64,000 bases of DNA from a bacterium (GTDB taxonomy: Bacteria > Armatimonadota > Fimbriimonadia > Fimbriimonadales > Fimbriimonadaceae), in the NCBI GenBank assembly GCA_013823945.1, contig PNMZ01000001.1:248001-312000 (forward strand), read 5' to 3'. The translations under genes and the position numbers were made by a program. The notes under the pieces were generated by a model. That model had not been told where the DNA came from, did not search any database, and worked only from the letters and a program-made list of their open reading frames with translations. This document shows, one piece after another, positions 1 to 64,000 of the stretch. Numbering within the stretch: the stretch's first letter is position 1; each line of letters starts with the position of its first letter.

Positions 1-287
1 GGCAGACGCCGAACTTTATCCTCTTCAACAAAATCCCATAGCGTAATCACAATCTCCGCGACCAAAATCGTCAACAGAACGTAAGCCAGAACTCCGTTCC
101 AAGTGAAATAACCAAGGGTTCCAATGATTATCGCATAACAGAAATCGCGAATCGCATGGAGCCGCAATTCAACCTGCGTATGATCCCCATGCGCCAACTT
201 CAACTTGTACTCATGGTAATAAAGCGTGTCAAAGGCACCCAAGGTTGCCTGAACAAGCAAAATCCAAATTGCAACATTCATTCCCAT
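1..287 (-). CDS. Membrane protein, C-terminus cut by the window edge
   Basis: The left edge removes the C-terminus, leaving about 95 residues. Three hydrophobic stretches are visible at about residues 4-20, 49-62 and 66-84, separated by a charged loop containing 'LYYHEYKLK', so this is an inner-membrane protein. There are two possible starts: ATG at 287, and ATG at 281, which forms an ATGA overlap with the stop of the upstream DUF4166 gene. The second is the usual arrangement for coupled translation. The pairing with a DUF4166 gene suggests a joint role, but I do not recognise a function. Confidence 0.7.
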   Translation of the reverse strand, partial: MGMNVAIWILLVQATLGAFDTLYYHEYKLKLAHGDHTQVELRLHAIRDFCYAIIIGTLGYFTWNGVLAYVLLTILVAEIVITLWDFVEEDKVRRL

Positions 288-793
288 CCTACAACTCCAT
301 CATAGCGACAAATTGTCCCGTAACGCGGACATTGAATGTCAACCGTGATCCGCCATCCCCGATCCAACCCCTCCGCGCGTGCCTCGATAACAGGCGCAAT
401 TCGCTTCGGAAGCGGAATTCCCAAGAACTCTGATCGATAATGATGAAACACAAGCGCACCTGACTCCTCTTCCACGTCAAAGACGAAGTTGATCGGCCCC
501 GCTGCTTCCACCAACCGTCCACCTCTCTCGCGTTGATGGGTTCGCAACCGAACTTCGCCAATCTGCCGAGTCCAAGTCTCGTATTCACCATCTCCAGAAA
601 CGTCCAATGTCGTCACGAGCGCGGTACCCGCTTTCGGCAAGCCCATCAGCATAACAAAAATCCTTGGAATCAGTTGTGTCGAATGAGTTACATCAAGCTC
701 CCCGGAAACCCTTTGCGGCGACTCGTGAAATTCCCGCAAAGACTCCCCAAGTCTCTCAAAATCCTCACCCAGTAGCTTGCGATAGAGCTTCAT
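278..793 (-). CDS. DUF4166 family protein
   Basis: This 171-residue soluble-looking protein has no signal peptide. It matches the DUF4166 family from memory: an N-terminal 'MKLYRKLLGEDFERL' segment, then a central 'PKAGTALVTTLDV' stretch with glycine/proline turns, then beta-rich sequence around 'FHHYRSEFLGIPLP'. The family's biochemical role is unknown. In other bacteria DUF4166 domains often occur with membrane proteins or fused to NAD-dependent epimerase-like domains. The gene overlaps the start of the next membrane-protein gene, so the two are probably one transcript. The region just upstream (794-850) is AT-rich and may hold the promoter. Confidence 0.7.
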   Translation of the reverse strand: MKLYRKLLGEDFERLGESLREFHESPQRVSGELDVTHSTQLIPRIFVMLMGLPKAGTALVTTLDVSGDGEYETWTRQIGEVRLRTHQRERGGRLVEAAGPINFVFDVEEESGALVFHHYRSEFLGIPLPKRIAPVIEARAEGLDRGWRITVDIQCPRYGTICRYDGVVGWE

Positions 794-1220
794 GAACTTT
801 CACTTAATTCTGAACTAAATGATATTATATCCTATATTCAGATTTCTGGAGTGAGGGGTGATCTGAAAAACGGGACAGTAACACTGGCAGAACAACTCAT
901 TTCGAACTCAATCCTCAAAAAGTCTGAAACAACTCTCATAAAATCTCCTTACGGATCAAGAATCACCGCTCCAGACCTGACGAGTTAAACTGAGTCGCTT
1001 AAGTTGTTAACACTCATTTCCGGTTTTAATTCAGATGCAAGGGTAATGTCGACAAATGCCGCCGATAGCCGATGTGGCTCAGGCGTGGGGCTCTTTTGTA
1101 AGTCATAACCAACTCTTAAAAAAATATCTCCCGTCCAATAACCTCACTTTAACGTTGGATTCCCAAGCTCAAACCTGCCGTACTCACACCACTGGCATTG
1201 CTTTTCAAAACGAGGAAAAA
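794..1220. other. Divergent intergenic region
   Basis: This stretch separates the minus-strand DUF4166 gene from the plus-strand PEP-CTERM gene. The left end (about 820-845) is AT-rich and probably holds the minus-strand promoter. A weak plus-strand promoter candidate is TTGTTA followed 17 bases later by TAATTC near 1007-1035. The plus-strand reading frame is open from 1056, but the peptide it would add to the PEP-CTERM protein is not signal-like, so I treat this as a leader region. I saw no RNA gene or known riboswitch. Confidence 0.5.
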
Positions 1221-2039
1221 ATGAAATACATCACAACCATTGCCCTGGCTTCTTTGGCAATCGCTGCCCAAGCCACCGTTTTTGCCACCGGAGATCTTGC
1301 CATCGTTGGCTACAACTCATCAAATCCTGATGATGTCGCAATCGTCTCCTTGGTCGCATTCGAATCCGGTACGAGCTTTTACATGACCGACTACGGCTGG
1401 AGATCCGCTAACGACGGCTTTCGAGGTGGCGGAGAAGGCTGGATCAAAGTAACCGCAACTCGAAATTACAGTGCCGGAGAAGTGTTCGTCATTCGACGAG
1501 AAATCAACGGAACAAGCCCCGCTGTCGCAGGATTGGAAAATGCTGATTTCACTTTCGAATTCGATGGAGCAACAAACCCCGAATTTGCACCAAACGGGAC
1601 GGGTGACCAAGTTTTCCTTTTCCAAGGTGACTTCACCGATTCTTCCAACACGACGACACCAGCAACGTTCACGAATGGTGCAATGATCTTTGGTCTCAAT
1701 GCCGAAGGAACGGGTGCCGGAGCAAACGGATGGCAAACAGATGCAACTTCATCAACCACTTCAGCTCTACCCAACGCTCTCGTTGAAGGTCAAACTGCCG
1801 TCGGACTCTTTCCCGCCGGATCAACCGAACTGGCAAACGCTGCCTACAACCGAGTTGTAACCAGCGGAACCAAAGAAGAACTCCTTGCCGCAATCGCAAA
1901 CCGGGCAAACTGGACATCAAGCGCAAGCCTGATCGACTTCGACAGCTCCTCTTATTCAGTTGAAGCCATTCCCGAGCCAGCAACCATGACCGCCCTCGGT
2001 TTAGCTTTGGTCGCAATTGCTCGAAAGCGCCGAAAGTAA
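1221..2039 (+). CDS. PEP-CTERM sorting-domain exported protein
   Basis: This is a secreted protein of 272 residues. The start at 1221 is chosen because it follows GAGG with good spacing and opens a signal peptide (MKYITTIALASLAIAAQA). The body begins 'TGDLAIVGYNSSNPDDVAIV' and is rich in Thr, Asn and Gly; this opening resembles lamin-tail-like modules seen in other PEP-CTERM proteins. The C-terminus has the full sorting signal: a PEP motif (IPEPATM), a hydrophobic helix (ALGLALVAIA) and a basic tail (RKRRK). Such proteins are expected to be processed by an exosortase, which is not in the window. A 10-bp hairpin follows the gene. Confidence 0.88.
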   Translation: MKYITTIALASLAIAAQATVFATGDLAIVGYNSSNPDDVAIVSLVAFESGTSFYMTDYGWRSANDGFRGGGEGWIKVTATRNYSAGEVFVIRREINGTSPAVAGLENADFTFEFDGATNPEFAPNGTGDQVFLFQGDFTDSSNTTTPATFTNGAMIFGLNAEGTGAGANGWQTDATSSTTSALPNALVEGQTAVGLFPAGSTELANAAYNRVVTSGTKEELLAAIANRANWTSSASLIDFDSSSYSVEAIPEPATMTALGLALVAIARKRRK

Positions 2040-2048
2040 GTCAATCAT

Positions 2049-2075
2049 CCCCCCTCAGTAGTCTTCTGAGGGGGG
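2049..2075 (+). terminator. Strong hairpin after the PEP-CTERM gene
   Basis: A perfect 10-bp stem (CCCCCCTCAG paired with CTGAGGGGGG) encloses a 7-base loop. No T-run follows, so it may stabilise or attenuate the transcript between the PEP-CTERM gene and the prepilin-like gene rather than being a classic intrinsic terminator. Confidence 0.6.
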
Positions 2076-2092
2076 GTCACAAGTTAATTCAA

Positions 2093-2896
2093 ATGAAAAA
2101 AGCCTTCACCCTCATCGAACTTCTAGTCGTAATTGCCATCATCGCAATTCTTGCCGCAATCTTGTTCCCTGTTTTTGCTCAAGCCAAAGAATCAGCCAAG
2201 GGAACCCAATCCCTCAGCAATATGCGCAACATGTCAGTAGCCATGCAACTTTATCTCGGCGATTACGACGACACGTTCCACAAAAATCTCGGCGGAGGAA
2301 TCTCCGTACCTGCCGCATATGGACTCGGTGCCAACAACAACCTTCGAGCATGGACAAACTGGCCTTGGTTCTATGCTCCTTACGCAAGGAACATAGAAAT
2401 TTATAATTGCCCTCTCAGCCCAGACGGACTAGAAAACCTGACCGCCACCAATTGGAACAACGATGGCAACTACACCTATAACTATGACGGACTCACTAAG
2501 GCAACAAATATTCCTGCTCAAGTAAGTACCGCATTAGAAAGCCCTTCGGAAACATATGCATTTTTCACCGGAGGTGACCCCGACGTAGTTCCGGGAACCA
2601 ACAACTTCACAAATCTGCTAGAGTCTTTGGATATCAATCTAACCTGCGGCAACAACCAGTGGAGCGGACGATATACGAAAGAAAATGCCTTCCGGTATCG
2701 GCAAAAGATGATCGTAACTTATGTCGATGGACACGTTGGTCAAGCGCATTGGTCAAAAGCTTTGGAACGCAAAGGCGACAACGTTGCCCCATGGAGCATG
2801 GACTGGAGCGACTGCAATGGAGACTGCCGACCGTTGGCTCAAGAAACGGCTCTCGTTGGTCCAGGAAGATGCTTCGATCCAACAAAACTACCCTGA
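2093..2896 (+). CDS. Prepilin-type cleavage/methylation protein (pseudopilin-like)
   Basis: The N-terminus has the type IV prepilin signal: a short basic leader (MKKA), then [15 protein letters not shown] with Glu at mature position 5 and a hydrophobic helix, ending in LFPVFAQAK. The globular part contains '[20 protein letters not shown]' and a late 'VTYVDGHVGQAHW', which matches the H-x-DG type ending of the planctomycete/armatimonad DUF1559-like group. It has 267 residues. It would be processed by a prepilin peptidase, but no assembly gene is nearby. No clear Shine-Dalgarno sequence precedes the ATG. It is one of three paralogues in the first 10 kb. Its role (minor pilin, secretion pseudopilin or surface protein) cannot be decided. 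Confidence 0.88.
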   Translation: MKKAFTLIELLVVIAIIAILAAILFPVFAQAKESAKGTQSLSNMRNMSVAMQLYLGDYDDTFHKNLGGGISVPAAYGLGANNNLRAWTNWPWFYAPYARNIEIYNCPLSPDGLENLTATNWNNDGNYTYNYDGLTKATNIPAQVSTALESPSETYAFFTGGDPDVVPGTNNFTNLLESLDINLTCGNNQWSGRYTKENAFRYRQKMIVTYVDGHVGQAHWSKALERKGDNVAPWSMDWSDCNGDCRPLAQETALVGPGRCFDPTKLP

Positions 2897-2916
2897 TATC
2901 GAATGCGAGGTAACTT

Positions 2917-3150
2917 CTAATGCCCCTCATCCAAGCCGTCCAGTAGCCGACCGACCAACCCCTCCGGTGCCTGTTCCTGCGCGCACTGCTTTACAAGCGA
3001 AATCACCGATCCCTCCCACCGGAACGCATTCCGGCAGCCGCCGCATTCCGCCAGATGACGCTCCACCATTGCGATCTCATCGGCCGACAATTCTCGGTCC
3101 AAAAAGTCGCCAATTTTGGCAACTGCATCCGAACAATCCATCTCATGCAT
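2917..3150 (-). CDS. Anti-sigma factor with zinc-finger motif
   Basis: This 77-residue protein has the zinc-binding anti-sigma signature: an N-terminal Cys (MDCSDA), then H-L-A-E-C-G-G-C (HxxxCxxC) at about residues 32-39. It has no membrane segment, so it is a cytoplasmic ZAS-type factor, possibly redox- or zinc-responsive. Its start overlaps the end of the ECF sigma gene by 8 bases, showing translational coupling. It is expected to bind and hold the sigma factor inactive. No extra sensory domain is present. Confidence 0.85.
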   Translation of the reverse strand: MHEMDCSDAVAKIGDFLDRELSADEIAMVERHLAECGGCRNAFRWEGSVISLVKQCAQEQAPEGLVGRLLDGLDEGH

Positions 3151-3712
3151 GACTGATATCCTCCACTAACCCTCGTCGAACCGCAACATCCCAAAGCGCA
3201 ACTTGCAACAGCTTACGGGCCCGGTGCAATCGGCTCCGCACCGTTCCAACCGGAATGTCCAATGTCTCAGCAATTTCGTCGTAACTCATTTCACCAGTGA
3301 AATAAAGCGAACTCACCTCGCGAAAATCATCCGGCAACGCATCAAGAGCCGCCAATACTTCCGCACCATCAATTTTGTCAAAAAGCAACTCTGCCGGATC
3401 CTCACTCCCGCTGAAACCCGCATCGCGAGCTTGCATATAAAGATAAGGCTCCGGATCGGCATCAATCGAAACTGTTTCCAGCTGCTTCTTGCCTACCTTT
3501 CGATAAAGGCTGTTCGTCAAAATCCTAAAGAACCATGCCTTAAAATTGGTTCCCGACGTAAAGGTCTCTCGGCCCTTGAATGCCGCCAATACGGCCTCCT
3601 GTAGCAAATCCTCCGCTTCATCACGATTCCCCCCACTCAACCGCACCGCATATCCAAACGCCGGATCAATGACCCGCTCGACCTCTTGCTCAAATTGCTC
3701 TTTCGTCACCAT
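3143..3712 (-). CDS. ECF-type RNA polymerase sigma factor
   Basis: This is a sigma-70 family extracytoplasmic-function sigma factor of about 189 residues. Region 2 is seen in 'EAEDLLQEAVLAAFKG' and 'FKAWFFRILTNSLYRK'; region 4 is seen in 'LPDDFREVSSLYF' and the helix-turn-helix 'YDEIAETLDIPVGTVRSR'. The open frame extends upstream to 3736. I prefer ATG 3712, or the GTG directly after it at 3709, because AGGAG lies just upstream and the GTG gives the best spacing. The next gene is its cognate zinc-finger anti-sigma factor, overlapping by 8 bases. The targets are unknown; autoregulation is usual for such pairs. Confidence 0.9.
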   Translation of the reverse strand: MVTKEQFEQEVERVIDPAFGYAVRLSGGNRDEAEDLLQEAVLAAFKGRETFTSGTNFKAWFFRILTNSLYRKVGKKQLETVSIDADPEPYLYMQARDAGFSGSEDPAELLFDKIDGAEVLAALDALPDDFREVSSLYFTGEMSYDEIAETLDIPVGTVRSRLHRARKLLQVALWDVAVRRGLVEDISHA

Positions 3713-3847
3713 CTCTCCTAATGCCCAACCCAGCACCTGCGTTTCAACTTCGTTACAAAAAAGTCCCGGAGCTCAGGGAACCATTCCGAAACGCATTGTC
3801 AGCAATCTCAAACGGCTCCAACCAGCGAGCCTCTACGAGAATACACA

Positions 3848-3970
3848 ATGCAACGCATCCAAAACACAACCATCGAAACTGCTCCTGCTTCCAGCTCCGC
3901 GATGCTCATTCAAGTCCAGCAAAAACTCGGCATGGTTCCCAACCTTTATGCGGCCCAGGCCATGCTCTGA
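3848..3970 (+). pseudogene. N-terminal remnant of a carboxymuconolactone decarboxylase/AhpD-like gene
   Basis: A 40-codon frame encodes a peptide containing 'IQNTTIETAP', 'IQVQQKLGMVPNL' and then a stop. This resembles the first 40 residues of CMD/AhpD-like peroxidase-related proteins (typically '...AP...L..VQKKLGMVPNL...A.SP'). After the stop, another frame reads Q-L-S-G-A-V, which could be a shifted remnant of the next family segment, but no catalytic CxxC region follows before the downstream gene. It lies in the 317-base gap between the sigma factor gene and the phosphoesterase gene. The call rests on pattern memory and should be treated as tentative. Confidence 0.5.
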
Positions 3971-4029
3971 CCAGCAATTGAGCGGTGCGGTGATGTTGAT
4001 TGGAGGCCACCGCCAGAAGCGGCTGCGGC

Positions 4030-6420
4030 TCAGTAATCGGTGGCTAAATGGGCCGGATACGGAACTCCTGGCTTGGCCCCTTGCCAGAGAATCCGGTTAA
4101 GATCGGCGAAGTTGGCTTTGTCGTAAGCGGAGAAGTCGAGCTTGGCGGATCGACGGGCAAGCTCGGTGTTGCTGGGGTTGATTTCGTTGATATCAACACC
4201 GGGCGGAAGAAGCTTGAATGGGGTGGGGTCGTATTTGCCGGCGAAGGCGGCAAGCATTGGTGTGGCCAACCCATCAAAAGCGGTCATCGGGGGAAGCCCC
4301 AGGGCTTTTTCCATCGTGAGGAGCATCGAAGCGGTGGTGTAATGTGTGCTATCAACCACAGCCCTCCGTGAATAGGGGGAGCAGACATAGCCGACGGTTC
4401 GGTGGCTATCGACGTGATCCGGGCCGCCTTGGGCGTCATCTTGGATGATAAAAATAGCGGTGTTGCGCCAGAACTTGGAGCGACTCATGCGTTCGACGAG
4501 TTGACCAACAGCACGGTCATTATCGGCGATCATGGCATTGGGGGAGAATGATCCGGCATCGAACCCGTGGGTGTGGTCGTCAGGCAGAGCCATAACCATG
4601 AGGGCGGGCATCTTGCCGGTGCGTTCGAACTCATCGAGTTCTTTGAAGAACGAGGCGATCTTTTCGGTATCCCGTCCACCGCGGGCGAAGATGCGTTCCC
4701 ACTCTTCGGCATATCCGTAACGTTCGGGATCGGCCTTGTGTTCTTCGCTATTCAGAGAATTGTGGTCTTCCTGGACGTCGACGTATTCGCCGTAGACCCT
4801 GGCCCAGAGTCCGTTTTTGCGGGCAAGGTTCCAAATGTATTCAGGCGATGCGGTCATTCGTTTATCGCTGCGGGGCTCTGGACGGTTGCTGTAGTTAAGT
4901 ACCCAGGCTTTTTCGGTGTAATCGCTAGCGTAGGCGGAAGTTGTCCATTGGTGGCCGGCTTGCGAGGTTTCGCCATCGGTATAGAGGTTATCAAAGAGTA
5001 GAAACTGCTTAGCGATAGCATGCCCGTTCGGGGTGACTCTTTCGCCATAAAGGGTGAGGGTGGGATCACCGTTTCCTTGGGGGAGGTCGCCGAGGACTTG
5101 GTCGTAGGTGCGGTTTTCGCGGATGACGAAAATGCAGTGCTTGATCTGCTTGAGATTCTGTTCTGCCCTGGCTTTGAGTGCAGGGGAAAGGGTGACGTTG
5201 CCGATGCCTTTAGGTCGGTTTTCTGCAGCTTGGCGGGTGAGCTTGACGAGATCGCGAGATGTTGGGACGGGGAGGATGCGGATGTTTCCGGCGAGTTGTT
5301 TGCCGATGTAGATATTGCGCTCAGTCGGCGGGTGGGTAGCTCCGGCAGGCCGGGTGGCGGCACCACCATTTGGCCCATAGGAGCCTTTTCCGGTTGCGAT
5401 CAAGAGCGACTTTCCATCAGGAGTAGCAGCTACGGCAGTCGGGAATTTTTGAGTCGGGATGTGACCGATCAGCTGGGGTCTGGTGGATTGCATGTCGAGT
5501 ACGGCGATGGCGTTTTCACCGCCCAAAGCAACGTATGCAGTTTTCGAATCAGGGGAAATGGCGATGGCTTGGGGCATGGCTCCAACGGCAAAGCGGGGAT
5601 CGACGGCAACGGTAATCCGGCTCATTTCGGAACCTCGGATTGCAACGACGGTGTTGGAATTACTTTCGGTGACTAGAATCGTGCCGTTTTTGTGCCACAC
5701 GATGGCAGATGGGTGGTCGCCCACGTGGTATCGGCCCTTGAAGGCAAGGGTCGCGGCATCGAGGAGGACAACGGAGCGGTCGCCCCATTCAGTGACGGCG
5801 ATGGTCTGCCCGTTGGGGGAGATTGCGATTCCGAACGGTCGATATCCAACTTTGGCTTTATGACGGAGGGATCCGTCGGTATGCATGAGGATGACTTCGT
5901 TAGACCGGATGTTGACGGCGTAGAGTCGTTCTCCCTGGATTGCCATGTGGGCGATGAACTTGGAGCCTTCTTCGACCAAGGGGAGAGGCGAGGGATTGAT
6001 CTTGGTTAAGGATGACTGGGTGGCAAATCTTAAGATATTGGCGTTGGGGGCTTCTTTAGTTTGGCCGCCGCCAGAGACTAGGAGCTGGTTGCCAGATCTG
6101 ACCATTCCGACCCAGTTGTTTTCAAGAGCCAGCGTTGCGATGGCTTTTTGAGCTTTGAGGTCAATGGTGGTGATGGAGTGGTCGTGGTAGCCGCAGGTGT
6201 TGACGTAGGCTCTGGTTCCATCGGCGGAGAAGATAATGCTACCTGGCATATCGCCGGGGAGGTCGATTGATTTTCCGACGGGAGAGACTCGCCAGCCGCT
6301 GTGAAGAGTGAACTGCCTTTTGAATTTGTCCCATCCGACGGCGGGGATTCCTTTAATGACGATTGATGCGGTAGCAATCCCAAGGAGTGCAAAAGCGACG
6401 ATGGAGAGCAATTTTTTCAT
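4030..6420 (-). CDS. Beta-propeller and phosphoesterase-family secreted protein
   Basis: This 796-residue protein starts with a signal peptide (MKKLLSIVAFALLGIATAS); the frame is open to 6444 but this start fits export. Residues ~40-360 are a YVTN/YncE-like beta-propeller with repeats such as 'GDMPGSIIFSADGTRAYVN' and 'GAMPQAIAISPDSKTAYVA'. The second half is the PF04185 phosphoesterase family (acid phosphatase/phospholipase C type): 'IKHCIFVIRENRTYDQVLGD' holds the metal-site Glu-Asn-Arg-Thr, and 'FIIQDDAQGGPDHVDSHR' holds the Asp and His ligands. It probably acts outside the inner membrane on phosphate esters. The substrate is unknown. It is downstream of a small lipoprotein gene on the same strand. 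Confidence 0.88.
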   Translation of the reverse strand: MKKLLSIVAFALLGIATASIVIKGIPAVGWDKFKRQFTLHSGWRVSPVGKSIDLPGDMPGSIIFSADGTRAYVNTCGYHDHSITTIDLKAQKAIATLALENNWVGMVRSGNQLLVSGGGQTKEAPNANILRFATQSSLTKINPSPLPLVEEGSKFIAHMAIQGERLYAVNIRSNEVILMHTDGSLRHKAKVGYRPFGIAISPNGQTIAVTEWGDRSVVLLDAATLAFKGRYHVGDHPSAIVWHKNGTILVTESNSNTVVAIRGSEMSRITVAVDPRFAVGAMPQAIAISPDSKTAYVALGGENAIAVLDMQSTRPQLIGHIPTQKFPTAVAATPDGKSLLIATGKGSYGPNGGAATRPAGATHPPTERNIYIGKQLAGNIRILPVPTSRDLVKLTRQAAENRPKGIGNVTLSPALKARAEQNLKQIKHCIFVIRENRTYDQVLGDLPQGNGDPTLTLYGERVTPNGHAIAKQFLLFDNLYTDGETSQAGHQWTTSAYASDYTEKAWVLNYSNRPEPRSDKRMTASPEYIWNLARKNGLWARVYGEYVDVQEDHNSLNSEEHKADPERYGYAEEWERIFARGGRDTEKIASFFKELDEFERTGKMPALMVMALPDDHTHGFDAGSFSPNAMIADNDRAVGQLVERMSRSKFWRNTAIFIIQDDAQGGPDHVDSHRTVGYVCSPYSRRAVVDSTHYTTASMLLTMEKALGLPPMTAFDGLATPMLAAFAGKYDPTPFKLLPPGVDINEINPSNTELARRSAKLDFSAYDKANFADLNRILWQGAKPGVPYPAHLATDY

Positions 6421-6469
6421 GAGACAATTGATGTCCCCAACCATTTGGTTGGGGACTGGTCGATTGGGC

Positions 6470-6754
6470 TTATCGCCCGACTTCGTTGGGATTTCCGAGG
6501 TCGCCGGGCTCGTCGTCGACGTCCGGTTTAGATCCCGGAGCCAGCGGAGTGTTTTCGGCGGTATTTGGGTCGGCTGGTGTTGTTGATGGGGCTTGCCCTT
6601 CTTTGTGAGATGGCACCATCACAACTTTTTGTTCAGCAGGTGGTTGTGAGGATGCGGGAGGGGGTGGTGCCCCATCCTCGCATCCGAACATCGCCCACGT
6701 GCAGACCAGACCGGCAATGATCAAGAGTGATTGTTTGGTCATCATTTGAGTCAT
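6470..6754 (-). CDS. Small proline-rich lipoprotein
   Basis: The start at 6754 overlaps the stop of the upstream prepilin-like gene (TGATG), implying coupled translation; ATG 6745 and 6742 are alternatives. The 94-residue product has a basic start (TKQS), a hydrophobic stretch (LLIIAGLVCTWAMFG) and a Cys that could be lipidated, though the lipobox 'MFGC' is not ideal. The rest is a low-complexity Pro/Ser/Thr/Glu tail ending 'DEPGDLGNPNEVGR'. It looks like a spacer or surface lipoprotein of unknown function. Confidence 0.65.
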   Translation of the reverse strand: MTQMMTKQSLLIIAGLVCTWAMFGCEDGAPPPPASSQPPAEQKVVMVPSHKEGQAPSTTPADPNTAENTPLAPGSKPDVDDEPGDLGNPNEVGR

Positions 6755-7713
6755 CACGGCTGGAGGTCGGGTCGGAAGATCGGCACGTGGCACTGACTGT
6801 CAACGAAGGTCAATGCTTGCGAAGGGAATCCAGAAGCGAGGTAGGTGGGATCGGCCACGAACGGATCGTTCTTGGAGTCGCCGGTGCCGGTGCGTCGTGT
6901 TTTGGCGTGGGTATCGGCAAAGACCCAGTTTTGGGATTTGCTGTACGCCCAGACGGTGCCATACGCAACGTTGCCCATCTTGGATTGCGACCCGTTGTTA
7001 AAGCCCGGCGTGTTGTGGTTATCTTGGTTGTTGCAGCTGGCGGCAGAGCCAAAGAACGCTCCGTTGCCGTTGAATACACATCCTGCGTTCGGATCAGCAC
7101 AAATCAAGAACGGGTTGGTGTAGGTGTTACCGACTCGGTTTGTGGTTCCAAACCCAGGCCACCACAGTGGAGTTGTCGAAACCGAAGTGATGGCAGTCTG
7201 TGAGAGCTGTGTGAGCAGACCGTTCATGCTGTAACCGCTTCGATACGGCTCAACCTTTTTATTGGCGGCCGAGTAATCGAATGAACTACTTGTTTCGTCG
7301 CGGGCCACGGGGATCGCGAACATTTGGCTGTTTTTGAGGTAGGGATAAATTTGGTTTTGTGGCAGTCCCCAGGCACCCTTTACGCGACTGGTGCATCCGC
7401 TGGCTTGAACGGCGTTGAGGGCGATGTTCCAATCGGCGGGGATAAGAACGCGGGAGTTGAAATTCCATGTTCCAAGTCCGTTAGCGGCGGCGTCGCAGTC
7501 GCGTCCGGCTTGTAGGGGAAACAAGTCATCATAATCGGTTGAGTAGATCATGAGCGAGGTTCCCGTTTGCTTCATGTGCGCCATATCTTGAGTCTTTTTG
7601 GCGGCGACTTTCGCTTGGGCGAAAACGGGGAAGAGGATCGCGGCGAGGATCGCGATGATGGCGATGACCACGAGAAGTTCGATGAGTGTGAATGCAGATT
7701 GCTTGGTTGACAT
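6754..7713 (-). CDS. Prepilin-type cleavage/methylation protein (pseudopilin-like)
   Basis: This is the second paralogue with the '[13 protein letters not shown]' signal and 'LFPVFAQAK' helix end, 319 residues long. The start at 7713 follows GGAGGG at good spacing. The body contains 'HMKQTGTSLMIYSTDYDDLF', several Cys pairs (RDCDAAANG, ASGCTSR, CADPNAGC) that could form disulfides outside the membrane, and a late 'WVFADTHAKT'. It is followed by the overlapping small lipoprotein gene. No pilus motor or peptidase gene is near. Confidence 0.88.
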   Translation of the reverse strand: MSTKQSAFTLIELLVVIAIIAILAAILFPVFAQAKVAAKKTQDMAHMKQTGTSLMIYSTDYDDLFPLQAGRDCDAAANGLGTWNFNSRVLIPADWNIALNAVQASGCTSRVKGAWGLPQNQIYPYLKNSQMFAIPVARDETSSSFDYSAANKKVEPYRSGYSMNGLLTQLSQTAITSVSTTPLWWPGFGTTNRVGNTYTNPFLICADPNAGCVFNGNGAFFGSAASCNNQDNHNTPGFNNGSQSKMGNVAYGTVWAYSKSQNWVFADTHAKTRRTGTGDSKNDPFVADPTYLASGFPSQALTFVDSQCHVPIFRPDLQP

Positions 7714-7819
7714 TTTGCCCTCCGGTTTTTCCGGCGACTCCAGACTAACAATGGAAAGTTAAGAAACGTGCATGCTTTGAAGATGATTTATCTTTCTCTT
7801 AATGAGACAAAAAACTCCG

Positions 7820-7973
7820 TTGACCAAACCTAGCCGACAACTACTGCCAGCATCATAAACAGAGATCCTAACAACGACAATCGCGAAACAAACTGGGTAC
7901 TATCTCACCGCCGGACGGGACGAAAAAGTGCCGTATGAATTCATCGCCGCCCCTAGCCTCCAAACGACAGCAT
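7820..7973 (+). pseudogene. Decayed duplicate of the C-terminus of the glycoside hydrolase at 10422-11672
   Basis: The plus strand at about 7866-7910 encodes 'DPNND..ETNWVL', then after a frame change 'YLTAGRDEKVPYE' and a stop at about 7973. The intact hydrolase contains 'DPNNDTLKTTWVLTS' and 'VYLTAGRDEKVPLDYP' in the same order. The fragment has lost about 20 bases between the two parts, near a repeated CTCACC, which breaks the frame. Further left the match fades. It is a broken partial gene copy filling the 314-base gap between two minus-strand genes, and shows that a second related hydrolase once lay here. Confidence 0.7.
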
Positions 7974-7974
7974 A

Positions 7975-8012
7975 AGGGCGGCTCCTTCGTTCCAGTGGAA
8001 GTGAGCCGCCCT
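7975..8012 (-). terminator. Hairpin after the 89-residue membrane protein gene
   Basis: A 10-bp GC-rich stem (AGGGCGGCTC paired with GAGCCGCCCT) with an 18-base loop lies just after the stop of the minus-strand gene at 8028. On the minus strand it is followed by TTATG, a short T stretch only. It probably ends that transcript. Confidence 0.6.
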
Positions 8013-8027
8013 AAATTCGTTTGGGTA

Positions 8028-8297
8028 TTAGTTGCCGCCGTATGGATTCTGCTGAGGCTGTTCCGCCCGCTGCTTCTCATCCATATTGTTCAGTCCAGCC
8101 GCTTTTTCTTGCGCCTCAACTTTCGCCCGCTGTTCCGGAGTCATCGACTGCAAAACGTAATCCGGAGTCTTGCCCGTCGGCGGAGCCGCTTCAAACTCTG
8201 GGCCGGGATTGCCCGCCTGCATCACAAAAAAAATGCCAATCGCCAAAACCAAGGCAACTGCACCCACAACAACTGGAATCGGAATCTGTTTCTTCAT
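8028..8297 (-). CDS. Small membrane-anchored protein of unknown function
   Basis: This 89-residue protein has one N-terminal membrane anchor (IPVVVGAVALVLAIGIFFVM) and a hydrophilic tail with 'TPEQRAKVEAQEKAAG' and a Pro/Gln/Asn-rich end. A weak AGAAG precedes the ATG. It lies downstream of a prepilin-like gene but is separated from it by a terminator hairpin, so it may have its own promoter or be read by leak-through. I do not recognise a family. Confidence 0.7.
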   Translation of the reverse strand: MKKQIPIPVVVGAVALVLAIGIFFVMQAGNPGPEFEAAPPTGKTPDYVLQSMTPEQRAKVEAQEKAAGLNNMDEKQRAEQPQQNPYGGN

Positions 8298-8316
8298 TTC
8301 TTCTCAAAATGTGATG

Positions 8317-8352
8317 AAAGGAGCCAAGACCCTTATCAAACTTGGCTCCTTT
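8317..8352 (-). terminator. Terminator after the third prepilin-like gene
   Basis: A perfect 12-bp inverted repeat (AAAGGAGCCAAG / CTTGGCTCCTTT) with a 12-base loop follows the stop codon at 8361 in the minus direction. The A/T ends of the stem give a T-run on either strand. Confidence 0.75.
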
Positions 8353-8360
8353 CGATGTTC

Positions 8361-9221
8361 TTATTGCTCGGGCAACTTACAGTCGGTCGCCGAGATTCGG
8401 AACGGATCCGCATCAAGACAAACACCTTTCAAGGTCGTATCAACTGCCGAACCCGTATTTAAGCGCTGCTCATAGCCAGGGAAGATGTACCCCTTTGCAA
8501 AGCTCTTAACGTGAGTGTCAGCGAAGACATAGTTCGCCTTGTTCGCACGGGAGAAGTCAATCCCACTTGCATACTTGAACAGCCCTGTTGAGGAACCGAA
8601 AGCAACCGGATCATCATTCGACAAAGTGTTGGCCGATCGCGAATACCAAACTCCGCACTCGTAGAATGCCGCGCCAACCCACCAAGTGCAGTCAGCCGAA
8701 GCAGGATTTCGCTGTTCCGTTACCACAATGGTAGATGCCGGAGCCGGGAGAGCAGTTGAACTGATGGTTTGGAATCCGATATCTTGTCCATTCCAAGTAT
8801 TCGTACCGGCCCATCCTCGAATCACGTTGGCCGCAACTCGGAAACTACGCTTAGTATTTCCAAACGGACTCAATGTCTTCGGAGCCTGGTCAAAGTCGCT
8901 TTGGAACAACTCCCAGTTCTTCATATAAGGCATGAGCAAGGTATCCCAACTCGGGCAACCAACCGACGCTTGGCATGCACCAGTCGCCCACGAAACACCG
9001 TTGCCATTCATCGTCCCAGCTTGCTGGTACATATCGTCGTAGTCACCAAGATAGAGCTGTTGTGCAGTTCCAACTTGCTTAATGTTGCTGACAGTCTTGA
9101 TGTTCTTAGCGGCTGACTTTGCTTGAGCAAAAACCGGGAAGAGAATCGCTGCCAAGATGGCGATGATCGCAATAACGACCAGCAGTTCGATGAGCGTGAA
9201 TGCTCGATTTTTATGATTCAT
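8361..9221 (-). CDS. Prepilin-type cleavage/methylation protein (pseudopilin-like)
   Basis: This is the third paralogue, 286 residues from ATG 9221. The start is set by GGAG seven bases upstream, which lies inside the end of the LacI-family gene; the reading frame itself is open further. It has '[19 protein letters not shown]', the 'LFPVFAQAK' helix end, '[19 protein letters not shown]', Cys-containing loops, and late '[15 protein letters not shown]'. The start overlaps the 3' end of the regulator gene by 11 bases, so it should be co-transcribed with the regulator and share its sugar-responsive control. A hairpin terminator follows. Confidence 0.88.
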
Positions 9222-10239
9222 TTTTGTTCTCCATTGGACAAGTGGAGCCGCGAACGATGAGCTCCGTTTCAAAAACTTTGTTTTCCCCTGCATCCCGCCC
9301 CTCGATCAAATCAAACAACGCCGACATGGCGGCCTGACCCATCTCCCCAATCGGCTGTCGTACCGTCGTCAGTGTCGGATAAACGTGAATCGCCGAAGGC
9401 GATCCATCAAATCCAACGACACTCAAATCGTCAGGCAATTTAAGGCCTGCTTCGTGACCAGCCCTCAATGCACCCACCGCCATTTCGTCATTTGCGCAGA
9501 GCAACGCAGTCGGACGATCGCCCATAGCCAAAATTCGTTTGGTGGCTTCATAGCCCCCTTCAATCACAAATTGCCCCATTCCCACCCAATCTTCGCGATA
9601 GGCCATTCCCTTGTCCTTCAAAAAGTCCTGATAAGCCTGCAAGCGAACAATCGCATCCTGCATATCAAGTCGACCCGCCAAGTGACCAATTTTACGGTGA
9701 CCCAATTCCCATAAATGATCCATCGCTTGCCGGATCCCCGCACTATTTGCCGAGCTGTAGCTCAATACCCCTTTAACTGGGACTCCCGAAACCGAAACGC
9801 ACGGCAAATGCAGACTCGTCGCCAGTTCAATCGTAGCCTGATCCATCTGTGGGGCAATAAACAAAATCCCATCAACCCGACCATCAACCAAAGCTGACAA
9901 GAAATCCTCATGGTCGGACAAATTGTAACGAGTGTAAAGAAGAATGTCCTGGTGCAACTCCGCCGCTTTATTGACGATCCCGTTCAAAGCAAGCTGCAAG
10001 TAAGGACTCAAAAATGCATTTTCTGAAACAACCGGCGGAACAATCCCGATCGTGTTGCTTCGACCCGTCACCATCGATTTCGCCAATCGGTTCGGGCGAT
10101 AATTCAACTCCTTTGCGGTTTCAAGAACTTGCTGTTTAACAAGCGCCGGCACCGGCCGCGGACCATCATTCAGCGCGTAGCTAACTGTACTGACCGATAT
10201 ATTGAGCTTTTTCGCTATATCTTTGATCGTTGCCGCCAT
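9211..10239 (-). CDS. LacI-family transcriptional regulator
   Basis: This is a 342-residue regulator. The start at 10239 gives the classic N-terminal helix-turn-helix '[20 protein letters not shown]' with the minor-groove hinge '[12 protein letters not shown]'. The rest is the periplasmic-binding-protein-like sensor ('[10 protein letters not shown]', 'DGILFIAP', '[16 protein letters not shown]', 'VVGFDGSP'). It is divergent from a glycoside hydrolase gene. Two identical palindromes, CGAAACGTTTCG, lie at 10252-10263 in its own promoter region and at 10400-10411 in the hydrolase promoter, so it very probably represses both. The effector is unknown but is likely a sugar released by the hydrolase. 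Confidence 0.93.
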
Positions 10240-10250
10240 GAGAATTCGTT

Positions 10251-10266
10251 CGCGAAACGTTTCGCG
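10251..10266. promoter_or_regulatory. LacI-type operator at the regulator gene
   Basis: This is a perfect 16-bp palindrome, CGCGAAACGTTTCGCG, with the central CG typical of LacI/GalR operators. It sits between the regulator's -10 element and its start codon, 11 bases upstream of the ATG, as expected for autorepression. Confidence 0.85.
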
Positions 10267-10273
10267 TTCCCGT

Positions 10274-10302
10274 ACTATACGCAACTTTTTCTCCAAATGC
10301 AA
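10274..10302 (-). promoter_or_regulatory. Promoter of the LacI-family gene
   Basis: On the minus strand, TTGCAT (10302-10297) and TATAGT (10279-10274) are separated by exactly 17 bases. The operator begins 7 bases downstream, so bound repressor would cover the start site. Confidence 0.7.
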
Positions 10303-10366
10303 GTTTTTTCTAAAAAATTTTGAGTTCCCCAGCAAACTCACTCGTCCCCCCTCATTCAAAAACTTC

Positions 10367-10395
10367 TTGCAAATCAAGCAACTCTCTTGTATCAT
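10367..10395 (+). promoter_or_regulatory. Promoter of the glycoside hydrolase gene
   Basis: TTGCAA (10367-10372) and TATCAT (10390-10395) are 17 bases apart. The second operator begins 4 bases after the -10 element, overlapping the predicted start site. Confidence 0.7.
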
Positions 10396-10399
10396 ACTG

Positions 10400-10411
10400 C
10401 GAAACGTTTCG
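10400..10411. promoter_or_regulatory. LacI-type operator at the glycoside hydrolase gene
   Basis: The 12-bp palindrome CGAAACGTTTCG is identical to the core of the operator at the regulator gene. It lies 11 bases upstream of the hydrolase start codon and directly after its -10 element. Confidence 0.85.
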
Positions 10412-10421
10412 GAAACTTCCC

Positions 10422-11672
10422 ATGATCATCCCTCTCACTCTCATGACTGCCACTACCGCATTCCTCAAACCCGACGTCACCCGGCTTATTAAGTCCGATG
10501 CCCGATACTCCCTCACCGTCCAAGGAAAACCGTTTTTTGTCAAAGGAGCTGGAGGCAGTGCCGGTCTCGATCTCCTCGTCCAAGCTGGCGGCAACTCCAT
10601 CCGCACCTGGGGAGCCGAAAATCTCCAACGCGATCTCGATGAAGCCCACAAGCGAGGAATTAAAGTCACCGCTGGAATCTGGCTCCAACATGCTGATGTC
10701 TTCGACTATTCAGATAAAGCAAAAGTCCGAGAACAATTTGAAATGGCCCGCAAAGTCGTCGAACAATTCAAAGATCACCCCGCCCTCCTCATGTGGGCCT
10801 TCGGAAACGAGATGGAAGGCTACGCCGAAGCCAACGACCCGAACGTCTGGCGCGCCGTCAACGACATCGCCAAAATGGCAAAGACAATCGATCCAAACCA
10901 CCCGACAATGACCGTCATCGCCGAAATTGGTGCCGCTCGAATCCCAAGCATCAACAAATATTGCCCGGATATCGACATCATCGGAATCAACAGTTACGGC
11001 GGTGCCGCCTCCGTAGCCAAGCGATACGCCGAAATCGGCGGCACAAAACCATACATCCTCACCGAATTCGGCCCGCTCGGCCCCTGGGAAAGACCAAAAA
11101 CACCTTGGAACGCCCCAGTGGAACCAACCTCAACCGAGAAAGTCGACATGTATCGGACCGCATACCAAAACGCTGTCCTCGGCAATCCACAAAAGTGTCT
11201 CGGCGCCTACGTCTTCCTCTGGGGCAACAAACAAGAGGGCACATCAACGTGGTTCGGGATGTTCCTTAAAGATGGCAACAAAACTCCCGCCGTGGATGTC
11301 ATGACCGAGTTCTGGACAGGTAAAAAACCCGCAAACCTCAGCCCGACAATCACGCCTATTTCTCTAGCCCCCGCACCTGAAAACTACATCTATAAAACCG
11401 GGCAAACCATCACCGCTAACATCAAAACTACCGATCCCAACAACGACACTCTCAAAACAACTTGGGTTCTCACCAGCGAAACTGAGGTCTATCTCACCGC
11501 CGGGCGAGACGAGAAAGTTCCTTTGGATTACCCTGATGCACTCGTCTCATCCACAACAAATCAGGCGACCTTCAAACTCCCCGCAAAGCCCGGCAATTTT
11601 CGAGTATTTGCCTATGTTTACGATGGGAAAGGTGCCGCCGCGACCGCAAACATTCCTCTTCAAACCAAGTGA
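10422..11672 (+). CDS. Glycoside hydrolase with (beta/alpha)8 barrel (GH2-like) and C-terminal Ig-like domain
   Basis: The 416-residue product starts at 10422, just after the operator. Residues ~30-300 form a clan-A barrel: 'GGNSIRTWGAENLQRDLDEA', 'WAFGNEMEGYAE' with the likely acid/base Glu following Asn, 'IIGINSYGGA', and 'PYILTEFGPLG' with the likely nucleophile Glu. The sequence most resembles the GH2 TIM-barrel domain without the usual N-terminal sandwich domain. A proline-rich linker leads to a ~90-residue Ig-like domain ('VFAYVYDGKGAAATA'). Export is uncertain because the N-terminus is only weakly signal-like. It is under the control of the divergent LacI-family protein; the substrate is unknown. 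Confidence 0.8.
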   Translation: MIIPLTLMTATTAFLKPDVTRLIKSDARYSLTVQGKPFFVKGAGGSAGLDLLVQAGGNSIRTWGAENLQRDLDEAHKRGIKVTAGIWLQHADVFDYSDKAKVREQFEMARKVVEQFKDHPALLMWAFGNEMEGYAEANDPNVWRAVNDIAKMAKTIDPNHPTMTVIAEIGAARIPSINKYCPDIDIIGINSYGGAASVAKRYAEIGGTKPYILTEFGPLGPWERPKTPWNAPVEPTSTEKVDMYRTAYQNAVLGNPQKCLGAYVFLWGNKQEGTSTWFGMFLKDGNKTPAVDVMTEFWTGKKPANLSPTITPISLAPAPENYIYKTGQTITANIKTTDPNNDTLKTTWVLTSETEVYLTAGRDEKVPLDYPDALVSSTTNQATFKLPAKPGNFRVFAYVYDGKGAAATANIPLQTK

Positions 11673-11680
11673 GACTAAAA

Positions 11681-11705
11681 GGCCCGATCACAACATGATC
11701 GGGCC
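11681..11705. terminator. Bidirectional terminator between convergent genes
   Basis: A perfect 10-bp stem (GGCCCGATCA / TGATCGGGCC) with a 5-base loop lies between the hydrolase gene and the convergent PEP-CTERM protease gene. AAAA on its left gives a T-run for minus-strand transcripts. Confidence 0.75.
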
Positions 11706-11722
11706 AACCCTGCAATCGATAA

Positions 11723-12559
11723 TCAGCTTCGCTTCATACGTCGACGGGCTAAAGCCGCAACGCCAAACCCAACCAGTGCCATGGTTCCTGGCTCTGGTAC
11801 CGCCTCAATTCCCGTCAGTGAGTAAATCTGATTGGCAATATCCGGAGTGATCGCCGCGTACCAGTTCAAGTTCCCGTACTGTTCCAATTGTCCACCGGAC
11901 AGCACGCCCCAAATCTGACCGGAATTATCAAGCAACATCGAACCGCTATCGCCTGGAGCACCGAAACCCTCAACGGCTCGCGCTTGACCGCTCGCCGGAG
12001 AATCAAACCGGTCAATCAGCATCTTTTGCGCTTCACCCGCAAAAACAAAATTGTCTTGAACATTGTGAAGTCGAGTCTGCATTCCCCGCCGCTTGTTGTC
12101 AAAGCTCCAGTTAAACGAAGGATCTGAACCCTCGGCTCCATGCCCGCCATATCCCGCCGAATCAAATTCAGTCCCAAGTGTAAAAATTCCATCCATTTTC
12201 AAGGTCGGAGTGAATACGTTCCGGTTCCAACCCGCAATCTTGAAGATCGAAATATCCACTCCGGCAAAGCCAATGGTTTGGGTAATCGAGTAGCTTCCCC
12301 CGTCCTCAAAGTTGAATGTGCTGGTCTGACCCGAAGTGATCACATGCTTAGCGGAAATCCCCCAAGCTTGACCACCAGATCCAATGCCCAAAAACGTCCC
12401 CGTTCCTCCCGTTGCAATCCGACCAACCCCTTGCAATCGACTCGAATTTCCAAAACTCAGAACCGTACTTTCGGGAATGTCATTCCGCCAGACGATCCCC
12501 TGAGCCATCATCGGCACAACGATCAAGCACACCGAAGCCAGAACACCTGTTGTTTTCAT
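11723..12559 (-). CDS. Trypsin-like serine protease with PEP-CTERM anchor
   Basis: This 278-residue exported protein has a signal peptide (MKTTGVLASVCLIVVPMMAQ), preceded by AGGAGA. A chymotrypsin-like triad is visible: His in 'WGISAKHVITSG' (about 72), Asp in 'FAGVDISIFKI' (about 102) and Ser in 'GAPGDSGSMLLD' (about 205). The C-terminus is a complete PEP-CTERM signal: 'VPEPGTM', a hydrophobic helix and 'RRRMKRS'. It is therefore a cell-surface-sorted protease. It is convergent with the hydrolase gene and separated from it by a terminator. The substrate is unknown. Confidence 0.85.
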   Translation of the reverse strand: MKTTGVLASVCLIVVPMMAQGIVWRNDIPESTVLSFGNSSRLQGVGRIATGGTGTFLGIGSGGQAWGISAKHVITSGQTSTFNFEDGGSYSITQTIGFAGVDISIFKIAGWNRNVFTPTLKMDGIFTLGTEFDSAGYGGHGAEGSDPSFNWSFDNKRRGMQTRLHNVQDNFVFAGEAQKMLIDRFDSPASGQARAVEGFGAPGDSGSMLLDNSGQIWGVLSGGQLEQYGNLNWYAAITPDIANQIYSLTGIEAVPEPGTMALVGFGVAALARRRMKRS

Positions 12560-12619
12560 CAATCTCTCCTGGATAATGCAAAGCAGAACCCAAGGCTAGA
12601 TTATACAGCAGCTTTCTCT

Positions 12620-13606
12620 TTAATGCCGTCTTCGACGATCCCCAAATCCAGCCCCAATCCGATGCGAAGTCTCAATCCGCCGAATCGTGTAGTTCGAGCT
12701 ACGCATCACGATGGACTCCGTGTACGCCATCCCGTGCCGATACCTAACCCCCTTCAACAAATCACCCGGAGTAATCCCCGTCGCCGCAAATGTAACATTT
12801 CCGCTGGCCAAATCCTTCGTATGGAAAACCCGGTCTATATCCCCCTCGATCATTTTCTCAGCTCGCTCCCGTTGTCCATCAATCGTAAACTTCAACCGAG
12901 CTTGCATCTCCCCACCCGTGCAAAGAACCGCCGCCGCAGTGATTACTCCCTCCGGAGCACCACCCATTCCCATGAGGCCGTCAACGCCTGAATCTGGGTC
13001 AAGTGCCGCAATTGCAACCGAAAGATCACCATCTGGAACCAAGTGCACTCGGCAACCTGCATCTCGCAATTCGGCAATCAACTCCTCATGCCGCGGCCGA
13101 TCCAAAACCCCAATAATGCACTCATCAACATCCTTGCCCAGAGCTTTCGCCATCAAACGCACGTTGATGCGCGGCGGAACCGTGATATCCACAACTCCTG
13201 CGCACTCTGGCCCAACAACTAGCTTTTCCATATAACAGTCCGGAGCATGCATTAACCACCCTTCTCCTTCAACTGCCGCTGCCAAAACGGCGATCGCATT
13301 GGGTGTACCGTTCGCACAGAGATTGGTTCCTTCAAGCGGGTCAACCGCAATCTGAATCGCTGGCCCCCCCGGCTGACCCAACTTCTCACCGATATACAGC
13401 ATCGGTGCTTCATCACGCTCCCCTTCCCCAATGACGATGGTCGCGTCCATCTCCATCGCGTTGAGCTCACCGCGCATCGCTTCGCAAGCCGCGAGGTCCG
13501 CCTCATCGCGTTTCCCTTTCCCCACCCACTTCGAAGCCGACAAAGCCGCCGCTTCGGTTACTCTCAAAAAATCCAGGTGCTTGTACTGATCCACGTTGAT
13601 CTCCAC
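12620..13606 (-). CDS. glpX: Class II fructose-1,6-bisphosphatase (GlpX)
   Basis: This enzyme hydrolyses fructose 1,6-bisphosphate to fructose 6-phosphate in gluconeogenesis. Family marks are 'LRVTEAAALSASKWVGKG', 'EMDATIVIGEGERDEAPML' with metal-binding acids, 'IQIAVDPLEGTNLCANG' and 'GMGGAPEGVITAAAVLC'. The length of 328 is usual. The start shown is a GTG; a second GTG at 13594 has better ribosome-binding spacing (GGAG six bases upstream) and would trim four residues. No carbon-fixation genes are nearby. It stands alone after the terminator of the chemotaxis gene. Confidence 0.93.
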   Translation of the reverse strand: MEINVDQYKHLDFLRVTEAAALSASKWVGKGKRDEADLAACEAMRGELNAMEMDATIVIGEGERDEAPMLYIGEKLGQPGGPAIQIAVDPLEGTNLCANGTPNAIAVLAAAVEGEGWLMHAPDCYMEKLVVGPECAGVVDITVPPRINVRLMAKALGKDVDECIIGVLDRPRHEELIAELRDAGCRVHLVPDGDLSVAIAALDPDSGVDGLMGMGGAPEGVITAAAVLCTGGEMQARLKFTIDGQRERAEKMIEGDIDRVFHTKDLASGNVTFAATGITPGDLLKGVRYRHGMAYTESIVMRSSNYTIRRIETSHRIGAGFGDRRRRH

Positions 13607-13620
13607 TATCCAAGAGTTTA

Positions 13621-13653
13621 CAGGGTGGTCAGCTCAAATTGCTGACCACCCTG
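13621..13653 (-). terminator. Terminator after the chemotaxis receptor gene
   Basis: A perfect 13-bp stem (CAGGGTGGTCAGC / GCTGACCACCCTG) with a 7-base loop lies between the chemoreceptor stop codon and the glpX start. There is no long T-run. Confidence 0.75.
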
Positions 13654-13664
13654 CCAATCGGATA

Positions 13665-16055
13665 TCAAGCAGCTCGGCGCAAGTCTTGTGCCGCATTCGA
13701 CTTCTTCGATTTTTCCGTCTCAAACCGATCCGTCAGCAATGCTAACTCAGAAGAGAGATCCGCCAAGTCACTCGCATTTGCCGTCAACTCTTCCGTCGAA
13801 GCCATCTGCTCTTGCGAAGCAGCTGAAACATCGGCAATGTTGTCGGAGACTTCCATAACCGAATCAGCCATTGTTCGAGAAGCTTCCGTATTCGCCTCAG
13901 TCGTCTCCGCAACCGAAGTCACTGCGACCTGCATAGCTGATGCTAAGGACTGAACTTCCTTCGCACTCATGTCAACTTCATCAACCGGATTCCGGAGAGC
14001 TTCAACCTGCTCCACAATGTGCTCAAGCACTTCGCGAGTCTTGGTCGAAAGCTCTGCTCCCGAGTCAACCGCCGAATCTGCTTCCTTCATGGCTGATGTG
14101 GAATCACCGACTAACTTTCGGATTTCGCCGACTAGGCCAGCAATATCTTGCGTCGCCAGACTACAGCGCTCCGCCAATTTGCGAACTTCTTCCGCAACCA
14201 CCGCAAAGCCCTTGCCGTGCTCACCCGCTCTTGCTGCCTCAATCGCCGCGTTGAGCGCCAACAAATTGGTTTGCTCGGCAATCTCGCTGATCGTATCAAT
14301 GATTGAGTCAATTTGCTCTGACTTCGCGTTCAAATCTGTCAACTTTGTTCCAACCACCGAAGTCGTAGATCGAATCAGATCCATTCCTTCCAAGGTTTTC
14401 TGAACGGTCAAGCCACCTTCTCGCGCCGACTCATGAGTATGCAAGGTCGCTTCTGCAACTTCGGCAATCTTCTCGCTCACCTGCGCGACTGCTTCCGCAA
14501 CGGTCTGAACTTGGTCAACAATTTGCTGCAATGTCTGAGCTTGCTCATCGTTAGCATTAACAACATCCTGCAACCCACTCGTTGTGTTGTGAATTGTCGA
14601 AAGGATTTCCGTACTCCGCTCTGCAACACTTTGCGCCGCATCAGAAATACTCTGCGAAGCTCCGTTCAGGCCCGCTGACATCTCCTGAATCGTCGCGCTC
14701 ATCGACTGAATGTCGGAGATCGTCGAGCTAAAATTCTCCACAATCAGCTCAAGCGAAGAACCAATTTCATCATCTGTTTGCTCAGAAGCCGGGTCACGGG
14801 TCAAATCACCACTTGCAATCCGCTTTGTCCAAACAGAATGGCTCTGCAACTTACCAATCAGGAACCGGCAGTTCTCCGCAAGCACTCCCAGCTCATCCTC
14901 ACTCTTGTGAGCAATCTGAACATCCAAGCTTCCGGTCGAAACCGATTTGAGCCCCTGGGCCATTTCTGTAATCGGGCGAGCCAATGATCGAGCCAGGAAT
15001 GTCGCAAAAGCTGCAACCAAACCCGCAACGATCAACGAGAGAAGCAACATCTTCCCGCGAACACCAGCCGCCGTACTCATGAACTCCGATTCATCCACTC
15101 TGACAATAGCCGACCAACCAAGGCCCGCATAGCCTAAAGCTCCAATTGAAGTGAACGTTCCATTCACAACCTGCTTCCCTTCGTAAACCCCAAATCCATT
15201 TCCTGGTTTTGCGGCAAGCGCATTTTTCGCCGCCATATCTGTGGAACCGTTCAACTGTTTCGCCAGGATAACCGCCGAGTCATGCTTGAATTCAGCCCCA
15301 TCTTTCGAAGGATTGTAATAACTCAGAATCTTGCCTTCGTTGTTCACAAGTTCAATACGGGCCGAAGTATTGCCACCCTTCTTCAACTCGGCGTAAGCAT
15401 CACTCAAAATCGATTCAACGAGCGAAACTCGGGCGTAATTCCGCCAAATCCCAATCATCTCACCCGATGTGTTATAAACCGGAGCTGTATAACCAATATA
15501 AGCTCCCGTGCCACCAAAAATCCCCTTCAAATCCTCGTCGATGTAGGCATCATCAACCCAGGTACCGGTGAGCGCATCTGTAGACAAAAACTCTTTGTTC
15601 TTCGCCTTTTGGAACCACTTTGAATCGGCAAAATTCTGACCATAAAACGAAGAAGTATCAGCTGCATTTCCTTCAAAATCATTCGTACTCACCGCCGCAA
15701 CATTCCCCTTCAAGTCGACGAGCATCATCAACTCGTAGATGGGGGTGTATGTGGACATATACTGATTCATGATCTGGGAAACTTTATTCTTATCCCCCTT
15801 GACATACCACTGGTTCTGATCATAAATACCTTGGTTCAAACCAAACGCCTGAACATCACCATACCGTTCAAACAGGTTTCGTTCAATCCGACCAACAACC
15901 GTTTCTGCTGCGGATTCCAACGATCCTGCACGCTTGGTTGCCGCCGAATTGATTTCCGACATCGCAACAAAACTGGCAATCAAGAGCGGCACAATTCCAA
16001 CCGCCAAAAAAGCCGCCAAAAGGCGAACTCCAACTCGTTCCTTAAACACTCTCAT
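13665..16055 (-). CDS. Methyl-accepting chemotaxis protein with double-Cache sensor
   Basis: This is a transmembrane chemoreceptor of 796 residues, starting at ATG 16055 with AGGA six bases upstream. TM1 is at about residues 9-32 ([19 protein letters not shown]). The periplasmic region to about residue 325 looks like a double Cache ligand-binding domain ('[19 protein letters not shown]', '[20 protein letters not shown]'). TM2 is '[20 protein letters not shown]', followed by a HAMP domain and a long signalling coiled coil. Its hairpin tip is the conserved '[20 protein letters not shown]' and '[15 protein letters not shown]'. No che genes are in the window. It may signal to a flagellar or type IV pilus chemosensory system. 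Confidence 0.93.
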
Positions 16056-16218
16056 CGTTGTTCCTGGTTCATTGGCCCGCAAAAATGCAGAGCCCCAAAT
16101 GCTTATCGGCAAATCCAACCTGATTTCTTCACCTTAGAAATTTGTCGTGAACACCACAATAAATAAATTGTGATTTTCCAAGTACGACTACCGATAATTC
16201 TCACAGGGAAACAAGGAA

Positions 16219-16827
16219 ATGGATTCGGGCATTCTGCAAACCGCAATCACGGGCCAAGTTCAAATAATCGGGCTATCCCTTGCCCTCACACTTCCATTTC
16301 TTTTCAAAAAGTCAAAATCTGACAAAAATTCAACGACCTCCCCTATCAAGCAAGTTGATCCAATCGCTGAACTCCGAGCAGAAGTCGCCGCACTCCAAGC
16401 CGAAAATGCCGCACTCCGGATCGACCTGCATCAAATCCAATCAATTCAAGGGGCTACCCTTGAGCGGTTTCGAACAACCTTTTACGAAATCCCTCTGCCA
16501 TGCTTCACCGTCAATGACCAGGGCCATGTGATCGAATGGAATCGAGCCTGCGAAGCATTTTTCAATCTTCCCGAGCACCAAGCCATTGACCGCCCAATGG
16601 CGGACATCCTTGGACAAGGCATCTTCCGCAATGACGCCGAAGGAATGATCTACATGGTCTTTCTGGGAATGAACCCCCAACCCATCGAGATAGAACTCCA
16701 ACAAGGGGAACAAACCAGAGTCGTCAAGTGGTTCGCCAGTCCAATCATGAACCGCTCCGGACAAGTCGTCGGTGCTCTCAACACCCTAGCGATCATTCCC
16801 AAAAACGAGATCAGCAACCAAAATTAA
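16219..16827 (+). CDS. Membrane-anchored PAS-domain protein
   Basis: This 202-residue protein has an N-terminal membrane segment (IIGLSLALTLPFLF), a heptad-like coiled coil at about 50-85 ('ELRAEVAALQAENAALRI'), and a PAS domain at about 90-195 ('TFYEIPLPCFTVNDQGHVIE', 'WNRACEAFFNLP', 'ASPIMNRSGQVVGALNT'). No kinase, GGDEF or other output domain follows, so it could be a sensor subunit. AAGGAA precedes the ATG closely. It is divergent from the chemoreceptor gene and convergent with the MinD-like ATPase gene, suggesting but not proving a shared signalling role. Confidence 0.8.
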   Translation: MDSGILQTAITGQVQIIGLSLALTLPFLFKKSKSDKNSTTSPIKQVDPIAELRAEVAALQAENAALRIDLHQIQSIQGATLERFRTTFYEIPLPCFTVNDQGHVIEWNRACEAFFNLPEHQAIDRPMADILGQGIFRNDAEGMIYMVFLGMNPQPIEIELQQGEQTRVVKWFASPIMNRSGQVVGALNTLAIIPKNEISNQN

Positions 16828-16845
16828 TTCTCAGAAGATTCAAGC

Positions 16846-17676
16846 CTAAGCCGCTTTGTCTTCTGAATCTTCCGTCTTCTTTCCAAAAACGCTCTTTATC
16901 CGTCCCAACATCGATATCTCTTCTGTTGCCTCAGCCTCAACCCCAAGTCCCATAATCGCATTCGCCGCATCGACTAAATCCTGACTCGGGCCCGCCGTCG
17001 GAAAAGCACTTGCAAAGATACGTCGTTCCGCACATGCCCGCGCAACCAGGGAATCATGTCGAATCGACCCCCAATATTCCAACTCCTGGCTCAAAAATTG
17101 GCCCACAATTCCTTGAACTTCGCTGGCGACTCCACGACCCTGGGCCGGAGAACCGACATGGTTCACAACCAATCCTGCCGTCAAGCTCGGATTCACATCC
17201 CAAGCATTTTTGAGCAAAGCATAACCGTCCATCAAACTTGCCGCCTCACTCGTTGTCACCACCATCAAACCCTGGCTGGCCCGTAAAAATGGGAATACGC
17301 GGTTCCCAACCCCCGGAGCACAGTCGATCAAAACATGATCGTATGTATCCGCCAACACCATCAAATCCCCAACCAAAGCATCAATCTCCGCTCCCTCAAG
17401 CTGAGCCAACTCCTTCCAACCACTTCCCCCAGAAATTAGGTCAAATCCGGCTTTCGTCGGCACAACTGCATCGCGCAATTCGCGACCATCCCTCACAATG
17501 TGCCCAAGCGTACATCCCACCTCAATCCCGCAATAAACATCACAATTCGGCAAGCCTAAGTTGCCATCAAACAGAAGAACTCGCTTTTGATCTCCCGCAA
17601 TGATTGCCGCGATACTGCAAGCAAGTGCCGTCTTACCGACTCCGCCCTTACCACTACAAATTGCGACCGTTTTCAT
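16846..17676 (-). CDS. MinD/FlhG-like deviant-Walker ATPase
   Basis: This 276-residue P-loop ATPase is of the MinD/ParA class. The start is ATG 17676 with GGAGA seven bases upstream. The deviant Walker A 'CSGKGGVGKTAL' is at 8-18, with the extra Lys of dimerising ATPases; 'LLFDGNLGLPNCDV' is the A' motif and 'HVLIDCAPGVGN' is Walker B. The C-terminal 'SMLGRIKSVFGKK' looks like the amphipathic membrane-targeting helix of MinD/FlhG. It lacks the DQAxxLR N-terminal motif used by FlhG to activate FlhF. It follows, by 16 bases, the gene for a protein with repeated FliM-like motifs, which may be its partner. It is not MinD proper: no minC or minE is present. Confidence 0.9.
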   Translation of the reverse strand: MKTVAICSGKGGVGKTALACSIAAIIAGDQKRVLLFDGNLGLPNCDVYCGIEVGCTLGHIVRDGRELRDAVVPTKAGFDLISGGSGWKELAQLEGAEIDALVGDLMVLADTYDHVLIDCAPGVGNRVFPFLRASQGLMVVTTSEAASLMDGYALLKNAWDVNPSLTAGLVVNHVGSPAQGRGVASEVQGIVGQFLSQELEYWGSIRHDSLVARACAERRIFASAFPTAGPSQDLVDAANAIMGLGVEAEATEEISMLGRIKSVFGKKTEDSEDKAA

Positions 17677-17692
17677 CAAATCTCTCCAGCAC

Positions 17693-19558
17693 CTAAGCTA
17701 TCTTCTTCCACAAATCGCCCATTTTTTCTCTCAAGCTAGGTCGTCTTTGAGCCCCGGACATCACCGCAAACCGGGCGTGATAGTCCTGAACTTCGGCGTA
17801 CGCTTCTCGCAAACCAGCGATCACCTGGTCAATCGGAGCCGGCTCAACCAGAATCCCAAACCCAATCGCCTGGCTCATTCGATCCAACGCCACTCGATCA
17901 ATCGGCTCAGCCACTTGACACAGAATCTTGCCTTCTTGGAACCGAATCGGCAAGGCCATCGCGCGTACCGCAAAGTGGGCCGGAACTGCCTTAATCGCCC
18001 CAATCTCACTGCTGCCTTCCGATGCTTGCGCTTGTGGCTTTGAAAAATTAACGGGATCCGATCCAACAAATCCGAACGTATTCTCTTCCTTTTCTTGAGC
18101 TACTGGTTTCTCAACTGGCGCACCGAGTAACGCCCGTAACTCCTCATCACTCATCGCAGATGATGAGCTTGGAACGACTTCACCTGGTTCATCTGGTGTG
18201 TCAAGAAGAGCCGCTATCTCTGCTGCTGACATCACGCCATCGGCCCTATTCGCAGCCTCCGCTTCCTCAGCCGCCTTAGCTTCCGCCGCCGCATCAAGCG
18301 CTTCGGCTTGAGCATCAATATTTCCCTTGACAAGCGCGACTAAGTCTTCCTCAGTTAACGAGTCAAGGTCAAAATCATCTTCGATCTCGGGCTCCTCCGG
18401 TTTTTCCTCGACTGCTCCCAACTCAATCGCCGCCGCGATCTCATCATCAGAAAGTTCTGCTGCATCTGATTCTGCCGCCACAAATCCAGAAACATCCGTT
18501 TCATCCGCATCGGTGCTTGCAAACATCGCGGCAATCTGATCCGCCGACAATTCGCCGTCATCGGGAATCGTAGCTAAATCGTCAACCGAAACCTCAGCAA
18601 CTCCCCCAGCAAACATCGCCGCAATCTGATCCGCCGACAGTTCGCCATCATCGGGAATCGTAGCTAAATCGTCAACCGAAACCTCAGCAACTCCCCCAGC
18701 AAACATCGCCGCAATCTGATCCGCCGACAGTTCGCCATCATCGGGAATCGCTGCAAAATCAACTGCTGAAGCTGTCGAACTCACTTCGGTGCTCGTGCTC
18801 TCGTCGACCTGGTCTTCTTCGACCACTTCCGCCATCACTTCATCAAATCCACTCAACAACGCCCCGGATTCTTCCGGCGTAAGCGATGCATCCTCCTCAT
18901 CGTCTTCGGAATTAAAGGCCTCGATTGCTCCCATCAATCCCGGAAACTGTGCTTCAATCTCTTGAGAATCAACCGTCTGCTGAACATAATCCTCTTCAGA
19001 GTCGTTCGCATAAAATTCAGCTGGCATTTCATCCGGATGTTCAGATGCAAGATCAATTTCCTCTTGCGTTACTTCAAGGCTCACCCCGGTGGCCGTCGTC
19101 GCATTAAATTGGGCCACTTCTGCCAAGAGCCCTGGATTCTTCTCTTCAAATCGAGGAACGTTCAGAGCAGGAATTTCCACCACCTCCTCATCCAATTCCG
19201 GCTGCCAAAAATCGTCAGGCATCATATCCGGATGGGCGTTCGCCTGGTCAATCTCTTCCTGACTCAGCTCACCCAAGCCATAACTCAGCTGCTCACCCTG
19301 ATCACCCCCCGATTCAGGCTGATTAACCCCCTCTGTCACTCTAGGAGCCACAACTTGAGTCCGCAATTCGCCCACCTCTGCGGTCAGCGTCTGAATCTGC
19401 GCCATCAATTGGGTCAAAACATCCGCCGGAACCGCCACGGTTGTCACTTCGGCAACGACAGGCTCAGCCGGAACAACATCCTTTGCCTTGGGAGAACGCG
19501 TTCGTTTCTCCACTTGCTGTGCCTCCTCAACCGATTCTTTCTTCTTCCGCGCCGGCAT
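17693..19558 (-). CDS. Acidic multi-motif protein (repeated EIxAL-type motifs) with C-terminal MshEN domain
   Basis: This 621-residue protein starts at ATG 19558; an upstream TTG at 19579 is less likely. After a basic start and short coiled coil, it is long, acidic and probably disordered, and carries about ten copies of a short helix motif: LSQEEIDQA, VTQEEIDLA, LTPEESGALL, LSADQIAAMF three times, LSDDEIAAAI, LTEEDLVALV, MSAAEIAALL and MSDEELRALL. These resemble the 'LSQDEIDALL' segment at the N-terminus of FliM/FliN. The first two are each followed by HPDxMPxxF. Residues ~495-590 are a type II secretion/pilus ATPase N-terminal (MshEN) domain ('AVPAHFAVRAMALPI', 'CQVAEPIDRVALDRM'), with no ATPase attached. 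The tail 'SLREKMGDLWKKIA' may be an amphipathic helix. Confidence 0.8.
   Translation of the reverse strand: MPARKKKESVEEAQQVEKRTRSPKAKDVVPAEPVVAEVTTVAVPADVLTQLMAQIQTLTAEVGELRTQVVAPRVTEGVNQPESGGDQGEQLSYGLGELSQEEIDQANAHPDMMPDDFWQPELDEEVVEIPALNVPRFEEKNPGLLAEVAQFNATTATGVSLEVTQEEIDLASEHPDEMPAEFYANDSEEDYVQQTVDSQEIEAQFPGLMGAIEAFNSEDDEEDASLTPEESGALLSGFDEVMAEVVEEDQVDESTSTEVSSTASAVDFAAIPDDGELSADQIAAMFAGGVAEVSVDDLATIPDDGELSADQIAAMFAGGVAEVSVDDLATIPDDGELSADQIAAMFASTDADETDVSGFVAAESDAAELSDDEIAAAIELGAVEEKPEEPEIEDDFDLDSLTEEDLVALVKGNIDAQAEALDAAAEAKAAEEAEAANRADGVMSAAEIAALLDTPDEPGEVVPSSSSAMSDEELRALLGAPVEKPVAQEKEENTFGFVGSDPVNFSKPQAQASEGSSEIGAIKAVPAHFAVRAMALPIRFQEGKILCQVAEPIDRVALDRMSQAIGFGILVEPAPIDQVIAGLREAYAEVQDYHARFAVMSGAQRRPSLREKMGDLWKKIA
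18570..18749 (-). repeat. Perfect 90-bp tandem duplication inside the multi-motif gene
   Basis: Two adjacent 90-base units (18570-18659 and 18660-18749) appear identical base for base. Each encodes 30 residues including 'IPDDGELSADQIAAMFAGG'. A third, partial copy at about 18522-18569 differs at a few positions. Identity at the base level, not just the protein level, points to a recent duplication that added one motif. Confidence 0.9.
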
Positions 19559-19633
19559 AATCTTAACTGTCAGGTTCAAAACCTAAAGAACCTGGTGAGA
19601 TTATCGGCACGAAATCCTCGACCTTCAGGTCAA

Positions 19634-22396
19634 TCAATCGTTTTCTTCCGAAGACTGATCTCGACGTTTCTTCTTCGCCGCCAGCAAACTCCCGGCTGTG
19701 GAAATCGGCTCACTTTGATCAGTTGCTTTTTCCTTCTTCGCTTTTCGTGTTCGCACGACCGGCGCTCGTTCACCAGAACCTTCAATTCGAGCAACTGACG
19801 CTCTCACTGGTTCCTCATCTTCGGCCCTTTTCCGTCCAAAAGCTGGCAAAGGAACAACAACCCGCCGCACCAAAACATCCAACGGTAACAGGAACAAAGC
19901 CGCCAAAAGGAACAAGCGCCACAAGTCCGCAACGCTTTCACCCCGGTTAGCGATCTCCCGCATCGCTTCCTGACCTCCTTTCAATTTCTTCCCCCCAGTG
20001 ACACTCGCCAACCCTTCCAACAACGGCAAATTCGTCATCGAACTCCGATACTCCGGAGGATAAGGAATCGAAAAACCGTTGCTCGCAACCCGCGCCTCAC
20101 CCTGCCCCCCCGGCTCAACCACCGAAACGATATAACTGCCAACCTCACTTGCATCAAAATTTCCCGAAAAAACCCCCGGTGCTTCTTGGGTCAAAACTGC
20201 TTTCTGAGAATTACCCGCCGGATCGCTCACCCGGACTTCCAAAGAATCTTGCGTCAAAGGATTCCCACTTCGATCCCGTGCCTGGAGTCGGATCACACCC
20301 TTCCCCCCTTCCGGCGAAACTTGCAAGTCGTAATTGTTCACCGCCGCTTTCCGCGTCAAAGTCCGCACCGCTTGCGCCCAAAACTGTCCAAAACCTCCCC
20401 ATCGCACCCATTCACTTGCCCACCGGTTCTGAGCATCACTCGTAAACGCCATCGAACGGCCCAGACCATATTGCCAGCTCGCAAGAAGCGGATCATCTTT
20501 CTGTGTTCGCATCGCTACTCGCGCCAAGGGCCGGGCTTCTGTCAAACAGTAAGCCATCAATGCCGGAAAACCGTCGAGCCCCCTGGTCACTTCATCGCCA
20601 CCCATCACCTTTGGCGTGAACGCACCTTCCTCAATTGCTGACCTCGACATCAAGCTCACGTCCTGAGTGAAAATCTGCGGCAACTTCTTGGCATCATCCA
20701 CGAAGTAATGACGCCCACCGCCGACCGCCGCCAGATTCTTTAAAAATGGAACATCCTTCCCATCCCCAATAGCAACCGTTGAAACTGTAATCTTGTCCGC
20801 CTTCATCGCCGCCGCAATCGCAAGACTCGTACCGTGCTGGTCACAGTCCGAACCATCCGCCACCAAGATGAAGTGCCGAACCCGCGTATCTTCCTGGCCC
20901 AATTTTTCATGGGCAAACTTCACCGATGGTTCCGCAAAAATCCCCCCTCCCCCGTCCTTCAACAATCTCACCTTGCTTTTGACGGCCCCCTTATCTTTAA
21001 GCTCGGCAATCGGTGCCACATAATCCACCCGACTCCCACTTCCTGCCACCCCAAGCCGATCTGTCGGGCCCAGGAGGTCGGTCGTCAGAACCGCCGCATT
21101 TGCTGCCATTTGGAGCTTGGTCACCCCACCGATATTCATCGACATACTCCCACTGGTATCCACCACAATCAACACCGAAGTATTCGGAAACACTTTTCTC
21201 TGCCGGATGTTCAGGTCAACCGGAAGAGCTTCTGCCACAGGAGTTCCGTACCACCCTCCTGGCAGAAAACTATCCTCACCCCCAATCATCATCAGACCAA
21301 TCCCACTATCCCGAACGGCATTCCGAAGCATCCGCATTTGCAAATCAGTAGTCAAAGAAGCGTTAAAATCATTCAAAATTACCGCGTCATAAACTTGCAA
21401 GTCCTCAGGTCGGGCCGGCATCATACTTGCCCCTCCAAGCTGAACAGTTATCCCCTGCTCGCTCAAAGCCATGGCCAGTTCCCGTTTCGAAGTGTCTCCT
21501 TGAATTAGCAAAATCTTAGGCCGACCTTTGACCGCCACAAACGCGGCTCCTAAATTATTACGATTGTCTGTATCGTCCGGTACTTCCAAAAATGCTCGAT
21601 AACGATAAAACCCGGGATCCTTCAACTCCTGATTAACGACCACCGTCGAAGTCCCCGCTGGAATACTAACTGGAACCTCAGAAACCGCTTCGCCATTCCG
21701 CTCGATCACCAACCGCCCTGTCTGTGCCACAGAAGACTGGACCACCGCCCGCATCTCAAACGGTTGATCGGCCGACTGTTCACTCGGCGCACTCAACTCT
21801 AAAATCGCCGCTTCCGCCCGCCCCTTGTCCAATCCGAGCGGAACGATGTCAACGGCAACTCCCTCGGCAGCGATACTCTCAATTGCCCCCAAAGCGTCGC
21901 CCTTCGTCTCATTTCCGTCGCTCAAAACCACTATTCGCCGACTCTTTTCGCTTGGAAAGCTCGCCATCGCTAACCGCAACGCTGCCCCCAGATCACTTGC
22001 CGACCCATCAACAACTGATTCAACTTCGTTAAACGGGCGACGACCCCCCGGTGCTGCTTCCATTGCCGGAACACCGCCAAATGCGACAATTCCCACTCGG
22101 TCATCCTCCCCCATGCCGCGCATCGCTTCGTTCACAAAGTCAATCTGCTTCTTTCGGTCCTTTTCGCCAATGCTGTCCGACCGATCGACCACGAAAAGCG
22201 TCGTCATTCCCCGGTTGGGACGTACCGACTGCGGCCCCATGAGCGCACCAATCAATGCTCCAAAAAGCAAAAACCGTAGCCCAAACGCAATTGCTTTCCG
22301 CACCGGAACCATTCCATGAACCCGGCTCCAGCTCACGACCAATCCCACAATGAGCGGAATAAAAAACAATCCCCAAATCGGCTCTAAGAATCTCAT
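19634..22396 (-). CDS. Membrane protein with two von Willebrand A domains and a GATase-like domain
   Basis: This 920-residue protein is the last of a nine-gene operon. Two N-terminal membrane helices (about 8-24, 35-54) lead to a first VWA domain with the metal-site motif DRSDS at 71-75. A beta-sandwich region follows. Next is a class I glutamine-amidotransferase-like segment ('VYDAVILNDFNASLTT', 'GLMMIGGEDSFLPGGWYG'), which is interrupted by or runs into a second VWA domain with DTSGS at 413-417. A further beta domain, a C-terminal membrane helix ('LWRLFLLAALFLLPLDVLV') and a basic tail complete it. Both DxSxS motifs are intact. It starts one base after the upstream gene's stop codon. Confidence 0.88.
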   Translation of the reverse strand: MRFLEPIWGLFFIPLIVGLVVSWSRVHGMVPVRKAIAFGLRFLLFGALIGALMGPQSVRPNRGMTTLFVVDRSDSIGEKDRKKQIDFVNEAMRGMGEDDRVGIVAFGGVPAMEAAPGGRRPFNEVESVVDGSASDLGAALRLAMASFPSEKSRRIVVLSDGNETKGDALGAIESIAAEGVAVDIVPLGLDKGRAEAAILELSAPSEQSADQPFEMRAVVQSSVAQTGRLVIERNGEAVSEVPVSIPAGTSTVVVNQELKDPGFYRYRAFLEVPDDTDNRNNLGAAFVAVKGRPKILLIQGDTSKRELAMALSEQGITVQLGGASMMPARPEDLQVYDAVILNDFNASLTTDLQMRMLRNAVRDSGIGLMMIGGEDSFLPGGWYGTPVAEALPVDLNIRQRKVFPNTSVLIVVDTSGSMSMNIGGVTKLQMAANAAVLTTDLLGPTDRLGVAGSGSRVDYVAPIAELKDKGAVKSKVRLLKDGGGGIFAEPSVKFAHEKLGQEDTRVRHFILVADGSDCDQHGTSLAIAAAMKADKITVSTVAIGDGKDVPFLKNLAAVGGGRHYFVDDAKKLPQIFTQDVSLMSRSAIEEGAFTPKVMGGDEVTRGLDGFPALMAYCLTEARPLARVAMRTQKDDPLLASWQYGLGRSMAFTSDAQNRWASEWVRWGGFGQFWAQAVRTLTRKAAVNNYDLQVSPEGGKGVIRLQARDRSGNPLTQDSLEVRVSDPAGNSQKAVLTQEAPGVFSGNFDASEVGSYIVSVVEPGGQGEARVASNGFSIPYPPEYRSSMTNLPLLEGLASVTGGKKLKGGQEAMREIANRGESVADLWRLFLLAALFLLPLDVLVRRVVVPLPAFGRKRAEDEEPVRASVARIEGSGERAPVVRTRKAKKEKATDQSEPISTAGSLLAAKKKRRDQSSEEND

Positions 22397-22397
22397 G

Positions 22398-24221
22398 TCA
22401 TGACCGCCTCATGAATACAAACCATTCCAAAACCAATACTCCCATCATCAAAGCAATCAACGGCTTCCACAAGTCCGCAAATCGCTCCATCGGCTTCGTC
22501 TGAACAGCCTCTCCACCCGCAATCGCAAACTCCGAAGCCGGTGCAATCGCTGATTCACGCTCCGAGGTCAAATTCACCAAATACTCCCGGGCATCTTCTC
22601 CCTCACCAACCGAATAGCGACCAACTCGGTCAAATCCTCGCAGAGTAAATCGACCATTCAAAGCCGTGACCGACTCCATTCCCGCCGGACCTTTCACCGC
22701 AAGCACATCACCATCACGCCCGGGAATACCAATCGTCTGCCCCGTCACCAAAGTCGAATACCCGCGTTGTCGCTCGCCTGCAGCCAAGTCGACAAGATTG
22801 CCAAGCAAAATCGGAAAGCTCACACTGAGCGGAAAATCACCATCCAACAAATCAAACGCAAAGTAGATCTGTCGTTTGGGTGCATCTCGTTGCAGCACAA
22901 GTGCCCCTTTGGAATCCTGTGCCAACACCCGCGACCCTGCCTTAGGCTTCGCCTCATAAACACTCGCTATATAGACCCCTTCAAAACTTACTCCTTCCAA
23001 AACCCCCGTTTCCTCCACAGAAATCACTTCCGGCGTTCCCAACTTCGCCCCAACATCCGCCGCCGAATTCTTCCCCCCGGCTCCAAAAGTCACCGTCATA
23101 GGAGCTTTAACCGCGACCTCTGGCACCGAGTCAAAAATCACCAAATCATAATTGCCCGCACCTCCCTTCCCAGCCAATTCAGAGTTCGGCACAGTTGCCG
23201 CTTTGTCCAACACAACCCGCGCATCCAAATTAAGCCCCGTCTCCAAGAACAAATTCCCACGCGTCACGAGCAAAACGCGCAACGAGCCCGATGGATCACC
23301 CGGAACCATCCGCTGATCATCCGCCGACAGAAAACCGCCTTTGCTCACCCGCGCCCGAACAACCGATACGTCACCCGGAACCGCGACGGTCCGTCCGATT
23401 GTTCCCCCCGCAGGAACATCAACTTCCGCCGAAAAAATCGCCCGATCATCAGCATAAACCGTCAACGGTGTTTGGGCCGCCTCTGATCCGAAATTCTTCA
23501 CTCCCACATAAGCCTGCAAACCCTTCGGCGTCTCCGATGTTCCCAAAGCCGTAACAGCCACATTCGCTCCAGATTTCCCAATCGGCTCAAAAACAATCTC
23601 CGATTTTCCCCGGCTCACCTCACCTACCGGTTCAAAAACTCCATCACTCAAAACGACTATCCGAGAGGTTGCATCCCGCCCCACCAAAGCCATTGCGAGC
23701 CGCAAACTCTCACCCAAATCACCCGGCGCATCGCCACGCCTCAAGCTCTCAGCCCCCTGCTTCAACTTAGCCGGATCATTTGCCAATCCCGTTACAACTC
23801 TTGGCGTTGCTCCTGCCTCGATTAAAGCCATCTGATCCCCCGGCTTCATCGCCGCAATCAATTCCTCCGCCCGATTCACCGCTACCCCAAACCGATCCGG
23901 AGCAACATCCGTCGCTCCCATACTCGCACTTCCGTCAACAATGAGAACCGTCGTCAAACCCTGGACGTTTTCCTGACGCATTTGCCATCTTGCCAACCCC
24001 AAGACCAAAAACGCCAATGCCACCAACTGCAATACCCACAGCCAATTGAACTTCAACTTCTGAAAAAGCGAATTGGCCCGCACTTCATCCTCTCGCTCCG
24101 GCCACAAAAAGCTCGCCGGAATCACGAAATCACGTCGGCGCAATCGTAACAAATACAAAGCCAAAATGAACCCTCCAACCGGCAAAAACCACAACAAACT
24201 CAATGGCGATTGAAAACTCAT
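22398..24221 (-). CDS. BatA-like N-terminal membrane and VWA-domain protein
   Basis: This 607-residue protein begins with the BatA N-terminal signature: a membrane helix with 'LWFLPVGGFILALYLLRLRR', then 'LFQKLKFNWLWVLQLVALAF'. A VWA-like domain follows with the metal motif DGSAS at 96-100. The middle is beta-rich and the end has one more membrane helix (LIALMMGVLVLEWFVFM). It overlaps the DUF58 gene by 4 bases. In related clusters such proteins act with MoxR ATPases as membrane-bound partners, but the substrate here is unknown. Confidence 0.88.
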   Translation of the reverse strand: MSFQSPLSLLWFLPVGGFILALYLLRLRRRDFVIPASFLWPEREDEVRANSLFQKLKFNWLWVLQLVALAFLVLGLARWQMRQENVQGLTTVLIVDGSASMGATDVAPDRFGVAVNRAEELIAAMKPGDQMALIEAGATPRVVTGLANDPAKLKQGAESLRRGDAPGDLGESLRLAMALVGRDATSRIVVLSDGVFEPVGEVSRGKSEIVFEPIGKSGANVAVTALGTSETPKGLQAYVGVKNFGSEAAQTPLTVYADDRAIFSAEVDVPAGGTIGRTVAVPGDVSVVRARVSKGGFLSADDQRMVPGDPSGSLRVLLVTRGNLFLETGLNLDARVVLDKAATVPNSELAGKGGAGNYDLVIFDSVPEVAVKAPMTVTFGAGGKNSAADVGAKLGTPEVISVEETGVLEGVSFEGVYIASVYEAKPKAGSRVLAQDSKGALVLQRDAPKRQIYFAFDLLDGDFPLSVSFPILLGNLVDLAAGERQRGYSTLVTGQTIGIPGRDGDVLAVKGPAGMESVTALNGRFTLRGFDRVGRYSVGEGEDAREYLVNLTSERESAIAPASEFAIAGGEAVQTKPMERFADLWKPLIALMMGVLVLEWFVFMRRS

Positions 24222-25105
24222 TCCACCCAGCCACCTTTCTTGAATATCTCCCCAAAAACCTGACTGACCCCCGCATCACTTCCCACCAAAGCGTATCGCC
24301 CGCCGAACCGTTTGACCGTTTCCTCAATCGAAGAGTTGTGCTGCGCCAAGTTTTTTCGGTACTCCGTCAATGTCGGACCATTTGCCGTGATCTCAACCGC
24401 CGCACCACTCTCCGCATCAATCAATCGTAAATCCCCTTCAATTCCCGGGTCAAGCTCAAACGGCGACAACACCTGGACAACCCAAATCTCATGTCCCGCC
24501 GCCTTCAATTGGGCAAGTGAACCTCCAAGGCTCTGATCCATTCCGTCTGTCAAAACCACCGCTAAACCTGTTCGAGACATTAACTTCGCTGCTTGCTTAA
24601 GGTGATACGAAACCGGTCGAACACCATCCATCCGCAAGCTTTCCAACCACCCCATCAATTGCACCGTTCCTCGCCTGCCTCTTAAGAATCGTGTCCGGTT
24701 CACCCCGTCGTTCAACGACACCGCCATGACCGAATCCCCCGCCCTGCTCGCTACCACCCCAAAGGCTGCCGCTAATCGCCTAACTGCTCCCCCTTTTCCA
24801 GGTTCACCGTAATCCATGCTCTTAGAACAGTCAACCAAAAGGTAAACGGGCAAGTCCTCTTCGTCCTGATATGTTTTGACGATAGGAACCCCTAATCGAG
24901 CTAAAACATTCCAGTCCAAGTGCCGTAAATCATCCCCATCCGCATACTCCCGGTAATCTTTGAACTCGAGCGAAACCCCCTTCTCTTTCGCCAAACGCTC
25001 ACCGCGAACCCGACCAGTAAAAGACTTCCGCGGCTTCAGACGCAACCGCTCCAGCACCCGTACATCACGGATGTCCAGAAGCGGAGTCAGAGTCTGTTCA
25101 TTCAC
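24218..25105 (-). CDS. DUF58 domain protein
   Basis: This 295-residue cytoplasmic protein is of the DUF58 family, which forms part of MoxR-associated modules. Its marks are 'SLEFKDYREYADGDDLRHLD' followed by 'WNVLARLG', and a VWA-like fold with 'PVYLLVDCSKSMDYG' and 'AVVLTDGMDQ'. DUF58 proteins are thought to interact with the MoxR AAA+ ATPase. The gene overlaps both neighbours by 4 bases (MoxR upstream, BatA-like downstream), a strong sign of a single translated unit. Confidence 0.93.
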   Translation of the reverse strand: MNEQTLTPLLDIRDVRVLERLRLKPRKSFTGRVRGERLAKEKGVSLEFKDYREYADGDDLRHLDWNVLARLGVPIVKTYQDEEDLPVYLLVDCSKSMDYGEPGKGGAVRRLAAAFGVVASRAGDSVMAVSLNDGVNRTRFLRGRRGTVQLMGWLESLRMDGVRPVSYHLKQAAKLMSRTGLAVVLTDGMDQSLGGSLAQLKAAGHEIWVVQVLSPFELDPGIEGDLRLIDAESGAAVEITANGPTLTEYRKNLAQHNSSIEETVKRFGGRYALVGSDAGVSQVFGEIFKKGGWVE

Positions 25106-26094
25106 ACTTTGATCGGGTCTTTGTCGCCCGCATTGACCGTCTCAATAATGCCGTCAACCACTTGGTCAGCCGTGACGCCATCTGCTTCCGATTCATAGTT
25201 CATGATCAATCTATGCCGCAGAACTGGCTTCGCTGCCTTCACAACATTTTCCTTACTTACATTGAACCGACCCTCCAACATTGCGAAGACTTTGCCTGCC
25301 GTAATGATCGCTTGCGCTCCCCTGGGCGAGGAGCCATAACGCACATACTTCTTAGACATAGCCGCCGCCGATTCACTATCCGGATGACTCGCCACAATAA
25401 TTGAGAGCGCGTAATCCAAAACCTCTGGGCTCACACTGACCTCACGAGTAATCAGTCGCGCCCGAATCAAATCTTCCGCACTAGCCACACGCTGAACGTG
25501 CGCCATCTCCCCTTGAGTTGTGCGGTTGACCACTTCGGCAAGGACCGCTTTGCTTGGATAAGGCACCAAAAGCTTAAAGAAAAACCGGTCAAGCTGAGCC
25601 TCCGGAAGCGGATAGGTTCCTTCTTGCTCCACTGGGTTCTGTGTTGCCATCACCATGAACGGCTCCTCCAAATGGTGGACTTTTCCTCCCACCGTCACTT
25701 GCCGCTCCTGCATCGCCTCCAGCAACGAACTTTGCGTCTTCGGAGTCGCCCGGTTGATTTCGTCCGCCAAGACAAAGTGCGCGAAGACCGGCCCACGTCG
25801 AAATTCGAATCCCCCTGCTTGTGTGAAAACGTTTGTTCCTGTCACATCCGCGGGCATCATATCCGGTGTGAACTGAATTCTCGAAAAATCCAAATCCACT
25901 ACCTGCGCCATCGTCCGAATCAAAAGCGTCTTTCCTAGTCCCGGCATCCCCTCAAGCAAAACGTGACCGTTTGCCGCCAATGCGACCAAAACTCCCTCCA
26001 CAACATCATCCTGTCCAACGACAACTTTGCCAATCTCACTGCGCAAAGATGTCCATGTCTTCCTGAACCATTCCGCTGCCTCCAATCCTTTCAT
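25102..26094 (-). CDS. MoxR-family AAA+ ATPase
   Basis: This 330-residue chaperone-like AAA+ ATPase has Walker A 'LLEGMPGLGKTLL', Walker B 'HFVLADEINRATPKTQ', sensor 1 'MVMATQNPVEQEGTYPLPEA' and arginine-rich 'AQLDRFFFKL'. It has the normal length and all key residues for ATP hydrolysis. MoxR proteins help mature or activate metal- or VWA-containing partners. The immediate partners here are the DUF58 and VWA proteins encoded downstream in the same operon. It starts 3 bases after the coiled-coil protein gene. Confidence 0.95.
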   Translation of the reverse strand: MKGLEAAEWFRKTWTSLRSEIGKVVVGQDDVVEGVLVALAANGHVLLEGMPGLGKTLLIRTMAQVVDLDFSRIQFTPDMMPADVTGTNVFTQAGGFEFRRGPVFAHFVLADEINRATPKTQSSLLEAMQERQVTVGGKVHHLEEPFMVMATQNPVEQEGTYPLPEAQLDRFFFKLLVPYPSKAVLAEVVNRTTQGEMAHVQRVASAEDLIRARLITREVSVSPEVLDYALSIIVASHPDSESAAAMSKKYVRYGSSPRGAQAIITAGKVFAMLEGRFNVSKENVVKAAKPVLRHRLIMNYESEADGVTADQVVDGIIETVNAGDKDPIKV

Positions 26095-26097
26095 TGC

Positions 26098-27825
26098 TTA
26101 ATTTCCTCCTCCTGACAACTGCTCAAAATATTCCTTCACTCTCTCCCGGTGCTTCCCTTTCACTTTGTTATTGCTCACTGCCGACTCCGCTGATTTTTTG
26201 TAACCAGGTAAAGCCTCTTTGTAAGGCACACTTGTCCGGCTTCCCAACATCGTTGGAGCCTTGATTTCACTAAAGGAATCGTTCCCTCGTTTCTCATCTC
26301 GATCCCCGCGTACTGCTGTGACCTTGCCTTTCCCTTCTAGTTCCATCGGATCATCACGCTTCTCGTTCTCACCTTCTCCCAAGAACTGGCCCCCTTGGGT
26401 CCCACCTTGACCGTCGGTACCGCCCATTCCCAACATTTGCATCAACTGTTGCATTTGCTCCAGGTTCATATTGCCCTGGCGCATCTGCTCCATCATCTCT
26501 TTCATCGCCTGGCGCATTGCCTCTCGCGCCGCCGGATCTTTCATCATCTCCGCCAACTGCTCCATCTGCTCCTGCATCTGCTTCATCTGCTCTTCCGTCA
26601 TCGGTTCCCCTTGCTGCATCTGCTGTTGAGCCTGCTGCATTTGCTTCATCAGCTCCTGCATCTCCTTAAACTCCGCCATGTTCTGGAGTTCTTCTAGCGC
26701 TTTCTTCACATCCTCGCTCATCTCTAATTTCTGAGCAAGGTTCTCCATCGCCTCCAACTGCTGTTCCAAAGCCTCTCGCTCACTGTCCGAAAGCCCACCT
26801 TCGCTTAACTGCTGTTCCGCCTCTTGTTTAGCCCGAGCCATCTCTTCCGCCAAACGCTCCTTTTGCGCCTCACTCATGCGCATCAGCTCATTTGTCGTCT
26901 GGTCTGCCCCAAGAGCCTTCATCATTTGATCATCAATTTGATCTCCCCGCATCTGATCAGCCCCCGATTGCTGCATCAAATCACGCATCATCTCCATTTC
27001 CATCGAATCAAGCTTCAAATCCGCAAGCTTCCCCAGATCACCTCCAGCTTCTTCGAATTTCTCCTGCAACGCACGAGCTTGAATCTGCTCCATCTTCTCC
27101 CCTGCCTTTTCCAACCGCTGTTCCGAAAGCCGCTTGGCATCCTGAGCCAATTTCTCCGCCTTCTGCATCGCCTCTTCCCGATCCAATTTCCCTCTCTCCA
27201 ACTCCCGCCCAAACTTCCTCAATTCCGCCGCGAGCTTTTTCTCCGCCGCTCGGTCAGGTGCGCCCCCTTCTATCTCCAAGTTCTTAGCCACTCGCTCAAC
27301 TTGAGCCGCAACGGATTTAAGCTCCCCTTTTGCCACTTTCTGAGCGTCCGTAAGCAAAAGATCGTTCTCCGTTACGTAAATCCCCGTTACTAAAAGTGCA
27401 AAAGCCAAGCACGCTCCCATCTGCTGAGCCCCAAACCGGAACGGATAAATCACCTTCGCTTCAACGCGATCGAGTGATATCTCCGCATCTCGCTCCAAAT
27501 CTTCTTCAAAAAACTCCCCACTCCCCTGCTTATGGAACGCCGTAGCTGCCCGATCCTCCAACCCAGCTCGCCGGTCAACACTCCGCGCAACCGCAAGCTC
27601 AGAGACAGGAAGAACCAAACCAATCACTCCCCCCACGACGAGCCCAACTCCTGCAAACATGGCCCCCCACAGGGCCGGAAAATTCACAATCAAAACATAA
27701 TCTAAACCAACTCCAACCATCGCAAGGCACGCTCCGGCAAGCAAACCGAGCCAAGCCCCTCGCCACAAACGGACGAACCGAATTCTGCGCCCAAAACGCT
27801 TAAGTTGCTGATCCAACAATTTCAT
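26098..27825 (-). CDS. DUF4175-like membrane protein with Met/Gln-rich coiled coil
   Basis: This 575-residue protein has two N-terminal membrane helices (about 25-45, 50-72) and a third at about 133-152. A long cytoplasmic or periplasmic coiled-coil region, about residues 160-470, is extremely rich in Met, Gln, Glu and Lys ('MQELMKQMQQAQQQMQQG', 'MEQMRQGNMNLEQMQQLMQM'). The tail has 'TSVPYKEALPGYKKSAESAV' and 'KGKHRERVKEYFEQLSGG', an ending seen in DUF4175-like proteins of MoxR clusters. Its start lies inside the end of the ABC permease gene (26-base overlap). It may act as a scaffold in the complex. Confidence 0.75.
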   Translation of the reverse strand: MKLLDQQLKRFGRRIRFVRLWRGAWLGLLAGACLAMVGVGLDYVLIVNFPALWGAMFAGVGLVVGGVIGLVLPVSELAVARSVDRRAGLEDRAATAFHKQGSGEFFEEDLERDAEISLDRVEAKVIYPFRFGAQQMGACLAFALLVTGIYVTENDLLLTDAQKVAKGELKSVAAQVERVAKNLEIEGGAPDRAAEKKLAAELRKFGRELERGKLDREEAMQKAEKLAQDAKRLSEQRLEKAGEKMEQIQARALQEKFEEAGGDLGKLADLKLDSMEMEMMRDLMQQSGADQMRGDQIDDQMMKALGADQTTNELMRMSEAQKERLAEEMARAKQEAEQQLSEGGLSDSEREALEQQLEAMENLAQKLEMSEDVKKALEELQNMAEFKEMQELMKQMQQAQQQMQQGEPMTEEQMKQMQEQMEQLAEMMKDPAAREAMRQAMKEMMEQMRQGNMNLEQMQQLMQMLGMGGTDGQGGTQGGQFLGEGENEKRDDPMELEGKGKVTAVRGDRDEKRGNDSFSEIKAPTMLGSRTSVPYKEALPGYKKSAESAVSNNKVKGKHRERVKEYFEQLSGGGN

Positions 27826-29359
27826 CTCGATCTACCTTTTGACCCCGACTCCGCATCACATCTAAGTTCTTTTTACGACGCTTCTCACCCCACCAAAGCA
27901 ACAAAACACCCAAGACCATCAATACCAAAGTCTTAACTCCCATCATTACGTAAGTCTCAGCGTACGGAATGAACGGATTCAACCTCAAACCCCATGGAAC
28001 ATCAAGCGTATTCCACAAATACTGCAATGCCACGCCCAAAGCCATGGGTGACGCCCCAATCAGGAAACCAAAACCCGTTACCGCTCGCCGACTTGCAACC
28101 GCATCATCAAAACTAGTCGAAACAAGCCAAACCAGAGCGAACGAGAACATGACAAAGCTCAGAATCCAACCAACCGAAAGGGCAATCTCTAAATTACGAA
28201 TCCGCCCCATGAGTTCAAACGGCAAAATGGATGCCGCCGCCATCATCATCGTAGCGATCAATAAGAAGCCAATTGCTCCGCTGGGGCGACCCCGCCATGT
28301 GTCCTGCAAAACAAATAGCCGATCGGCAAAGAACTTACGCTCTTCTGTTCGCCCATGCGCCGCAACCGCCAATGCCAAACCCACGACCAAATACGCCGGC
28401 AAGCAGAGAGCCACAAACAACGCCGTCAATCGTTCAGTCTGACCTGTCGGCATCGGCGGCAAAGATCCATAACTCCAGCCAATGATCGCCGAAAGTAATC
28501 CCACAAGCAAAAGTCCATGTAACCGCAAACTCAAGGTTTCTTTTGACCCAGCCCGCGTCATCGCAGAACCTGCCCCCAGGAGCAATACTTTCACGAAGAT
28601 CGTCGTCAGTATGCCAGCTGACACCCAATTCGGAATCTCAACGCCAAAAATCGGTAGCGACTTACCAACTGAAAAAGCTGACGCAAACGGAATCAAACCA
28701 ACAAACGGCGGAACAACCGTAAAGCCCGCTCCCATCGAAAGCAAAGCCAAAATCATCAAAAGAAAAGAAAAGCCAAACATAACACCAAAGTAGCCGAATA
28801 CCGTGCGAATGACCGTCTTCGTCGAAACAGCCAGCGGTACCGCAATCGCCGTCGCCAATCCCGCTTGCATATACATATATCCAAACTGTTCAAAAATCTC
28901 TGCCCACGTCGCACCTCCCAATGTCACACCAACCGCTGCAATGGGCAAAGCCAAAAACAGCAAAAGCCCAACCTGCCGCATCACCGCCAAATACTTTCCA
29001 ACAAAGAAATATTTTGACGATGTCGGCGAGCATTTCACCAGATCCATTGACTGAAGTTCATACTCCGACACAATCGCCGAAGCCGCCAGCATTGGCGCAA
29101 TCAACAAAATCGCCGCGTGGATGAACCCGGAAACAATCTGATAGTAAGTCGTCAAGGACGATTGAACTCCTGACGCCGAACGATTCCAAGCCGAGTTTTC
29201 GATTGCCCCATAGTTCGATATCGCAACAAGAACCAAAACACCCAAATAGATCGCCCAGTACCAGGCCGTTTTGGTTGACCGCAATTGAATCCGGTAATCC
29301 TTCACCGAATTCGCATTCCGGAAATAAATCCGGCCCTGCTCCGCCAACCATCCCGTCAT
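27800..29359 (-). CDS. ABC-2 type transporter permease
   Basis: This 519-residue integral membrane protein has about 12 hydrophobic segments. Near the N-terminus, 'SAIVSEYELQSMDLVKCSPT' resembles the conserved 'ERE.GTLE.LL..P' region of ABC-2 permeases. It begins directly after the stop codon of the ATP-binding subunit gene, so the two surely function together. A second permease (30292-31152) completes the transporter. Substrates of ABC-2 exporters in MoxR/VWA clusters are not known. Confidence 0.85.
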   Translation of the reverse strand: MTGWLAEQGRIYFRNANSVKDYRIQLRSTKTAWYWAIYLGVLVLVAISNYGAIENSAWNRSASGVQSSLTTYYQIVSGFIHAAILLIAPMLAASAIVSEYELQSMDLVKCSPTSSKYFFVGKYLAVMRQVGLLLFLALPIAAVGVTLGGATWAEIFEQFGYMYMQAGLATAIAVPLAVSTKTVIRTVFGYFGVMFGFSFLLMILALLSMGAGFTVVPPFVGLIPFASAFSVGKSLPIFGVEIPNWVSAGILTTIFVKVLLLGAGSAMTRAGSKETLSLRLHGLLLVGLLSAIIGWSYGSLPPMPTGQTERLTALFVALCLPAYLVVGLALAVAAHGRTEERKFFADRLFVLQDTWRGRPSGAIGFLLIATMMMAAASILPFELMGRIRNLEIALSVGWILSFVMFSFALVWLVSTSFDDAVASRRAVTGFGFLIGASPMALGVALQYLWNTLDVPWGLRLNPFIPYAETYVMMGVKTLVLMVLGVLLLWWGEKRRKKNLDVMRSRGQKVDRDEIVGSAT

Positions 29360-30289
29360 CTAGTTCAATGCCCCCTTCGTCACCCGCATGAACAGGTCTT
29401 CCAAATTCGCTTCCTCGTCCAGATACTCGACAACCGGGAACCCTTCATTGACCAAAACCCTCAGCAATTCCGCCTGATCCTCAGGTTGACCCGTAAAATC
29501 AAATCGCAACTCGTTCGGATTGACAAATTCTGTTCCACTCACATGCGCTTTGCCGTGCAACCACATGCTCGCTTCTGCTCCCTTTTCCAATAGCCGAACC
29601 TGAACTTTCTTCGCTGGCGTCATCGAGCGGACAACGTCTTTCACGCTTCCAAATGCCAAAAGATTGCCTTGCTCAATAATCCCAACAACCGTCGAAAAGT
29701 CCGCCAACTCCGGCAGAATATGAGAACTCACAATCACGATCTTCCCCATGCGCCCCAGCTCACCGATCAACTCCTTGAGCTCCGATCGCGCCCGGGGGTC
29801 GAGCCCGCTCGCTGGTTCGTCCAAAAGCAATAGACTCGGATTGTGTACGAGGCATCTGGCCAGGCACAACCTTTGCTGCATTCCTCGGCTCAAGCTTTGC
29901 GCAAATGCATCCTTCTTGAACCCCAAATCGGTCAGCTCCAAGACCTCATCAATCACCCGATCGCGCTCCTCTGTTGGCACTCCATACAGCGTCGCAAACA
30001 TATCCAAATACTCCCAAACCTTGATGTCTTCATAAAGCCCAAAAAAGTCCGGCATATAGCCAATCTGCTTACGCACTTCCAAATCGTTTGAGTCAATCAC
30101 CCGCCCGTTGAGCTCTGCCCGACCGCTTGTCGGCTCCAACAATGTCGCCAGCATCTTGATGGTCGTCGTTTTCCCTGCACCGTTGGAACCAATAAATCCC
30201 ATAATCTGGCCCGGCTCCAATGTGAAACTCACATTGTTCACCGCCTGAAACTGCCCGTACCGCTTATCAAGTGAATCAACCTTCAGCAT
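29360..30289 (-). CDS. ABC transporter ATP-binding protein
   Basis: This 309-residue ATPase has Walker A 'IGSNGAGKTTTIKML', Q-loop 'QIGYMPDFFGLYEDIKV', signature 'LSRGMQQRLCLARCLVHNP', Walker B 'LLLLDEPASGLD' and the H-loop 'VIVSSHILPE'. The C-terminal extension of about 90 residues is typical of ABC-2 exporters. It is flanked by two permease genes with almost no gap on either side. All catalytic motifs are intact. Confidence 0.95.
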   Translation of the reverse strand: MLKVDSLDKRYGQFQAVNNVSFTLEPGQIMGFIGSNGAGKTTTIKMLATLLEPTSGRAELNGRVIDSNDLEVRKQIGYMPDFFGLYEDIKVWEYLDMFATLYGVPTEERDRVIDEVLELTDLGFKKDAFAQSLSRGMQQRLCLARCLVHNPSLLLLDEPASGLDPRARSELKELIGELGRMGKIVIVSSHILPELADFSTVVGIIEQGNLLAFGSVKDVVRSMTPAKKVQVRLLEKGAEASMWLHGKAHVSGTEFVNPNELRFDFTGQPEDQAELLRVLVNEGFPVVEYLDEEANLEDLFMRVTKGALN

Positions 30290-30291
30290 TT

Positions 30292-31152
30292 TTATCCTTT
30301 CCCAACCGTAGAGACGCCACGCCGACGCAAACTTTCGATCCTAGCCGCCGCAAACAACATCCCACAATAGCCCGCCGCTAATTGCAAGACAATCCCCCCC
30401 GTAAGGCACAGCACAAGAGCAACTCCATTCAGATCTCTCCAGACATCTGTCGTAATCGTAAAGGTAGAGAATCCATATGGTTGAATAGCGATCAGATACC
30501 GAACGATCTCATCACTGCCGGAAATTGCTCCCGCCAACGGCAAGACGATCCCTGGCAGCACCACATAGACTCCAAAAATCAGTCCGTAACTCGAAATCAA
30601 ACTCGCCGTCGTTGTCCTGGTCACTGCCGAAACCGCCAACACCATTCCCGTCAGTCCGTATGCATAAACCAATCCCCCCAAAGTCGCGAGCGGAAGCGAA
30701 AACCAGAACGGCACAAAACTGTCATTCTCTTGCCAACCCACACTTAATTTCGCGACCGCTACGACGAGGAACAAAATCAGCATCAGCGCTACGATTGATA
30801 AAACCGGAATGACCCCTCTTAATCCCTTCGCTTTGACAATTTGAAATGAGCTAAGCGGAGCCGCCAAAATCCCTTCCAAACTCCGCTTCTGGAGTTCACC
30901 AGAAATCGTTCCGCTCACAACCGGCGGCAGAATAAGCGAAAACACACCCACCAAAGCAAACGGGAAAATCTCAATCGGAAAATCATACGCAATCTGCAAA
31001 ATCGAATAACAGACCACGACAAATGCACCCAAAATCACAATCGCGACGGCAATCTGTCCTCCCTTGGTCGCTCCCGACAGCAACCGGCGAGACTGCTGCC
31101 TCACCTCATAAAACACAACCTTTTCCGGAATCAATCGCTCAATGAAGTTCAT
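30292..31152 (-). CDS. ABC-2 type transporter permease
   Basis: This 286-residue protein has about six membrane helices. It has the family feature 'GTISGELQKRSLEGILAAPL' in the first loop, which matches the ABC-2 permease conserved motif. It begins 4 bases inside the upstream gene and ends 2 bases before the ATPase gene. It should pair with the 519-residue permease as a heterodimeric membrane part. Confidence 0.88.
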   Translation of the reverse strand: MNFIERLIPEKVVFYEVRQQSRRLLSGATKGGQIAVAIVILGAFVVVCYSILQIAYDFPIEIFPFALVGVFSLILPPVVSGTISGELQKRSLEGILAAPLSSFQIVKAKGLRGVIPVLSIVALMLILFLVVAVAKLSVGWQENDSFVPFWFSLPLATLGGLVYAYGLTGMVLAVSAVTRTTTASLISSYGLIFGVYVVLPGIVLPLAGAISGSDEIVRYLIAIQPYGFSTFTITTDVWRDLNGVALVLCLTGGIVLQLAAGYCGMLFAAARIESLRRRGVSTVGKG

Positions 31153-32951
31153 TCCCCAACCCCCAAAACGGAATAGTAAAACTTAACTCCATCTTCCCCG
31201 ACTGCCTTGCCAAAATCGCTCCCAAAGCCTGCCCCATCGATCTCACCTCGGATAGCAATCCCCAATCCTCGTGATTTATTGACGTCAATTGGAACCGAAA
31301 CTACAACGGACTGACCCGGATCCAAACTTCCCAGATCTGTCTGCGGAGCACCTACAGAAATTTGCAATCCATCGATCCGACTCTCAAACCGGTTCGTAAT
31401 CCGGCCAACCACTTTGTTTCCTTCAATCCGAAGGTCAGCCAATGCCCCCGGGGAGTCTTTCGACTGAATAAACGAAAATTCACGGAAGGACAAATTGGAG
31501 ACCTCAAATCGAGGAGCAACCACTCCCTCCAAATCCAAAAACTGATTGGTGGTTCTCACCTGACCAAACATATCTCGCTCGGCCCATCCCGACGACTCAA
31601 TCGACTCAACTCCTTGCAAACCAAGATCATAAGCCCCCGTTCCCGGGAAAAACAACTGCTGAGATCCCTCAAACTGACCTGTCGTCGAACCATCACTGCC
31701 GACCCACGTCCCCGTCGAATAACGAGATGCCTCAGCGGAATACAACCGACCCGCAAAAGCAAACAATATTCCCGCCGCCCCTACCGCAATCAACGGTGCC
31801 GTCAACCAAGCCAACTCTCCTCGCTTAAGCTTCCTCAGAACCAAAAAATTCACCGGAACTACAAGCAGAAAATATGCAAATAAAACCAAGCTGATCCGGC
31901 TCGAACTCGGCATTTCAACTCCAAATACTGAAGCCGATGGTTCGTTCATATATCCATTGTCGTCTCCAATCATGTTCATGCGCACATCAGCTCTCGGTTG
32001 CCACTGCAGAAGCTCATAAAAAAGCGCAAACCGACCACCCCACTCACGCCAAGCCGGAAAGAACGGATCAAATGCCAAGAATGTCACCGTACCAAAACCG
32101 ACTGCATGCCGAACTATGACTGGAGCATCTTCCGGCCCTAAAACCTCCGCCAAAATCTTTGGCCTGACTCTCAACATCGGGGTCGCACCCGGCACCGAAT
32201 TAGAAAACTGCCCAAATACTGCCCGGTTAGCCGCAACCATTCCCACCTGGCCCGAACCTTTCACCGGAAAAAACTTCTCCCACCGCGAGTCACTGAGAAG
32301 TGGTTGGATCGACCCACCCGGAACTGCCAAGTTCATTCCCCCCAAAACCGCTCGCTGGATTGCCGCGACCGAAGCATTGCTTAATCGCTCTGACCCCTCC
32401 CCCAAAACCAACAAGTCAAATTCACTGTAACCCACAGAACGATCCGGCGCGTTATCTGGACTGACCGCCGCAACCATGAACCCTCCCTCCCAGTTCTTCC
32501 CCTGAAACTGATTCTTCCGATCACTTTTCAAAAACGTACGCATTCCTAAAGAATCAGTGATCAGACCAATTCTTTGCCCTTCCCCTAAGCCATCACTACC
32601 TAACTCAATTGACAAATTGGTTTCGACCAAACCACGACGTACGCGTACTTCTGAACCGCCATAAAGAGCCTGATTCAAATAAATCACCCGCTCTTTCTTT
32701 GAGCCCGTCGGCATCTCAAAAAAAGTCGAAATCTGGTTCTCCCCCGCCGTCCACTTCACCTCAACAATCTCAGGTTTCCCTGAGTTCTCCAAAGTCAAAC
32801 GAACCGGAACAACCTCCGAGCCTAACCCCAAACCATCCCAAACTGGAGCATAACTCACCGTCAAATTATCTGACTTCTGCCCAAAACTGAATCCAACTGC
32901 CGCCAATCCAAGCCCCACCACCATCGCTCGAATGTGCCGCAAAAAAGCCAT
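31149..32951 (-). CDS. Exported membrane-anchored protein, first gene of the MoxR-VWA operon
   Basis: This 600-residue protein starts at ATG 32951, which gives a signal-like N-terminus (RAMVVGLGLAAVGFSFGQ); the frame is open to 33107 but that extension is not signal-like. A beta-rich periplasmic part (~30-340) includes a class I GATase-like stretch ('YSEFDLLVLGEGSERLSN'). Two membrane helices lie near 375-420 ('ISLVLFAYFLLVVPVNFLVL', 'LTAPLIAVGAAGILFAFA'), then a second beta-rich domain. It overlaps the permease gene by 4 bases. I recognise the architecture from MoxR/VWA clusters but not a function. Confidence 0.75.
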   Translation of the reverse strand: MAFLRHIRAMVVGLGLAAVGFSFGQKSDNLTVSYAPVWDGLGLGSEVVPVRLTLENSGKPEIVEVKWTAGENQISTFFEMPTGSKKERVIYLNQALYGGSEVRVRRGLVETNLSIELGSDGLGEGQRIGLITDSLGMRTFLKSDRKNQFQGKNWEGGFMVAAVSPDNAPDRSVGYSEFDLLVLGEGSERLSNASVAAIQRAVLGGMNLAVPGGSIQPLLSDSRWEKFFPVKGSGQVGMVAANRAVFGQFSNSVPGATPMLRVRPKILAEVLGPEDAPVIVRHAVGFGTVTFLAFDPFFPAWREWGGRFALFYELLQWQPRADVRMNMIGDDNGYMNEPSASVFGVEMPSSSRISLVLFAYFLLVVPVNFLVLRKLKRGELAWLTAPLIAVGAAGILFAFAGRLYSAEASRYSTGTWVGSDGSTTGQFEGSQQLFFPGTGAYDLGLQGVESIESSGWAERDMFGQVRTTNQFLDLEGVVAPRFEVSNLSFREFSFIQSKDSPGALADLRIEGNKVVGRITNRFESRIDGLQISVGAPQTDLGSLDPGQSVVVSVPIDVNKSRGLGIAIRGEIDGAGFGSDFGKAVGEDGVKFYYSVLGVGE

Positions 32952-33054
32952 ATCTTTGAACTCTAACACGTTCGCGCCAACTTCCGTTGCATTACCTACA
33001 AAATAAATCGAAAAAATAATGCTCATTTCCCCGCAAAAATGCGTAAACTGGTTG

Positions 33055-33189
33055 ATGATGAAAGCAAAAACTCTTTCCCTCATCTTCCTCGCCTTGATCG
33101 GCCTCAACGTATTCGTTGGTTGCGCACCCGCTGCCGATGCACCAGCCGAAGAAACGAAGACCGAAACTCCGGCTGAAGAAGGCGAATAA
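33055..33189 (+). CDS. Very small lipoprotein (44 residues)
   Basis: This short gene has start ATG 33055 (or ATG 33058). The product has a basic start (MMKAKT), a hydrophobic stretch (LSLIFLALIGLNVFVG), a candidate lipid Cys in 'FVGCAP', and a short acidic Ala/Glu/Thr tail ending in EEGE. The pattern of signal peptide, Cys and low-complexity tail is coherent, so I consider it a real gene. It is divergent from the nine-gene operon and ends one base before the convergent nucleotidyltransferase gene. A 12-bp hairpin inside that gene follows it. Confidence 0.65.
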   Translation: MMKAKTLSLIFLALIGLNVFVGCAPAADAPAEETKTETPAEEGE

Positions 33190-34119
33190 TTACTCCATAG
33201 ATCCGTGAAGGATCACGTCTGAGAGGTCACCCGAACGGGTGACCTCTCCTGCTATCAGAGACCCCGAAATCTCTCCGTCCACTTCCACTACCGCGTCCGC
33301 CAAGATCACCGAATCCTCAATTCGCTTCGCCCTTACTCGAACCCCAGGGCCAATCACGACGCACCCCACCAACTCCGCATCAACCTCCGCCGATTCGTCC
33401 ACCAACTGACCAGAACCCGTGAGGAACTGTGTGGTCGCCAAGAACGAATCCAACGTTCCCGTATCAAACCAACTTCCCTCGTACACACCCGGAACAACAA
33501 CCTCGCCCCGATCCACCAACATCTGGATGGCATCCGTGATCTCATATTCCCCTCGTCCGCTCGGTTGCAAATCCGGAAGAACATCCCAAATCTGCGGCCC
33601 AAAAACATACATCCCTGCCATCGCTAAATTAGACTCAGGCTCCGCTGGCTTCTCAACCAACTTGACAATTCGTCCATTCTCAACATTCGCAACTCCAAAG
33701 CGTCGCGGGTCTTCCACTTCTTTCACCAAATTCAAATTTGCCGCTCCACTATTCTGAAACTGCACAACAAATGGAGCCAACGGCTGATCGTAAATTGCAT
33801 CCCCCAAGTACAAAACAAAATCATCTCCCCCAACAAACTCTTTCGCAAACCCAACCGCATGAGCCAGCCCCTTCGGATCATTCTGCCGCACATAACTCAA
33901 GCTCAAGCCAAATTGACTCCCGTCGCCCAGCGCATCTCGCATCACGCCCTCGTTCTCGCCCACCACGACGCAAACCTCGTTGATCCCGCATCCCTTGAGC
34001 TGATCAAACGCATATTCAAGCGTCGGTTTGTTCGCAATCGGCAGGAGAGGCTTCGGAATCACCTTCGTTACCGGATAAAGTCGACTCCCCTTTCCTGCTG
34101 CCAAAATCACACCTTTCAT
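33190..34119 (-). CDS. Sugar-1-phosphate nucleotidylyltransferase (RmlA-like, long form)
   Basis: This 309-residue enzyme activates a sugar 1-phosphate with an NTP. It has the nucleotide-binding 'VILAAGKGSRLYPVTKVIPK' followed by 'PLLPIANKPTLEY', the metal-site 'DFVLYLGDAIYDQPL', and 'KLVEKPAEPESNLAMAGMYV'. The last ~70 residues form a short left-handed beta-helix-like tail ('ELVGCVVIGPGVRVRAKRIE'), as in the long glucose-1-phosphate thymidylyltransferases and archaeal-type enzymes. The exact sugar and nucleotide are not decided by sequence reading. No other sugar-nucleotide genes are adjacent. Confidence 0.9.
   Translation of the reverse strand: MKGVILAAGKGSRLYPVTKVIPKPLLPIANKPTLEYAFDQLKGCGINEVCVVVGENEGVMRDALGDGSQFGLSLSYVRQNDPKGLAHAVGFAKEFVGGDDFVLYLGDAIYDQPLAPFVVQFQNSGAANLNLVKEVEDPRRFGVANVENGRIVKLVEKPAEPESNLAMAGMYVFGPQIWDVLPDLQPSGRGEYEITDAIQMLVDRGEVVVPGVYEGSWFDTGTLDSFLATTQFLTGSGQLVDESAEVDAELVGCVVIGPGVRVRAKRIEDSVILADAVVEVDGEISGSLIAGEVTRSGDLSDVILHGSME
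33221..33248 (+). terminator. Hairpin inside the 3' end of the nucleotidyltransferase gene
   Basis: A perfect 12-bp stem (GAGAGGTCACCC / GGGTGACCTCTC) with a 4-base loop starts 32 bases after the stop of the plus-strand small lipoprotein gene, and lies within the coding end of the opposite gene. It probably serves as terminator for the lipoprotein transcript. It lacks a T-run. Confidence 0.5.
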
Positions 34120-34184
34120 TTCTGTTCAATCCTTGCGGCCTGTTTGCACCGTCCGTAGGTTAGCACGGCGGTAAATTAACGAAC

Positions 34185-35408
34185 ATGAAAAGGATTTCAT
34201 TCGGTCAAATATGCCTAGGATTGTGCCTGATTTCCGTCGCTCTCCCCGCTTGCCAATCCCAAAAGGAGATCCCTTGGCAAACGTTCGCCGAGAAGCCCGA
34301 ACCCTTCCAGCCCAGCCCAAATTCCGGAAACGCATGGGACGAATACTTCCTCGCTGCCAACCTCGCCCGACGAGCAACTGAAAAATTCTCGAACCAAGCT
34401 GACCTCCGCGATGTCGAAGAGTCAAGCTACTTGTCTCGGGTTCAGAATTCGATCAGTATTGCAACTCGCGCAAGCTCACTCCCCTGCAACGCCGATTTCG
34501 TCCCGCACGATCCATTCAAGCCTCGCCTGGAACACGAAGGTCTAACCGCTATCGGGCGTGGTATTGGAATACAAATTAAAAAAGCTGCATCATCCAATAC
34601 TGCTAGCCAAGCTGTAACGCCTATCATCACCGCCCACCGCATCGCCGATCACCTCACCCACGGAGATGTCCAAGACGCACTGCTCGGTTACTGGATCGCG
34701 TCGAACGCCCGCCAGCAAGCCGCCCCCCTTCTGGACAAACTCGATGCCGGATCACTTAATCGAATTGGCAATAGCATCCTCGCTAGCTTGGACGAAGCCG
34801 CTCCGTCATCCGAAACAATCAACAATGAATACAAGAACATGCTCATGGGTGTTCAGTTCGTTCAAGATGCGCACAAAACTCAAGATTACGGCCTCTTGAC
34901 AACAGCTTTTTATAAGCAAGCCGCCCCCGCCATCGACTATTTGCGTGGTCTCCGACCACAAGATCGCCCCCGGTTCTTTACCAACTTTGCTGCCGAAGCC
35001 AAACTGTTCTCCGAACATGCTCAATCGGTCGCCGATCAACCCGCCACCGAACGAAAATCCATCACATTTTCCGGTGAGCGACCCTGGAAACGCTTTAGCC
35101 AGCACTTATTCGAGCCCGTACTCACATTTATCGAAGCCCGCGACCGACACATTGCCCGAAGTCGCCTTTTTGCCCTCACTTGCCTAGCAACTGCCGCCGG
35201 AAAATCGACCGGCAAAGCCCCCCTCGATTTCACAAACCTGCCCCCCGAAGCGAGCACAGATCCATACACGGGCAAACCTTTTCCATATCAGCGCGCCGAA
35301 CGTGAATTCAAAATCTACAGTGTTGGCCCAGACGGTCGGGACGACGGCGGCGAATCCCGAGGAAATGGCCTCGAACCTGATATCACCATCGAGCCCGCGC
35401 CAAATTAG
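34185..35408 (+). CDS. Lipoprotein of unknown function
   Basis: This 407-residue protein has a signal peptide and lipobox-like 'SVALPACQSQ' with a Cys near residue 23. The body is largely helical. The last 60 residues, with 'DPYTGKPFPYQRAEREFKI' and 'YSVGPDGRDDGG', form a calcium-site-like or pseudopilin-tail-like ending often seen at the C-termini of planctomycete and armatimonad exported proteins. It overlaps the convergent cyclase gene by 4 bases at the stop codons. No family name is certain. Confidence 0.75.
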   Translation: MKRISFGQICLGLCLISVALPACQSQKEIPWQTFAEKPEPFQPSPNSGNAWDEYFLAANLARRATEKFSNQADLRDVEESSYLSRVQNSISIATRASSLPCNADFVPHDPFKPRLEHEGLTAIGRGIGIQIKKAASSNTASQAVTPIITAHRIADHLTHGDVQDALLGYWIASNARQQAAPLLDKLDAGSLNRIGNSILASLDEAAPSSETINNEYKNMLMGVQFVQDAHKTQDYGLLTTAFYKQAAPAIDYLRGLRPQDRPRFFTNFAAEAKLFSEHAQSVADQPATERKSITFSGERPWKRFSQHLFEPVLTFIEARDRHIARSRLFALTCLATAAGKSTGKAPLDFTNLPPEASTDPYTGKPFPYQRAEREFKIYSVGPDGRDDGGESRGNGLEPDITIEPAPN

Positions 35409-36694
35409 TTGCGCTTCATGGGAACCGGGGGCACGATGCTGCCCGGTGCAACGTTTTTCATGCTCGACCTCGGACGCCAAACCGCTGCCGTGACATCTTC
35501 AGCCGTGACCCGTTCCGAGCCGATTGCATTTAATCCACCCACATATATTGCCGTTGCTGAACTAACCGCGAGCGTCCCCGGCTCTGCAACTTTTTGCAAA
35601 TGCGCCGCTACATCAATGACATGAGCAAAGTTCACCGCCGTGGACTCCCGACCCGGTGCCAAAACTGGGCCAGTATGAACCGCTGCGCGCAATACCAACG
35701 GAGATTTCAGCTTGTTGCGATAGGCGTTGAACTCAAACAACCCCGCCTGCATTGCCTTACCCGCCGTAACCGCATCTTTGGGATCCTCAAAAACGCACGT
35801 CACCCCATCCCCCGCTGTAGAGTGAATCTTTCCCCCATTCTTCAGAGTAATCTGCTCAATGAACTGATGATATTCATTCAGTGTGTATTCCACTGCAATC
35901 TGGTCATTCTCGGTCTTCATCCGGGTTGAACCCACCGCATCCACACTAATAAAGGTCACGAACTTCTCATCTTCTTTCAACTTACTTTGAATCTCAAGAA
36001 GTTGGGTCAGCAACTGATGACGCTCCGCCGCCGGATCGCCAAGACCCAGTCGCTTGCGATTCTTCGACAGCAATTCAAATCCCAGTCCCCCACCCAAAGC
36101 TCCCGCCAAAGTCAATCCAATCATCGCTGGAGGTGAACTCCCCTCAGCCCCCACCAAGGTGACCATCCCATCAAGCAATGCAAACAGGGCTAATGTAATC
36201 TGGGAAACCAACCCCAATAGCGCACCTGAACCAATTGCCGTCTTGACATTTCGTGAGACCGTCGCATTGTAAAGCCCTGCCAGAATGAATAAAGTAGAGA
36301 ACAGTGAGAAGAAACCACTGGAATCACCTCCCGGCAAAGCACGGCTCCAAAAGGCCATAAAACCCGCTCCCATCCCCAAAACCGCCCCCGCTACAAGCCG
36401 TCGTGTATCCGGATCAAACGCCAAGAACGATTGCCTGAGCTGCTCAAAGAACGATCGTTTGCGCTGAGTTTCCGGAACACTCCGTACCGCAAGTCGAATG
36501 TAATCCAATGGTGCGCCTGTTGCCTCACTCACTGCTATCAGCGCATCATCGTCCAGCTCACCTCCCGCTTGCTCTCGCAACCGTGACGCCAAAACTATCA
36601 TCTGCTGAATCTCTTCTTCCGACATTGATCCCGGCTGAGACGGCACCATCGCCCCTCTCAAACCAGGCTCATCTTCAAATTGCTCTGTACTCAA
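35405..36694 (-). CDS. Membrane protein with class III nucleotide cyclase-like domain, catalytic residues altered
   Basis: This 429-residue protein has a cytoplasmic N-terminus with 'MSEEEIQQMI', about four membrane helices at ~100-210, a short coiled coil, and a class III cyclase homology domain at ~245-400. The two metal-binding Asp are present (D252 in 'FISVDAVGSTRM' and D296 in 'STAGDGVTCVF'). The position that is usually 'VINVAARLQ' reads 'VIDVAAHLQ', so the Asn and Arg that stabilise the transition state appear replaced by Asp361 and His365. It may be a regulatory or inactive cyclase domain. The substrate cannot be assigned. Confidence 0.8.
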   Translation of the reverse strand: MSTEQFEDEPGLRGAMVPSQPGSMSEEEIQQMIVLASRLREQAGGELDDDALIAVSEATGAPLDYIRLAVRSVPETQRKRSFFEQLRQSFLAFDPDTRRLVAGAVLGMGAGFMAFWSRALPGGDSSGFFSLFSTLFILAGLYNATVSRNVKTAIGSGALLGLVSQITLALFALLDGMVTLVGAEGSSPPAMIGLTLAGALGGGLGFELLSKNRKRLGLGDPAAERHQLLTQLLEIQSKLKEDEKFVTFISVDAVGSTRMKTENDQIAVEYTLNEYHQFIEQITLKNGGKIHSTAGDGVTCVFEDPKDAVTAGKAMQAGLFEFNAYRNKLKSPLVLRAAVHTGPVLAPGRESTAVNFAHVIDVAAHLQKVAEPGTLAVSSATAIYVGGLNAIGSERVTAEDVTAAVWRPRSSMKNVAPGSIVPPVPMKRN

Positions 36695-36841
36695 TTCTCA
36701 CATCATTCTACTGGTACAAGAGAGTCAGGTTGCAGGGAATAAAACACGAACATTAGTCCTCAACTTACTAGTAGCTACTTGAAGCGATGCATATTGCTCA
36801 ATAATCATGCCAACTTTGGGGAAATATCTGACCCATTCATA

Positions 36842-38005
36842 TCAATCTTTGTACGGATCAAATACATCCCGTCCCGCCATCGCCACCCCAACTGGCGTCA
36901 AAGTATGCACGACCCGAACCGTCCCCTCGTGGTGGGTCAAAACCTCGTCCAGTCGCTTATAACACGGCGGAGCTTCGTCCAAATCTCCACCCCTCAATTC
37001 AACATTCGCCTTCCGAACCCAATTCTCCATCGCATCCGGGCGAACCATTCCTTCGATTCCTTTTTTCTTGTTTCCTTTGGCCTTTGTCCGGCTCATCACC
37101 CGCCCCGCCCCGTGAACCGTTGAATAAAGTGATGTTCGAGAATTTTCAGAATCAATGCCTTCCAAAATCACCGACGGCTCGGCCATCGTTGCCCCAACAA
37201 AGCCGCGCTGACCCGGAAACGCCGGTGTCGCTCCTTTCCGAACAACCCAATAACTCTCACCACTATGTTCCTCCCGCCAAGCAAAGTTGTGATGGTTGTG
37301 AATTTCATCGTGAATCTTGGCCCCAAGAATTTTCGCTACCCTTGCACAAACCCAGTCCCGCCCAGCATAGGCATAGCGACCGGCAAGCTCCATGCAAGCA
37401 ATGTACTCTTGCCCAACATCCGATCGTTCATGCAACCAAGTGATAAAGTGCCGATCATTTCCAATCCGCTTCGCCTGGTCAATATAGTAACTTGCAATTC
37501 CATGCCCCAAACCCCGAGAGCCAAAGTGGACTCCCACCCAAACCCGATCAAGCTCATCCACCATGATGTTGACATAGTGGTTCCCGCTCCCAACCGTCCC
37601 GAGTTGCGCGCGCGCTTTCTCCTTGAGTGACTTCATCACCGAGTTCGCTTCCCAAAGTGGATCATCAAACAACTCGTGATCCACCTCCTCATTGTTCACC
37701 CGACCAACCCCAAAACTGATAATCCGCTGAACATCGTCCATGATCACTCGAATCTTCTGCCGAACGTTTTCCGCCCGTGCGTCGGTCAACACTGCCTTGT
37801 TCCCACAAGCAATGTCATAACCCACCCCGCTTGGAGAAACAAACTCGTGGTACGCCACCACTCCCCCAATCGGAACTCCATAACCGACATGATGATCCCC
37901 CATCAAAGCCAAGCGCGCCGCGCCCGTCTCCTCCGCATTTTTGATCTGAGCAAATGCGCTCATATCAACTTCACCATATACAGGAATCCCATCAATAATC
38001 TTCAT
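36842..38005 (-). CDS. rtcB: RtcB-family RNA ligase
   Basis: This 387-residue enzyme of the RtcB family joins RNA ends bearing 2',3'-cyclic or 3'-phosphate to 5'-OH ends, using GTP and Mn. Visible sites are 'PSGVGYDIACGNKAVL' with the metal-binding Asp and Cys, 'LGTVGSGNHYVNI', 'VGVHFGSRGLGHG', 'DEIHNHHNFAWREE' and 'STVHGAGRVMSR' with the His that forms the guanylate adduct. It is shorter than Escherichia coli RtcB, consistent with a bacterial subgroup. No archease or rtcA gene is near, so it may act in repair rather than splicing. Confidence 0.92.
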   Translation of the reverse strand: MKIIDGIPVYGEVDMSAFAQIKNAEETGAARLALMGDHHVGYGVPIGGVVAYHEFVSPSGVGYDIACGNKAVLTDARAENVRQKIRVIMDDVQRIISFGVGRVNNEEVDHELFDDPLWEANSVMKSLKEKARAQLGTVGSGNHYVNIMVDELDRVWVGVHFGSRGLGHGIASYYIDQAKRIGNDRHFITWLHERSDVGQEYIACMELAGRYAYAGRDWVCARVAKILGAKIHDEIHNHHNFAWREEHSGESYWVVRKGATPAFPGQRGFVGATMAEPSVILEGIDSENSRTSLYSTVHGAGRVMSRTKAKGNKKKGIEGMVRPDAMENWVRKANVELRGGDLDEAPPCYKRLDEVLTHHEGTVRVVHTLTPVGVAMAGRDVFDPYKD

Positions 38006-38025
38006 TTGGGGTGAGCTTCAGACGC

Positions 38026-38058
38026 GAAAAAGCCCGGAGCGTTACCAACGCCCCGGGC
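38026..38058 (-). terminator. Intrinsic terminator after the 38072 lipoprotein gene
   Basis: On the minus strand, a stem of GCCCGG and AACGC with their complements (38032-38058, one mismatch, 3-base loop) is followed by TTTTT at 38030-38026. It closes the mutS2-cdd-lipoprotein transcript just before the rtcB gene. Confidence 0.85.
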
Positions 38059-38071
38059 CTGTTCCAAAGTA

Positions 38072-38872
38072 TTAGTTACAACCAGAAGGTGGCGGCGGCG
38101 GTCCATCTTGCTGGCGCGGCAAGAAGATATTCGACGGAAAACTCACCGATCCCCCTGCAACTAATCCCGGAAGCGTCAAAAGGCAGGCATTCCCCGTCAC
38201 GGCATAGTCCACATTCTGGTACTTAATCGCCGCGAAATAGAGAGCAGAAACCGTCTGCGGCTTCAACCGCAGACGAGTTGCGTTGTTTCCAACAACACCC
38301 GAAAACCGACCATCATAGCCGGTGATCGCCGCTCCAACAACATTCCCGCCATTGTCTACAAATTCAAATTGAACTCCACCAACCGCAACATTCGATGTAT
38401 TCGCCAAAAGCCGACCCGTAACCCGGGTATTCGTCGCCGGCGAAACAAAAACATCCTGATTCAATGTTTTAGGCTGACCAATAACCGTTGCCGTCGCCGT
38501 CAGGTTCAAAAATCCCGTTGGGCGACTAATCACTTGCATGACTCCCGTATTCGTCAAGGTCACCGCGCTCCCCGCGCCAGAGCCTGTCAATCCCCAGTTC
38601 GTTACCGCAAGTGGAGTGCGCACTCCCAACTGGTCATAGTTCACATACTGAACCGTAACAATGTCCCCAACATTCAAGTTGAGCGGGTCAACCAAACTTC
38701 CACTCCGGAAAAATTCCAAATATTGTCCGGCAGCTGGCTTCGCTCCCCCCCCTAAACCGCCGGAAGTCGAACCAGAACCTCCCGTTCCACCACCGCCTCC
38801 ACCACAACCCAAAACAACCACAATCGCAACAAATGCTGCAATCCACCTGACCAATTTGTTTGAATCTTTCAC
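38072..38872 (-). CDS. Lipoprotein with poly-glycine after the lipid cysteine
   Basis: The open frame extends to 38974, but the GTG at 38872, preceded by AAGGA at good spacing, gives a proper lipoprotein signal: 'VKDSNKLVRW', a hydrophobic stretch (IAAFVAIVVVLG) and Cys followed by a glycine run. The product has 266 residues. Beta-rich repeats follow ('GVMQVISRPTGFLNLTATAT'), which read as bacterial Ig-like (Big2-like) and carboxypeptidase-regulatory-like sandwich domains ('VTGRLLANTSNVAVGGVQFE'). The end is Pro/Gly-rich (QQDGPPPPPSG). It starts 11 bases after the cytidine deaminase gene. The function is unknown. Confidence 0.75.
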   Translation of the reverse strand: MKDSNKLVRWIAAFVAIVVVLGCGGGGGGTGGSGSTSGGLGGGAKPAAGQYLEFFRSGSLVDPLNLNVGDIVTVQYVNYDQLGVRTPLAVTNWGLTGSGAGSAVTLTNTGVMQVISRPTGFLNLTATATVIGQPKTLNQDVFVSPATNTRVTGRLLANTSNVAVGGVQFEFVDNGGNVVGAAITGYDGRFSGVVGNNATRLRLKPQTVSALYFAAIKYQNVDYAVTGNACLLTLPGLVAGGSVSFPSNIFLPRQQDGPPPPPSGCN

Positions 38873-38883
38873 GTCTTTCCTTA

Positions 38884-39282
38884 TCAATCCTGTCCCAGTG
38901 CCGCTCGGAATGTCGCCGGAATTAACTCCGCCAACGTAAACGTCCGTTCCGTCCCATCTTCTCCGACGAGCCAAATGACTACTCGTTCCGGCTCATCAGT
39001 GAATTCGGCAAGAGTTTGGCGGCACATCCCGCACGGACTTCCCGAATCACGAGTGACAACCGCGACTTCGCGAATCCTGCGGCATCCTGCAGAAACCATC
39101 TTGCCGATCGCCACTCGTTCCGCACACATGCAAAGGCCAAAGCTTACGTTTTCAACGTTGCATCCAGAATAGATCACTCCGTCCGCACCTCGAACCGCCG
39201 CACCCACCGAATAGACGGAATAGGGCGCATAAGCGTTCGCTCGAACCGCTCGCGCCGCATCAACCAAATCATTCGGTGCCAT
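38884..39282 (-). CDS. cdd: Cytidine deaminase
   Basis: This enzyme deaminates cytidine or deoxycytidine to uridine or deoxyuridine in pyrimidine salvage. The 132-residue length is normal for the homotetrameric type. Zinc and catalytic residues are seen in 'LCMCAERVAIGKM' (Cys and the proton-shuttle Glu) and 'SPCGMCRQTLAEF' (the CxxC zinc ligands); 'SGCNVENVSFG' binds substrate. The start is ATG 39282 with AAGG upstream. It follows mutS2 by 6 bases and precedes a lipoprotein gene. Confidence 0.95.
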   Translation of the reverse strand: MAPNDLVDAARAVRANAYAPYSVYSVGAAVRGADGVIYSGCNVENVSFGLCMCAERVAIGKMVSAGCRRIREVAVVTRDSGSPCGMCRQTLAEFTDEPERVVIWLVGEDGTERTFTLAELIPATFRAALGQD

Positions 39283-39288
39283 CAAGCC

Positions 39289-41640
39289 TTATTGTAGCCG
39301 AGCGACCGTCGCTCCCTGCCCCCCACTATCCGCATCCGCCTCTTCAAAACTCACAATCTGCGAATGACGCCTCAACATGTCATGAGTCAATTTTCGCAAG
39401 ACTCCGCCCCCTTTACCATGCACAATCCGTACTTCATCAACCCCTGCAACAATTGCATCATCCAAAAACTGGTCGAGCTTTTCCTCTGCTTCTTCAAATC
39501 TCAACTGGCGAATATTCAATTCCCGACTGATTTTTGTCGCTTTCTCCAGTCTCATCCGCGTCGCCATCCGAGAACTCCCCTTTGACTTTTTCTGAACAAC
39601 TGGTTGTGGAGCCTCCAACGGTACAACTTGCTTCAAGTCCACATCCATCCGAATCGCCCCGACCATCACGACCACTTTTCCCTGTCGAGGATCATCCGCA
39701 ACAACTCCCGTCATATTCAGATTCTTGATCCGAACCTTGACCCCCTTCCGAACCGCAATCCCCGAATCAACTACTTTTTCCTCTGGTCGAATCTCTCGGC
39801 TGAGTTCTCCCGCTGCCGAGTTGATTGACCGAATCTCGTTCCGCGCGGCATCAATCGACTCCTGAGATTTCTCTTTCTTGACTCGCTCAAAAACCTGATC
39901 GGCTTCAATCCGAATCTGCCGCAGCAACTCATCCAACTCCGAACTTGCTCGTTCCCCAACTCTCCGCCGCGCTGCCTCCGCTTGCTCAATCTTACGCTCC
40001 GCTTCCTCTTCTACCTTCTTCAATCGGGCCGCCAATTTGTCCGCTTCACTCTGAGCTTTCTGCGCTCGCCGTTGCGCATTCTCTAACTGCTCAATCATTC
40101 GAGCGACATCTCGCTCTTGCTGGCTAAAGCCGTGCTCCGCTCGCTCAATGACTTCCTTCGGAACGCCGTAACGCCCCGCAATCTTGAACGCATGGGAACT
40201 CCCTGGCGTCCCTGGCAAAAATCGATATGTCGGTGCCAGCGACTTCAAATCAAATTCCATTGAGGCGTTCACAAGCTTCGCATGATCGCTTGCAAACAGC
40301 TTCAATTCGCCGTAGTGCGTACTCGCCATCACCACCGCACCTCCATCCAAGAACGCATCCAGCAAAGCCGCCGCCAGTGCCGCCCCCTCATCCGGGTCCG
40401 TTCCCGCCCCTGCTTCATCAAGCAAAACTAATGCCCCCTTCTTCAGCCCACTCAAAGCCCGAGCAATGTTCTTAATGTGACCACTAAATGTGGAAAGACT
40501 CTGCTCAAGCGATTGCTCATCTCCAATGTCCGCCCAAATCTGAGTAAACACCCCCAGCTTCGCATCCCCCGCTGGAACCATCATTCCGCTCTGCGCCATC
40601 GCCGCAAACAATCCCACCGTCTTGATCGCGATCGTTTTCCCACCTGTATTCGGCCCCGTAATAAGAATGCTTGGCCCACCAAGACCAATCGACAAGCTCA
40701 ATGGCACTGCAATCTTTGGATCAAGCAAAGGATGCCGCCCTTGCGAGACCTTCAACCCGACCCCATCAACAAGCTCGACAATCGTTCCGTTCTGCGCACT
40801 TCCTAATCGCACCATTCCAAAAACTAGGTCAAATCCCGCTCCAATATCCATCCCCATCCGGATGGCCTGGCTGTGCTGACCAACCTCCCCGCTCAGCTCT
40901 TTCAAAATCCGTTTGATCTCGGCTTTCTCTTCTGCCTCCGCTTGCCTCAGCTGATTCCCCGCCTCAACTACGGCTTCCGGCTCAATAAAAACCGTCAATC
41001 CACTCGCGCTCGAATCATGAACAATTCCCTTCACTTTCCCGCGATGCTCACTTTTCACGGGCAACACGTACCGACCGTTCCGCTGGGTCACAACCGTATC
41101 GCTCAAATACTCCCGCGTCGGCCCGCTGGTAAACCCTTGAATCTGCGCCTGAATCCGCTGGAGGCACTTCCCAATCTTTGTCCGCGCAAGAGCGAGAATC
41201 GGACTCGCCGCGTCAAGCATTTCTCCGTCCAAATCAAAACACTCGTCCAGCTTTGCCCCGAGCCATCCCATGTCTGGGATCAATTCCGCTTCCGCTCGCA
41301 ATACTGGAATATCGCCTCCAAACCCCAAAACCGCTTTTCTCGCCCGGTCAACCGTTCGAATGCTCTGGCCCACTTTCGCCAAAATTGCCCCTTCCAAAAC
41401 CGCTCCTTTCGCCGCCAAACCAACCAACTCCCCAACATCATAAAGCCCCCTCAGCCCCGGCAATTCGGTCTCAAACAATTTTTCCGCATCGCGAGTCTTC
41501 GCCAGCCTTGCCGCAACCTCTCCCTGGTCATAGCTGGGCAAGAGCCCCTCCGCCAGAGCCTGACCCAATGGCGATTCGCAATGCGCGGAGAGTTCCCCGC
41601 GCACCCGATCCCATTCCAAGACTCTGAGCGCATGCGTCAC
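39289..41640 (-). CDS. mutS2: MutS2 (DNA/ribosome-rescue MutS homologue with Smr domain)
   Basis: This 783-residue protein has the MutS2 layout: the core and lever domains, then the ATPase with Walker A 'ILITGPNTGGKTIAIKT' and Walker B 'GALVLLDEAGAGTDPDEGAA', a long coiled coil (~500-600, 'AQKAQSEADKLAARLKKVEE'), a KOW-like patch ('GVKVRIKNLNMTGVVADD'), and a C-terminal Smr nuclease domain ('DEVRIVHGKGGGVLRKLTHD'). It lacks the mismatch-recognition domain of MutS. Known roles are suppression of homologous recombination and, in Bacillus, splitting of collided ribosomes. It heads the operon with cdd. Confidence 0.95.
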   Translation of the reverse strand: MTHALRVLEWDRVRGELSAHCESPLGQALAEGLLPSYDQGEVAARLAKTRDAEKLFETELPGLRGLYDVGELVGLAAKGAVLEGAILAKVGQSIRTVDRARKAVLGFGGDIPVLRAEAELIPDMGWLGAKLDECFDLDGEMLDAASPILALARTKIGKCLQRIQAQIQGFTSGPTREYLSDTVVTQRNGRYVLPVKSEHRGKVKGIVHDSSASGLTVFIEPEAVVEAGNQLRQAEAEEKAEIKRILKELSGEVGQHSQAIRMGMDIGAGFDLVFGMVRLGSAQNGTIVELVDGVGLKVSQGRHPLLDPKIAVPLSLSIGLGGPSILITGPNTGGKTIAIKTVGLFAAMAQSGMMVPAGDAKLGVFTQIWADIGDEQSLEQSLSTFSGHIKNIARALSGLKKGALVLLDEAGAGTDPDEGAALAAALLDAFLDGGAVVMASTHYGELKLFASDHAKLVNASMEFDLKSLAPTYRFLPGTPGSSHAFKIAGRYGVPKEVIERAEHGFSQQERDVARMIEQLENAQRRAQKAQSEADKLAARLKKVEEEAERKIEQAEAARRRVGERASSELDELLRQIRIEADQVFERVKKEKSQESIDAARNEIRSINSAAGELSREIRPEEKVVDSGIAVRKGVKVRIKNLNMTGVVADDPRQGKVVVMVGAIRMDVDLKQVVPLEAPQPVVQKKSKGSSRMATRMRLEKATKISRELNIRQLRFEEAEEKLDQFLDDAIVAGVDEVRIVHGKGGGVLRKLTHDMLRRHSQIVSFEEADADSGGQGATVARLQ

Positions 41641-42024
41641 CTCTCCATTTTGAATCTAATCCGGTTTTCCATTTCGGGAACCTTGGAGACACAGCGTTCC
41701 TATCTAGCATTGAAGATTGATTGCACGTAGACTCATTGAGCGAGATTTAGAAAACAATCAGACTTGAGATCGTCCCCCTCCCCCTCCGGGGGAAGATTAA
41801 GGAGGGGAAGTCAACCAACCCAAAGAGCGCTCACTCTCTGGGGGAGAGCCTGCCCCGGGCTTGAACCGGGGACTTAGGAGGGGGCAACATTAGTTCGCTT
41901 TCAAAAAGAGAGCACCCACACTAAATCAAATTCTCCATTTCAAACTCTGCCCATCGTACAAAACACGCAACCCACCATCACCCCAGTCAAAACCCCCACA
42001 CCAAAAACCCGTCAAAATAAGCGC
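41641..42024. other. Intergenic region holding two palindromic repeat copies
   Basis: This 384-base gap lies between the divergent mutS2 and DNRLRE-like genes. Its left part has no clear gene; the middle holds the two G-rich repeats described separately. A stretch that looks like a tRNA T-arm (CCCCGGTTCAAGCCCGGGG, minus strand) is part of the second repeat and lacks matching acceptor and anticodon stems. No promoter could be set with confidence. Confidence 0.5.
41773..41886. repeat. Two copies of a G-rich palindromic intergenic repeat
   Basis: Copy one (41773-41810) and copy two (about 41834-41886) both have a self-complementary C-run/G-run core followed by GA-T/C-TTA-A/G-GG-A/G-GGGG. For example, copy one has GGGGGAAGATTAAGGAGGGG and copy two has GGGGACTTAGGAGGGGG. 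Two more copies lie after the next gene. They resemble REP-type intergenic repeats and appear in no coding region of the window. Confidence 0.65.
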
Positions 42025-42657
42025 ATGATTACCGCGCTCACCCTGCTCGTCTCCGCCCAAACCCTGTCCCTCAACCCCACCGACGACGTCTGGGTATACA
42101 AGTTCGCCGCCGACCAAACCTCGGACCCGTTCCTCCGTTGCTGGGGCACGAACTCCAAATCCGTAGCCGACCCCGATGCCGGCGAAGCCGGATCATGGTC
42201 AGTCATGAAGTTTGATATCAGCAAACTCCCCACCTCCAAACTCACTGCAGCAACCCTCGACCTCTACTTCGTCCCCAATCCCAATATCGACGAAGCCCTT
42301 GGAAAAAAATATCCCATCGAAGTTCGATCGGTGTCTTCGAAATTTGAAGAAGAAAACTTCTCCCTCGACCAAGCCGCTTCAATCAAACCCACGCTTGACT
42401 CTCTGATCGCCAATAATCCCGTGACCCTTTACAGCAATGCTGAAGGCTCGAGCAAAGTTACTATCAATCTCCTTGCGAAAAAAGACTCGTTTGAAAAAGC
42501 CCTCGCCGAAGCCCGAAAATCACAGTCCAAAGAACTCGCCTTCGCCCTCACCAGTGCCCTTACCCCCGACGAAGCCGGCGAATCCCTGATCTATAAGTTC
42601 TACAGCACCAACAGCGAGAAATCCACCCGTCCAACATTAAACTTGGTGTTCGAATAA
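42025..42657 (+). CDS. Secreted DNRLRE/CBM96-like domain protein
   Basis: This 210-residue protein has a short signal-like start (MITALTLLVSAQ) and a single beta-sandwich domain: 'DDVWVYKFAADQTSD', 'SWSVMKFDISKLPTSKLTAA' then 'TLDLYFV', and 'TRPTLNLVFE' at the end. This is the layout of DNRLRE (disaggregatase-related) and CBM96-type modules, which may bind carbohydrate. There is no catalytic domain. The gene is flanked on both sides by G-rich palindromic repeats, and no Shine-Dalgarno sequence is obvious. Confidence 0.65.
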   Translation: MITALTLLVSAQTLSLNPTDDVWVYKFAADQTSDPFLRCWGTNSKSVADPDAGEAGSWSVMKFDISKLPTSKLTAATLDLYFVPNPNIDEALGKKYPIEVRSVSSKFEEENFSLDQAASIKPTLDSLIANNPVTLYSNAEGSSKVTINLLAKKDSFEKALAEARKSQSKELAFALTSALTPDEAGESLIYKFYSTNSEKSTRPTLNLVFE

Positions 42658-42663
42658 TTTAAT

Positions 42664-42804
42664 CTCCCTCCCCTGATGGGGAGGGATTAAGGGTGGGGAG
42701 ACACCAAGATTGAGTTTGTAAGTTTGTTCGATCTAATGTTCAAACAGATTGAGTACCTTTTTGTTGATCTTCCTCCCCCAGGGGGGGAGGACTTAGGAGG
42801 GGGC
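42664..42804. repeat. Two further copies of the G-rich palindromic repeat
   Basis: Copies at about 42664-42700 and 42769-42804 repeat the pattern upstream of the previous gene: CTCCC core, GGGAG, then GATTAAGGGTGGGG or GACTTAGGAGGGGG. They fill most of the 181 bases between the DNRLRE-like gene and the convergent RND pump gene, and could fold as terminators on either strand. Confidence 0.65.
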
Positions 42805-42838
42805 AGTCCAAATTCCCCGCAGTTGAAAGTACGATCAC

Positions 42839-45800
42839 CTAAATCGTCGGCAATTCTTCCGAATGGTGATCAGACTCAACCGGAGTTGAACCACCACCAT
42901 TAAACCGCCGCAAGAACCGCCCCAATCGATCCGAGAACTCGTCAAAGATCAAGTACGAGCAAGGAATGACGAGGAGCGTCAAAACCGTCGAAAGCAACGT
43001 ACCCCCGATAATCGTAATCCCAATCGTCTCCCGGAACTCCGAGCCACGACCAATCGCCAGTGCAACCGGCAACATCCCCGCGATCAAAGCAATCGTCGTC
43101 ATGAGAATCGGTCGAATCCGTGTCCCACCCGACTCAATCAAAGCCTCAACCCGGTCGTACCCCCGCTCGCGCAAGGTATTAGCATAGTCGACCAGCAAGA
43201 TCGCATTCTTCCCGACCAAACCAACCAAAGCGATGATCCCGATAAATCCAACAATGTTCAGCGGCTTATCCGTGATAACCAAAGCCAAGATCGCCCCGAC
43301 CATTGCCTGCGGTTGAGCCAACTGAACGATGAACGGATAAAGCAAGTTGTTGAAGAGCGACGCCAAGATCATGTAAACCAAAATCAAACCAAGCCCAAGC
43401 GCGCCGAATAGGAAGACTGTTTCCCGTTGCTGAGCATCCGCTTGACCGAGAGCCCGAATCGTCACCCCTTCCGGTAACAGCTTTTCTTCGGCAATCCAAG
43501 CGTCAATATTCGCCTGAACCGATCCCGCCGCAAACCCAGGCAGCAAATCAGCGTTGACCTGAATGACCTCCTCCCGATCTCGTCGCTCAATCTTGTCCAG
43601 TCCAACTCCCCGATCAATCGTCGCCACTTCATCCAAGAAAATCGGCTGACCTTCTCGGAAGGTCACTGGCACGGAACGGAGCAATTCAGGATTATTCCGA
43701 TCCTCAAGATCCAGCATTACGCGAATGTCGTACTCTTCACCCGCAACCCGGAACTTAGCCGTATCATCCCCTTCATAAAGCGTCCTTAATGCTCCCCCAA
43801 GTTCTTGAACGGAAACATTCGCCGCCGCCATGCGTGCCCGATCCGGCAAAGCTCTCAACTCCGGCTTTCCTGGCTTACTCGACATTTCCGGTGAGATAAC
43901 CCCGTCAATTGCCCCCGCCGCCAATCGGTCTCGAATATCCGATGCCGTTCGTTGCAACAATTCTCGGTCATTCGACTTAAATGCCAGCTGAATCGCCGCC
44001 CCAAAACCAAAGCCTCCAGCCTCGGTGATGTTCACCTTAACCCCCGGAACTTTGCCCACCGATTGAATCAAATCCGCAACAACATCCTGGCTACTTACAC
44101 TCGCCGGACGCATCTTGCCCTCGTGCTTCACCCAGAACATAATGCTGTCCAAAAGGGCTTCCTTCTCATGCAAAGTCGCCGTAATCTGAGCATACTGCGT
44201 TCCACTCGTACTCGCCGCAAATCCACCCGATTGCCGTCCCAATTGGCTGACCGTGAACTCCACCTGCGGATGCGCCATAACAATCTTCTCAATCTGTGCG
44301 ACCGCGTTCCTCGTCGCCGCCAAGGTTGTGCCTGCAGGTAACTCCACGTTCAGCTGAACCTGTCCTCCGTCACTTTCTGGCACAAACTGGAACTTAAAGA
44401 CATCTTCCTTTTTCCAAGCACCAAAAGCCTGACCAACCAGCGGAGCCGCAATAAACAAAGCAGCAAATCCTGCCATCCCCAGCAAAATCGAAATTCGAGG
44501 CTTTTTCGTTACAACTAAGTTGCCCACAAAAATCAAAACCCCAATCCCAACAATCATTGGCATCATTCCCATGCCAGACTTGAGAGCAGTCGCACGATCC
44601 GGGGCAAATCCACCCCCGATGAACGTGAACATCGCCACCAGAACCGCAAAGCCTCCCCCAAAGAAGTACCACTTGTTATTCAAACTGACCCGCAAAATCT
44701 TTCGGTAACCATTTCCAAATTTCTCGAACTGATGCTCAAACCACTTTGCAAAACGCCCTTCCGGTTCTTCCCAGTTCTCACCCTGACGGTACCAGCGAGC
44801 CGCAAGCATCGGCGTAATCGTAAAGGAAACAAACAGCGAGAACAAAACCGCAATCGCATAGCCAATCCCAAGCGGTCGGAAGAACTGACCTACAACCCCA
44901 CCCATAAATCCAATGGGGAGGAAGACAACAACGTCTGCCATCGTGATCGCAATCGCCGCAAGTCCAATCTCCGCCCGACCGTTGATCGCCGCTTCAACGG
45001 GATTCTCACCCATCTTGAGGTGCCGATAAATATTCTCAATAACGACGATCGAGTCGTCAACCAAAACCCCGATCGCCAAACTCAACGCGAGCATAGACAA
45101 GTTGTTGATCGTGAAGCCAAACACCCACAACGCAATCAAAGTTGCCGCCAAACAAACCGGAATCGAGATACTCACAATCAACGTCCCCCGAAGGTTGTGT
45201 AAGAACATCCAGATGACGATCCCCACCAAGAAAATCCCGAAAAAGATAGCGATGTTCAAGTCGAGCAAACTCTCAACAATCTGAACTGAAGTATCTAGCG
45301 TAACAATAAACTCAATCCCGTATTGCTCTTGCAAGGATTCCAAAAGGCTCTTTCCGCCAAAGTCTGGACTAGCTTCTCGAATTGCCTTGCTAATCTCAAC
45401 CGCATTCCCTTCCTGTGACTTCTGCACGATCAAAACAACCGAGTCATCCCCGTTCACCCGGCTACTTTCTCGCAGTTCTTTGTTCGCATCAATAACCGTT
45501 GCAACATCCCCTAAACGAACTTGCTTGCTCGGTGCCCGCTGCTGAGGATCAGAAATCGTCAAATACATATTGGTCAGCGCGTCTACCGATTCAAATTCAC
45601 CCAAGACCCGAACCGTAAACTCTTCTTCGCCCGCGACAATCCGGCCCGCCGGAACGTTCAACGCCGCCGCCGTTACCGCCCGCTGAATATCAGAAACCCC
45701 AAGCCCATAGCGAAGCAACGCGTCACGCTTCAGTTGAACCTGAATCTCCCGTTCATCTCCCCCTAAAACCGAAACCTGAGCGACCCCCTTAACCCGAGCA

Positions 45801-46294
45801 ATCTTGTCCTTGAGCTGGTTATCCGCCAAGTCGCGCAACTGCCGATTGCTCAACCCCTTTGACCGGAGCGCCATCGTCAAAACCGGGTCACTTGCAGAGT
45901 CAAATTTATCAATCAGCGGTCGCTCGGCTTCTCTCGGCAATTGCGAAACTACCGCATCAACCTTCGTCCGAACTTCGTTCAATCCAACCTGAATATCTGA
46001 ACCAATAACAAACTGAACGACGACGTTTGAAAAACCCTCCTGACTCACCGAGGTCACTTCCTGAACGTTCGCTATCCCCGTAACCGCATCCTCGATCTTC
46101 TTACTGATCAAAGTATTGATTTCGTCCGGACCAGCCCCCGGATAAACCGTCGTAACCGTGACAACGCCAAAGTTGACGTCCGGGTTCAACTCCACCCGCA
46201 TACTGTTAAACGCAATCCATCCACCAAGGATAGAAGCCAGCATCAACATCAAAATGAAGACTGGTCGCGTGATTGCTGTTTTAGTTAAACCCAT
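42839..46294 (-). CDS. RND efflux pump inner-membrane transporter (AcrB/HAE1-like)
   Basis: This 1151-residue transporter belongs to the proton-driven RND family. It has TM1 at 10-30, large periplasmic loops, 'IGVLVDDSIVVIENIYRHL' with the paired proton-relay Asp in TM4, and 'IIALVGLVGKNAILLVDYAN' in the second half. Unusually, after TM7 (about 541-560) there is an insertion of about 70 residues with two extra hydrophobic segments (574-596 and 601-621) before the second periplasmic loop starts at 'FQFVPESDGGQVQLNVELP'. With this, 14 membrane segments are predicted instead of 12. It is the last gene of an adaptor-TolC-pump operon. Confidence 0.95.
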   Translation of the reverse strand: MGLTKTAITRPVFILMLMLASILGGWIAFNSMRVELNPDVNFGVVTVTTVYPGAGPDEINTLISKKIEDAVTGIANVQEVTSVSQEGFSNVVVQFVIGSDIQVGLNEVRTKVDAVVSQLPREAERPLIDKFDSASDPVLTMALRSKGLSNRQLRDLADNQLKDKIARVKGVAQVSVLGGDEREIQVQLKRDALLRYGLGVSDIQRAVTAAALNVPAGRIVAGEEEFTVRVLGEFESVDALTNMYLTISDPQQRAPSKQVRLGDVATVIDANKELRESSRVNGDDSVVLIVQKSQEGNAVEISKAIREASPDFGGKSLLESLQEQYGIEFIVTLDTSVQIVESLLDLNIAIFFGIFLVGIVIWMFLHNLRGTLIVSISIPVCLAATLIALWVFGFTINNLSMLALSLAIGVLVDDSIVVIENIYRHLKMGENPVEAAINGRAEIGLAAIAITMADVVVFLPIGFMGGVVGQFFRPLGIGYAIAVLFSLFVSFTITPMLAARWYRQGENWEEPEGRFAKWFEHQFEKFGNGYRKILRVSLNNKWYFFGGGFAVLVAMFTFIGGGFAPDRATALKSGMGMMPMIVGIGVLIFVGNLVVTKKPRISILLGMAGFAALFIAAPLVGQAFGAWKKEDVFKFQFVPESDGGQVQLNVELPAGTTLAATRNAVAQIEKIVMAHPQVEFTVSQLGRQSGGFAASTSGTQYAQITATLHEKEALLDSIMFWVKHEGKMRPASVSSQDVVADLIQSVGKVPGVKVNITEAGGFGFGAAIQLAFKSNDRELLQRTASDIRDRLAAGAIDGVISPEMSSKPGKPELRALPDRARMAAANVSVQELGGALRTLYEGDDTAKFRVAGEEYDIRVMLDLEDRNNPELLRSVPVTFREGQPIFLDEVATIDRGVGLDKIERRDREEVIQVNADLLPGFAAGSVQANIDAWIAEEKLLPEGVTIRALGQADAQQRETVFLFGALGLGLILVYMILASLFNNLLYPFIVQLAQPQAMVGAILALVITDKPLNIVGFIGIIALVGLVGKNAILLVDYANTLRERGYDRVEALIESGGTRIRPILMTTIALIAGMLPVALAIGRGSEFRETIGITIIGGTLLSTVLTLLVIPCSYLIFDEFSDRLGRFLRRFNGGGSTPVESDHHSEELPTI

Positions 46295-46345
46295 TCGTCT
46301 GTGCCTTTACTATCTTTGTTCGCTCTTTAACTCTTTCAAGCCGCC

Positions 46346-47860
46346 CTACTCTGCTTCAACCTCAGCTTCACTCGGCTCTGCCTCCGGCTTCTTTTCCGTG
46401 CCATCGTCGATCCGAATAGGTGCCCCATCAAACAATGTCGATTGTCCACTAGTGATCAACTGCTCACCATTCTCCAAGCCATCCACGATTGCGACGTCTG
46501 CTTCCGTGCGGATCACCGTCACCGTCTTTTTCCGGGCAACCATCATGCTCTCGCCATCTACAGTCTCTCGCATCGCAATGAATACAGAAATGTTCTGGCC
46601 ATCGCGTTGCACCGCCGTATTCGGCACCACAAATACATCTGAAAGCGTGCCCAGCTTCAATGTCCCGCGAACAAACATGCCTGGCTTCACCTTCCCTGCA
46701 GCCTCATTGATCGAAACTCGAACTTTGAACAACCGCCCTAAATCACTCGCCGACGGGCTGACCGAAACTACTGTTCCGCTCAACGCCACATCACCAAGCG
46801 CATCAACCGAAGCGTCCACCGCCATTCCCGGTGCAACATCCGCAATATCTTTCTCAGGAACTTCAGCTTCAAAGAAAATCCCATTCGTACCCACCAATCG
46901 CGCAACCGGAACTCCTGGAGAAACCACAGTTCCTGGTTGAAGTGGCTGGCCACTAATCTTTCCACTCATTGGCGCAGTAACCTTCAAATCATCAACCGCG
47001 ATCCGCGCCAAGCTCACTGCATCCTGGGCGGCTGAAACTTGCGCCCGGGCTGCATCGACTCGATCCTGAGCTGCCGGATCAAGCTTCTTATTCGCCCGAT
47101 CCAAGTTCAACTGCTCTTCGGCTTGCCGAACCTGTTCGCGCAACTGCTCAATATCCTCCGGACGCGTCACTTCCAAAATCAAGTTGTACTGCTCAACCGC
47201 ACTGGTATAGCCGGCTTGCGCATTGTCAAATCGGTTCTGATCAACCTCCAACTGGGCTTTGGAAATAGCTCCTTCCGCCTCTAATCGCTTGGATCGCTCC
47301 AAGTTCTTTCGCGCAAGCTCCAAGTCACTCTTTGCCCGGTCAACGTTTGCCTTAGCTTGAGCCTTTTCTTCACTTCGTGATCCGTTTTGAGCCTTCGCCA
47401 AAGCCGCCTTAGCTTGCCGGACCCGGGCTTCACTCGCCTTAACCGCCGCCGTGCTTCGCTCCGGGGTTACTCGTGCGTCCCGCTGCGCCTGGCTCAACGC
47501 CGCATTTGCTGATCGCACATTCGCCATCGCCTGACTCAACCGCGCCTGAGCTTCCTGACCTTCTTGAACTGCAATCACTTGGCCCGCTGAAACCATTGCG
47601 CCTTCTTTCACATAAACTGCGATCAAACGACCCGGTGACTTGACGCTCACCTGAACATCATCATCCGTCACCACAGAACCCGTCAATTCAAGTGTCTTCG
47701 GAGCGTCAACCGAACTGACCGGTTTGACCATGACCGCCGTCGTCTGGTCAGTGACAATCTCTGCAACCTTTTTGGCTTGCTCCTGACCACCTCGATCCAC
47801 ACATCCCGTGAGAGCCAAAACACTCACTCCGGCTATCAATCCAATTGCCCAATTTCTCAC
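46346..47860 (-). CDS. RND efflux periplasmic adaptor (HlyD/AcrA family) lipoprotein
   Basis: This 504-residue membrane-fusion protein links the RND pump to the outer-membrane channel. It is a lipoprotein with lipobox 'VLALTGC' at about residue 19. The barrel-sandwich (lipoyl-like) halves are at 'VKSPGRLIAVYVKEGAMVSA' and 'VTAPMSGKISGQPLQPGTVV', separated by a long alpha-hairpin of about 180 residues ('QARLSQAMANVRSANAALSQ'). A beta-barrel and membrane-proximal domain follow, with an acidic tail. It overlaps the TolC-like gene by 4 bases. Confidence 0.93.
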   Translation of the reverse strand: MRNWAIGLIAGVSVLALTGCVDRGGQEQAKKVAEIVTDQTTAVMVKPVSSVDAPKTLELTGSVVTDDDVQVSVKSPGRLIAVYVKEGAMVSAGQVIAVQEGQEAQARLSQAMANVRSANAALSQAQRDARVTPERSTAAVKASEARVRQAKAALAKAQNGSRSEEKAQAKANVDRAKSDLELARKNLERSKRLEAEGAISKAQLEVDQNRFDNAQAGYTSAVEQYNLILEVTRPEDIEQLREQVRQAEEQLNLDRANKKLDPAAQDRVDAARAQVSAAQDAVSLARIAVDDLKVTAPMSGKISGQPLQPGTVVSPGVPVARLVGTNGIFFEAEVPEKDIADVAPGMAVDASVDALGDVALSGTVVSVSPSASDLGRLFKVRVSINEAAGKVKPGMFVRGTLKLGTLSDVFVVPNTAVQRDGQNISVFIAMRETVDGESMMVARKKTVTVIRTEADVAIVDGLENGEQLITSGQSTLFDGAPIRIDDGTEKKPEAEPSEAEVEAE

Positions 47861-49176
47861 TGACCTTCCTCCTTGTTTTCGCCTTGCGCTGGTGCCGGAG
47901 TCGCCTCTGGCAAGTTCGTCAAATCGTCCACTCCGACCGCTTTTTGAAGCGCAACATATGCCGACCGAAGTTGATACAACGCTGCCACTTCGGCAGACTG
48001 TGCCGAAACCAAATCCTGCTGACCAACAATCACGTCCAGCAAAATTCCAACTTCCTCGTCATAACGAAGCTGGGCGAGCCGCAAGGCTTCTTCCGCCAAA
48101 ATCCGATTCGACTTGGCAGACTCATAACTCGCAAATGCCGTCTCGTATTGCGTTACCGCAACCCGAACTTCAAACGCAACTGCCAACTGAACCTGCTGAA
48201 GCAAAATCTTTGCCCGCTCTTCCTGTTCCTTCGCCCGCTGTGTATTAGCCTTAATCGCCCCACTTGTCACGATGGGAACGCTGACCGTAGCACTCGCACT
48301 GGTTTGCCGCTCTGGCTGACCAAACCCCGGATCAATGATTTCCGTATGCCCCGCCGACAGAGTCAAAGTTGGCAATGCTGCCCGCTGCTCCGCTTCTCGG
48401 CTCTTAGCCAATGCTTCGATCCCGGCCTCGGCTCGTTTGAGTTCGGGTCGATTCAAAAGCGAGCCTCTCACGTAAATTGCCGTCTCTCGCAGCATTTCCG
48501 GATCATTCTCAACCGGCACCGGAGTAAATTCCGTCTCAATCGGTCGCGCCAACAAATTGTTCAAATCCTGTTTCGCGATCCGCAAATTCCCTTCGGCCTG
48601 AATTTTTGCCTGTTGCAACCGCTTCAAATCAGATTCCAGCCGCAACACATCAAACTTTGGAATCGCTTCCGCATTGAATCGAATCTGCGCATCTGCCAGT
48701 CGCCTCTCCGCCGATACAACTGCCGCGCTCTGGATGTCAAAGAACTCCTGAGCCTGCAAAACCGACAAATACTTCGTCCGAACCTGACTTTTCAAGTCAT
48801 TTCGAACGGTTTCTTTCGCAAACTCATTGACCTTCACATTCAAAGTCGCTGCATCGAGGCGGAGTGTCACAACCCGAGAGATGTCAATAATCTGTGACAC
48901 TCCCAAGTTAATCGTATTCGTGACATTCGAACCGTTTTGACCAAACGCTCCAGGCGTGACAGTGTTTGACCATTGCGTAGTCCCCGAGAGAGTCGCCCCT
49001 GGCCCCAGCGCCGCTTCGGCAATTCGCCGACTCGACCGCGCCTCCGCGATGTTACTCTCGGCAACCCGCAATTCAAATGCTTGCATCTCGGCAATCGCGA
49101 GAGCTTCGTCCAACGTCATGGCTGGAGCCTCCTGCCCCCCCAAGACGACCGCTAATGTCAAATAGAATCCCAGCAT
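47857..49176 (-). CDS. TolC-family outer membrane efflux protein
   Basis: This 439-residue channel has a signal-like start (MLGFYLTLAVVLGGQEAP) and the two repeated helical-hairpin halves of the TolC fold: 'MTLDEALAIAEMQAFELRVA' early and 'LTLSAGHTEIIDPGFG', 'ILAEEALRLAQLRYDEEVGI' late. It should form the outer-membrane exit duct for the RND pump encoded downstream. It follows the AbrB-type regulator gene by 3 bases, so regulator, channel, adaptor and pump form one operon. Confidence 0.93.
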   Translation of the reverse strand: MLGFYLTLAVVLGGQEAPAMTLDEALAIAEMQAFELRVAESNIAEARSSRRIAEAALGPGATLSGTTQWSNTVTPGAFGQNGSNVTNTINLGVSQIIDISRVVTLRLDAATLNVKVNEFAKETVRNDLKSQVRTKYLSVLQAQEFFDIQSAAVVSAERRLADAQIRFNAEAIPKFDVLRLESDLKRLQQAKIQAEGNLRIAKQDLNNLLARPIETEFTPVPVENDPEMLRETAIYVRGSLLNRPELKRAEAGIEALAKSREAEQRAALPTLTLSAGHTEIIDPGFGQPERQTSASATVSVPIVTSGAIKANTQRAKEQEERAKILLQQVQLAVAFEVRVAVTQYETAFASYESAKSNRILAEEALRLAQLRYDEEVGILLDVIVGQQDLVSAQSAEVAALYQLRSAYVALQKAVGVDDLTNLPEATPAPAQGENKEEGQ

Positions 49177-49179
49177 CTG

Positions 49180-49434
49180 TTACTTCTCCTCCGGTGCCTC
49201 GTAAGGCTCACTCTGCTCTGCTTTCATAATCCTCAACTTGATCTCTTCCAAAAATTCGTTCATCACGCCAAACGAACACACCATCAATCCCGGATGAACC
49301 GGATCACGCATCACCAAAAGCTTGTCCCCTGGTTTGATCCCCAATTCTTCCCGCGCCTCCGCTGGAATAACAATCTGCCCCCGTTCACCCACCGTCACGG
49401 AGCCGTAAAAGCACTCATCAAAGTTGATTCCCAT
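49180..49434 (-). CDS. AbrB/SpoVT-type DNA-binding regulator
   Basis: This 84-residue swapped-hairpin regulator starts at ATG 49434, set by GAGG six bases upstream; the frame is open to 49476. The AbrB fold is seen in 'YGSVTVGERGQIVIPAEARE' and 'ELGIKPGDKLLVMRD'. An extra helix and acidic tail follow. It is the first gene of the efflux operon and probably regulates it. An inverted repeat, AAAAGTAT-8 bases-ATACTTTT, just upstream at 49446-49469 is a likely binding site. Such proteins also act as antitoxins, but no toxin gene is next to it. Confidence 0.9.
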   Translation of the reverse strand: MGINFDECFYGSVTVGERGQIVIPAEAREELGIKPGDKLLVMRDPVHPGLMVCSFGVMNEFLEEIKLRIMKAEQSEPYEAPEEK

Positions 49435-49445
49435 GTTAACCTCGC

Positions 49446-49469
49446 AAAAGTATACAAAATCATACTTTT
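49446..49469. promoter_or_regulatory. Inverted repeat, likely operator of the AbrB-type regulator
   Basis: AAAAGTAT (49446-49453) and ATACTTTT (49462-49469) form a perfect 8-bp inverted repeat with an 8-base spacer. A third half-site, TACTTTTG, lies at about 49480-49487. On the minus strand TTGACA (49493-49488) is a good -35 candidate; no convincing -10 was found. The position between two divergent genes would allow control of both. Confidence 0.55.
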
Positions 49470-49524
49470 CATACATAGGTACTTTTGTGTCAACAATAAG
49501 TTAAAATTGATAAAATTCAAAAAC

Positions 49525-50499
49525 ATGAAATTCCTCCCAGTAATTCTAACAGTTACTACAGCCTGCGCCGCTGGGGCAGTTCCCCATTCTCGAATTGACT
49601 CAGAAAAGTCCCAGCCTGAAAAAATCCTTCCCATTCAAAACACTCGTTCCGTCAATCAAGCCTATTTGCGCCCTCTCCCCCTCGGCCCCCTTCTCAGACC
49701 TGGTCAAAACCAAACGAGCTGGCTCCTCGGAATCGAAAACGAGTTCCGCGTGAATCAAACGATCCGAGAAGATGGCGAGTCTTGGAGACTTCGATACCTT
49801 TACCGCCACGCATCCGAACAAGGCGAATGGCTCATTTCAATCCCCCTCATCCACAGAGGCGGCGGACTCCTCGATTCCTTCATCGATCTCTGGCACCAAA
49901 ATGTAGTCAACCACTCCGCCCCCAATCGCGAGATCACTCCGTATGGACGCAACCGCTATATCCTGCACGACGGCAGCCGTCCCTCCCCAGGTACTAACCT
50001 TGGCGATCTCACCACTGGGTACCGATTCCGATTGCCAGCTTCACCACAAATCAGCATCAAACTCCCAACCGGCAACCCCGGTCAACTCCTCGGCTCTGGC
50101 GGAACTGATCTTGCTTTTTCCTGTGAGCAAACCTGGTCCATTGCTCCTCGCTACGATTTCACTGCTCAAGCAAGTCTCATCTATCAATCGCCCAGCTCGG
50201 GCTGGACCGCAACTCGCCCATGGATCGCCACCTATAATCTCGCTCTCGCCTATCGAATAACGGAGCACCAATCCTGGATCCTTCAACTTACGTCGGAAAC
50301 ACCCGCCGTCCAAAACGACGAGCCATTTCTTGATCAGCCCAACCGAATCATCTCGCTCGGCCTCAGCCAATCCACCAAAGCTGGAACCTGGACATTTTGG
50401 ATCAGCGAAGATGGCGACATCGGTTGGTTCAATCTGAACCGAGGCGTTACAACCGGCGCCGATTTCGCGATCGGAATCCGATTCACCCAAAAACAATAA
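49525..50499 (+). CDS. DUF3187 family exported protein
   Basis: This 324-residue protein starts at ATG 49525, giving a signal peptide (MKFLPVILTVTTACAAG). It matches the DUF3187 family from memory: 'EWLISIPLIHRGGGLLDSFI' then 'DLWHQ', 'GTNLGDLTTGYRFRLP', 'SIKLPTGNPGQLLGSGGTDL', and an alternating beta-strand pattern to the end ('GADFAIGIRFTQKQ'), which suggests an outer-membrane barrel. Function is unknown. It is divergent from the efflux operon, across a region with a likely AbrB-type operator. Confidence 0.75.
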   Translation: MKFLPVILTVTTACAAGAVPHSRIDSEKSQPEKILPIQNTRSVNQAYLRPLPLGPLLRPGQNQTSWLLGIENEFRVNQTIREDGESWRLRYLYRHASEQGEWLISIPLIHRGGGLLDSFIDLWHQNVVNHSAPNREITPYGRNRYILHDGSRPSPGTNLGDLTTGYRFRLPASPQISIKLPTGNPGQLLGSGGTDLAFSCEQTWSIAPRYDFTAQASLIYQSPSSGWTATRPWIATYNLALAYRITEHQSWILQLTSETPAVQNDEPFLDQPNRIISLGLSQSTKAGTWTFWISEDGDIGWFNLNRGVTTGADFAIGIRFTQKQ

Positions 50500-50529
50500 A
50501 AGCCCTGGACATATTCTGCCAAGGGCTTT
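50499..50529. terminator. Bidirectional terminator between DUF3187 and rpsR
   Basis: AAAGCCCTGG and CCAAGGGCTTT pair (one bulged base) around a 10-base loop. The A/T ends of the stem provide T-runs for both converging genes. The first base overlaps the stop codon of the DUF3187 gene. Confidence 0.8.
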
Positions 50530-50549
50530 CAACTCATCCAATCCTGCGT

Positions 50550-50957
50550 TTACTCGCCGGCTTCTTCAGTTTGCTTCTGCTCGCGCGGTTCGCGATTCTC
50601 TCGCGGCTCGCGAGCGTCACCCATTGAACGACGGCGCGGGCCAGTATCAACAGCTTCGCGAACGACAAACGGCAACAATGCCATTTCTCGCGCGCTCTTG
50701 ATCGCGTTTGAAATCATCCGCTGCTGCTTTGCTGTGTTTCCGGTCTGGCGAGCGGCCAAAATCTTGCCTCGCTCACTAATAAACTTCTGCAACGTCGCCA
50801 CATCTTTATAGTCCACCGACTCAACTTTGTTCAGAGTCAAGAAGCTAACTTTGCGACGGCGACGGGGTCGGGTGCGACCATCATTGCGGCCCTCCGACAT
50901 GTCCACGGACATTCCGTCCGCAGCGCCATCCAGATTTTCTTTGTCAAATTCGCTCAT
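50550..50957 (-). CDS. rpsR: Ribosomal protein bS18 with extended tails
   Basis: The small-subunit protein S18 core is clear at about residues 33-102: '[20 protein letters not shown]' then '[20 protein letters not shown]' and '[20 protein letters not shown]'. The start at 50957 (AGGATC upstream) gives 135 residues, against about 75 in most bacteria. The surplus is an acidic N-terminal ~30 residues and an Arg/Glu-rich C-terminal ~30 residues ('RREPREQ'-like repeats). It is not next to rpsF, ssb or rplI. An upstream in-frame extension to 51080 is unlikely. Confidence 0.95.
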
Positions 50958-51341
50958 CAAACGATCCTGATCCCACTCGGGAATCGAACCAACATTATGC
51001 CACACACCCTTCATCCATCTTTCACAAGGTCCCCAATGCACCGGGTCCCCGCCAATTTCCCCGCAAAACTGCAACCGCAAAAACCCTCGCTTTCTTGTGC
51101 CCTCGCAAACCCACCAGCTACCAAATCAAACAAAACCGGAACAACCCAATCAGCCCTCCCGAAAGGGAAGGGTCGCCAGAAAGCCCCAATCAGATCCGGG
51201 GGATGCCCTCCTCCAGTGGTCTGAAAAGCAACCCTCCAGCCCAGGGCCATCGCTTGCGATGGCCCCGATTAACTTTGCTCCGTCGCTAGCAATCGCCCCA
51301 ATTAACCTAAAGCCTTCGAGGGCCACTCTCGTCGTTGAGGG
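50958..51341. other. Intergenic region with hairpins and imperfect direct repeats
   Basis: This 384-base gap lies between the clostripain-like gene and rpsR, both on the minus strand. It contains a hairpin GGCCATCG-CTTG-CGATGGCC at 51246-51265 and two related ~27-base segments (GCTTGCGATGGCCCCGATTA and GCTAGCAATCGCCCCAATTA). A third stem, CCCTCCCGAAAGGGAAGGG, lies near 51164. No gene or RNA is convincing. The rpsR promoter is probably near 50970-51000 but I could not place it. Confidence 0.5.
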
Positions 51342-53222
51342 TTAAGGTGCAAGCCCCAGCCACTCATTCCAATTCGTATCCTGAGCTAGCTTCATTCGCT
51401 CATAATCCGTCCGGAATGTCGCATAAGTTGACGTATCGGAAAAGTCAATGGACAAACCGTGGCTGTTCGGCGATTCCGCATTACTGTATTCATAAACCAC
51501 CGCCTGAGCAATCGCCGTCCGCACATTGCTCGCTGCCGTCCGCACAGATTGCGGAATCGTCAAGTCTCCTTCCAACCGGAAGCAGACATCAACAATGTCT
51601 CGATAAACCCGGGTCGAAGCCGGTGAATAGCTCTGAGCGGTGTTTCGAATCGTTTGAATCTGTCCCGCAATCGCCAACCGATGCGTAATCAACTGATCCG
51701 CCAACGCCGAAAGCGATGTTGCGACGTTGTTCAACTGGCTCGACGAAACGACGCTCTGAGTGATTTTACGGAATTGATACAAATTCCCCGGCTGAGCTTG
51801 TTCCTGCATTCCATCTACAAATGCCCGCGCCAAGTTCAAACTCGATGCATTCGGGTTGTCACGGAATTCGTCGAAAATAAGATGATACGGATACCCTTCT
51901 CCCGGCGGACTCTCCTCACTCCCGACCACATAATCTGCAAATCCCCGCACTTCATACGCCACTTCCATCATCTGCATCAGACTCGCATCCCAAGCAATGA
52001 TGTCAAAGTGATTCCCTGCCAAAGCCGCGTCCGTTTCCCAACTCTTAATGGAAGTTCCGTACTGATCATCATAACTAAACGCTCGAGTGGTCAGACTCTC
52101 CGTGCTCCGCTTCCAGCCATTGCCGTGATTCCAAAGAATCAATACATACCGATCTGCCGGATAGTTCTCCTTGCCCCACTCGATGAAATCCGCCAAAGTC
52201 TGGGTACTGCCCATATCCAGAGCATTTCCATTCGCATCGCGAATGTTGTTCTGCACAAGCTCACTCGCAATCGCAGATGTCGTGTCCGGCTTCACCAAAT
52301 ACCGCCGAACACCATCAAAGCTTGACCCACCAAACGCCGATTTTGATTGCTTCCACTGAACCACAAACCGGACATCCGGGTTTCCAGCGACCTGCTCCAT
52401 CTGGTTAACATTAAGCGTACTGAACGAAAACAGATCGTTGGCCGCATTCAGATAGACCAAAACGGTCCACTTGCCTTGTGTCGTTGTCCGCTGGGTGACA
52501 TCAACATCTGCTGACTTGGACAAGCTATGTGCGGTAGAAGCAGCCCTCACCGCCCCTGACCCAACCGTAGTCGCCGTGAATTGTCCCGTCGTCGCTCCAA
52601 CCGTCCCAATTCCTCCCACCACCGACCACCTCAAATCACCAACCGGCAAGAAAACCGCCTGACCACCGTTCAGTCCCGTACTCACGAACTGCGTAATCGA
52701 CTGCTCCTTAACCGAACCAGATCCCGGGACAACTTTCAATTCGGTTGGCGCAATCCCGTACCGTGAAGTCGCAGTATATGTCGTTCCAGCCGTCCCTCCT
52801 GAACACAGGTCAACGACCTGTGTCAGCTCCCCAATCGCCCCCCCTCCCGCATTCGCTTGGTTGTAAATCGTCGCCTTCAAAACGTGAACCCCCGCCGCCA
52901 AATTCGTCAACGTCATATCGCTAAACAAAGTCCCATTTCGGTTCACCGAATCTGATCGCAAAACAAACCCGTCCGCATCAATGATTTGTATCACCTGGCT
53001 CGCGTTTGCTGGCGCACTGCCCCAAACGGTTTGATAACTCACATTCCCCAATCCCGTCGCCACCGAGCACTGACCCGGTGCGAGATTCGAAGAGTCACCT
53101 GAAACCCCACCCCCTCCACCTCCACAACCCAACAGAATTCCAATCCCCGCCACCAAGAGGCCGTTCAGCAGTCCTCGACTCCAAGAAAATGATTTCACCT
53201 CTAAGCTGACGATTATTCCCAT
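51342..53222 (-). CDS. Clostripain-family (peptidase C11) lipoprotein, nucleophile Cys replaced by Ser
   Basis: This 626-residue exported protein has a lipobox 'GIGILLGC' followed by a glycine run. Residues ~50-245 hold Ig-like domains ('VSIT'-type repeats, 'GTVGATTGQFTATTVGSGAV'). The C11 fold begins at 'KWTVLVYLNAANDLFSFS'. The catalytic His is in 'YVLILWNHGNGWKRS' (about 366). The segment that normally reads 'DACLM...E' reads 'IIAWDASLMQMMEVAYEV', with Ser414 (AGT) where the nucleophile Cys is expected. The later 'YVVGSEESPPGEGYPYH' is normal. It may be a serine variant or an inactive binding protein. Confidence 0.88.
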   Translation of the reverse strand: MGIIVSLEVKSFSWSRGLLNGLLVAGIGILLGCGGGGGGVSGDSSNLAPGQCSVATGLGNVSYQTVWGSAPANASQVIQIIDADGFVLRSDSVNRNGTLFSDMTLTNLAAGVHVLKATIYNQANAGGGAIGELTQVVDLCSGGTAGTTYTATSRYGIAPTELKVVPGSGSVKEQSITQFVSTGLNGGQAVFLPVGDLRWSVVGGIGTVGATTGQFTATTVGSGAVRAASTAHSLSKSADVDVTQRTTTQGKWTVLVYLNAANDLFSFSTLNVNQMEQVAGNPDVRFVVQWKQSKSAFGGSSFDGVRRYLVKPDTTSAIASELVQNNIRDANGNALDMGSTQTLADFIEWGKENYPADRYVLILWNHGNGWKRSTESLTTRAFSYDDQYGTSIKSWETDAALAGNHFDIIAWDASLMQMMEVAYEVRGFADYVVGSEESPPGEGYPYHLIFDEFRDNPNASSLNLARAFVDGMQEQAQPGNLYQFRKITQSVVSSSQLNNVATSLSALADQLITHRLAIAGQIQTIRNTAQSYSPASTRVYRDIVDVCFRLEGDLTIPQSVRTAASNVRTAIAQAVVYEYSNAESPNSHGLSIDFSDTSTYATFRTDYERMKLAQDTNWNEWLGLAP

Positions 53223-53290
53223 CAAATCGTTCTAAAATCTGCTCCCAAACCACTAAGAACCGGGCTTCCTTCCGCCAACAATTCAAGAGA

Positions 53291-54361
53291 ATGGAATCGG
53301 TACATCCCTCTCTCTTAAATCATATTATTGAGTGGCGAAAACTCCCTTCTGATTCGCCAGAAGAAGAAGAACTCCGTCAGGCTATCACGGCGCGCCTCAA
53401 CCAACTCGAATCCGCCGAGCGAGAATCCCTCGTCCTGAAGCGCATTGGAACTGCCTTCAAACTTCACCACACCACCGCTCCGACCTCTCTTCACGCCGCT
53501 CACAGTATTCGCGGTGCTCTCGACCTCCTTGCTGTACGAGTCTGGGTCAATATCAACTGCAAACTCACCAATGTCGCAACCGCCCAAGAACGCCCCGGTC
53601 GCACCAACATCCCACTCAGCCAGACCCCCGCTAATGCCACAACCGTCGCCACTTGGGAAATCTGGGACACTTGTCTCCGTGCCCTGCTCCCCCTCCAAGT
53701 TGATCAAGACAAACTCGGTTTCATCGAACTCTTCGCCCCCCGCGAGCGCGACCGATTCCTCCACGAACGCGATCTCCACATCACAATCGCCGAACAACTC
53801 TCTCTCGTCATCCGCTCGGCTCAGCTGTTCGAAAACGTCGAAACTCTTGCTACAACCGATCCCCTCACCGGGCTGAGCAACCACCGAACCCTGCAAGACT
53901 TCCTCGCTGAACAATGCGATGAAGTTCGACGCCACCGCTCCCGAGTCGGAGTTGTCATGGTGGACGTAGATCACTTTCGACTCTTCAATGAAACTTATGG
54001 TCACGATGCCGGTGATGAAGTTCTGATTCGAGTTGGAAAAGCCCTTCAAAAAGCTGTCGGCGAGAAAGGCCTCGCTGCCCGGTACGGAGGCGAAGAATTC
54101 ACGCTGATTCTCCCCGGTGCCGATGAGCAAACCACCGAAATCATCGCCCTCTCCGCCCTCGACCACATTCGCCACGTTGTCTTCACAGCCCCAAACGGCG
54201 AGCAAAAATCCATCACCGCATCCATGGGCTATGCCTGCGGACCTACCCACGGCACCCACCCCGAACGAATTCTCAAAATCGCCGACCAGGCCCTCTATGC
54301 TTCGAAGCACAACGGTCGCAACCAAGTCTCTAGCCCGGATCAAATCCCCAAAGCGGCGTAA
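53291..54361 (+). CDS. GAF-GGDEF diguanylate cyclase
   Basis: This 356-residue cytoplasmic protein has a short helical start, a GAF-like sensor at ~50-180 and a GGDEF domain at ~185-345: 'TTDPLTGLSNHRTLQDFL', 'GVVMVDVDHFRLFNETYGHD' and the active-site 'AARYGGEEFTLILPG'. The intact GGEEF and metal Asp suggest c-di-GMP synthesis. The RxxD product-inhibition site is absent before GGEEF (the residues are GEKG). c-di-GMP from this enzyme could bind MshEN domains such as the one in the window. It is divergent from the C11 gene. Confidence 0.9.
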   Translation: MESVHPSLLNHIIEWRKLPSDSPEEEELRQAITARLNQLESAERESLVLKRIGTAFKLHHTTAPTSLHAAHSIRGALDLLAVRVWVNINCKLTNVATAQERPGRTNIPLSQTPANATTVATWEIWDTCLRALLPLQVDQDKLGFIELFAPRERDRFLHERDLHITIAEQLSLVIRSAQLFENVETLATTDPLTGLSNHRTLQDFLAEQCDEVRRHRSRVGVVMVDVDHFRLFNETYGHDAGDEVLIRVGKALQKAVGEKGLAARYGGEEFTLILPGADEQTTEIIALSALDHIRHVVFTAPNGEQKSITASMGYACGPTHGTHPERILKIADQALYASKHNGRNQVSSPDQIPKAA

Positions 54362-54417
54362 TCAGAGTGTTTTCTAAGCCCAAAGGACCCCAAATCCCCG
54401 CCGAAACTCCCCGGACC

Positions 54418-54447
54418 TTGCCCCGGCTTCAAAACCCCTGCCATAAT
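54418..54447 (+). promoter_or_regulatory. Promoter of rplU-rpmA
   Basis: TTGCCC (54418-54423) and CATAAT (54442-54447) are separated by 18 bases. A leader of about 45 bases follows before the strong ribosome-binding site GGAGG at 54486-54490. This is a reasonable sigma-70 type promoter for a ribosomal operon. Confidence 0.5.
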
Positions 54448-54500
54448 TCCTGTTCGCGACTTCACGTCTGAGGAGAATTGACCTCGGAGGAAATTGGATC

Positions 54501-54818
54501 ATGTACGCAATTGTCAAAACGGGTGGAAAACAGTATCGAGCGGCTAAGGACGAAACCATCATCGTCGAAAAGCTCGAAGGCGAAGCCGGCGATGCCGTCG
54601 AGCTGAGCGAAGTAGTTATGGTCTGCAATGGTGACAAAGTCTCCATTGGTAGCCCATTCGTCAAAGGCGCAACTGTCAAGGCAACTATTGTTCGCCAAGG
54701 CAAAGCCAAGAAAATCAACGCATTCAACTATAAGGCCAAGAAAAATCAGCGCAAGCGCTGGGGCCACCGACAACCTCAAACCACCCTTCGCATCACCGAA
54801 GTCGCAGCAGGTAAATAA
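54501..54818 (+). CDS. rplU: Ribosomal protein bL21
   Basis: This 105-residue large-subunit protein is recognised by '[20 protein letters not shown]' and the C-terminal '[20 protein letters not shown]' signature. Length is normal. It starts 10 bases after GGAGG and is followed after 3 bases by rpmA, the usual order in bacteria. The leader may carry an L21-type regulatory structure, but I could not fold one with confidence. Confidence 0.97.
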
Positions 54819-54821
54819 TAA

Positions 54822-55082
54822 ATGGCACATAAGAAAGGGCAAGGCTCATCCAAAAACGGTCGCGATAGCAACTCCAACCGCCTCGGCGTCAAGAGATTCG
54901 GCGGCGAAGTCGTCAAACCTGGCATGATCATCGTTCGACAACGCGGCACCAAGTTCCACCCCGGCGCAAATGTTGGCATCGGCAACGACCACACCATCTT
55001 CGCTAAGATTGATGGTCAAGTCAAATTCGAAGGCCCCAAAAACAAACGCCGCATCAGCGTCTACGCTGAGCAAACGGCTTAA
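54822..55082 (+). CDS. rpmA: Ribosomal protein bL27
   Basis: This 86-residue large-subunit protein begins '[20 protein letters not shown]', the form without a cleaved N-terminal extension, and has '[20 protein letters not shown]' and '[20 protein letters not shown]'. Its N-terminal tail reaches the peptidyl-transferase centre. It is co-transcribed with rplU and followed by a strong terminator. obgE, often next, is not present. Confidence 0.97.
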
Positions 55083-55102
55083 CAACTCTCAAACCTTAAA
55101 AT

Positions 55103-55133
55103 TGCCTCCAAATGACGTTTTGGGGGCATTTTT
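55103..55133 (+). terminator. Intrinsic terminator after rplU-rpmA
   Basis: TGCCTCCAAA pairs with TTTTGGGGGCA across a short loop and is followed by TTTTT. It begins 21 bases after the rpmA stop codon and ends just before the convergent 188-residue gene. Confidence 0.9.
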
Positions 55134-55135
55134 AT

Positions 55136-55702
55136 TCATAATATATTAACTTTCCGAATCGTATAAATTGCACGATGAATATCCAAGTCTAGAGTTTCGT
55201 TCATAAAAGAATCGTTGATTTGTGGCGCTCCAGACTCGAGCCTATCCGAGAGTGCTTCCAAAATTTCAAGATAAAGTCGTAACTGGTTTGTCGACAAAAT
55301 ACTAATCAGGTTTGTTAATCTGCTTTGCCATTCTTGATGGCCCGGCCACGTAAAGTCGCGGGTCAATTCTAGATCATGGCTTTCCGGAACCGAAAGCTCC
55401 CGGAGTAGGCAATCCCCCCACGTCAAATCAACCCATACTTCGCAGTCAATAAGTCGAGCACTGTGGTAACAAAAACATCCAATAATTCGGTACATCGCGT
55501 ACTTCTCACATCCTATAATGAACCAGTATTCAATGCCCGAAGCTTTCACAGAACTCAGTCGCATGATCCTCTCTGCAACACCAGGATCATTATCAACTGC
55601 CCCACTTCGGTACCACTCCATAACACTCTCAGGAATATCTGGCCAAGCTGACCACAATCGCAAAACTTCTTCTGTATAAGTCTCTGATCGACTGCGATCC
55701 AT
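55136..55702 (-). CDS. Orphan hypothetical protein
   Basis: This 188-residue protein has no signal peptide or clear membrane helix. It is rich in Trp, Cys and Tyr ('YWFIIGCEKYAMYRIIGCFC', 'WVDLTWGDCLLREL') and ends in an amphipathic helix. I do not recognise a family. Its DNA looks more AT-rich than its neighbours'. The ATG shares one base with the stop codon of kdsD (TAATG), so it is translated from the arginase-kdsD transcript. It might be a recent arrival; size and composition recall small cytoplasmic orphans. Confidence 0.7.
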   Translation of the reverse strand: MDRSRSETYTEEVLRLWSAWPDIPESVMEWYRSGAVDNDPGVAERIMRLSSVKASGIEYWFIIGCEKYAMYRIIGCFCYHSARLIDCEVWVDLTWGDCLLRELSVPESHDLELTRDFTWPGHQEWQSRLTNLISILSTNQLRLYLEILEALSDRLESGAPQINDSFMNETLDLDIHRAIYTIRKVNIL

Positions 55703-56661
55703 TACACAATCCCGCTCCGCAGTAAGTCCTTCAAAACCATTAACCCCACCACCCGGCCATCCGCCACCACCGGCATCTCGCCAATCTTCGCCGGATAGTT
55801 CTGAAACGCCTCCAGCGCGTCAATCGCCAACAACCCTGGCTCACAAGTCGGACCGCCCGAACTCATCAATTCCCGAGCCGTCCCCGCCGTTACCGAATGC
55901 CCATCCACAATCCACCGCCGCAAGTCCCCGTCCGAAACAAACCCCAAAAGCTCACCCGCACCTCCCACAACACAAGCCCCCCCTGCTCCCGCCGAAGTTA
56001 TCACCCGCATCAACTCCACGACTGAAGTATCAAGCCCAACCACCGCCAAGTCTTCACCCTGACGCATCACATCGCCGACCGTCAGCAAGAGTCGCCGGCC
56101 CAAAGCCCCCGCCGGATGGAACTTTGCAAAGTCCTCACTCGTGAACTTCCGCTCTTCCATGACCGCCACCGCGAGCGCATCGCTCATCGCCAACATCATT
56201 GTCGTAGAAGTCGTCGGTGCTAAGTTGTTCGGACACGCCTCACGCTCAACTCCAACATTCAAAACCAAATCCGCCGCCCGCCCCGCTGAACTCCCCGGCC
56301 GACCCGTCATAACCGCACTCTTTGCTCCAATCTGCCGGAAGCTCGGAAACAGCCGTACTACTTCGTCGGTCTCGCCCGAATACGTGTAACCAAGCACGAC
56401 ATCATGCTCCGTGACCATCCCTAGATCGCCATGAACGGCCTCCGCCGCGTGCAAAAAGAACGAGGGCGTACCCGTACTCGCAAACGTCGCCGCCGCTTTC
56501 GCCGCAATGTGACCGCTCTTCCCAATCCCACAAGTCACCAACCGCCCCCGACATCCCAAAATCCATTCCATCATCAAGTTGAATTCGCGCTCCACCGACG
56601 ATGCCTTCGCGATCAACGCCTCCCCTTCTTCTCGCAAAACACGACCAATTGCCTCGCTCAC
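55702..56661 (-). CDS. kdsD: Arabinose-5-phosphate isomerase (KdsD/GutQ family)
   Basis: This 319-residue enzyme interconverts ribulose 5-phosphate and arabinose 5-phosphate, the first step to Kdo for lipopolysaccharide. The sugar-isomerase (SIS) domain is at ~35-165 ('GRLVTCGIGKSGHIAAKAAA', 'TFASTGTPSFFLHAAEAVHG', 'YSGETDEVVRL'). Two CBS domains follow ('VGDVMRQGEDLAVVGLDTSV', 'ARELMSSGGPTCEPGLLAID'). Length and residues are typical. It overlaps the arginase gene by 4 bases. Other Kdo genes are not in the window. Confidence 0.93.
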   Translation of the reverse strand: MSEAIGRVLREEGEALIAKASSVEREFNLMMEWILGCRGRLVTCGIGKSGHIAAKAAATFASTGTPSFFLHAAEAVHGDLGMVTEHDVVLGYTYSGETDEVVRLFPSFRQIGAKSAVMTGRPGSSAGRAADLVLNVGVEREACPNNLAPTTSTTMMLAMSDALAVAVMEERKFTSEDFAKFHPAGALGRRLLLTVGDVMRQGEDLAVVGLDTSVVELMRVITSAGAGGACVVGGAGELLGFVSDGDLRRWIVDGHSVTAGTARELMSSGGPTCEPGLLAIDALEAFQNYPAKIGEMPVVADGRVVGLMVLKDLLRSGIV

Positions 56662-57638
56662 CGTCCCCGTACCCCCATCGTCCGCTTACCAAATAGAGAG
56701 GCAATCCACTCTACCGCCGCAATTGCTGTGTTGGAACCAATGTCCTCCATCGGGTTCACCTCTACCAAATCAACGCCCAAAAGCTGGTAGTCAGAATCCG
56801 TGCGAGTTACAAGTTGGTAGAGCATCTCGGCGAGCAAGTGCCCCTCCCGATAAGTCAATCCACCCCGAACTGCTGTGCCAGTTCCCGGTGCCAAAACCGG
56901 ATCGAGTGAATCAACATCAAAGCTCAACCACAACTTTTTCGCCCCCGTTCTTCTCAGCCAATCATCAATCTCTTTCAGAACCGCTGGAATCCCTAAATGA
57001 TCGACTTCTTGCATCGTCCATGCCGTTTCCAGCCCCAATTGATCGTAATGCTGAATCTCCCCTGCGTCAACATCCCGCAATCCCAACCACCCAATCCGGT
57101 CACTCCGCAATCCCTCTGCCGGAACAACCTCCGCCAAAATCCGATCCCAAACACCTGCCGCCCCCAAATCCCGTACCGGGGACCCACAAGGCAATCTGAG
57201 CAACCCCGCAACAGGCATCCCATGAAAATTTCCGCTCCCACTCGTGCCCGGTGTATTCAAATCCATATGCGCATCAATCCATAAAACCGCCACATCATCT
57301 CGACCCGCCGCTCGCAAAGCCCCACTAACTGAACCAAACGACAAACTGTGGTCCCCTCCCAAAACAACCGGAACTGCCCCTCTTCGCACCGACTCCTCCG
57401 TCGCCGATGCTAGCTTCATATAACAGTCCAACGCGGCCGCCATTTTCGCCTCGTAACTTTCTGGTAATTCAAAATCAAGCACAACGACGTCCCCCATTGC
57501 CTTCACTTCATATCCCAAATCAACGAGCGTTTTGCGAATCTGCTTGAGCTGCAAAGCACCCGGCCCAAGCCGACTGCCATAGATCCTCCCGCAAAAATCA
57601 AAAGGAACACCCCAAATTTCAATCGGCAAATTCTTCAC
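56658..57638 (-). CDS. rocF: Arginase-family ureohydrolase, probably arginase
   Basis: This 326-residue enzyme has all binuclear manganese ligands: 'VVLGGDHSLSFGSV' (His), 'VLWIDAHMDLNTPGTSGSGN' (Asp, His, Asp) with 'FHGMP', and 'LWLSFDVDSLDPVLAPGTG' (two Asp). The 'DLNTPGTSGSGNFHGMP' stretch fits arginase better than agmatinase, which usually has D-T-W. It would convert arginine to ornithine and urea. It heads an odd operon with kdsD and an orphan. Substrate preference should be taken as likely only. Confidence 0.85.
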   Translation of the reverse strand: MKNLPIEIWGVPFDFCGRIYGSRLGPGALQLKQIRKTLVDLGYEVKAMGDVVVLDFELPESYEAKMAAALDCYMKLASATEESVRRGAVPVVLGGDHSLSFGSVSGALRAAGRDDVAVLWIDAHMDLNTPGTSGSGNFHGMPVAGLLRLPCGSPVRDLGAAGVWDRILAEVVPAEGLRSDRIGWLGLRDVDAGEIQHYDQLGLETAWTMQEVDHLGIPAVLKEIDDWLRRTGAKKLWLSFDVDSLDPVLAPGTGTAVRGGLTYREGHLLAEMLYQLVTRTDSDYQLLGVDLVEVNPMEDIGSNTAIAAVEWIASLFGKRTMGVRGR

Positions 57639-57717
57639 CTCCCCATTCTACTAGCCCCAACTCGCTCAAAAGCCTCAAGACCTCAACCTCACCCCCCCGT
57701 ACACTCTCAGGAATTCT

Positions 57718-58290
57718 ATGGCACCCCATGTCGGCGTTCTTGCCATCCAAGGCAGTTTCCAAAAGCACATTGAGTCCCTCGTCCGCGCTGGGCACCCCGC
57801 AGACCAAATCCATGAAATCCGCACTCCCGAAGACCTTTCTCAAGTGCGCCGGCTGATCATCCCCGGCGGAGAATCGACAACCGTCGGACTTCTGATGCAA
57901 TACACTGGTCTCGATCAAGCAATCATCGAGCGGGCCCACCAAGGAATGCCGATCTGGGGAACATGTATGGGAATGATCATGCTCGCTCGCCAAGTTGAAA
58001 ACCGCGAGCAGTTTTCGCTCAACCTCCTCAACATCACCGTGCGCCGAAACGCCTTTGGAGCCCAAGTCCACAGCTTTGAGACTCAACTCACTGTCGCCGG
58101 CTTAGTTGACCCAATCGAAGCAGTTTTCATCCGCGCTCCCATCGTCACCAAGCACGGCCCAGAAGTCCAAGTCCTTGCCACGTTCAATGACCACATTGTT
58201 GCCGTTCAACAAGACAAAATCCTCGGCACCAGCTTCCATCCCGAGCTCACAAGCGATACCCAACTCCACAAGTATTTTCTCAATCTCTAA
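57718..58290 (+). CDS. pdxT: Pyridoxal 5'-phosphate synthase glutaminase subunit
   Basis: This 190-residue class I glutamine amidotransferase gives ammonia to PdxS for vitamin B6 synthesis. Visible are 'VGVLAIQGSFQKHIESL', the 'LIIPGGESTTVGLLMQ' loop, the nucleophile Cys in 'PIWGTCMGMIMLA', and His-Glu in 'GTSFHPELTSD'. Length is usual. pdxS is not adjacent, which is less common; it is probably elsewhere. It is divergent from the arginase gene and convergent with ribD. Confidence 0.95.
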   Translation: MAPHVGVLAIQGSFQKHIESLVRAGHPADQIHEIRTPEDLSQVRRLIIPGGESTTVGLLMQYTGLDQAIIERAHQGMPIWGTCMGMIMLARQVENREQFSLNLLNITVRRNAFGAQVHSFETQLTVAGLVDPIEAVFIRAPIVTKHGPEVQVLATFNDHIVAVQQDKILGTSFHPELTSDTQLHKYFLNL

Positions 58291-58299
58291 AAATTAAGT

Positions 58300-58328
58300 G
58301 CCCGGCTCCGAGGGCGCGGAAACCGGGC
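58300..58328. terminator. Hairpin after pdxT
   Basis: GCCCGG (58300-58305) pairs with CCGGGC (58323-58328), with further internal pairing TCCG/CGGA. It lies 9 bases after the pdxT stop and likely ends its transcript, though no T-run follows directly. The remaining bases to 58412 hold nothing I recognise. Confidence 0.55.
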
Positions 58329-58412
58329 TATTGGGGTTTTGGGAGAAAGAAAAACCTTCTTACATTCAGTAAGACTCTTCCCCCAACCTCATGTTCCCCG
58401 GTCCCAAAATTC

Positions 58413-59378
58413 TTAAAGAAGATACGTCTGCCGCTCGGTTGTTCCGAACATCGTTCGATCAACAAGTTCTAAATCCTTCAGACCACCCCAGCCCCCATCC
58501 CAAACTAATCCTTCCCCAAACTCCATGTCGCCAACATAAAGCACCAACTCGTTCCCAACCCCCAATGTCAAAAATCGCCGTAGGGTGTCCGCCCCGCCTT
58601 CCACCAAAACTCCACGAACCCCTCGTTCGTCCAGAATCTTCAAAATCCCCTCCGGACTCAAGTTCGCTCCGTGAAATTGATCTAACCAAAGAGTCTCCGC
58701 AGAATCATCAAACACTCGCTCCTCACCGGACAACCTGTGCCAAGGGTCAACTATGATTCGGAGAGGCTGATTCACCACACCTGGAATCCGTGCCGTCAAT
58801 CGGGGATTGTCCGCCAAAACCGTGCCTCGCCCAACCAAAACGCTCCCCCGCTCCGCCCGCAATCGGTGAGCATCCAGCCTCGCCTCCTCTGAGCTAATCC
58901 ACTGGCTTGTTCCGTCAGGTCTTGCCAAAAAACCGTCACGAGTGATCGCAGCTTTCAACGTGACATAAGGCTTTTTGAACTCGACCGAGTACAAGAACTG
59001 GTGATTCATTGCCCGGGCTTCTTCTTCAAGAACCCCAGTATCAACCGCAATCCCTGCTGCCAAGAGAGCCCCCGCACCACCCCTGGCTTTCTCAAAAGGA
59101 TCGCGAACGGCAAAAACTACTCGACTCACTCCAGCCTCAATCAATGCCAATGAGCATGGGCCAGTCCGACCTGTGTGATTGCACGGTTCCAAAGTGACAT
59201 AAGCAGTTGCACCCTTCGCTGAATCACATCTGGATAATGCGATAACTTCAGCATGTGGGCCTCCCGCATGGTCATGAAATCCTTCTCCAATCACGACCCC
59301 GTCACGCACGAGGACGCACCCAACCCGAGGATTCGGTGCCGGAAATCCACCACGCGCAAGCTCAATCGCCCGCGCCAT
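58413..59378 (-). CDS. ribD: Riboflavin biosynthesis bifunctional deaminase/reductase
   Basis: This 321-residue enzyme carries out the second and third steps of riboflavin synthesis. The N-terminal deaminase has 'PNPRVGCVLVRDGVVIGEGF', 'HDHAGGPHAEVIAL' (zinc His and catalytic Glu) and 'YVTLEPCNHTGRTGPCSLAL' (zinc Cys pair). The C-terminal reductase has 'KPYVTLKAAITRDGFLA', 'VLVGRGTVLADNPRLTAR' and 'GVRGVLVEGGADTL'. The in-frame codons before the ATG read D-F-Q-F, matching the family's usual D-x-x-[FY]-M start, so translation might begin a little upstream at a non-ATG codon. It follows a small membrane-protein gene. Confidence 0.95.
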   Translation of the reverse strand: MARAIELARGGFPAPNPRVGCVLVRDGVVIGEGFHDHAGGPHAEVIALSRCDSAKGATAYVTLEPCNHTGRTGPCSLALIEAGVSRVVFAVRDPFEKARGGAGALLAAGIAVDTGVLEEEARAMNHQFLYSVEFKKPYVTLKAAITRDGFLARPDGTSQWISSEEARLDAHRLRAERGSVLVGRGTVLADNPRLTARIPGVVNQPLRIIVDPWHRLSGEERVFDDSAETLWLDQFHGANLSPEGILKILDERGVRGVLVEGGADTLRRFLTLGVGNELVLYVGDMEFGEGLVWDGGWGGLKDLELVDRTMFGTTERQTYLL

Positions 59379-59388
59379 GAACTGGAAA

Positions 59389-59781
59389 TCAGCTTCGCGG
59401 GACGTCGTCTTCCTCCGGCCAATCCTCGGGGTTTACCGGAAGATCAGCTTTCATTCCCTCATTCTCTTCCCTCTGATCCTTCAAACTAAAATCCTGCTCC
59501 TTGTGGTCAGTCAAACTCCCTTCCACGAACGTCTTCATATTCCGCTCGGCTTCTTCTTTAAGACTTCGCGTCGTTTGCCTCAATACCAAGAGTGCACAAA
59601 CAATCGCCGTGATCATCACCGCAAAAATCGTGAGCGTATAGGTTCCAAATTGCAACGCGTAAACCGCCAGCTCGCGTTCGCTCGAACCCTTGGGTGGCTG
59701 CCGCTGCATCATGAACGGAATCCCACAGAGCAACGCCACTCCAAAAATCATCAATCCAGTCGTAAAGGTTTTTAGACGCAT
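59389..59781 (-). CDS. Small two-helix membrane protein
   Basis: This 130-residue protein has two membrane helices (about 7-25 and 43-67, 'LTIFAVMITAIVCALLVL'), and a cytoplasmic, highly charged C-terminal half ('EEAERNMKTFVEGSLTDHKE') ending in acidic, Pro-rich sequence. It overlaps the rpe gene by 10 bases and precedes ribD by 10 bases, so it is part of their operon. I recognise no family. Confidence 0.75.
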   Translation of the reverse strand: MRLKTFTTGLMIFGVALLCGIPFMMQRQPPKGSSERELAVYALQFGTYTLTIFAVMITAIVCALLVLRQTTRSLKEEAERNMKTFVEGSLTDHKEQDFSLKDQREENEGMKADLPVNPEDWPEEDDVPRS

Positions 59782-60419
59782 TCCCGCCTCAGCTCCGCTA
59801 TACCTTCGGAAATAGAATTCGCCCTCATCAGGTAGCTACCAGTAACAAAATCTGTTGCCCCCGATTTCCAGAGTCCACGAATCGTCGTCGGATCAACCCC
59901 TCCATCAACCTGAATCCGCAATTGGGGCCGAGCCATTCGGATCGCCGCAACCTTCTCCAAACAACTCGCAATGAACTTCTGACCTCCCCAACCCGGGTTT
60001 ACCGTCATCACTAATGCCAAGTCCATAACATCATAAAGCGGCTCCAAAACCGCCACCGACGTTCCGGGATTGATCGCAACCCCAGCTTGAATTCCTCGTT
60101 CTCGCAACTCCTGGCACAGCCGGTGCGCATGGGGTGCAACCTCTGCATGAAAGATGATTCGCTTACATCCCGCCTCGAAAAAGGCATCAAAGTGATTCTC
60201 CGGTGTGAGCGTCATCAGGTGAGCCTCCAAAGGAATTTGAACCTGTTTTCCCAAGCTCTTTGCCAAATCCGCTCCAAACGTAATCGGCGGCACAAACTGT
60301 CCATCCATCACATCTAAGTGGATCCAATCCGCCCCTCCAGCTTCCATTTTGACCACCGGATTCAAAAATCCCGCCGGGTCGCAACTCAAAATTGATGGGC
60401 AAATCTTGACTTCCATCAT
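59772..60419 (-). CDS. rpe: Ribulose-phosphate 3-epimerase
   Basis: This 215-residue enzyme interconverts ribulose 5-phosphate and xylulose 5-phosphate in the pentose phosphate pathway. Family signatures are 'ICPSILSCDPAGFLNPVV', 'WIHLDVMDGQFVPPITFGAD' with metal-site His and Asp, 'LALVMTVNPGWGGQKF' and 'IQVDGGVDPTTI'. Its ATG overlaps the stop of the pseudokinase gene. Metal-binding residues are present, so it should be active. In many bacteria rpe lies next to a Ser/Thr kinase/phosphatase pair, as it does here in part. Confidence 0.95.
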   Translation of the reverse strand: MMEVKICPSILSCDPAGFLNPVVKMEAGGADWIHLDVMDGQFVPPITFGADLAKSLGKQVQIPLEAHLMTLTPENHFDAFFEAGCKRIIFHAEVAPHAHRLCQELRERGIQAGVAINPGTSVAVLEPLYDVMDLALVMTVNPGWGGQKFIASCLEKVAAIRMARPQLRIQVDGGVDPTTIRGLWKSGATDFVTGSYLMRANSISEGIAELRRECV

Positions 60420-62179
60420 TCCTCTTCCTTTTCTTCCTCTGGTTTAGCTGTCATTTGCTCGACAAGCTCACCATCAAAAAACACCCGGATCAGAAGCTCA
60501 TCACCAACCCATCGCACTCTCTCGTCCACTTCTTGTCCGGCGATCATCACTTGCTCAAACAACGTCTTGGTGCCCTGATCATCCGTAACATCAATCCGCA
60601 CCACCACATCCCGGCCCACGTCATCTGGAATCGTGAACTTGACTCGATTGGTGTGCCAATCTTTGCTTCGCACATTCCCCACACTTCGGTTCCCGTTACT
60701 GACCTTCAGCCGGATTCGTGTAAATCGCTCCACTTTCTTCCTTGCTTCCGGAACCTGAGAAACAATCAAGCCCTCATCCAATTCTCGATCACGAACCAAC
60801 TCAATATCAGTATCGTTCAGTTCAAGGTTCAAAGTGCCTGCAAGTCGCCGAGCGTCTTCAACTGTTCTTCCTCGGAAATCTGGAATCTCAACAAACCGCG
60901 ATCCTTTGCTCACAACCGCTTCAACTTTCGCTCCCTTCCGAATCTCCTCACCGGCAGCGGGAATCGTCGAAATAACGGCTCCCTCTGCGTGAGTCTCGCT
61001 CTCCTCCCGTCGCCCCTCCCGCAAAACTAATCCCAAGTTAGAAAGTTCTTCTCTGGCTTCTGCAATCTGCTTATCCGCAATATTAGGAACGGCCAGAGTT
61101 TCGGGCTTCTGTGAATTAAAGAAAATCCAGCTTCCAACAAATCCCAAGAAAATGATCAATATCAAATAGAACAGCCATGCCAACCAAAGGGGCATTCCAT
61201 CCGACTTCTCCTGATCCTTTTTCACCTTCTCTTTCTTCTTCTTCACTTTCGGTGTATCTTGCGGTTCCCCATCAACCGCATTGAGCTCGGGAGCAACCGA
61301 TTCAGCTTCTTCCGTACTTACCGATCCCTGGATCGGCCAATTGATCTTCTTACCAAATCTCAATGCGTCCTGAACCGCTTTCAGATCATTCAGCAAATCC
61401 TGCGCCGACCCATATCGTCGCCTCGGATTCTTATCCATACATTTCTTAATAATCTCGTCCAAAGCCATCGGCACCGTTGCCGCGACCAATCGGAGCGAGG
61501 GATACGGATCATTCGCATGCTTCGCCGCCATCGCTTGTGCCCCATCCGCAAAATAGGGTGACCGCCCTACCAAAACCTGCCACATCAGAACCCCCAGTGC
61601 ATAGAGGTCGCTCTGTGCCGTTGGCATATCGCCTGCAGAGACTTCCGGAGCGAGGTAGGGAGCCATCTGACCGTGAACCGCGACCGCTAAACTTCCATCC
61701 TGACCATAAGCCCGCCACATTCCAGGCAGCAGGAGCTTCGCTCCATCATTACTTGTTGACAAAACTGTTCTCGGCGAAATATCTCCGTGAATAATATCCG
61801 CTCCATGCAAAGCCTTTAACCCCTCGCACAACTCAATCGCCATTGAAACTGCTGCCGGCACACTCAGGCTTGATAGCCGTCGTAATCGGGACTCCAAAAC
61901 CGAACCGGGACTGTAAGCGGAGACAATGTAAAACCCATTCGACTCCTGCTGAGCCAACTCAAGTCGCTCAACTCCCGGATGATTCACTGATTTCAACCGA
62001 ACAATCAGGGCATTAACTTCCTTAACAAAATTCTCGTTTCTCGGCTCCGTCCCGGAAATACCCCTCACGAAGAAGTTCTTATCCGTGCCCTTCTCCGTTG
62101 ATTTATAGAGATCGTAGAGCGCGTCTGACCCCACCTCTTCAACGAGCTTATACTTGCCTCCGATCTCCTGACCAATCAT
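60416..62179 (-). CDS. PASTA-domain Ser/Thr pseudokinase
   Basis: This 587-residue membrane protein has PknB-type layout: kinase-like domain (~8-272), basic linker, membrane helix (~331-354), two PASTA domains (~360-495, 'VPNIADKQIAEAREELSNLG', 'IPDFRGRTVEDARRLAGTLN') and an extra C-terminal beta domain. The catalytic elements are mostly lost. The glycine loop is missing, the VAIK Lys reads Arg39 ('FFVRGIS'), HRD reads HGD (Asp133 kept), the following Asn is Thr138, and DFG reads 'LLPG'. The 'LAPE' motif remains. It should bind peptidoglycan-like ligands outside and act as a scaffold inside. It starts 4 bases before the end of an upstream small membrane-protein gene. Confidence 0.88.
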   Translation of the reverse strand: MIGQEIGGKYKLVEEVGSDALYDLYKSTEKGTDKNFFVRGISGTEPRNENFVKEVNALIVRLKSVNHPGVERLELAQQESNGFYIVSAYSPGSVLESRLRRLSSLSVPAAVSMAIELCEGLKALHGADIIHGDISPRTVLSTSNDGAKLLLPGMWRAYGQDGSLAVAVHGQMAPYLAPEVSAGDMPTAQSDLYALGVLMWQVLVGRSPYFADGAQAMAAKHANDPYPSLRLVAATVPMALDEIIKKCMDKNPRRRYGSAQDLLNDLKAVQDALRFGKKINWPIQGSVSTEEAESVAPELNAVDGEPQDTPKVKKKKEKVKKDQEKSDGMPLWLAWLFYLILIIFLGFVGSWIFFNSQKPETLAVPNIADKQIAEAREELSNLGLVLREGRREESETHAEGAVISTIPAAGEEIRKGAKVEAVVSKGSRFVEIPDFRGRTVEDARRLAGTLNLELNDTDIELVRDRELDEGLIVSQVPEARKKVERFTRIRLKVSNGNRSVGNVRSKDWHTNRVKFTIPDDVGRDVVVRIDVTDDQGTKTLFEQVMIAGQEVDERVRWVGDELLIRVFFDGELVEQMTAKPEEEKEEE

Positions 62180-62397
62180 GCTTCTTCCTCAGACGGATCA
62201 ACCTCTTTGCTCGGCACAAATGCCATGCCCACAATCGCAAGAAACAGAACCAGTGAAAGCATTGGCACCGGAGACGATTCGATTCTTGCCGAATACTCTG
62301 CCGCGGTTCCACCAAAGTACGCCGACAACGATGCTAAGTAACCACCAACGAGCAACAAACCCGTCACGCTCGCCACAACCAGTCGCATCAAGTCCAT
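62176..62397 (-). CDS. Small two-helix membrane protein
   Basis: This 73-residue protein has two membrane helices (about 4-27 and 43-63, 'MLSLVLFLAIVGMAFV') and an acidic tail (KEVDPSEEEA). It overlaps aroB by 10 bases upstream and the pseudokinase gene by 4 bases downstream, linking shikimate genes and the kinase-like gene in one transcript. No family is recognised. Confidence 0.75.
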   Translation of the reverse strand: MDLMRLVVASVTGLLLVGGYLASLSAYFGGTAAEYSARIESSPVPMLSLVLFLAIVGMAFVPSKEVDPSEEEA

Positions 62398-63416
62398 AAG
62401 TCCGCCAAAACCGATTGAACCATGTCTGGTTCAACGCCGTGGCATAGTTTACACTCGCCCGGTACAGTTACCAGACTCAGACTCAGTCCATCGCCAATAT
62501 TCTTTTTATCCCCTGTCATCAATTCAATGAGTCGACTCAATTCAATTTCACTTTTTGGTCGCACGGGCAGATCATAAAGGTCAAAAATTTCTGCCACATC
62601 AAATGGATCAATCTCTGAAATACCCGCCCGGTACGCAATGGCCGCCTCTGCGACCATTCCAATCGCAATTGCTTCCCCGTGAAGCAAGTTTGAATACCCA
62701 TCAAGAGTTTCTAGCGCGTGACCAACCGTATGTCCAAAGTTCAAAATTGCACGAGCTCCGCTCTTCTCTTCAAAGTCAGCCTCTACGACATCTCGCTTGA
62801 TTGAAATACAGCGCGCCACAACCTCTTGTAGATCGGTTGATTCTATCGACAATCGCTCACTTTTAAGATTATCGAGCAGTTCTACATCCCAAATCCAACC
62901 GTATTTGATGACCTCAGCCATCCCGTTCGTAAAATGCTCCGGCGGCAAAGTCTTAAGAAGATCAATGCTGAGCCGAACTTCCTTTGGATTATGAAATGCA
63001 CCCAGCAAGTTCTTTCCATGACGAAGGTCGATCCCCACCTTCCCCCCCACAGAGCTATCTACCATCGCCAAGAGTGAAGTCGGAACCTGAACAAAATCAA
63101 CCCCTCGATGAACTGTCGCCGCAACAAACCCCGCTAAGTCTCCCACGACCCCACCACCGAACGCCCAGATAACGCCGTTCCTTTTTAAACCTAATGACAA
63201 AACCTGATCGACGACAGAAAGATAAACCTCTGGAGATTTACTCGCTTCTCCGGCCCCAATCACAACGAGGCGTTCAGTTGAAATGGACTCCCGATAAATG
63301 GAGTGCAGATTCGAGTCTGTAATGACAACCCCTGAGCGATCAATTCCATCCCAAGTTGAGTCACTCGGCAAGAAGCGAACTTCGTATCCGGATGATCCGT
63401 CAACGTTAATGTCCAT
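62388..63416 (-). CDS. aroB: 3-Dehydroquinate synthase
   Basis: This is the second enzyme of the shikimate pathway, using NAD and zinc to close the DAHP ring. The start is taken at ATG 63416, giving 342 residues and an 11-base overlap with aroK; the upstream TTG at 63443 is less likely. Signatures are 'GVIWAFGGGVVGDLAGFVAA', 'VQVPTSLLAMVDSSVGGKVG', 'KNLLGAFHNPKEV' and the zinc His in 'NFGHTVGHALE' and 'LLHGEAIAIGMV'. All look intact. Confidence 0.95.
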   Translation of the reverse strand: MDINVDGSSGYEVRFLPSDSTWDGIDRSGVVITDSNLHSIYRESISTERLVVIGAGEASKSPEVYLSVVDQVLSLGLKRNGVIWAFGGGVVGDLAGFVAATVHRGVDFVQVPTSLLAMVDSSVGGKVGIDLRHGKNLLGAFHNPKEVRLSIDLLKTLPPEHFTNGMAEVIKYGWIWDVELLDNLKSERLSIESTDLQEVVARCISIKRDVVEADFEEKSGARAILNFGHTVGHALETLDGYSNLLHGEAIAIGMVAEAAIAYRAGISEIDPFDVAEIFDLYDLPVRPKSEIELSRLIELMTGDKKNIGDGLSLSLVTVPGECKLCHGVEPDMVQSVLADLWT

Positions 63417-63918
63417 CGAGTGCCACCCGTATTCTTTCCGCAATCACTTCGATTGGCTGCTCATCAACCTCAACTCGAACATCTGCTCGTTCATAAAGGG
63501 GGCGTCGAGAAGCATAAAGATCTCGCAACTTGGTTTCCCAATTCTCTGTCTGCAACAAGGGCCGCTTGCGACTCGATTGGTCGAGACGAGTTTCCAAAAG
63601 CTCAACCGGCACATCGAGGAAAACACTCCGACCGAGCCGGGTGAATTCAACCCAATTCTCTGATCGCAATACAATCCCTCCCCCTGTAGCTAATACCCGT
63701 CCCTCTGGTTCCAAATTTTTCAAAATCGAAGTCTCGTGATATCGAAATGCTTCTTCTCCGTAGAGTTCAAATAATTGTGGAATCGGCCGACCGAGCCGGT
63801 GCTCAAGCATCATATCCGTATCTTGGAATGGAACTCCAAGCAAATCTGCAAGCGCCCGACCAACCGTGCTCTTACCACTGCCCATCATTCCAACCAAGAT
63901 CACTGACTCCATTTTCAT
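63406..63918 (-). CDS. aroK: Shikimate kinase
   Basis: This 170-residue enzyme phosphorylates shikimate at the 3-position with ATP. It has the P-loop 'LVGMMGSGKSTVGRAL', the shikimate-binding 'FQDTDMMLEHRLGRPI' and 'GEEAFRYHETSIL', 'VLATGGGIVLRSENW' and the lid Arg. It is first in the aroK-aroB-small membrane protein-pseudokinase-rpe-ribD run. ATG 63912 is a possible alternative start. Confidence 0.95.
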   Translation of the reverse strand: MKMESVILVGMMGSGKSTVGRALADLLGVPFQDTDMMLEHRLGRPIPQLFELYGEEAFRYHETSILKNLEPEGRVLATGGGIVLRSENWVEFTRLGRSVFLDVPVELLETRLDQSSRKRPLLQTENWETKLRDLYASRRPLYERADVRVEVDEQPIEVIAERIRVALDGH

Positions 63919-63927
63919 TCATTCGAT

Positions 63928-63960
63928 AAAAAAGCAGCGGCAACCAAAGGTCGCCGCTGC
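63928..63960 (-). terminator. Intrinsic terminator of the gene entering from the right edge
   Basis: On the minus strand GCAGCGGCGACC pairs with GGTTGCCGCTGC (one wobble pair, 3-base loop) and is followed by TTTTTT at 63933-63928. It lies just upstream of aroK and so ends the preceding minus-strand transcript. The visible end of that gene could be '...GFGIP' with TAG at 63985-63983, but too little is in the window to annotate it. Confidence 0.88.
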
Positions 63961-64000
63961 CCGTCTTGACCGTCCTTCGAGCCTACGGAATTCCGAAGCC

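Follow-up and report, generated by a model that had tools for sequence, protein, structure and literature searches.

What does an FlhG/MinD-like ATPase do beside a protein that carries a whole ladder of FliM-like motifs? This question is raised by a two-gene locus of a Fimbriimonadaceae genome, within a stretch of 64,000 nucleotides (the window). A sequence-only reading had described an FlhG/MinD-like ATPase with a C-terminal amphipathic helix and no DQAxxLR motif, encoded 16 bases from the gene of a protein with about ten FliM-like motifs, an MshEN domain and no ATPase domain. It had proposed that the multi-motif protein is a scaffold that loads several ATPase dimers and docks onto a pilus or secretion system, possibly under c-di-GMP control. 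The description holds, and the interpretation is supported in part. The ATPase (P0001), the scaffold (P0002) and their elements are listed in Table 1.

The ATPase belongs to the FlhG/FleN lineage

P0001 contains the deviant Walker A P-loop KGGVGKT. Its top solved relatives are FleN (5j1j, 1.9e-33) and FlhG (4rz2, 2.8e-27), with MinD well behind. Fold comparison, for which Foldseek was also run, gave Z scores of 35 and 34 for FleN and FlhG versus ~30 for MinD and ~27 for Soj. Against the MinD profiles TIGR01968 and TIGR01969 (NCBIfam), P0001 scored 63.9 and 86.3 bits, both below the curated cut-offs of 212.9 and 201.75 bits. By sequence and by fold, P0001 is of the FlhG/FleN rather than the MinD/ParA lineage.

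The DQAxxLR segment at the N-terminus of FlhG stimulates FlhF. No such segment is found in the first residues of P0001 (MKTVAICSGKGGVGKT); given this start (MKTVAICSGKGG), the FlhF-stimulating segment is absent. At the other end, ATPases of the class to which this pair belongs (class A, see below) keep an SMLxRLKSxFSK stretch with a hydrophobic moment of 0.5-0.6, whose amphipathic character suggests a role at the membrane. P0001 resembles FlhG/FleN (PDB 4rz3 and 5j1j) in sequence, fold, P-loop and an amphipathic C-terminal stretch, but it lacks DQAxxLR, lies outside a flagellar operon and is paired with a dedicated scaffold, in a genome without FlhF.

The host genome does encode a flagellum, and its own FliM peptide is LSQDEIEALL; FliM is encoded outside the window, which holds no flagellar genes. 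No FlhF was found in the genome, whose only two SRP GTPases are taken as Ffh and FtsY. Since FliM is present but FlhF is absent, the pair is not a canonical FlhF/FlhG system. FliM keeps its motif in nearly all genomes, including five (G021, G030, G034, G037 and G051) that lack both CheA/CheW and an FlhG-like ATPase, so the FliM peptide has other duties as well. A comparison of FliM motif retention with chemotaxis or FlhG was thus non-discriminating, and this retention also speaks against a loading model.

The scaffold displays a ladder of FliM-like motifs

P0002 was scored with a matrix derived from FliM N-termini of the same order (15 distinct 10-mers). Ten segments reach at least 6 bits (residues 98, 163, 226, 277, 307, 337, 369, 401, 443 and 469), whereas 2000 shuffled versions of P0002 average 1.25 and never exceed 6; nine reach at least 8 bits, versus 0.42 in the shuffles. 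The rest of the window's predicted proteins hold 33 matches of at least 6 bits in 19,214 aa, with no more than 4 per protein. Two of the ten, at residues 98 and 163, seem to belong to a different conserved block (..EEIDxAxxxPxxMPxxF..), which leaves about eight motifs for the FliM-like ladder proper. Most ladder units favour the FliM matrix over an MshEN_N matrix; residues 163 and 401 slightly favour MshEN_N, and descent from the MshEN_N helix is conceivable for these two.

The ladder units follow the 10-residue pattern LSxxEIxALL of the FliM EIDAL peptide. Unlike that peptide, the P0002 copies are internal and number up to ten, in a protein without FliM/FliN domains: FliM (PF02154) and SPOA (PF01052) are absent among its Pfam matches. 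A literature search for multi-copy EIDAL proteins turned up nothing relevant.

The ladder motifs are under motif-specific purifying selection. Between the scaffolds of G003 and G005, motifs are 91% identical and linkers 60% (p 2e-7), and the ratio of synonymous to nonsynonymous codon changes is 31:6 in motifs versus 73:70 in linkers.

The scaffold ends in half an MshEN domain

The proposed MshEN domain is borne out in its C-terminal half. Pfam PF05157 matches P0002 residues 523-588 with 26.8 bits (cut-off 23.1) over profile positions 19-85 only, and the fold corresponds to the C-terminal half of the N-domains of MshE, PilB and GspE (Z about 9 to 10). The 53-residue c-di-GMP-binding half (MshEN_N) is missing in all ladder proteins. 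The two tandem 24-residue RLGxx..G....L...L..Q motifs are found neither in P0002 nor in any class A scaffold, even in a relaxed form (PMC5013675); one or two occur in most class B/C partners, and most paralogous pairs retain MshEN_N. Because MshEN_N and its motifs are absent, the suggested c-di-GMP control through P0002 is not supported. P0002 thus shares the C-terminal half with MshE, PilB, PilF and GspE, but has neither the c-di-GMP-binding half nor, by Pfam search, the AAA ATPase domain.

In an AlphaFold read-through model of a scaffold and its ATPase (in frame, separated by a single TAG; L112), the domains are good and most of the ladder is of low confidence. P0002, like P0001, ends in a short amphipathic stretch.

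Table 1 Features of the locus, in positions of the window
Feature	Position	Strand	Basis
PAS-domain gene, convergent with the ATPase gene	16219..16827	+	conserved in genus
P0001, FlhG/FleN-like deviant-Walker-A ATPase, 276 aa, no N-terminal DQAxxLR	16846..17676	-	sequence and fold matches
P0001 C-terminal amphipathic stretch (ISMLGRIKSVFGKK), putative membrane anchor	16876..16917	-	class A conservation; hydrophobic moment 0.56
P0002, scaffold/partner protein, 621 aa	17693..19558	-	conserved adjacency to ATPase gene
P0002 C-terminal amphipathic tail (SLREKMGDLWKKIA), putative membrane anchor	17696..17740	-	amphipathicity
MshEN_C half-domain, no MshEN_N	17789..18016	-	Pfam and fold matches
FliM-like motif MSDEELRALL	18125..18154	-	13.2 bits
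FliM-like motif MSAAEIAALL	18203..18232	-	17.4 bits
FliM-like motif LTEEDLVALV	18329..18358	-	8.3 bits
FliM-like motif LSDDEIAAAI	18425..18454	-	14.1 bits
90-bp tandem repeat with three FliM-like motifs	18519..18750	-	2.6 copies, 97% match
FliM-like motif LSADQIAAMF (repeat 3)	18521..18550	-	FliM matrix, tandem repeat
FliM-like motif LSADQIAAMF (repeat 2)	18611..18640	-	FliM matrix, tandem repeat
FliM-like motif LSADQIAAMF (repeat 1)	18701..18730	-	FliM matrix, tandem repeat
FliM-like motif LTPEESGALL	18854..18883	-	13.7 bits
Second conserved short motif type, copy 2 (EIEAQFPGLMGAIEAFN)	18911..18961	-	recurrence in class A scaffolds
EIxAL-like segment 2, VTQEEIDLAS (in another conserved block)	19043..19072	-	6.9 bits
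Second conserved short motif type, copy 1 (FEEKNPGLLAEVAQFN)	19103..19150	-	xxPGLxxxIxxFN, most class A scaffolds
EIxAL-like segment 1, LSQEEIDQAN (in another conserved block)	19238..19267	-	11.7 bits
Heptad-like helix (PADVLTQLMAQIQTLTAEVGELRT), probable coiled coil	19355..19426	-	conservation; helix predicted in orthologue
Basic N-terminus of P0002 (MPARKKK...KRTRSPKAK)	19454..19558	-	net +3, first 35 residues
VWA gene upstream of the pair, outside the claimed mechanism	19634..22396	-	conserved neighbour

The pair is conserved and the ladder is a family-specific elaboration

The scaffold gene lies directly upstream of the ATPase gene in all 16 Fimbriimonadaceae genomes found to have the pair. 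Neither of the computable outcomes that the sequence-only reading had named as refuting it, motif scores no better than random and orthologues without conserved adjacency, was observed. The ladder-paired ATPases fall on one side of a branch with 97/96 support, recovered in 98% of 200 bootstrap trees. Outside the Fimbriimonadaceae, no class A pair was found at E 1e-12 in a 151-genome sample of the phylum. We are highly confident that P0001 and P0002 are a functional pair.

Within the order, an MshEN-type protein and an FlhG-like ATPase occur as neighbours or fused in four architectures. The two are separate neighbours in classes B and C, whose ATPases are ~28-36% identical to P0001 and whose MshEN partners have no ladder; in class D they are fused. 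The ladder is therefore unnecessary for pairing in general: the pairing of MshEN with an FlhG-like ATPase is the conserved core, and the ladder is a family-specific elaboration.

Variation among the pairs also speaks against a loading model, as do the ladder-less class B/C pairs. In the class A pair of G029 no motif reaches 8 bits, and a ladder is also present in an unrelated zf-HC2 (zinc-finger) membrane protein of G012, with no ATPase among its neighbours read. The Walker A lysine is lost in two class A ATPases (GKGGVGQS in G014 and KGGVGRT in G022), a poor fit to an obligate ATP cycle. The N-terminal net charge of class A scaffolds is mostly +3 to +6, and is 0 or below in G004, G010, G011 and G022.

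The class A pair lies in a MoxR-DUF58-VWA operon. A chemoreceptor gene (13665-16118) adjoins the pair in the window; it was rejected as a member of the system because its adjacency is limited to this genome, G006 and G002.

A proposed mechanism and its alternatives

Like partners of the ParB, McdB or MinE type, P0002 is encoded beside the ATPase gene and co-inherited with it. The pair resembles ParAB, McdAB, MinDE and PpfA/ParC in having a MinD-like ATPase by a flexible partner with a probable coiled coil and, in most pairs, a basic N-terminus, but differs from these ParA/MinD (A/D) positioning systems in that P0002 bears a FliM-peptide ladder and MshEN_C. BcsQ, which is among the fold matches, is likewise a MinD-like ATPase with non-ATPase regulators (BcsR and BcsE, in cellulose secretion); the partners, however, show no visible sequence relation, and no cellulose genes were noted by the pair.

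We then propose a tentative model, which we hold at somewhat short of even confidence, in which the locus encodes a ParA/MinD/FlhG-type two-gene module for positioning or number control, in which the partner is oligomeric, tethered to the membrane and studded with FliM-like helices. That the module is of the positioning or number-control type at all we consider evenly balanced. P0001 would presumably dimerise on ATP and use its C-terminal amphipathic helix to settle at the membrane. P0002 is its dedicated partner, as adjacency and co-inheritance indicate, and its basic N-terminus and coiled coil may serve ATPase engagement and oligomerisation; a basic disordered N-terminus has been described as the part with which partner proteins contact A/D ATPases (PMC10241942). 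Since MshEN_C is common to all MshEN/FlhG-like pairs of the order, it is the likeliest constant contact of the ATPase. The amphipathic tail of P0002 may bind the membrane, and the acidic flexible region of P0002 carries many copies of the FliM N-terminal peptide. The most likely step for the ladder is that it holds FlhG-type ATPase molecules multivalently, as the FliM N-terminus is reported to bind FlhG elsewhere (PMC12826062). It may thereby compete with FliM or mark a membrane site, which would tie ATPase availability to assembly of the flagellar switch in a genome with FliM and without FlhF. Binding of the ladder to its cognate P0001 is plausible, though we put it at less than even odds.

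It is tempting to speculate further that the partner mimics FliM, capturing several ATPase dimers on the membrane and withholding them from FliM, so that the ladder sets flagellar number or place without FlhF, its repeats having taken the place of the c-di-GMP-binding half in an ancestral MshEN partner. We regard this extended version as unlikely.

The best-surviving alternative, itself on the unlikely side, is that the ladder is a multivalent hook for cargo or another regulator with a pocket for FliM-type helices, while MshEN_C and/or the basic N-terminus would contact the ATPase. By analogy with ParB/McdB-type systems, the N-terminus of the partner would meet the ATPase and the remainder the cargo, according to a described rule for partner proteins (PMC10241942). 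The sharing of MshEN_C by ladder and ladder-less pairs, its fusion to the ATPase in class D and the ladder of the G012 zinc-finger protein all suit such a hook. However, no cargo candidate is conserved beside the pair, where the MoxR-DUF58-VWA and FBPase-like genes look unrelated, and the FliM N-terminus already has a known ligand in FlhG (PMC12826062).

It is rather improbable that the pair serves type IV pili or type II secretion as an accessory, in which case MshEN_C would dock on a PilM/GspL-like platform and the ATPase would set the place or number of the machine. Such docking would be consistent with the solved GspE-GspL complexes 4pht and 2bh1, in which MshEN_C is the part of GspE touching GspL, and which are both among the fold matches of the P0002 half-domain. 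A contact of the PilB N-domain with PilM has likewise been inferred (PMC11656802), and the class B pair of the same genome is ~3 kb from a GspE/GspF/pilin-like cluster. The class A operon, however, shows no pilus genes, and the class D fusion of the genome lies beside a flagellin-like gene instead.

Among the ligands of the FliM N-terminus, CheY-type regulators are known best; the ladder could be a docking array for their phosphorylated forms, linking chemotaxis signals to the ATPase. CheY binds the FliM EIDAL motif (PMC6946799), a chemoreceptor gene adjoins the pair, and within family f1 CheA occurs in 14/16 pair-bearing versus 11/21 pair-less genomes (Fisher p 0.035, uncorrected for kinship). 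Yet 5-7 motifs are kept under selection in G003 (one contig, 99% complete) and G005, both of which lack CheA, and the chemoreceptor is a neighbour in three genomes only. CheY binding is thus disfavoured, and we judge it quite improbable. Finally, the ladder region is acidic, repetitive and of low predicted confidence, but low-complexity helices without a specific partner are very improbable, since none of the 2000 shuffles reaches the observed motif count and the motifs are much better conserved than the linkers and show few nonsynonymous changes.

Returning to the two-gene module, the pair is co-inherited throughout the family and has the look of a positioning system whose multi-site partner is unusual. 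To our knowledge, partner recognition by FlhG-type ATPases has been worked out in only a few flagellated model species, and nearly all work on the FliM peptide concerns a single copy. The ladders of 2 to 9 copies beside one FlhG-like ATPase clade, together with paralogous pairs that keep the c-di-GMP half, represent a natural test set for multivalency, c-di-GMP input and partner choice within one ATPase family.

A conserved scaffold/ATPase pair

The scaffold P0002 is a conserved, selected and family-specific partner of the FlhG-lineage ATPase P0001. Their host genome is 3.16 Mb (family Fimbriimonadaceae, Armatimonadota), and a close relative, 'Armatimonadetes bacterium Uphvl-Ar1' (CP021423), carries a 97% identical ATPase copy. 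The pair follows a MoxR, DUF58, BatA-like and VWA gene series on the minus strand, and this order, extended to the PAS gene, is conserved genus-wide wherever the contig reaches far enough. In genomes G010 and G017 the VWA gene adjoins the pair, and in G011 and G023 ~6 kb separate the two. A chemoreceptor gene neighbours the pair in three genomes only; the neighbourhood thus offers no direct pilus or flagellar link. The PAS protein, whose gene is kept genus-wide, is small with a hydrophobic N-terminus.

Genes of the scaffold/ATPase region in the window
Feature	Position	Strand	Remark
MoxR	25102-26094	-
DUF58	24218-25105	-
BatA-like	22398-24221	-
VWA	19634-22396	-
Scaffold P0002	17693-19558	-
ATPase P0001	16846-17676	-	16 bases past the scaffold gene
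PAS gene	16219-16827		tail-to-tail with the ATPase gene

Four architectures were catalogued within the order. An FlhG-like ATPase directly follows a ladder scaffold with MshEN_C (the C-terminal half of MshEN) in class A, a full MshEN protein of 183-248 aa in class B, and in class C a full MshEN protein of ~440 aa that also has a weak kinase-like stretch and ends in a similar amphipathic tail; in class D it is fused behind MshEN_C. The recurrence of this pairing, fusion included, speaks well for a joint function of MshEN-type proteins and these ATPases, and we infer that MshEN_C is the physical contact. The class A pair was found in 16 genomes, all within the family, so that orthologues keep the adjacency that the sequence-only reading required; a sample of 151 genomes from the phylum, searched at E 1e-12, yielded none outside the family. 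Class A ATPases fall on one side of a branch with support of 97/96 (98% of bootstrap trees), several rows being long. In the class C partners L076 8267-9604 and relatives, a degenerate protein-kinase-like stretch comes after the full MshEN. The host's class D fusion (L087 8998-10143), with a MinD/FlhG-like ATPase, has a flagellin-like gene (5975-7429) ~1.6 kb away. In G021, a protein with a pair of MshEN-type domains (L198 4883-6067) ends in the same amphipathic tail, with neither ladder nor adjacent ATPase.

The closest solved structures to P0001 by sequence search are FleN (1.9e-33) and FlhG (2.8e-27), then MinD and Soj, and the predicted fold gives the same ranking (Z 35.1, 33.9, at most 29.9 and 26.8). 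By the tests applied, however, it is neither FlhG proper nor MinD: the DQAxxLR N-terminus is absent, its score is far under the MinD family cut-offs, and the genome has no FlhF, since the SRP-type GTPases in it number just two and are taken to be Ffh and FtsY. A flagellum is present in the host, with FliM carrying the peptide LSQDEIEALL amid a cluster of export-apparatus-like genes, and likewise in 57 of the order's 61 genomes. The Walker A lysine is replaced in the class A ATPases of G014 (L196 3329-4024, GKGGVGQS) and G022 (L099, after 9248, KGGVGRT), both still preceded by a motif-bearing scaffold; these are possibly pseudo-ATPases.

The motif ladder

A matrix built from FliM N-termini of the order was applied at thresholds of 6 and 8 bits. 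P0002 has ten segments of at least 6 bits, whereas 2000 shuffles average 1.25 and never exceed 6. Most orthologous scaffolds have 2 to 8 segments at 8 bits (units include MSEEEIAALL and MSDDQIAALL), and one class A scaffold has none. When G003 is compared with its close relative G005, identity is 91% in motif residues and 60% in linkers (p 2e-7), with synonymous to nonsynonymous codon changes of 31:6 and 73:70, respectively. The FliM-like ladder described in the sequence-only reading is therefore beyond chance and selected above its linkers, which answers the concern that the motifs might score no better than random acidic helices. Three units lie in a 90-bp tandem repeat, so the copy number is still changing. 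The segments at residues 98 and 163 seem to belong to a separate conserved block. Another motif read from the sequences, xxPGLxxxIxxFN, has two copies in P0002 and recurs through the family. The Uphvl-Ar1 scaffold gene (L109 6520-8315) reads as two ORFs close to the repeat unit, which could be due to a sequencing error or a frameshift, or mean that the gene is truly split. Elsewhere, a zf-HC2 (anti-sigma-like) protein of G012 (L197 4854-6422) has three to four repeats of the LSADQIAAM type and probably spans the membrane with one segment; the neighbours that were read include no FlhG-like ATPase.

Known binders of the FliM N-terminus are CheY (PMC6946799) and FlhG (PMC12826062). FlhG-type binding fits the scaffold/ATPase pairing. 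Against it, no ladder accompanies the class B and C ATPases, one class A scaffold is motif-less and the G012 ladder sits in an unrelated zinc-finger protein; on this balance, binding of P0001 by the ladder is only tentatively proposed. The same ladder-free ATPases and G012 protein would suit a ladder with a different ligand, the ATPase being contacted by MshEN_C or the N-terminus; we consider this reading nearly as likely as the first. A CheY-binding array is disfavoured because selected ladders persist without CheA in G005 and in G003, which is assembled as a single contig and 99% complete, although the pair's lean to CheA genomes (14 of 16 with the pair, 11 of 21 without; p 0.035, ignoring kinship) leaves it some probability. 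The FliM EIDAL peptide is itself kept in genomes lacking both CheA/CheW and a FlhG-like ATPase (L164, L169, L173, L176, L187), which suggests that it may have another role.

The MshEN part and c-di-GMP

Of the MshEN domain assigned to P0002, the C-terminal half stands and the c-di-GMP-binding half does not. The Pfam match covers profile positions 19-85 only, and the predicted fold (pLDDT 89-96 across the core) matches MshE residues 71-145 as well as the equivalent segment in PilB, PilF and GspE. The c-di-GMP site comprises two RLG motifs in the 53 residues before MshEN_C (PMC5013675). Neither P0002 nor any class A scaffold has them, even in relaxed form, and the suggested c-di-GMP control through P0002 is thus not supported. 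Most paralogous partners have the motif once or twice, and that of the host's own paralogous pair (L086 11532-12146) matches c-di-GMP-bound MshE at 5e-14 across both motifs; c-di-GMP input, if any, would therefore belong to the paralogues.

By the tests applied, P0002 belongs to neither FliM nor the c-di-GMP-binding MshEN family, and no description of a ladder, MshEN_C and FlhG-like ATPase architecture was found in open papers. Together, the scaffold and ATPase form a putative positioning pair working in the manner of A/D-ATPases.

Follow-up and report, generated by a model that had tools for sequence, protein, structure and literature searches.

The C11 lipoprotein gene and its neighborhood

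The gene considered in this study lies in a window of 64,000 nucleotides (contig PNMZ01000001.1 of assembly GCA_013823945.1, forward-strand positions 248,001 to 312,000) from a member of the Fimbriimonadaceae, phylum Armatimonadota; coordinates are those of the window. The ORF occupies positions 51342..53222 of the minus strand, starts with an ATG at 53222, and encodes a C11-family lipoprotein of 626 amino acids followed by a stop codon; all features described below are on the same strand. The signal sequence with the lipobox, recognized in the sequence by a regular expression, covers residues 1-33 (53124..53222), with Cys33 as the lipid site, and residues 1-42 have pLDDT below 50 in the AlphaFold model, the mean over the model being 87.7. 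Further along the protein are an N-terminal beta domain delineated from the model strands (residues from about 57 to 138, 52809..53054), with Cys52 and Cys140 close to its ends, an Ig-like (BIG-type) domain identified by fold matches with Z of 8-11.5 (residues 156-245, 52488..52757), and the C11 peptidase domain, seen by both Pfam and fold matches (residues 251-621, 51360..52472). The Pfam match (PF03415, Peptidase_C11) spans residues 256-621 and scores 168.3 bits versus a cut-off of 25.8. The score with the NCBIfam equivalog model of clostripain, TIGR02806, is 75.2 bits, under the cut-off of 550 bits, and hence the protein is not clostripain itself. This is the single C11 gene of the source genome. 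Its product is 98% identical to a relative in Armatimonadetes bacterium Uphvl-Ar1, and other close matches are titled Fimbriimonadaceae.

In many Fimbriimonadaceae loci the C11 gene is situated between the GGDEF-rplU-rpmA genes and rpsR, beyond which are AbrB-like, TolC, and HlyD genes. This conserved neighborhood indicates vertical descent, and none of the genes neighboring the Fimbriimonadaceae C11 loci points to a function. The rpsR ORF of the window (50550-51080, minus strand), encoding ribosomal protein S18, has long N- and C-terminal extensions, and its true start is unsure. A gene for a MazE/AbrB-like DNA-binding protein (49180-49476, minus strand) is kept in 13 of the 25 related loci as a neighbor of the genes for TolC and HlyD, and its product may control the efflux genes.

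The active site of the predicted peptidase consists of four elements. The WNHGNGW motif (residues 364-370, 52113..52133), evident in the sequence and the homologue rows, contains the catalytic His366. It is followed by a variable linker (residues 371-380, 52083..52112), whose last residue, Arg380, is aligned with Lys147, the self-cleavage position of PmC11. The WDASLM motif (residues 411-416, 51975..51992) contains the S1 residue Asp412 and Ser414, encoded by AGT at 51981-51983, at the nucleophile position. Finally, the substrate loop SEESPPGEG (residues 435-443, 51894..51920) includes Ser438-Pro439-Pro440, which are coupled to Ser414 in the column comparison and the alignment. A gap-free phmmer alignment sets Ser414 on Cys179 of PmC11, so the nucleophile column is correctly identified; the same stretch equates Asp412 with Asp177, Ser438 with Glu203, Pro439 with Thr204, Pro440 with Met205, and Glu442 with Asp207 (residue numbering and the S1-pocket region with Thr204, Met205, and Asp207 from PMC4850288). 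In the structural alignment, residue 381 of the model coincides with Ala148 of PmC11, the first residue after the self-cleavage break, which places Arg380 at the position of Lys147.

The preliminary description of this gene, made from the DNA alone, reported serine in place of the C11 nucleophile with an intact His motif and a codon one base away from a cysteine codon, and all three statements proved correct. A nucleophilic cysteine elsewhere is excluded, as the protein has cysteines at positions 33, 52, 140, and 547 only, the last one outside the nucleophile motif. The remark about a lack of cysteine in the same description was thus wrong in detail, since cysteine is absent from the nucleophile position only. 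By the features used in MEROPS for family C11, the sequence has the His in HG, an S1 Asp at the second position ahead of the nucleophile, and a basic residue in the self-cleavage position, with Ser414 instead of the catalytic Cys of D(A/S)C; because of this serine at the Cys179 position, we file the protein as a C11 homologue and not as a cysteine peptidase. The AlphaFold model has the caspase-like alpha/beta/alpha fold with the C11 C-terminal domain, and its superposition on active clostripain (9cip_B; Z 39.8, 2.1 A over 350 residues) counts in favor of an enzymatic role of the serine form.

Distribution of serine and cysteine at position 414

Pfam C11 genes were found in 219 of the 291 genomes of the phylum. 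Our sample comprises 191 different ORFs from 209 loci, its Armatimonadota part being drawn from among the matches listed. Within this part (157 rows from 146 genomes, among the matches listed) residue 414 is serine in 129 cases, cysteine in 27, and proline in one; Ala, Gly, Thr, and Asn do not occur at this position in these 157 rows. The preliminary description had proposed an alignment of homologues from related genomes, and here serine proved to be conserved as a deep clade. His366 is retained in 156 of the same 157 listed rows, and the only row without it is the proline copy, the second C11 copy of genome G213. The pattern indicates that only a hydroxyl or a thiol is accepted at position 414 while His366 is present; the His-less copy has also lost the serine. 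Among 34 further database rows, 32 have cysteine, and the two with serine are titled Fimbriimonadia and Armatimonadetes. Altogether, C11 copies with serine occur in 150 Armatimonadota genomes, and 19 of the 26 family-level groups sampled include the serine form. Outside the phylum we found no serine form among 32 rows of other organisms, all of which have cysteine, nor in four plasmid-borne C11 genes, from Bacillota, Cyanobacteriota, Actinomycetota, and Pseudomonadota, the records examined being four of 60.

The 129 serine codons are divided between the two families, 69 AGY and 60 TCN, which indicates that the residue is kept rather than a codon. Switching between the AGY and TCN families is not raised at position 414 (eight switches versus 5-11 at six other conserved serines); a special route between these families via cysteine is thus unsupported, and we count the observation against the serine-enzyme reading. 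Asp412 and His366 are present in all 131 serine rows. Position 380 is arginine in 123 and lysine in one of these rows and lysine or arginine in 56 of 59 cysteine rows, with the linker preceding it varying freely. The residue immediately before the nucleophile position, 413, is mostly alanine (100 of the 131 serine rows) and is cysteine in 22. A neighboring cysteine as a substitute nucleophile was rejected, given this low proportion and the location of Cys547 outside the motif.

It had also been suggested that the loss of the nucleophilic cysteine suits the oxidizing cell surface. With a crude lipobox regular expression and contig-edge rows left out, 114 of 126 serine rows versus 20 of 58 cysteine rows score, which would fit this idea. 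However, 18 of the 27 Armatimonadota cysteine rows also score, including those of G134, G131, G128, and G143 from the family of the window itself, and the serine protein of the window has four cysteines of its own, all of which makes the argument weak.

Several other loci deserve mention. The second copy of G213 (L146, ORF from 2658) lacks the His, the nucleophile, and the SPP loop, reading WGTGGGW and DAPF at the respective motifs; judged by these losses, it is likely a real pseudopeptidase, and it adjoins an intact serine copy. The Elusimicrobia GWA2_62_23 contig carries four consecutive cysteine-type C11 ORFs (L066, 2659-8351), and loci L076 and L079 contain two each. The C11 proteins of families f40-f45 (loci L249-L275 except L254), remote from the main family, have GHG and DCCYGGS-like motifs and cysteine in every case. 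A contig titled Methanoregulaceae archaeon SJ84 (L047/L094) contains a C11 gene of the Fimbriimonadaceae type and corresponds to a contig of the Armatimonadota genome G018; this record is a mislabelled or mixed MAG.

Coupling to the substrate loop and direction of change

In a column-by-column comparison of 106 serine and 48 cysteine rows, the columns diverging most strongly after 414 itself are 439 (0.93) and 438 (0.79), the next one reaching 0.48. Positions 438-440 read SPP in 130 of 131 serine rows, the remaining one being SEP, versus one of 59 cysteine rows; the other cysteine rows have TEP, NTP, LVP, PEP, and similar triplets. As a test, the DNA pattern of the loop alone was searched against the 291 Armatimonadota genomes, with the reversed pattern as a control. 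The pattern occurs in 133 genomes, and its reversed form in none; no occurrence was seen in the viral contigs searched. Of 35 loop-pattern stretches sampled among previously unread matches, all 35 have the pattern and all 35 have the serine nucleophile; two of them are repeats (L211 of L057 and L239 of L052), leaving 33 of 33 new proteins with serine. The 30 loci taken from 34 weakly matching genomes yielded 28 cysteine forms, none of them with SPP, and two serine forms, with SPP in G164 and SEP in G246.

The exceptions to the coupling are the serine rows of G124 (L171) and G246 (L246), both with SEP, and the cysteine row of G125 (L161) with SPP. The two former read D[AV]SE at the nucleophile motif and SQLSEP at the loop, and the latter has SQLSPP; the three may represent a third line of C11. 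We count these exceptions against the serine-enzyme reading.

A quick tree of 156 rows, built with the active-site columns excluded, needs eight state changes. In a careful tree of 41 rows, from which both the active-site and the loop columns were excluded, there are at least five changes between serine and cysteine, each of them required by a well supported branch. A topology with all cysteine forms on one side was rejected by the AU test on this 41-row set, the rows having been picked by hand and the test specified once the first tree was known. Cysteine rows are nested within the serine clade in families f1 (G134, G131, and G128 together, and the first copy of G132), f12 (G092), and f21 (G191, sister to the serine form of G192). 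All of them lack Pro439; His366, the aspartate of the S1 pocket, and the basic residue in the self-cleavage position are retained. Because the surrounding families f2, f3, and f5 have serine, at least the f1 cases are, by parsimony, returns from serine to cysteine. Moreover, the cysteine-form gene of G134 (L051) is located beside the same GGDEF, rplU, and rpmA genes, so the two forms occupy the same locus. In G132 two C11 copies stand in tandem (L184, ORFs from 1015 and 2831), one with cysteine and LTP and the other with serine and SPP, and this is a natural pair for comparison.

Independent pairs were counted on a quick tree of 90 rows, a set without the long branches L083, L104, and L074, the proline copy, and serine rows more than 58% identical to a kept row. 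Pro439 tracks the nucleophile in a mean of 4.8 of five supported pairs, with a mean of 0.0 pairs in the opposite direction. The median p is 0.0625, five pairs being too few to reach 0.05, and this too is counted against the serine-enzyme reading.

A putative serine peptidase of clan CD

The presence of Ser414 across much of the phylum together with the matching loop change suggests a natural switch of a protease from cysteine to serine. With the S1 Asp and the self-cleavage residue retained, the pattern is most simply read as a functional serine peptidase, and we lean toward a surface peptidase that activates itself, is specific for Arg/Lys, and uses serine as the nucleophile. It would be an endopeptidase of the caspase fold in which the catalytic cysteine was replaced by serine and the S1 loop was redesigned to match. 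The lipoprotein would be exported and anchored via Cys33, and a cut after Arg380 would open the active site. His366 would then act as the base for Ser414, which would attack the bond after an arginine or lysine held by Asp412, while the SPP loop may adjust the pocket or the position of the nucleophile so that a hydroxyl works in place of a thiol. A third residue raising the basicity of His366 would be expected in a serine enzyme; Asp263 and Asp336, both commoner in serine forms than in cysteine forms, are candidates. Rare natural exchanges of cysteine for serine with limited loss are described for clan CA in the accessible part of PMC9825947, and a handicapped serine form of TEV protease is improvable by further changes, as outlined in PMC4576821. 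By analogy, we conjecture that in the SPP loop nature may have made a compensating change of the kind that improves TEV-Ser.

Several published observations are unfavorable to a serine enzyme. The distance between Cys and His in clostripain, 5.2-5.6 A, is long for a hydrogen bond between Ser and His (excerpt of PMC11296011), and serine triads, with few exceptions, depend on a His in the N-epsilon configuration and on an Asp or Glu (PMC9825947, same part). The C136S variant of PNT1, a C11 member of clan CD, is inactive and does not rescue trypanosomes, according to the sections of PMC4850289 consulted, and TbMCA4, with a natural serine and an adjacent cysteine, showed no cleavage following R, D, N, or K (PMC3058108, in part). 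The latter two cases speak for a substrate-binding pseudopeptidase, in which the fold and the S1 pocket would bind basic peptides or a surface partner, Ser414 forming hydrogen bonds without catalysis and the cysteine relatives being the enzymes; the conserved Asp412 and the SPP loop suit this role as well, and serine-bearing orthocaspases are regarded as pseudo-enzymes in the portion of PMC6426788 available. We nevertheless hold such a role, the main alternative, to be rather unlikely. His366 is invariant among the serine rows and the self-cleavage residue persists in 124 of 131; serine is replaced by cysteine alone, except in the one copy that also lost the His; and reversions to cysteine with a full dyad would hardly arise from a long-dead enzyme. 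By the definition of pseudo-orthocaspases as proteins whose catalytic residues are lost without compensation, the cysteine is lost here, and the His and other active-site residues are kept.

A use of the serine for acyl transfer other than proteolysis, be it the ligation of peptides, esterase activity, or the anchoring of surface proteins, seems improbable to us. It would agree with the transamidation performed by GPI8, another clan CD member (PMC4850289, in part), with the changed reaction of silicateins following the exchange of Cys for Ser (PMC9825947, in part), and with a surface lipoprotein carrying an Ig-like domain; however, no neighboring gene points that way, and the basic self-cleavage residue and the S1 Asp indicate the usual specificity. 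As for a point change or sequencing error confined to the window copy, the AGT codon, a single base from TGT, would allow it, but the common occurrence of serine in the relatives, including the 98% identical one, refutes this explanation and makes its chance negligible. Of the interpretations offered in the preliminary description, the conservation pattern agrees better with the serine-nucleophile variant than with a dead enzyme, and the surface-oxidation argument carries little weight.

At scarcely better than even chances, clan CD holds natural serine peptidases and is thus of mixed type, and the several passages between Cys and Ser in Armatimonadota, each way and with the Pro439 switch, are a natural record of nucleophile exchange. 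The His/Cys dyad is stated for clan CD peptidases in the part of PMC4357240 consulted, and all C11 proteases are said to show it in that of PMC10315481; serine forms of family C14 are treated as inactive (PMC6426788 and PMC3058108, both in part), and in MEROPS a clan of mixed catalytic type is designated by the letter P (PMC3058108, in part). Our literature search, thin on subscription journals, found no paper on a serine form of C11, a MEROPS listing being possible, and none combining "clostripain" and "Armatimonad". If active, the serine lineage would place clan CD among the mixed-type clans. The phylum-wide serine form with its coupled loop would be an exception to the His/Cys dyad, testable with natural Ser/Cys pairs such as the G132 tandem. 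It bears on how enzymes can exchange one nucleophile for another with no inactive stage in between, and on the requirement of serine triads for an N-epsilon His and an acid. If inactive, this is a very large and old pseudopeptidase family, still of interest. In practice, C11 searches demanding D(A/S)C, such as that for eukaryotic sequences in the consulted sections of PMC4850289, discard the serine proteins.

The protein resembles clostripain and PmC11 (MEROPS C11, clan CD) in the fold, the HGxGW His, the D-x-nucleophile motif, the S1 Asp, and the basic self-cleavage residue, and differs from them in the serine in place of the catalytic cysteine, the N-terminal Ig-like domain, and the lipid anchor; where PmC11 has Glu203-Thr204-Met205 in the S1 loop, the window protein has SPP. 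The clan CD fold and a serine at the nucleophile position are shared with pseudo-orthocaspases and with T. brucei TbMCA1 and TbMCA4 of family C14 (PMC3058108 and PMC6426788, in part). TbMCA1 and TbMCA4 have a cysteine beside the serine (PMC3058108, in part), as do the DCSLM forms among our C11 rows, whereas the residue before the serine in C11 is mostly alanine and the serine is accompanied by the loop change. The pseudo-orthocaspases described in the available portion of PMC6426788 have lost the His (Tyr-Ser), while the C11 serine forms keep it. Natural nucleophile exchange in a cysteine peptidase fold is also known from the papain-like C1 proteins SERA5, congopain, EnCL, and silicateins; these have the clan CA fold, and the accessible part of PMC9825947 describes neither repeated exchange nor a coupled loop for them. 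Finally, the PA clan and the laboratory-evolved TEV-Ser offer a model of how a protease can move from one of these nucleophiles to the other by way of compensating changes, although the fold there is unrelated and the exchange stems from laboratory evolution or from deep divergence (PMC4576821, in part).
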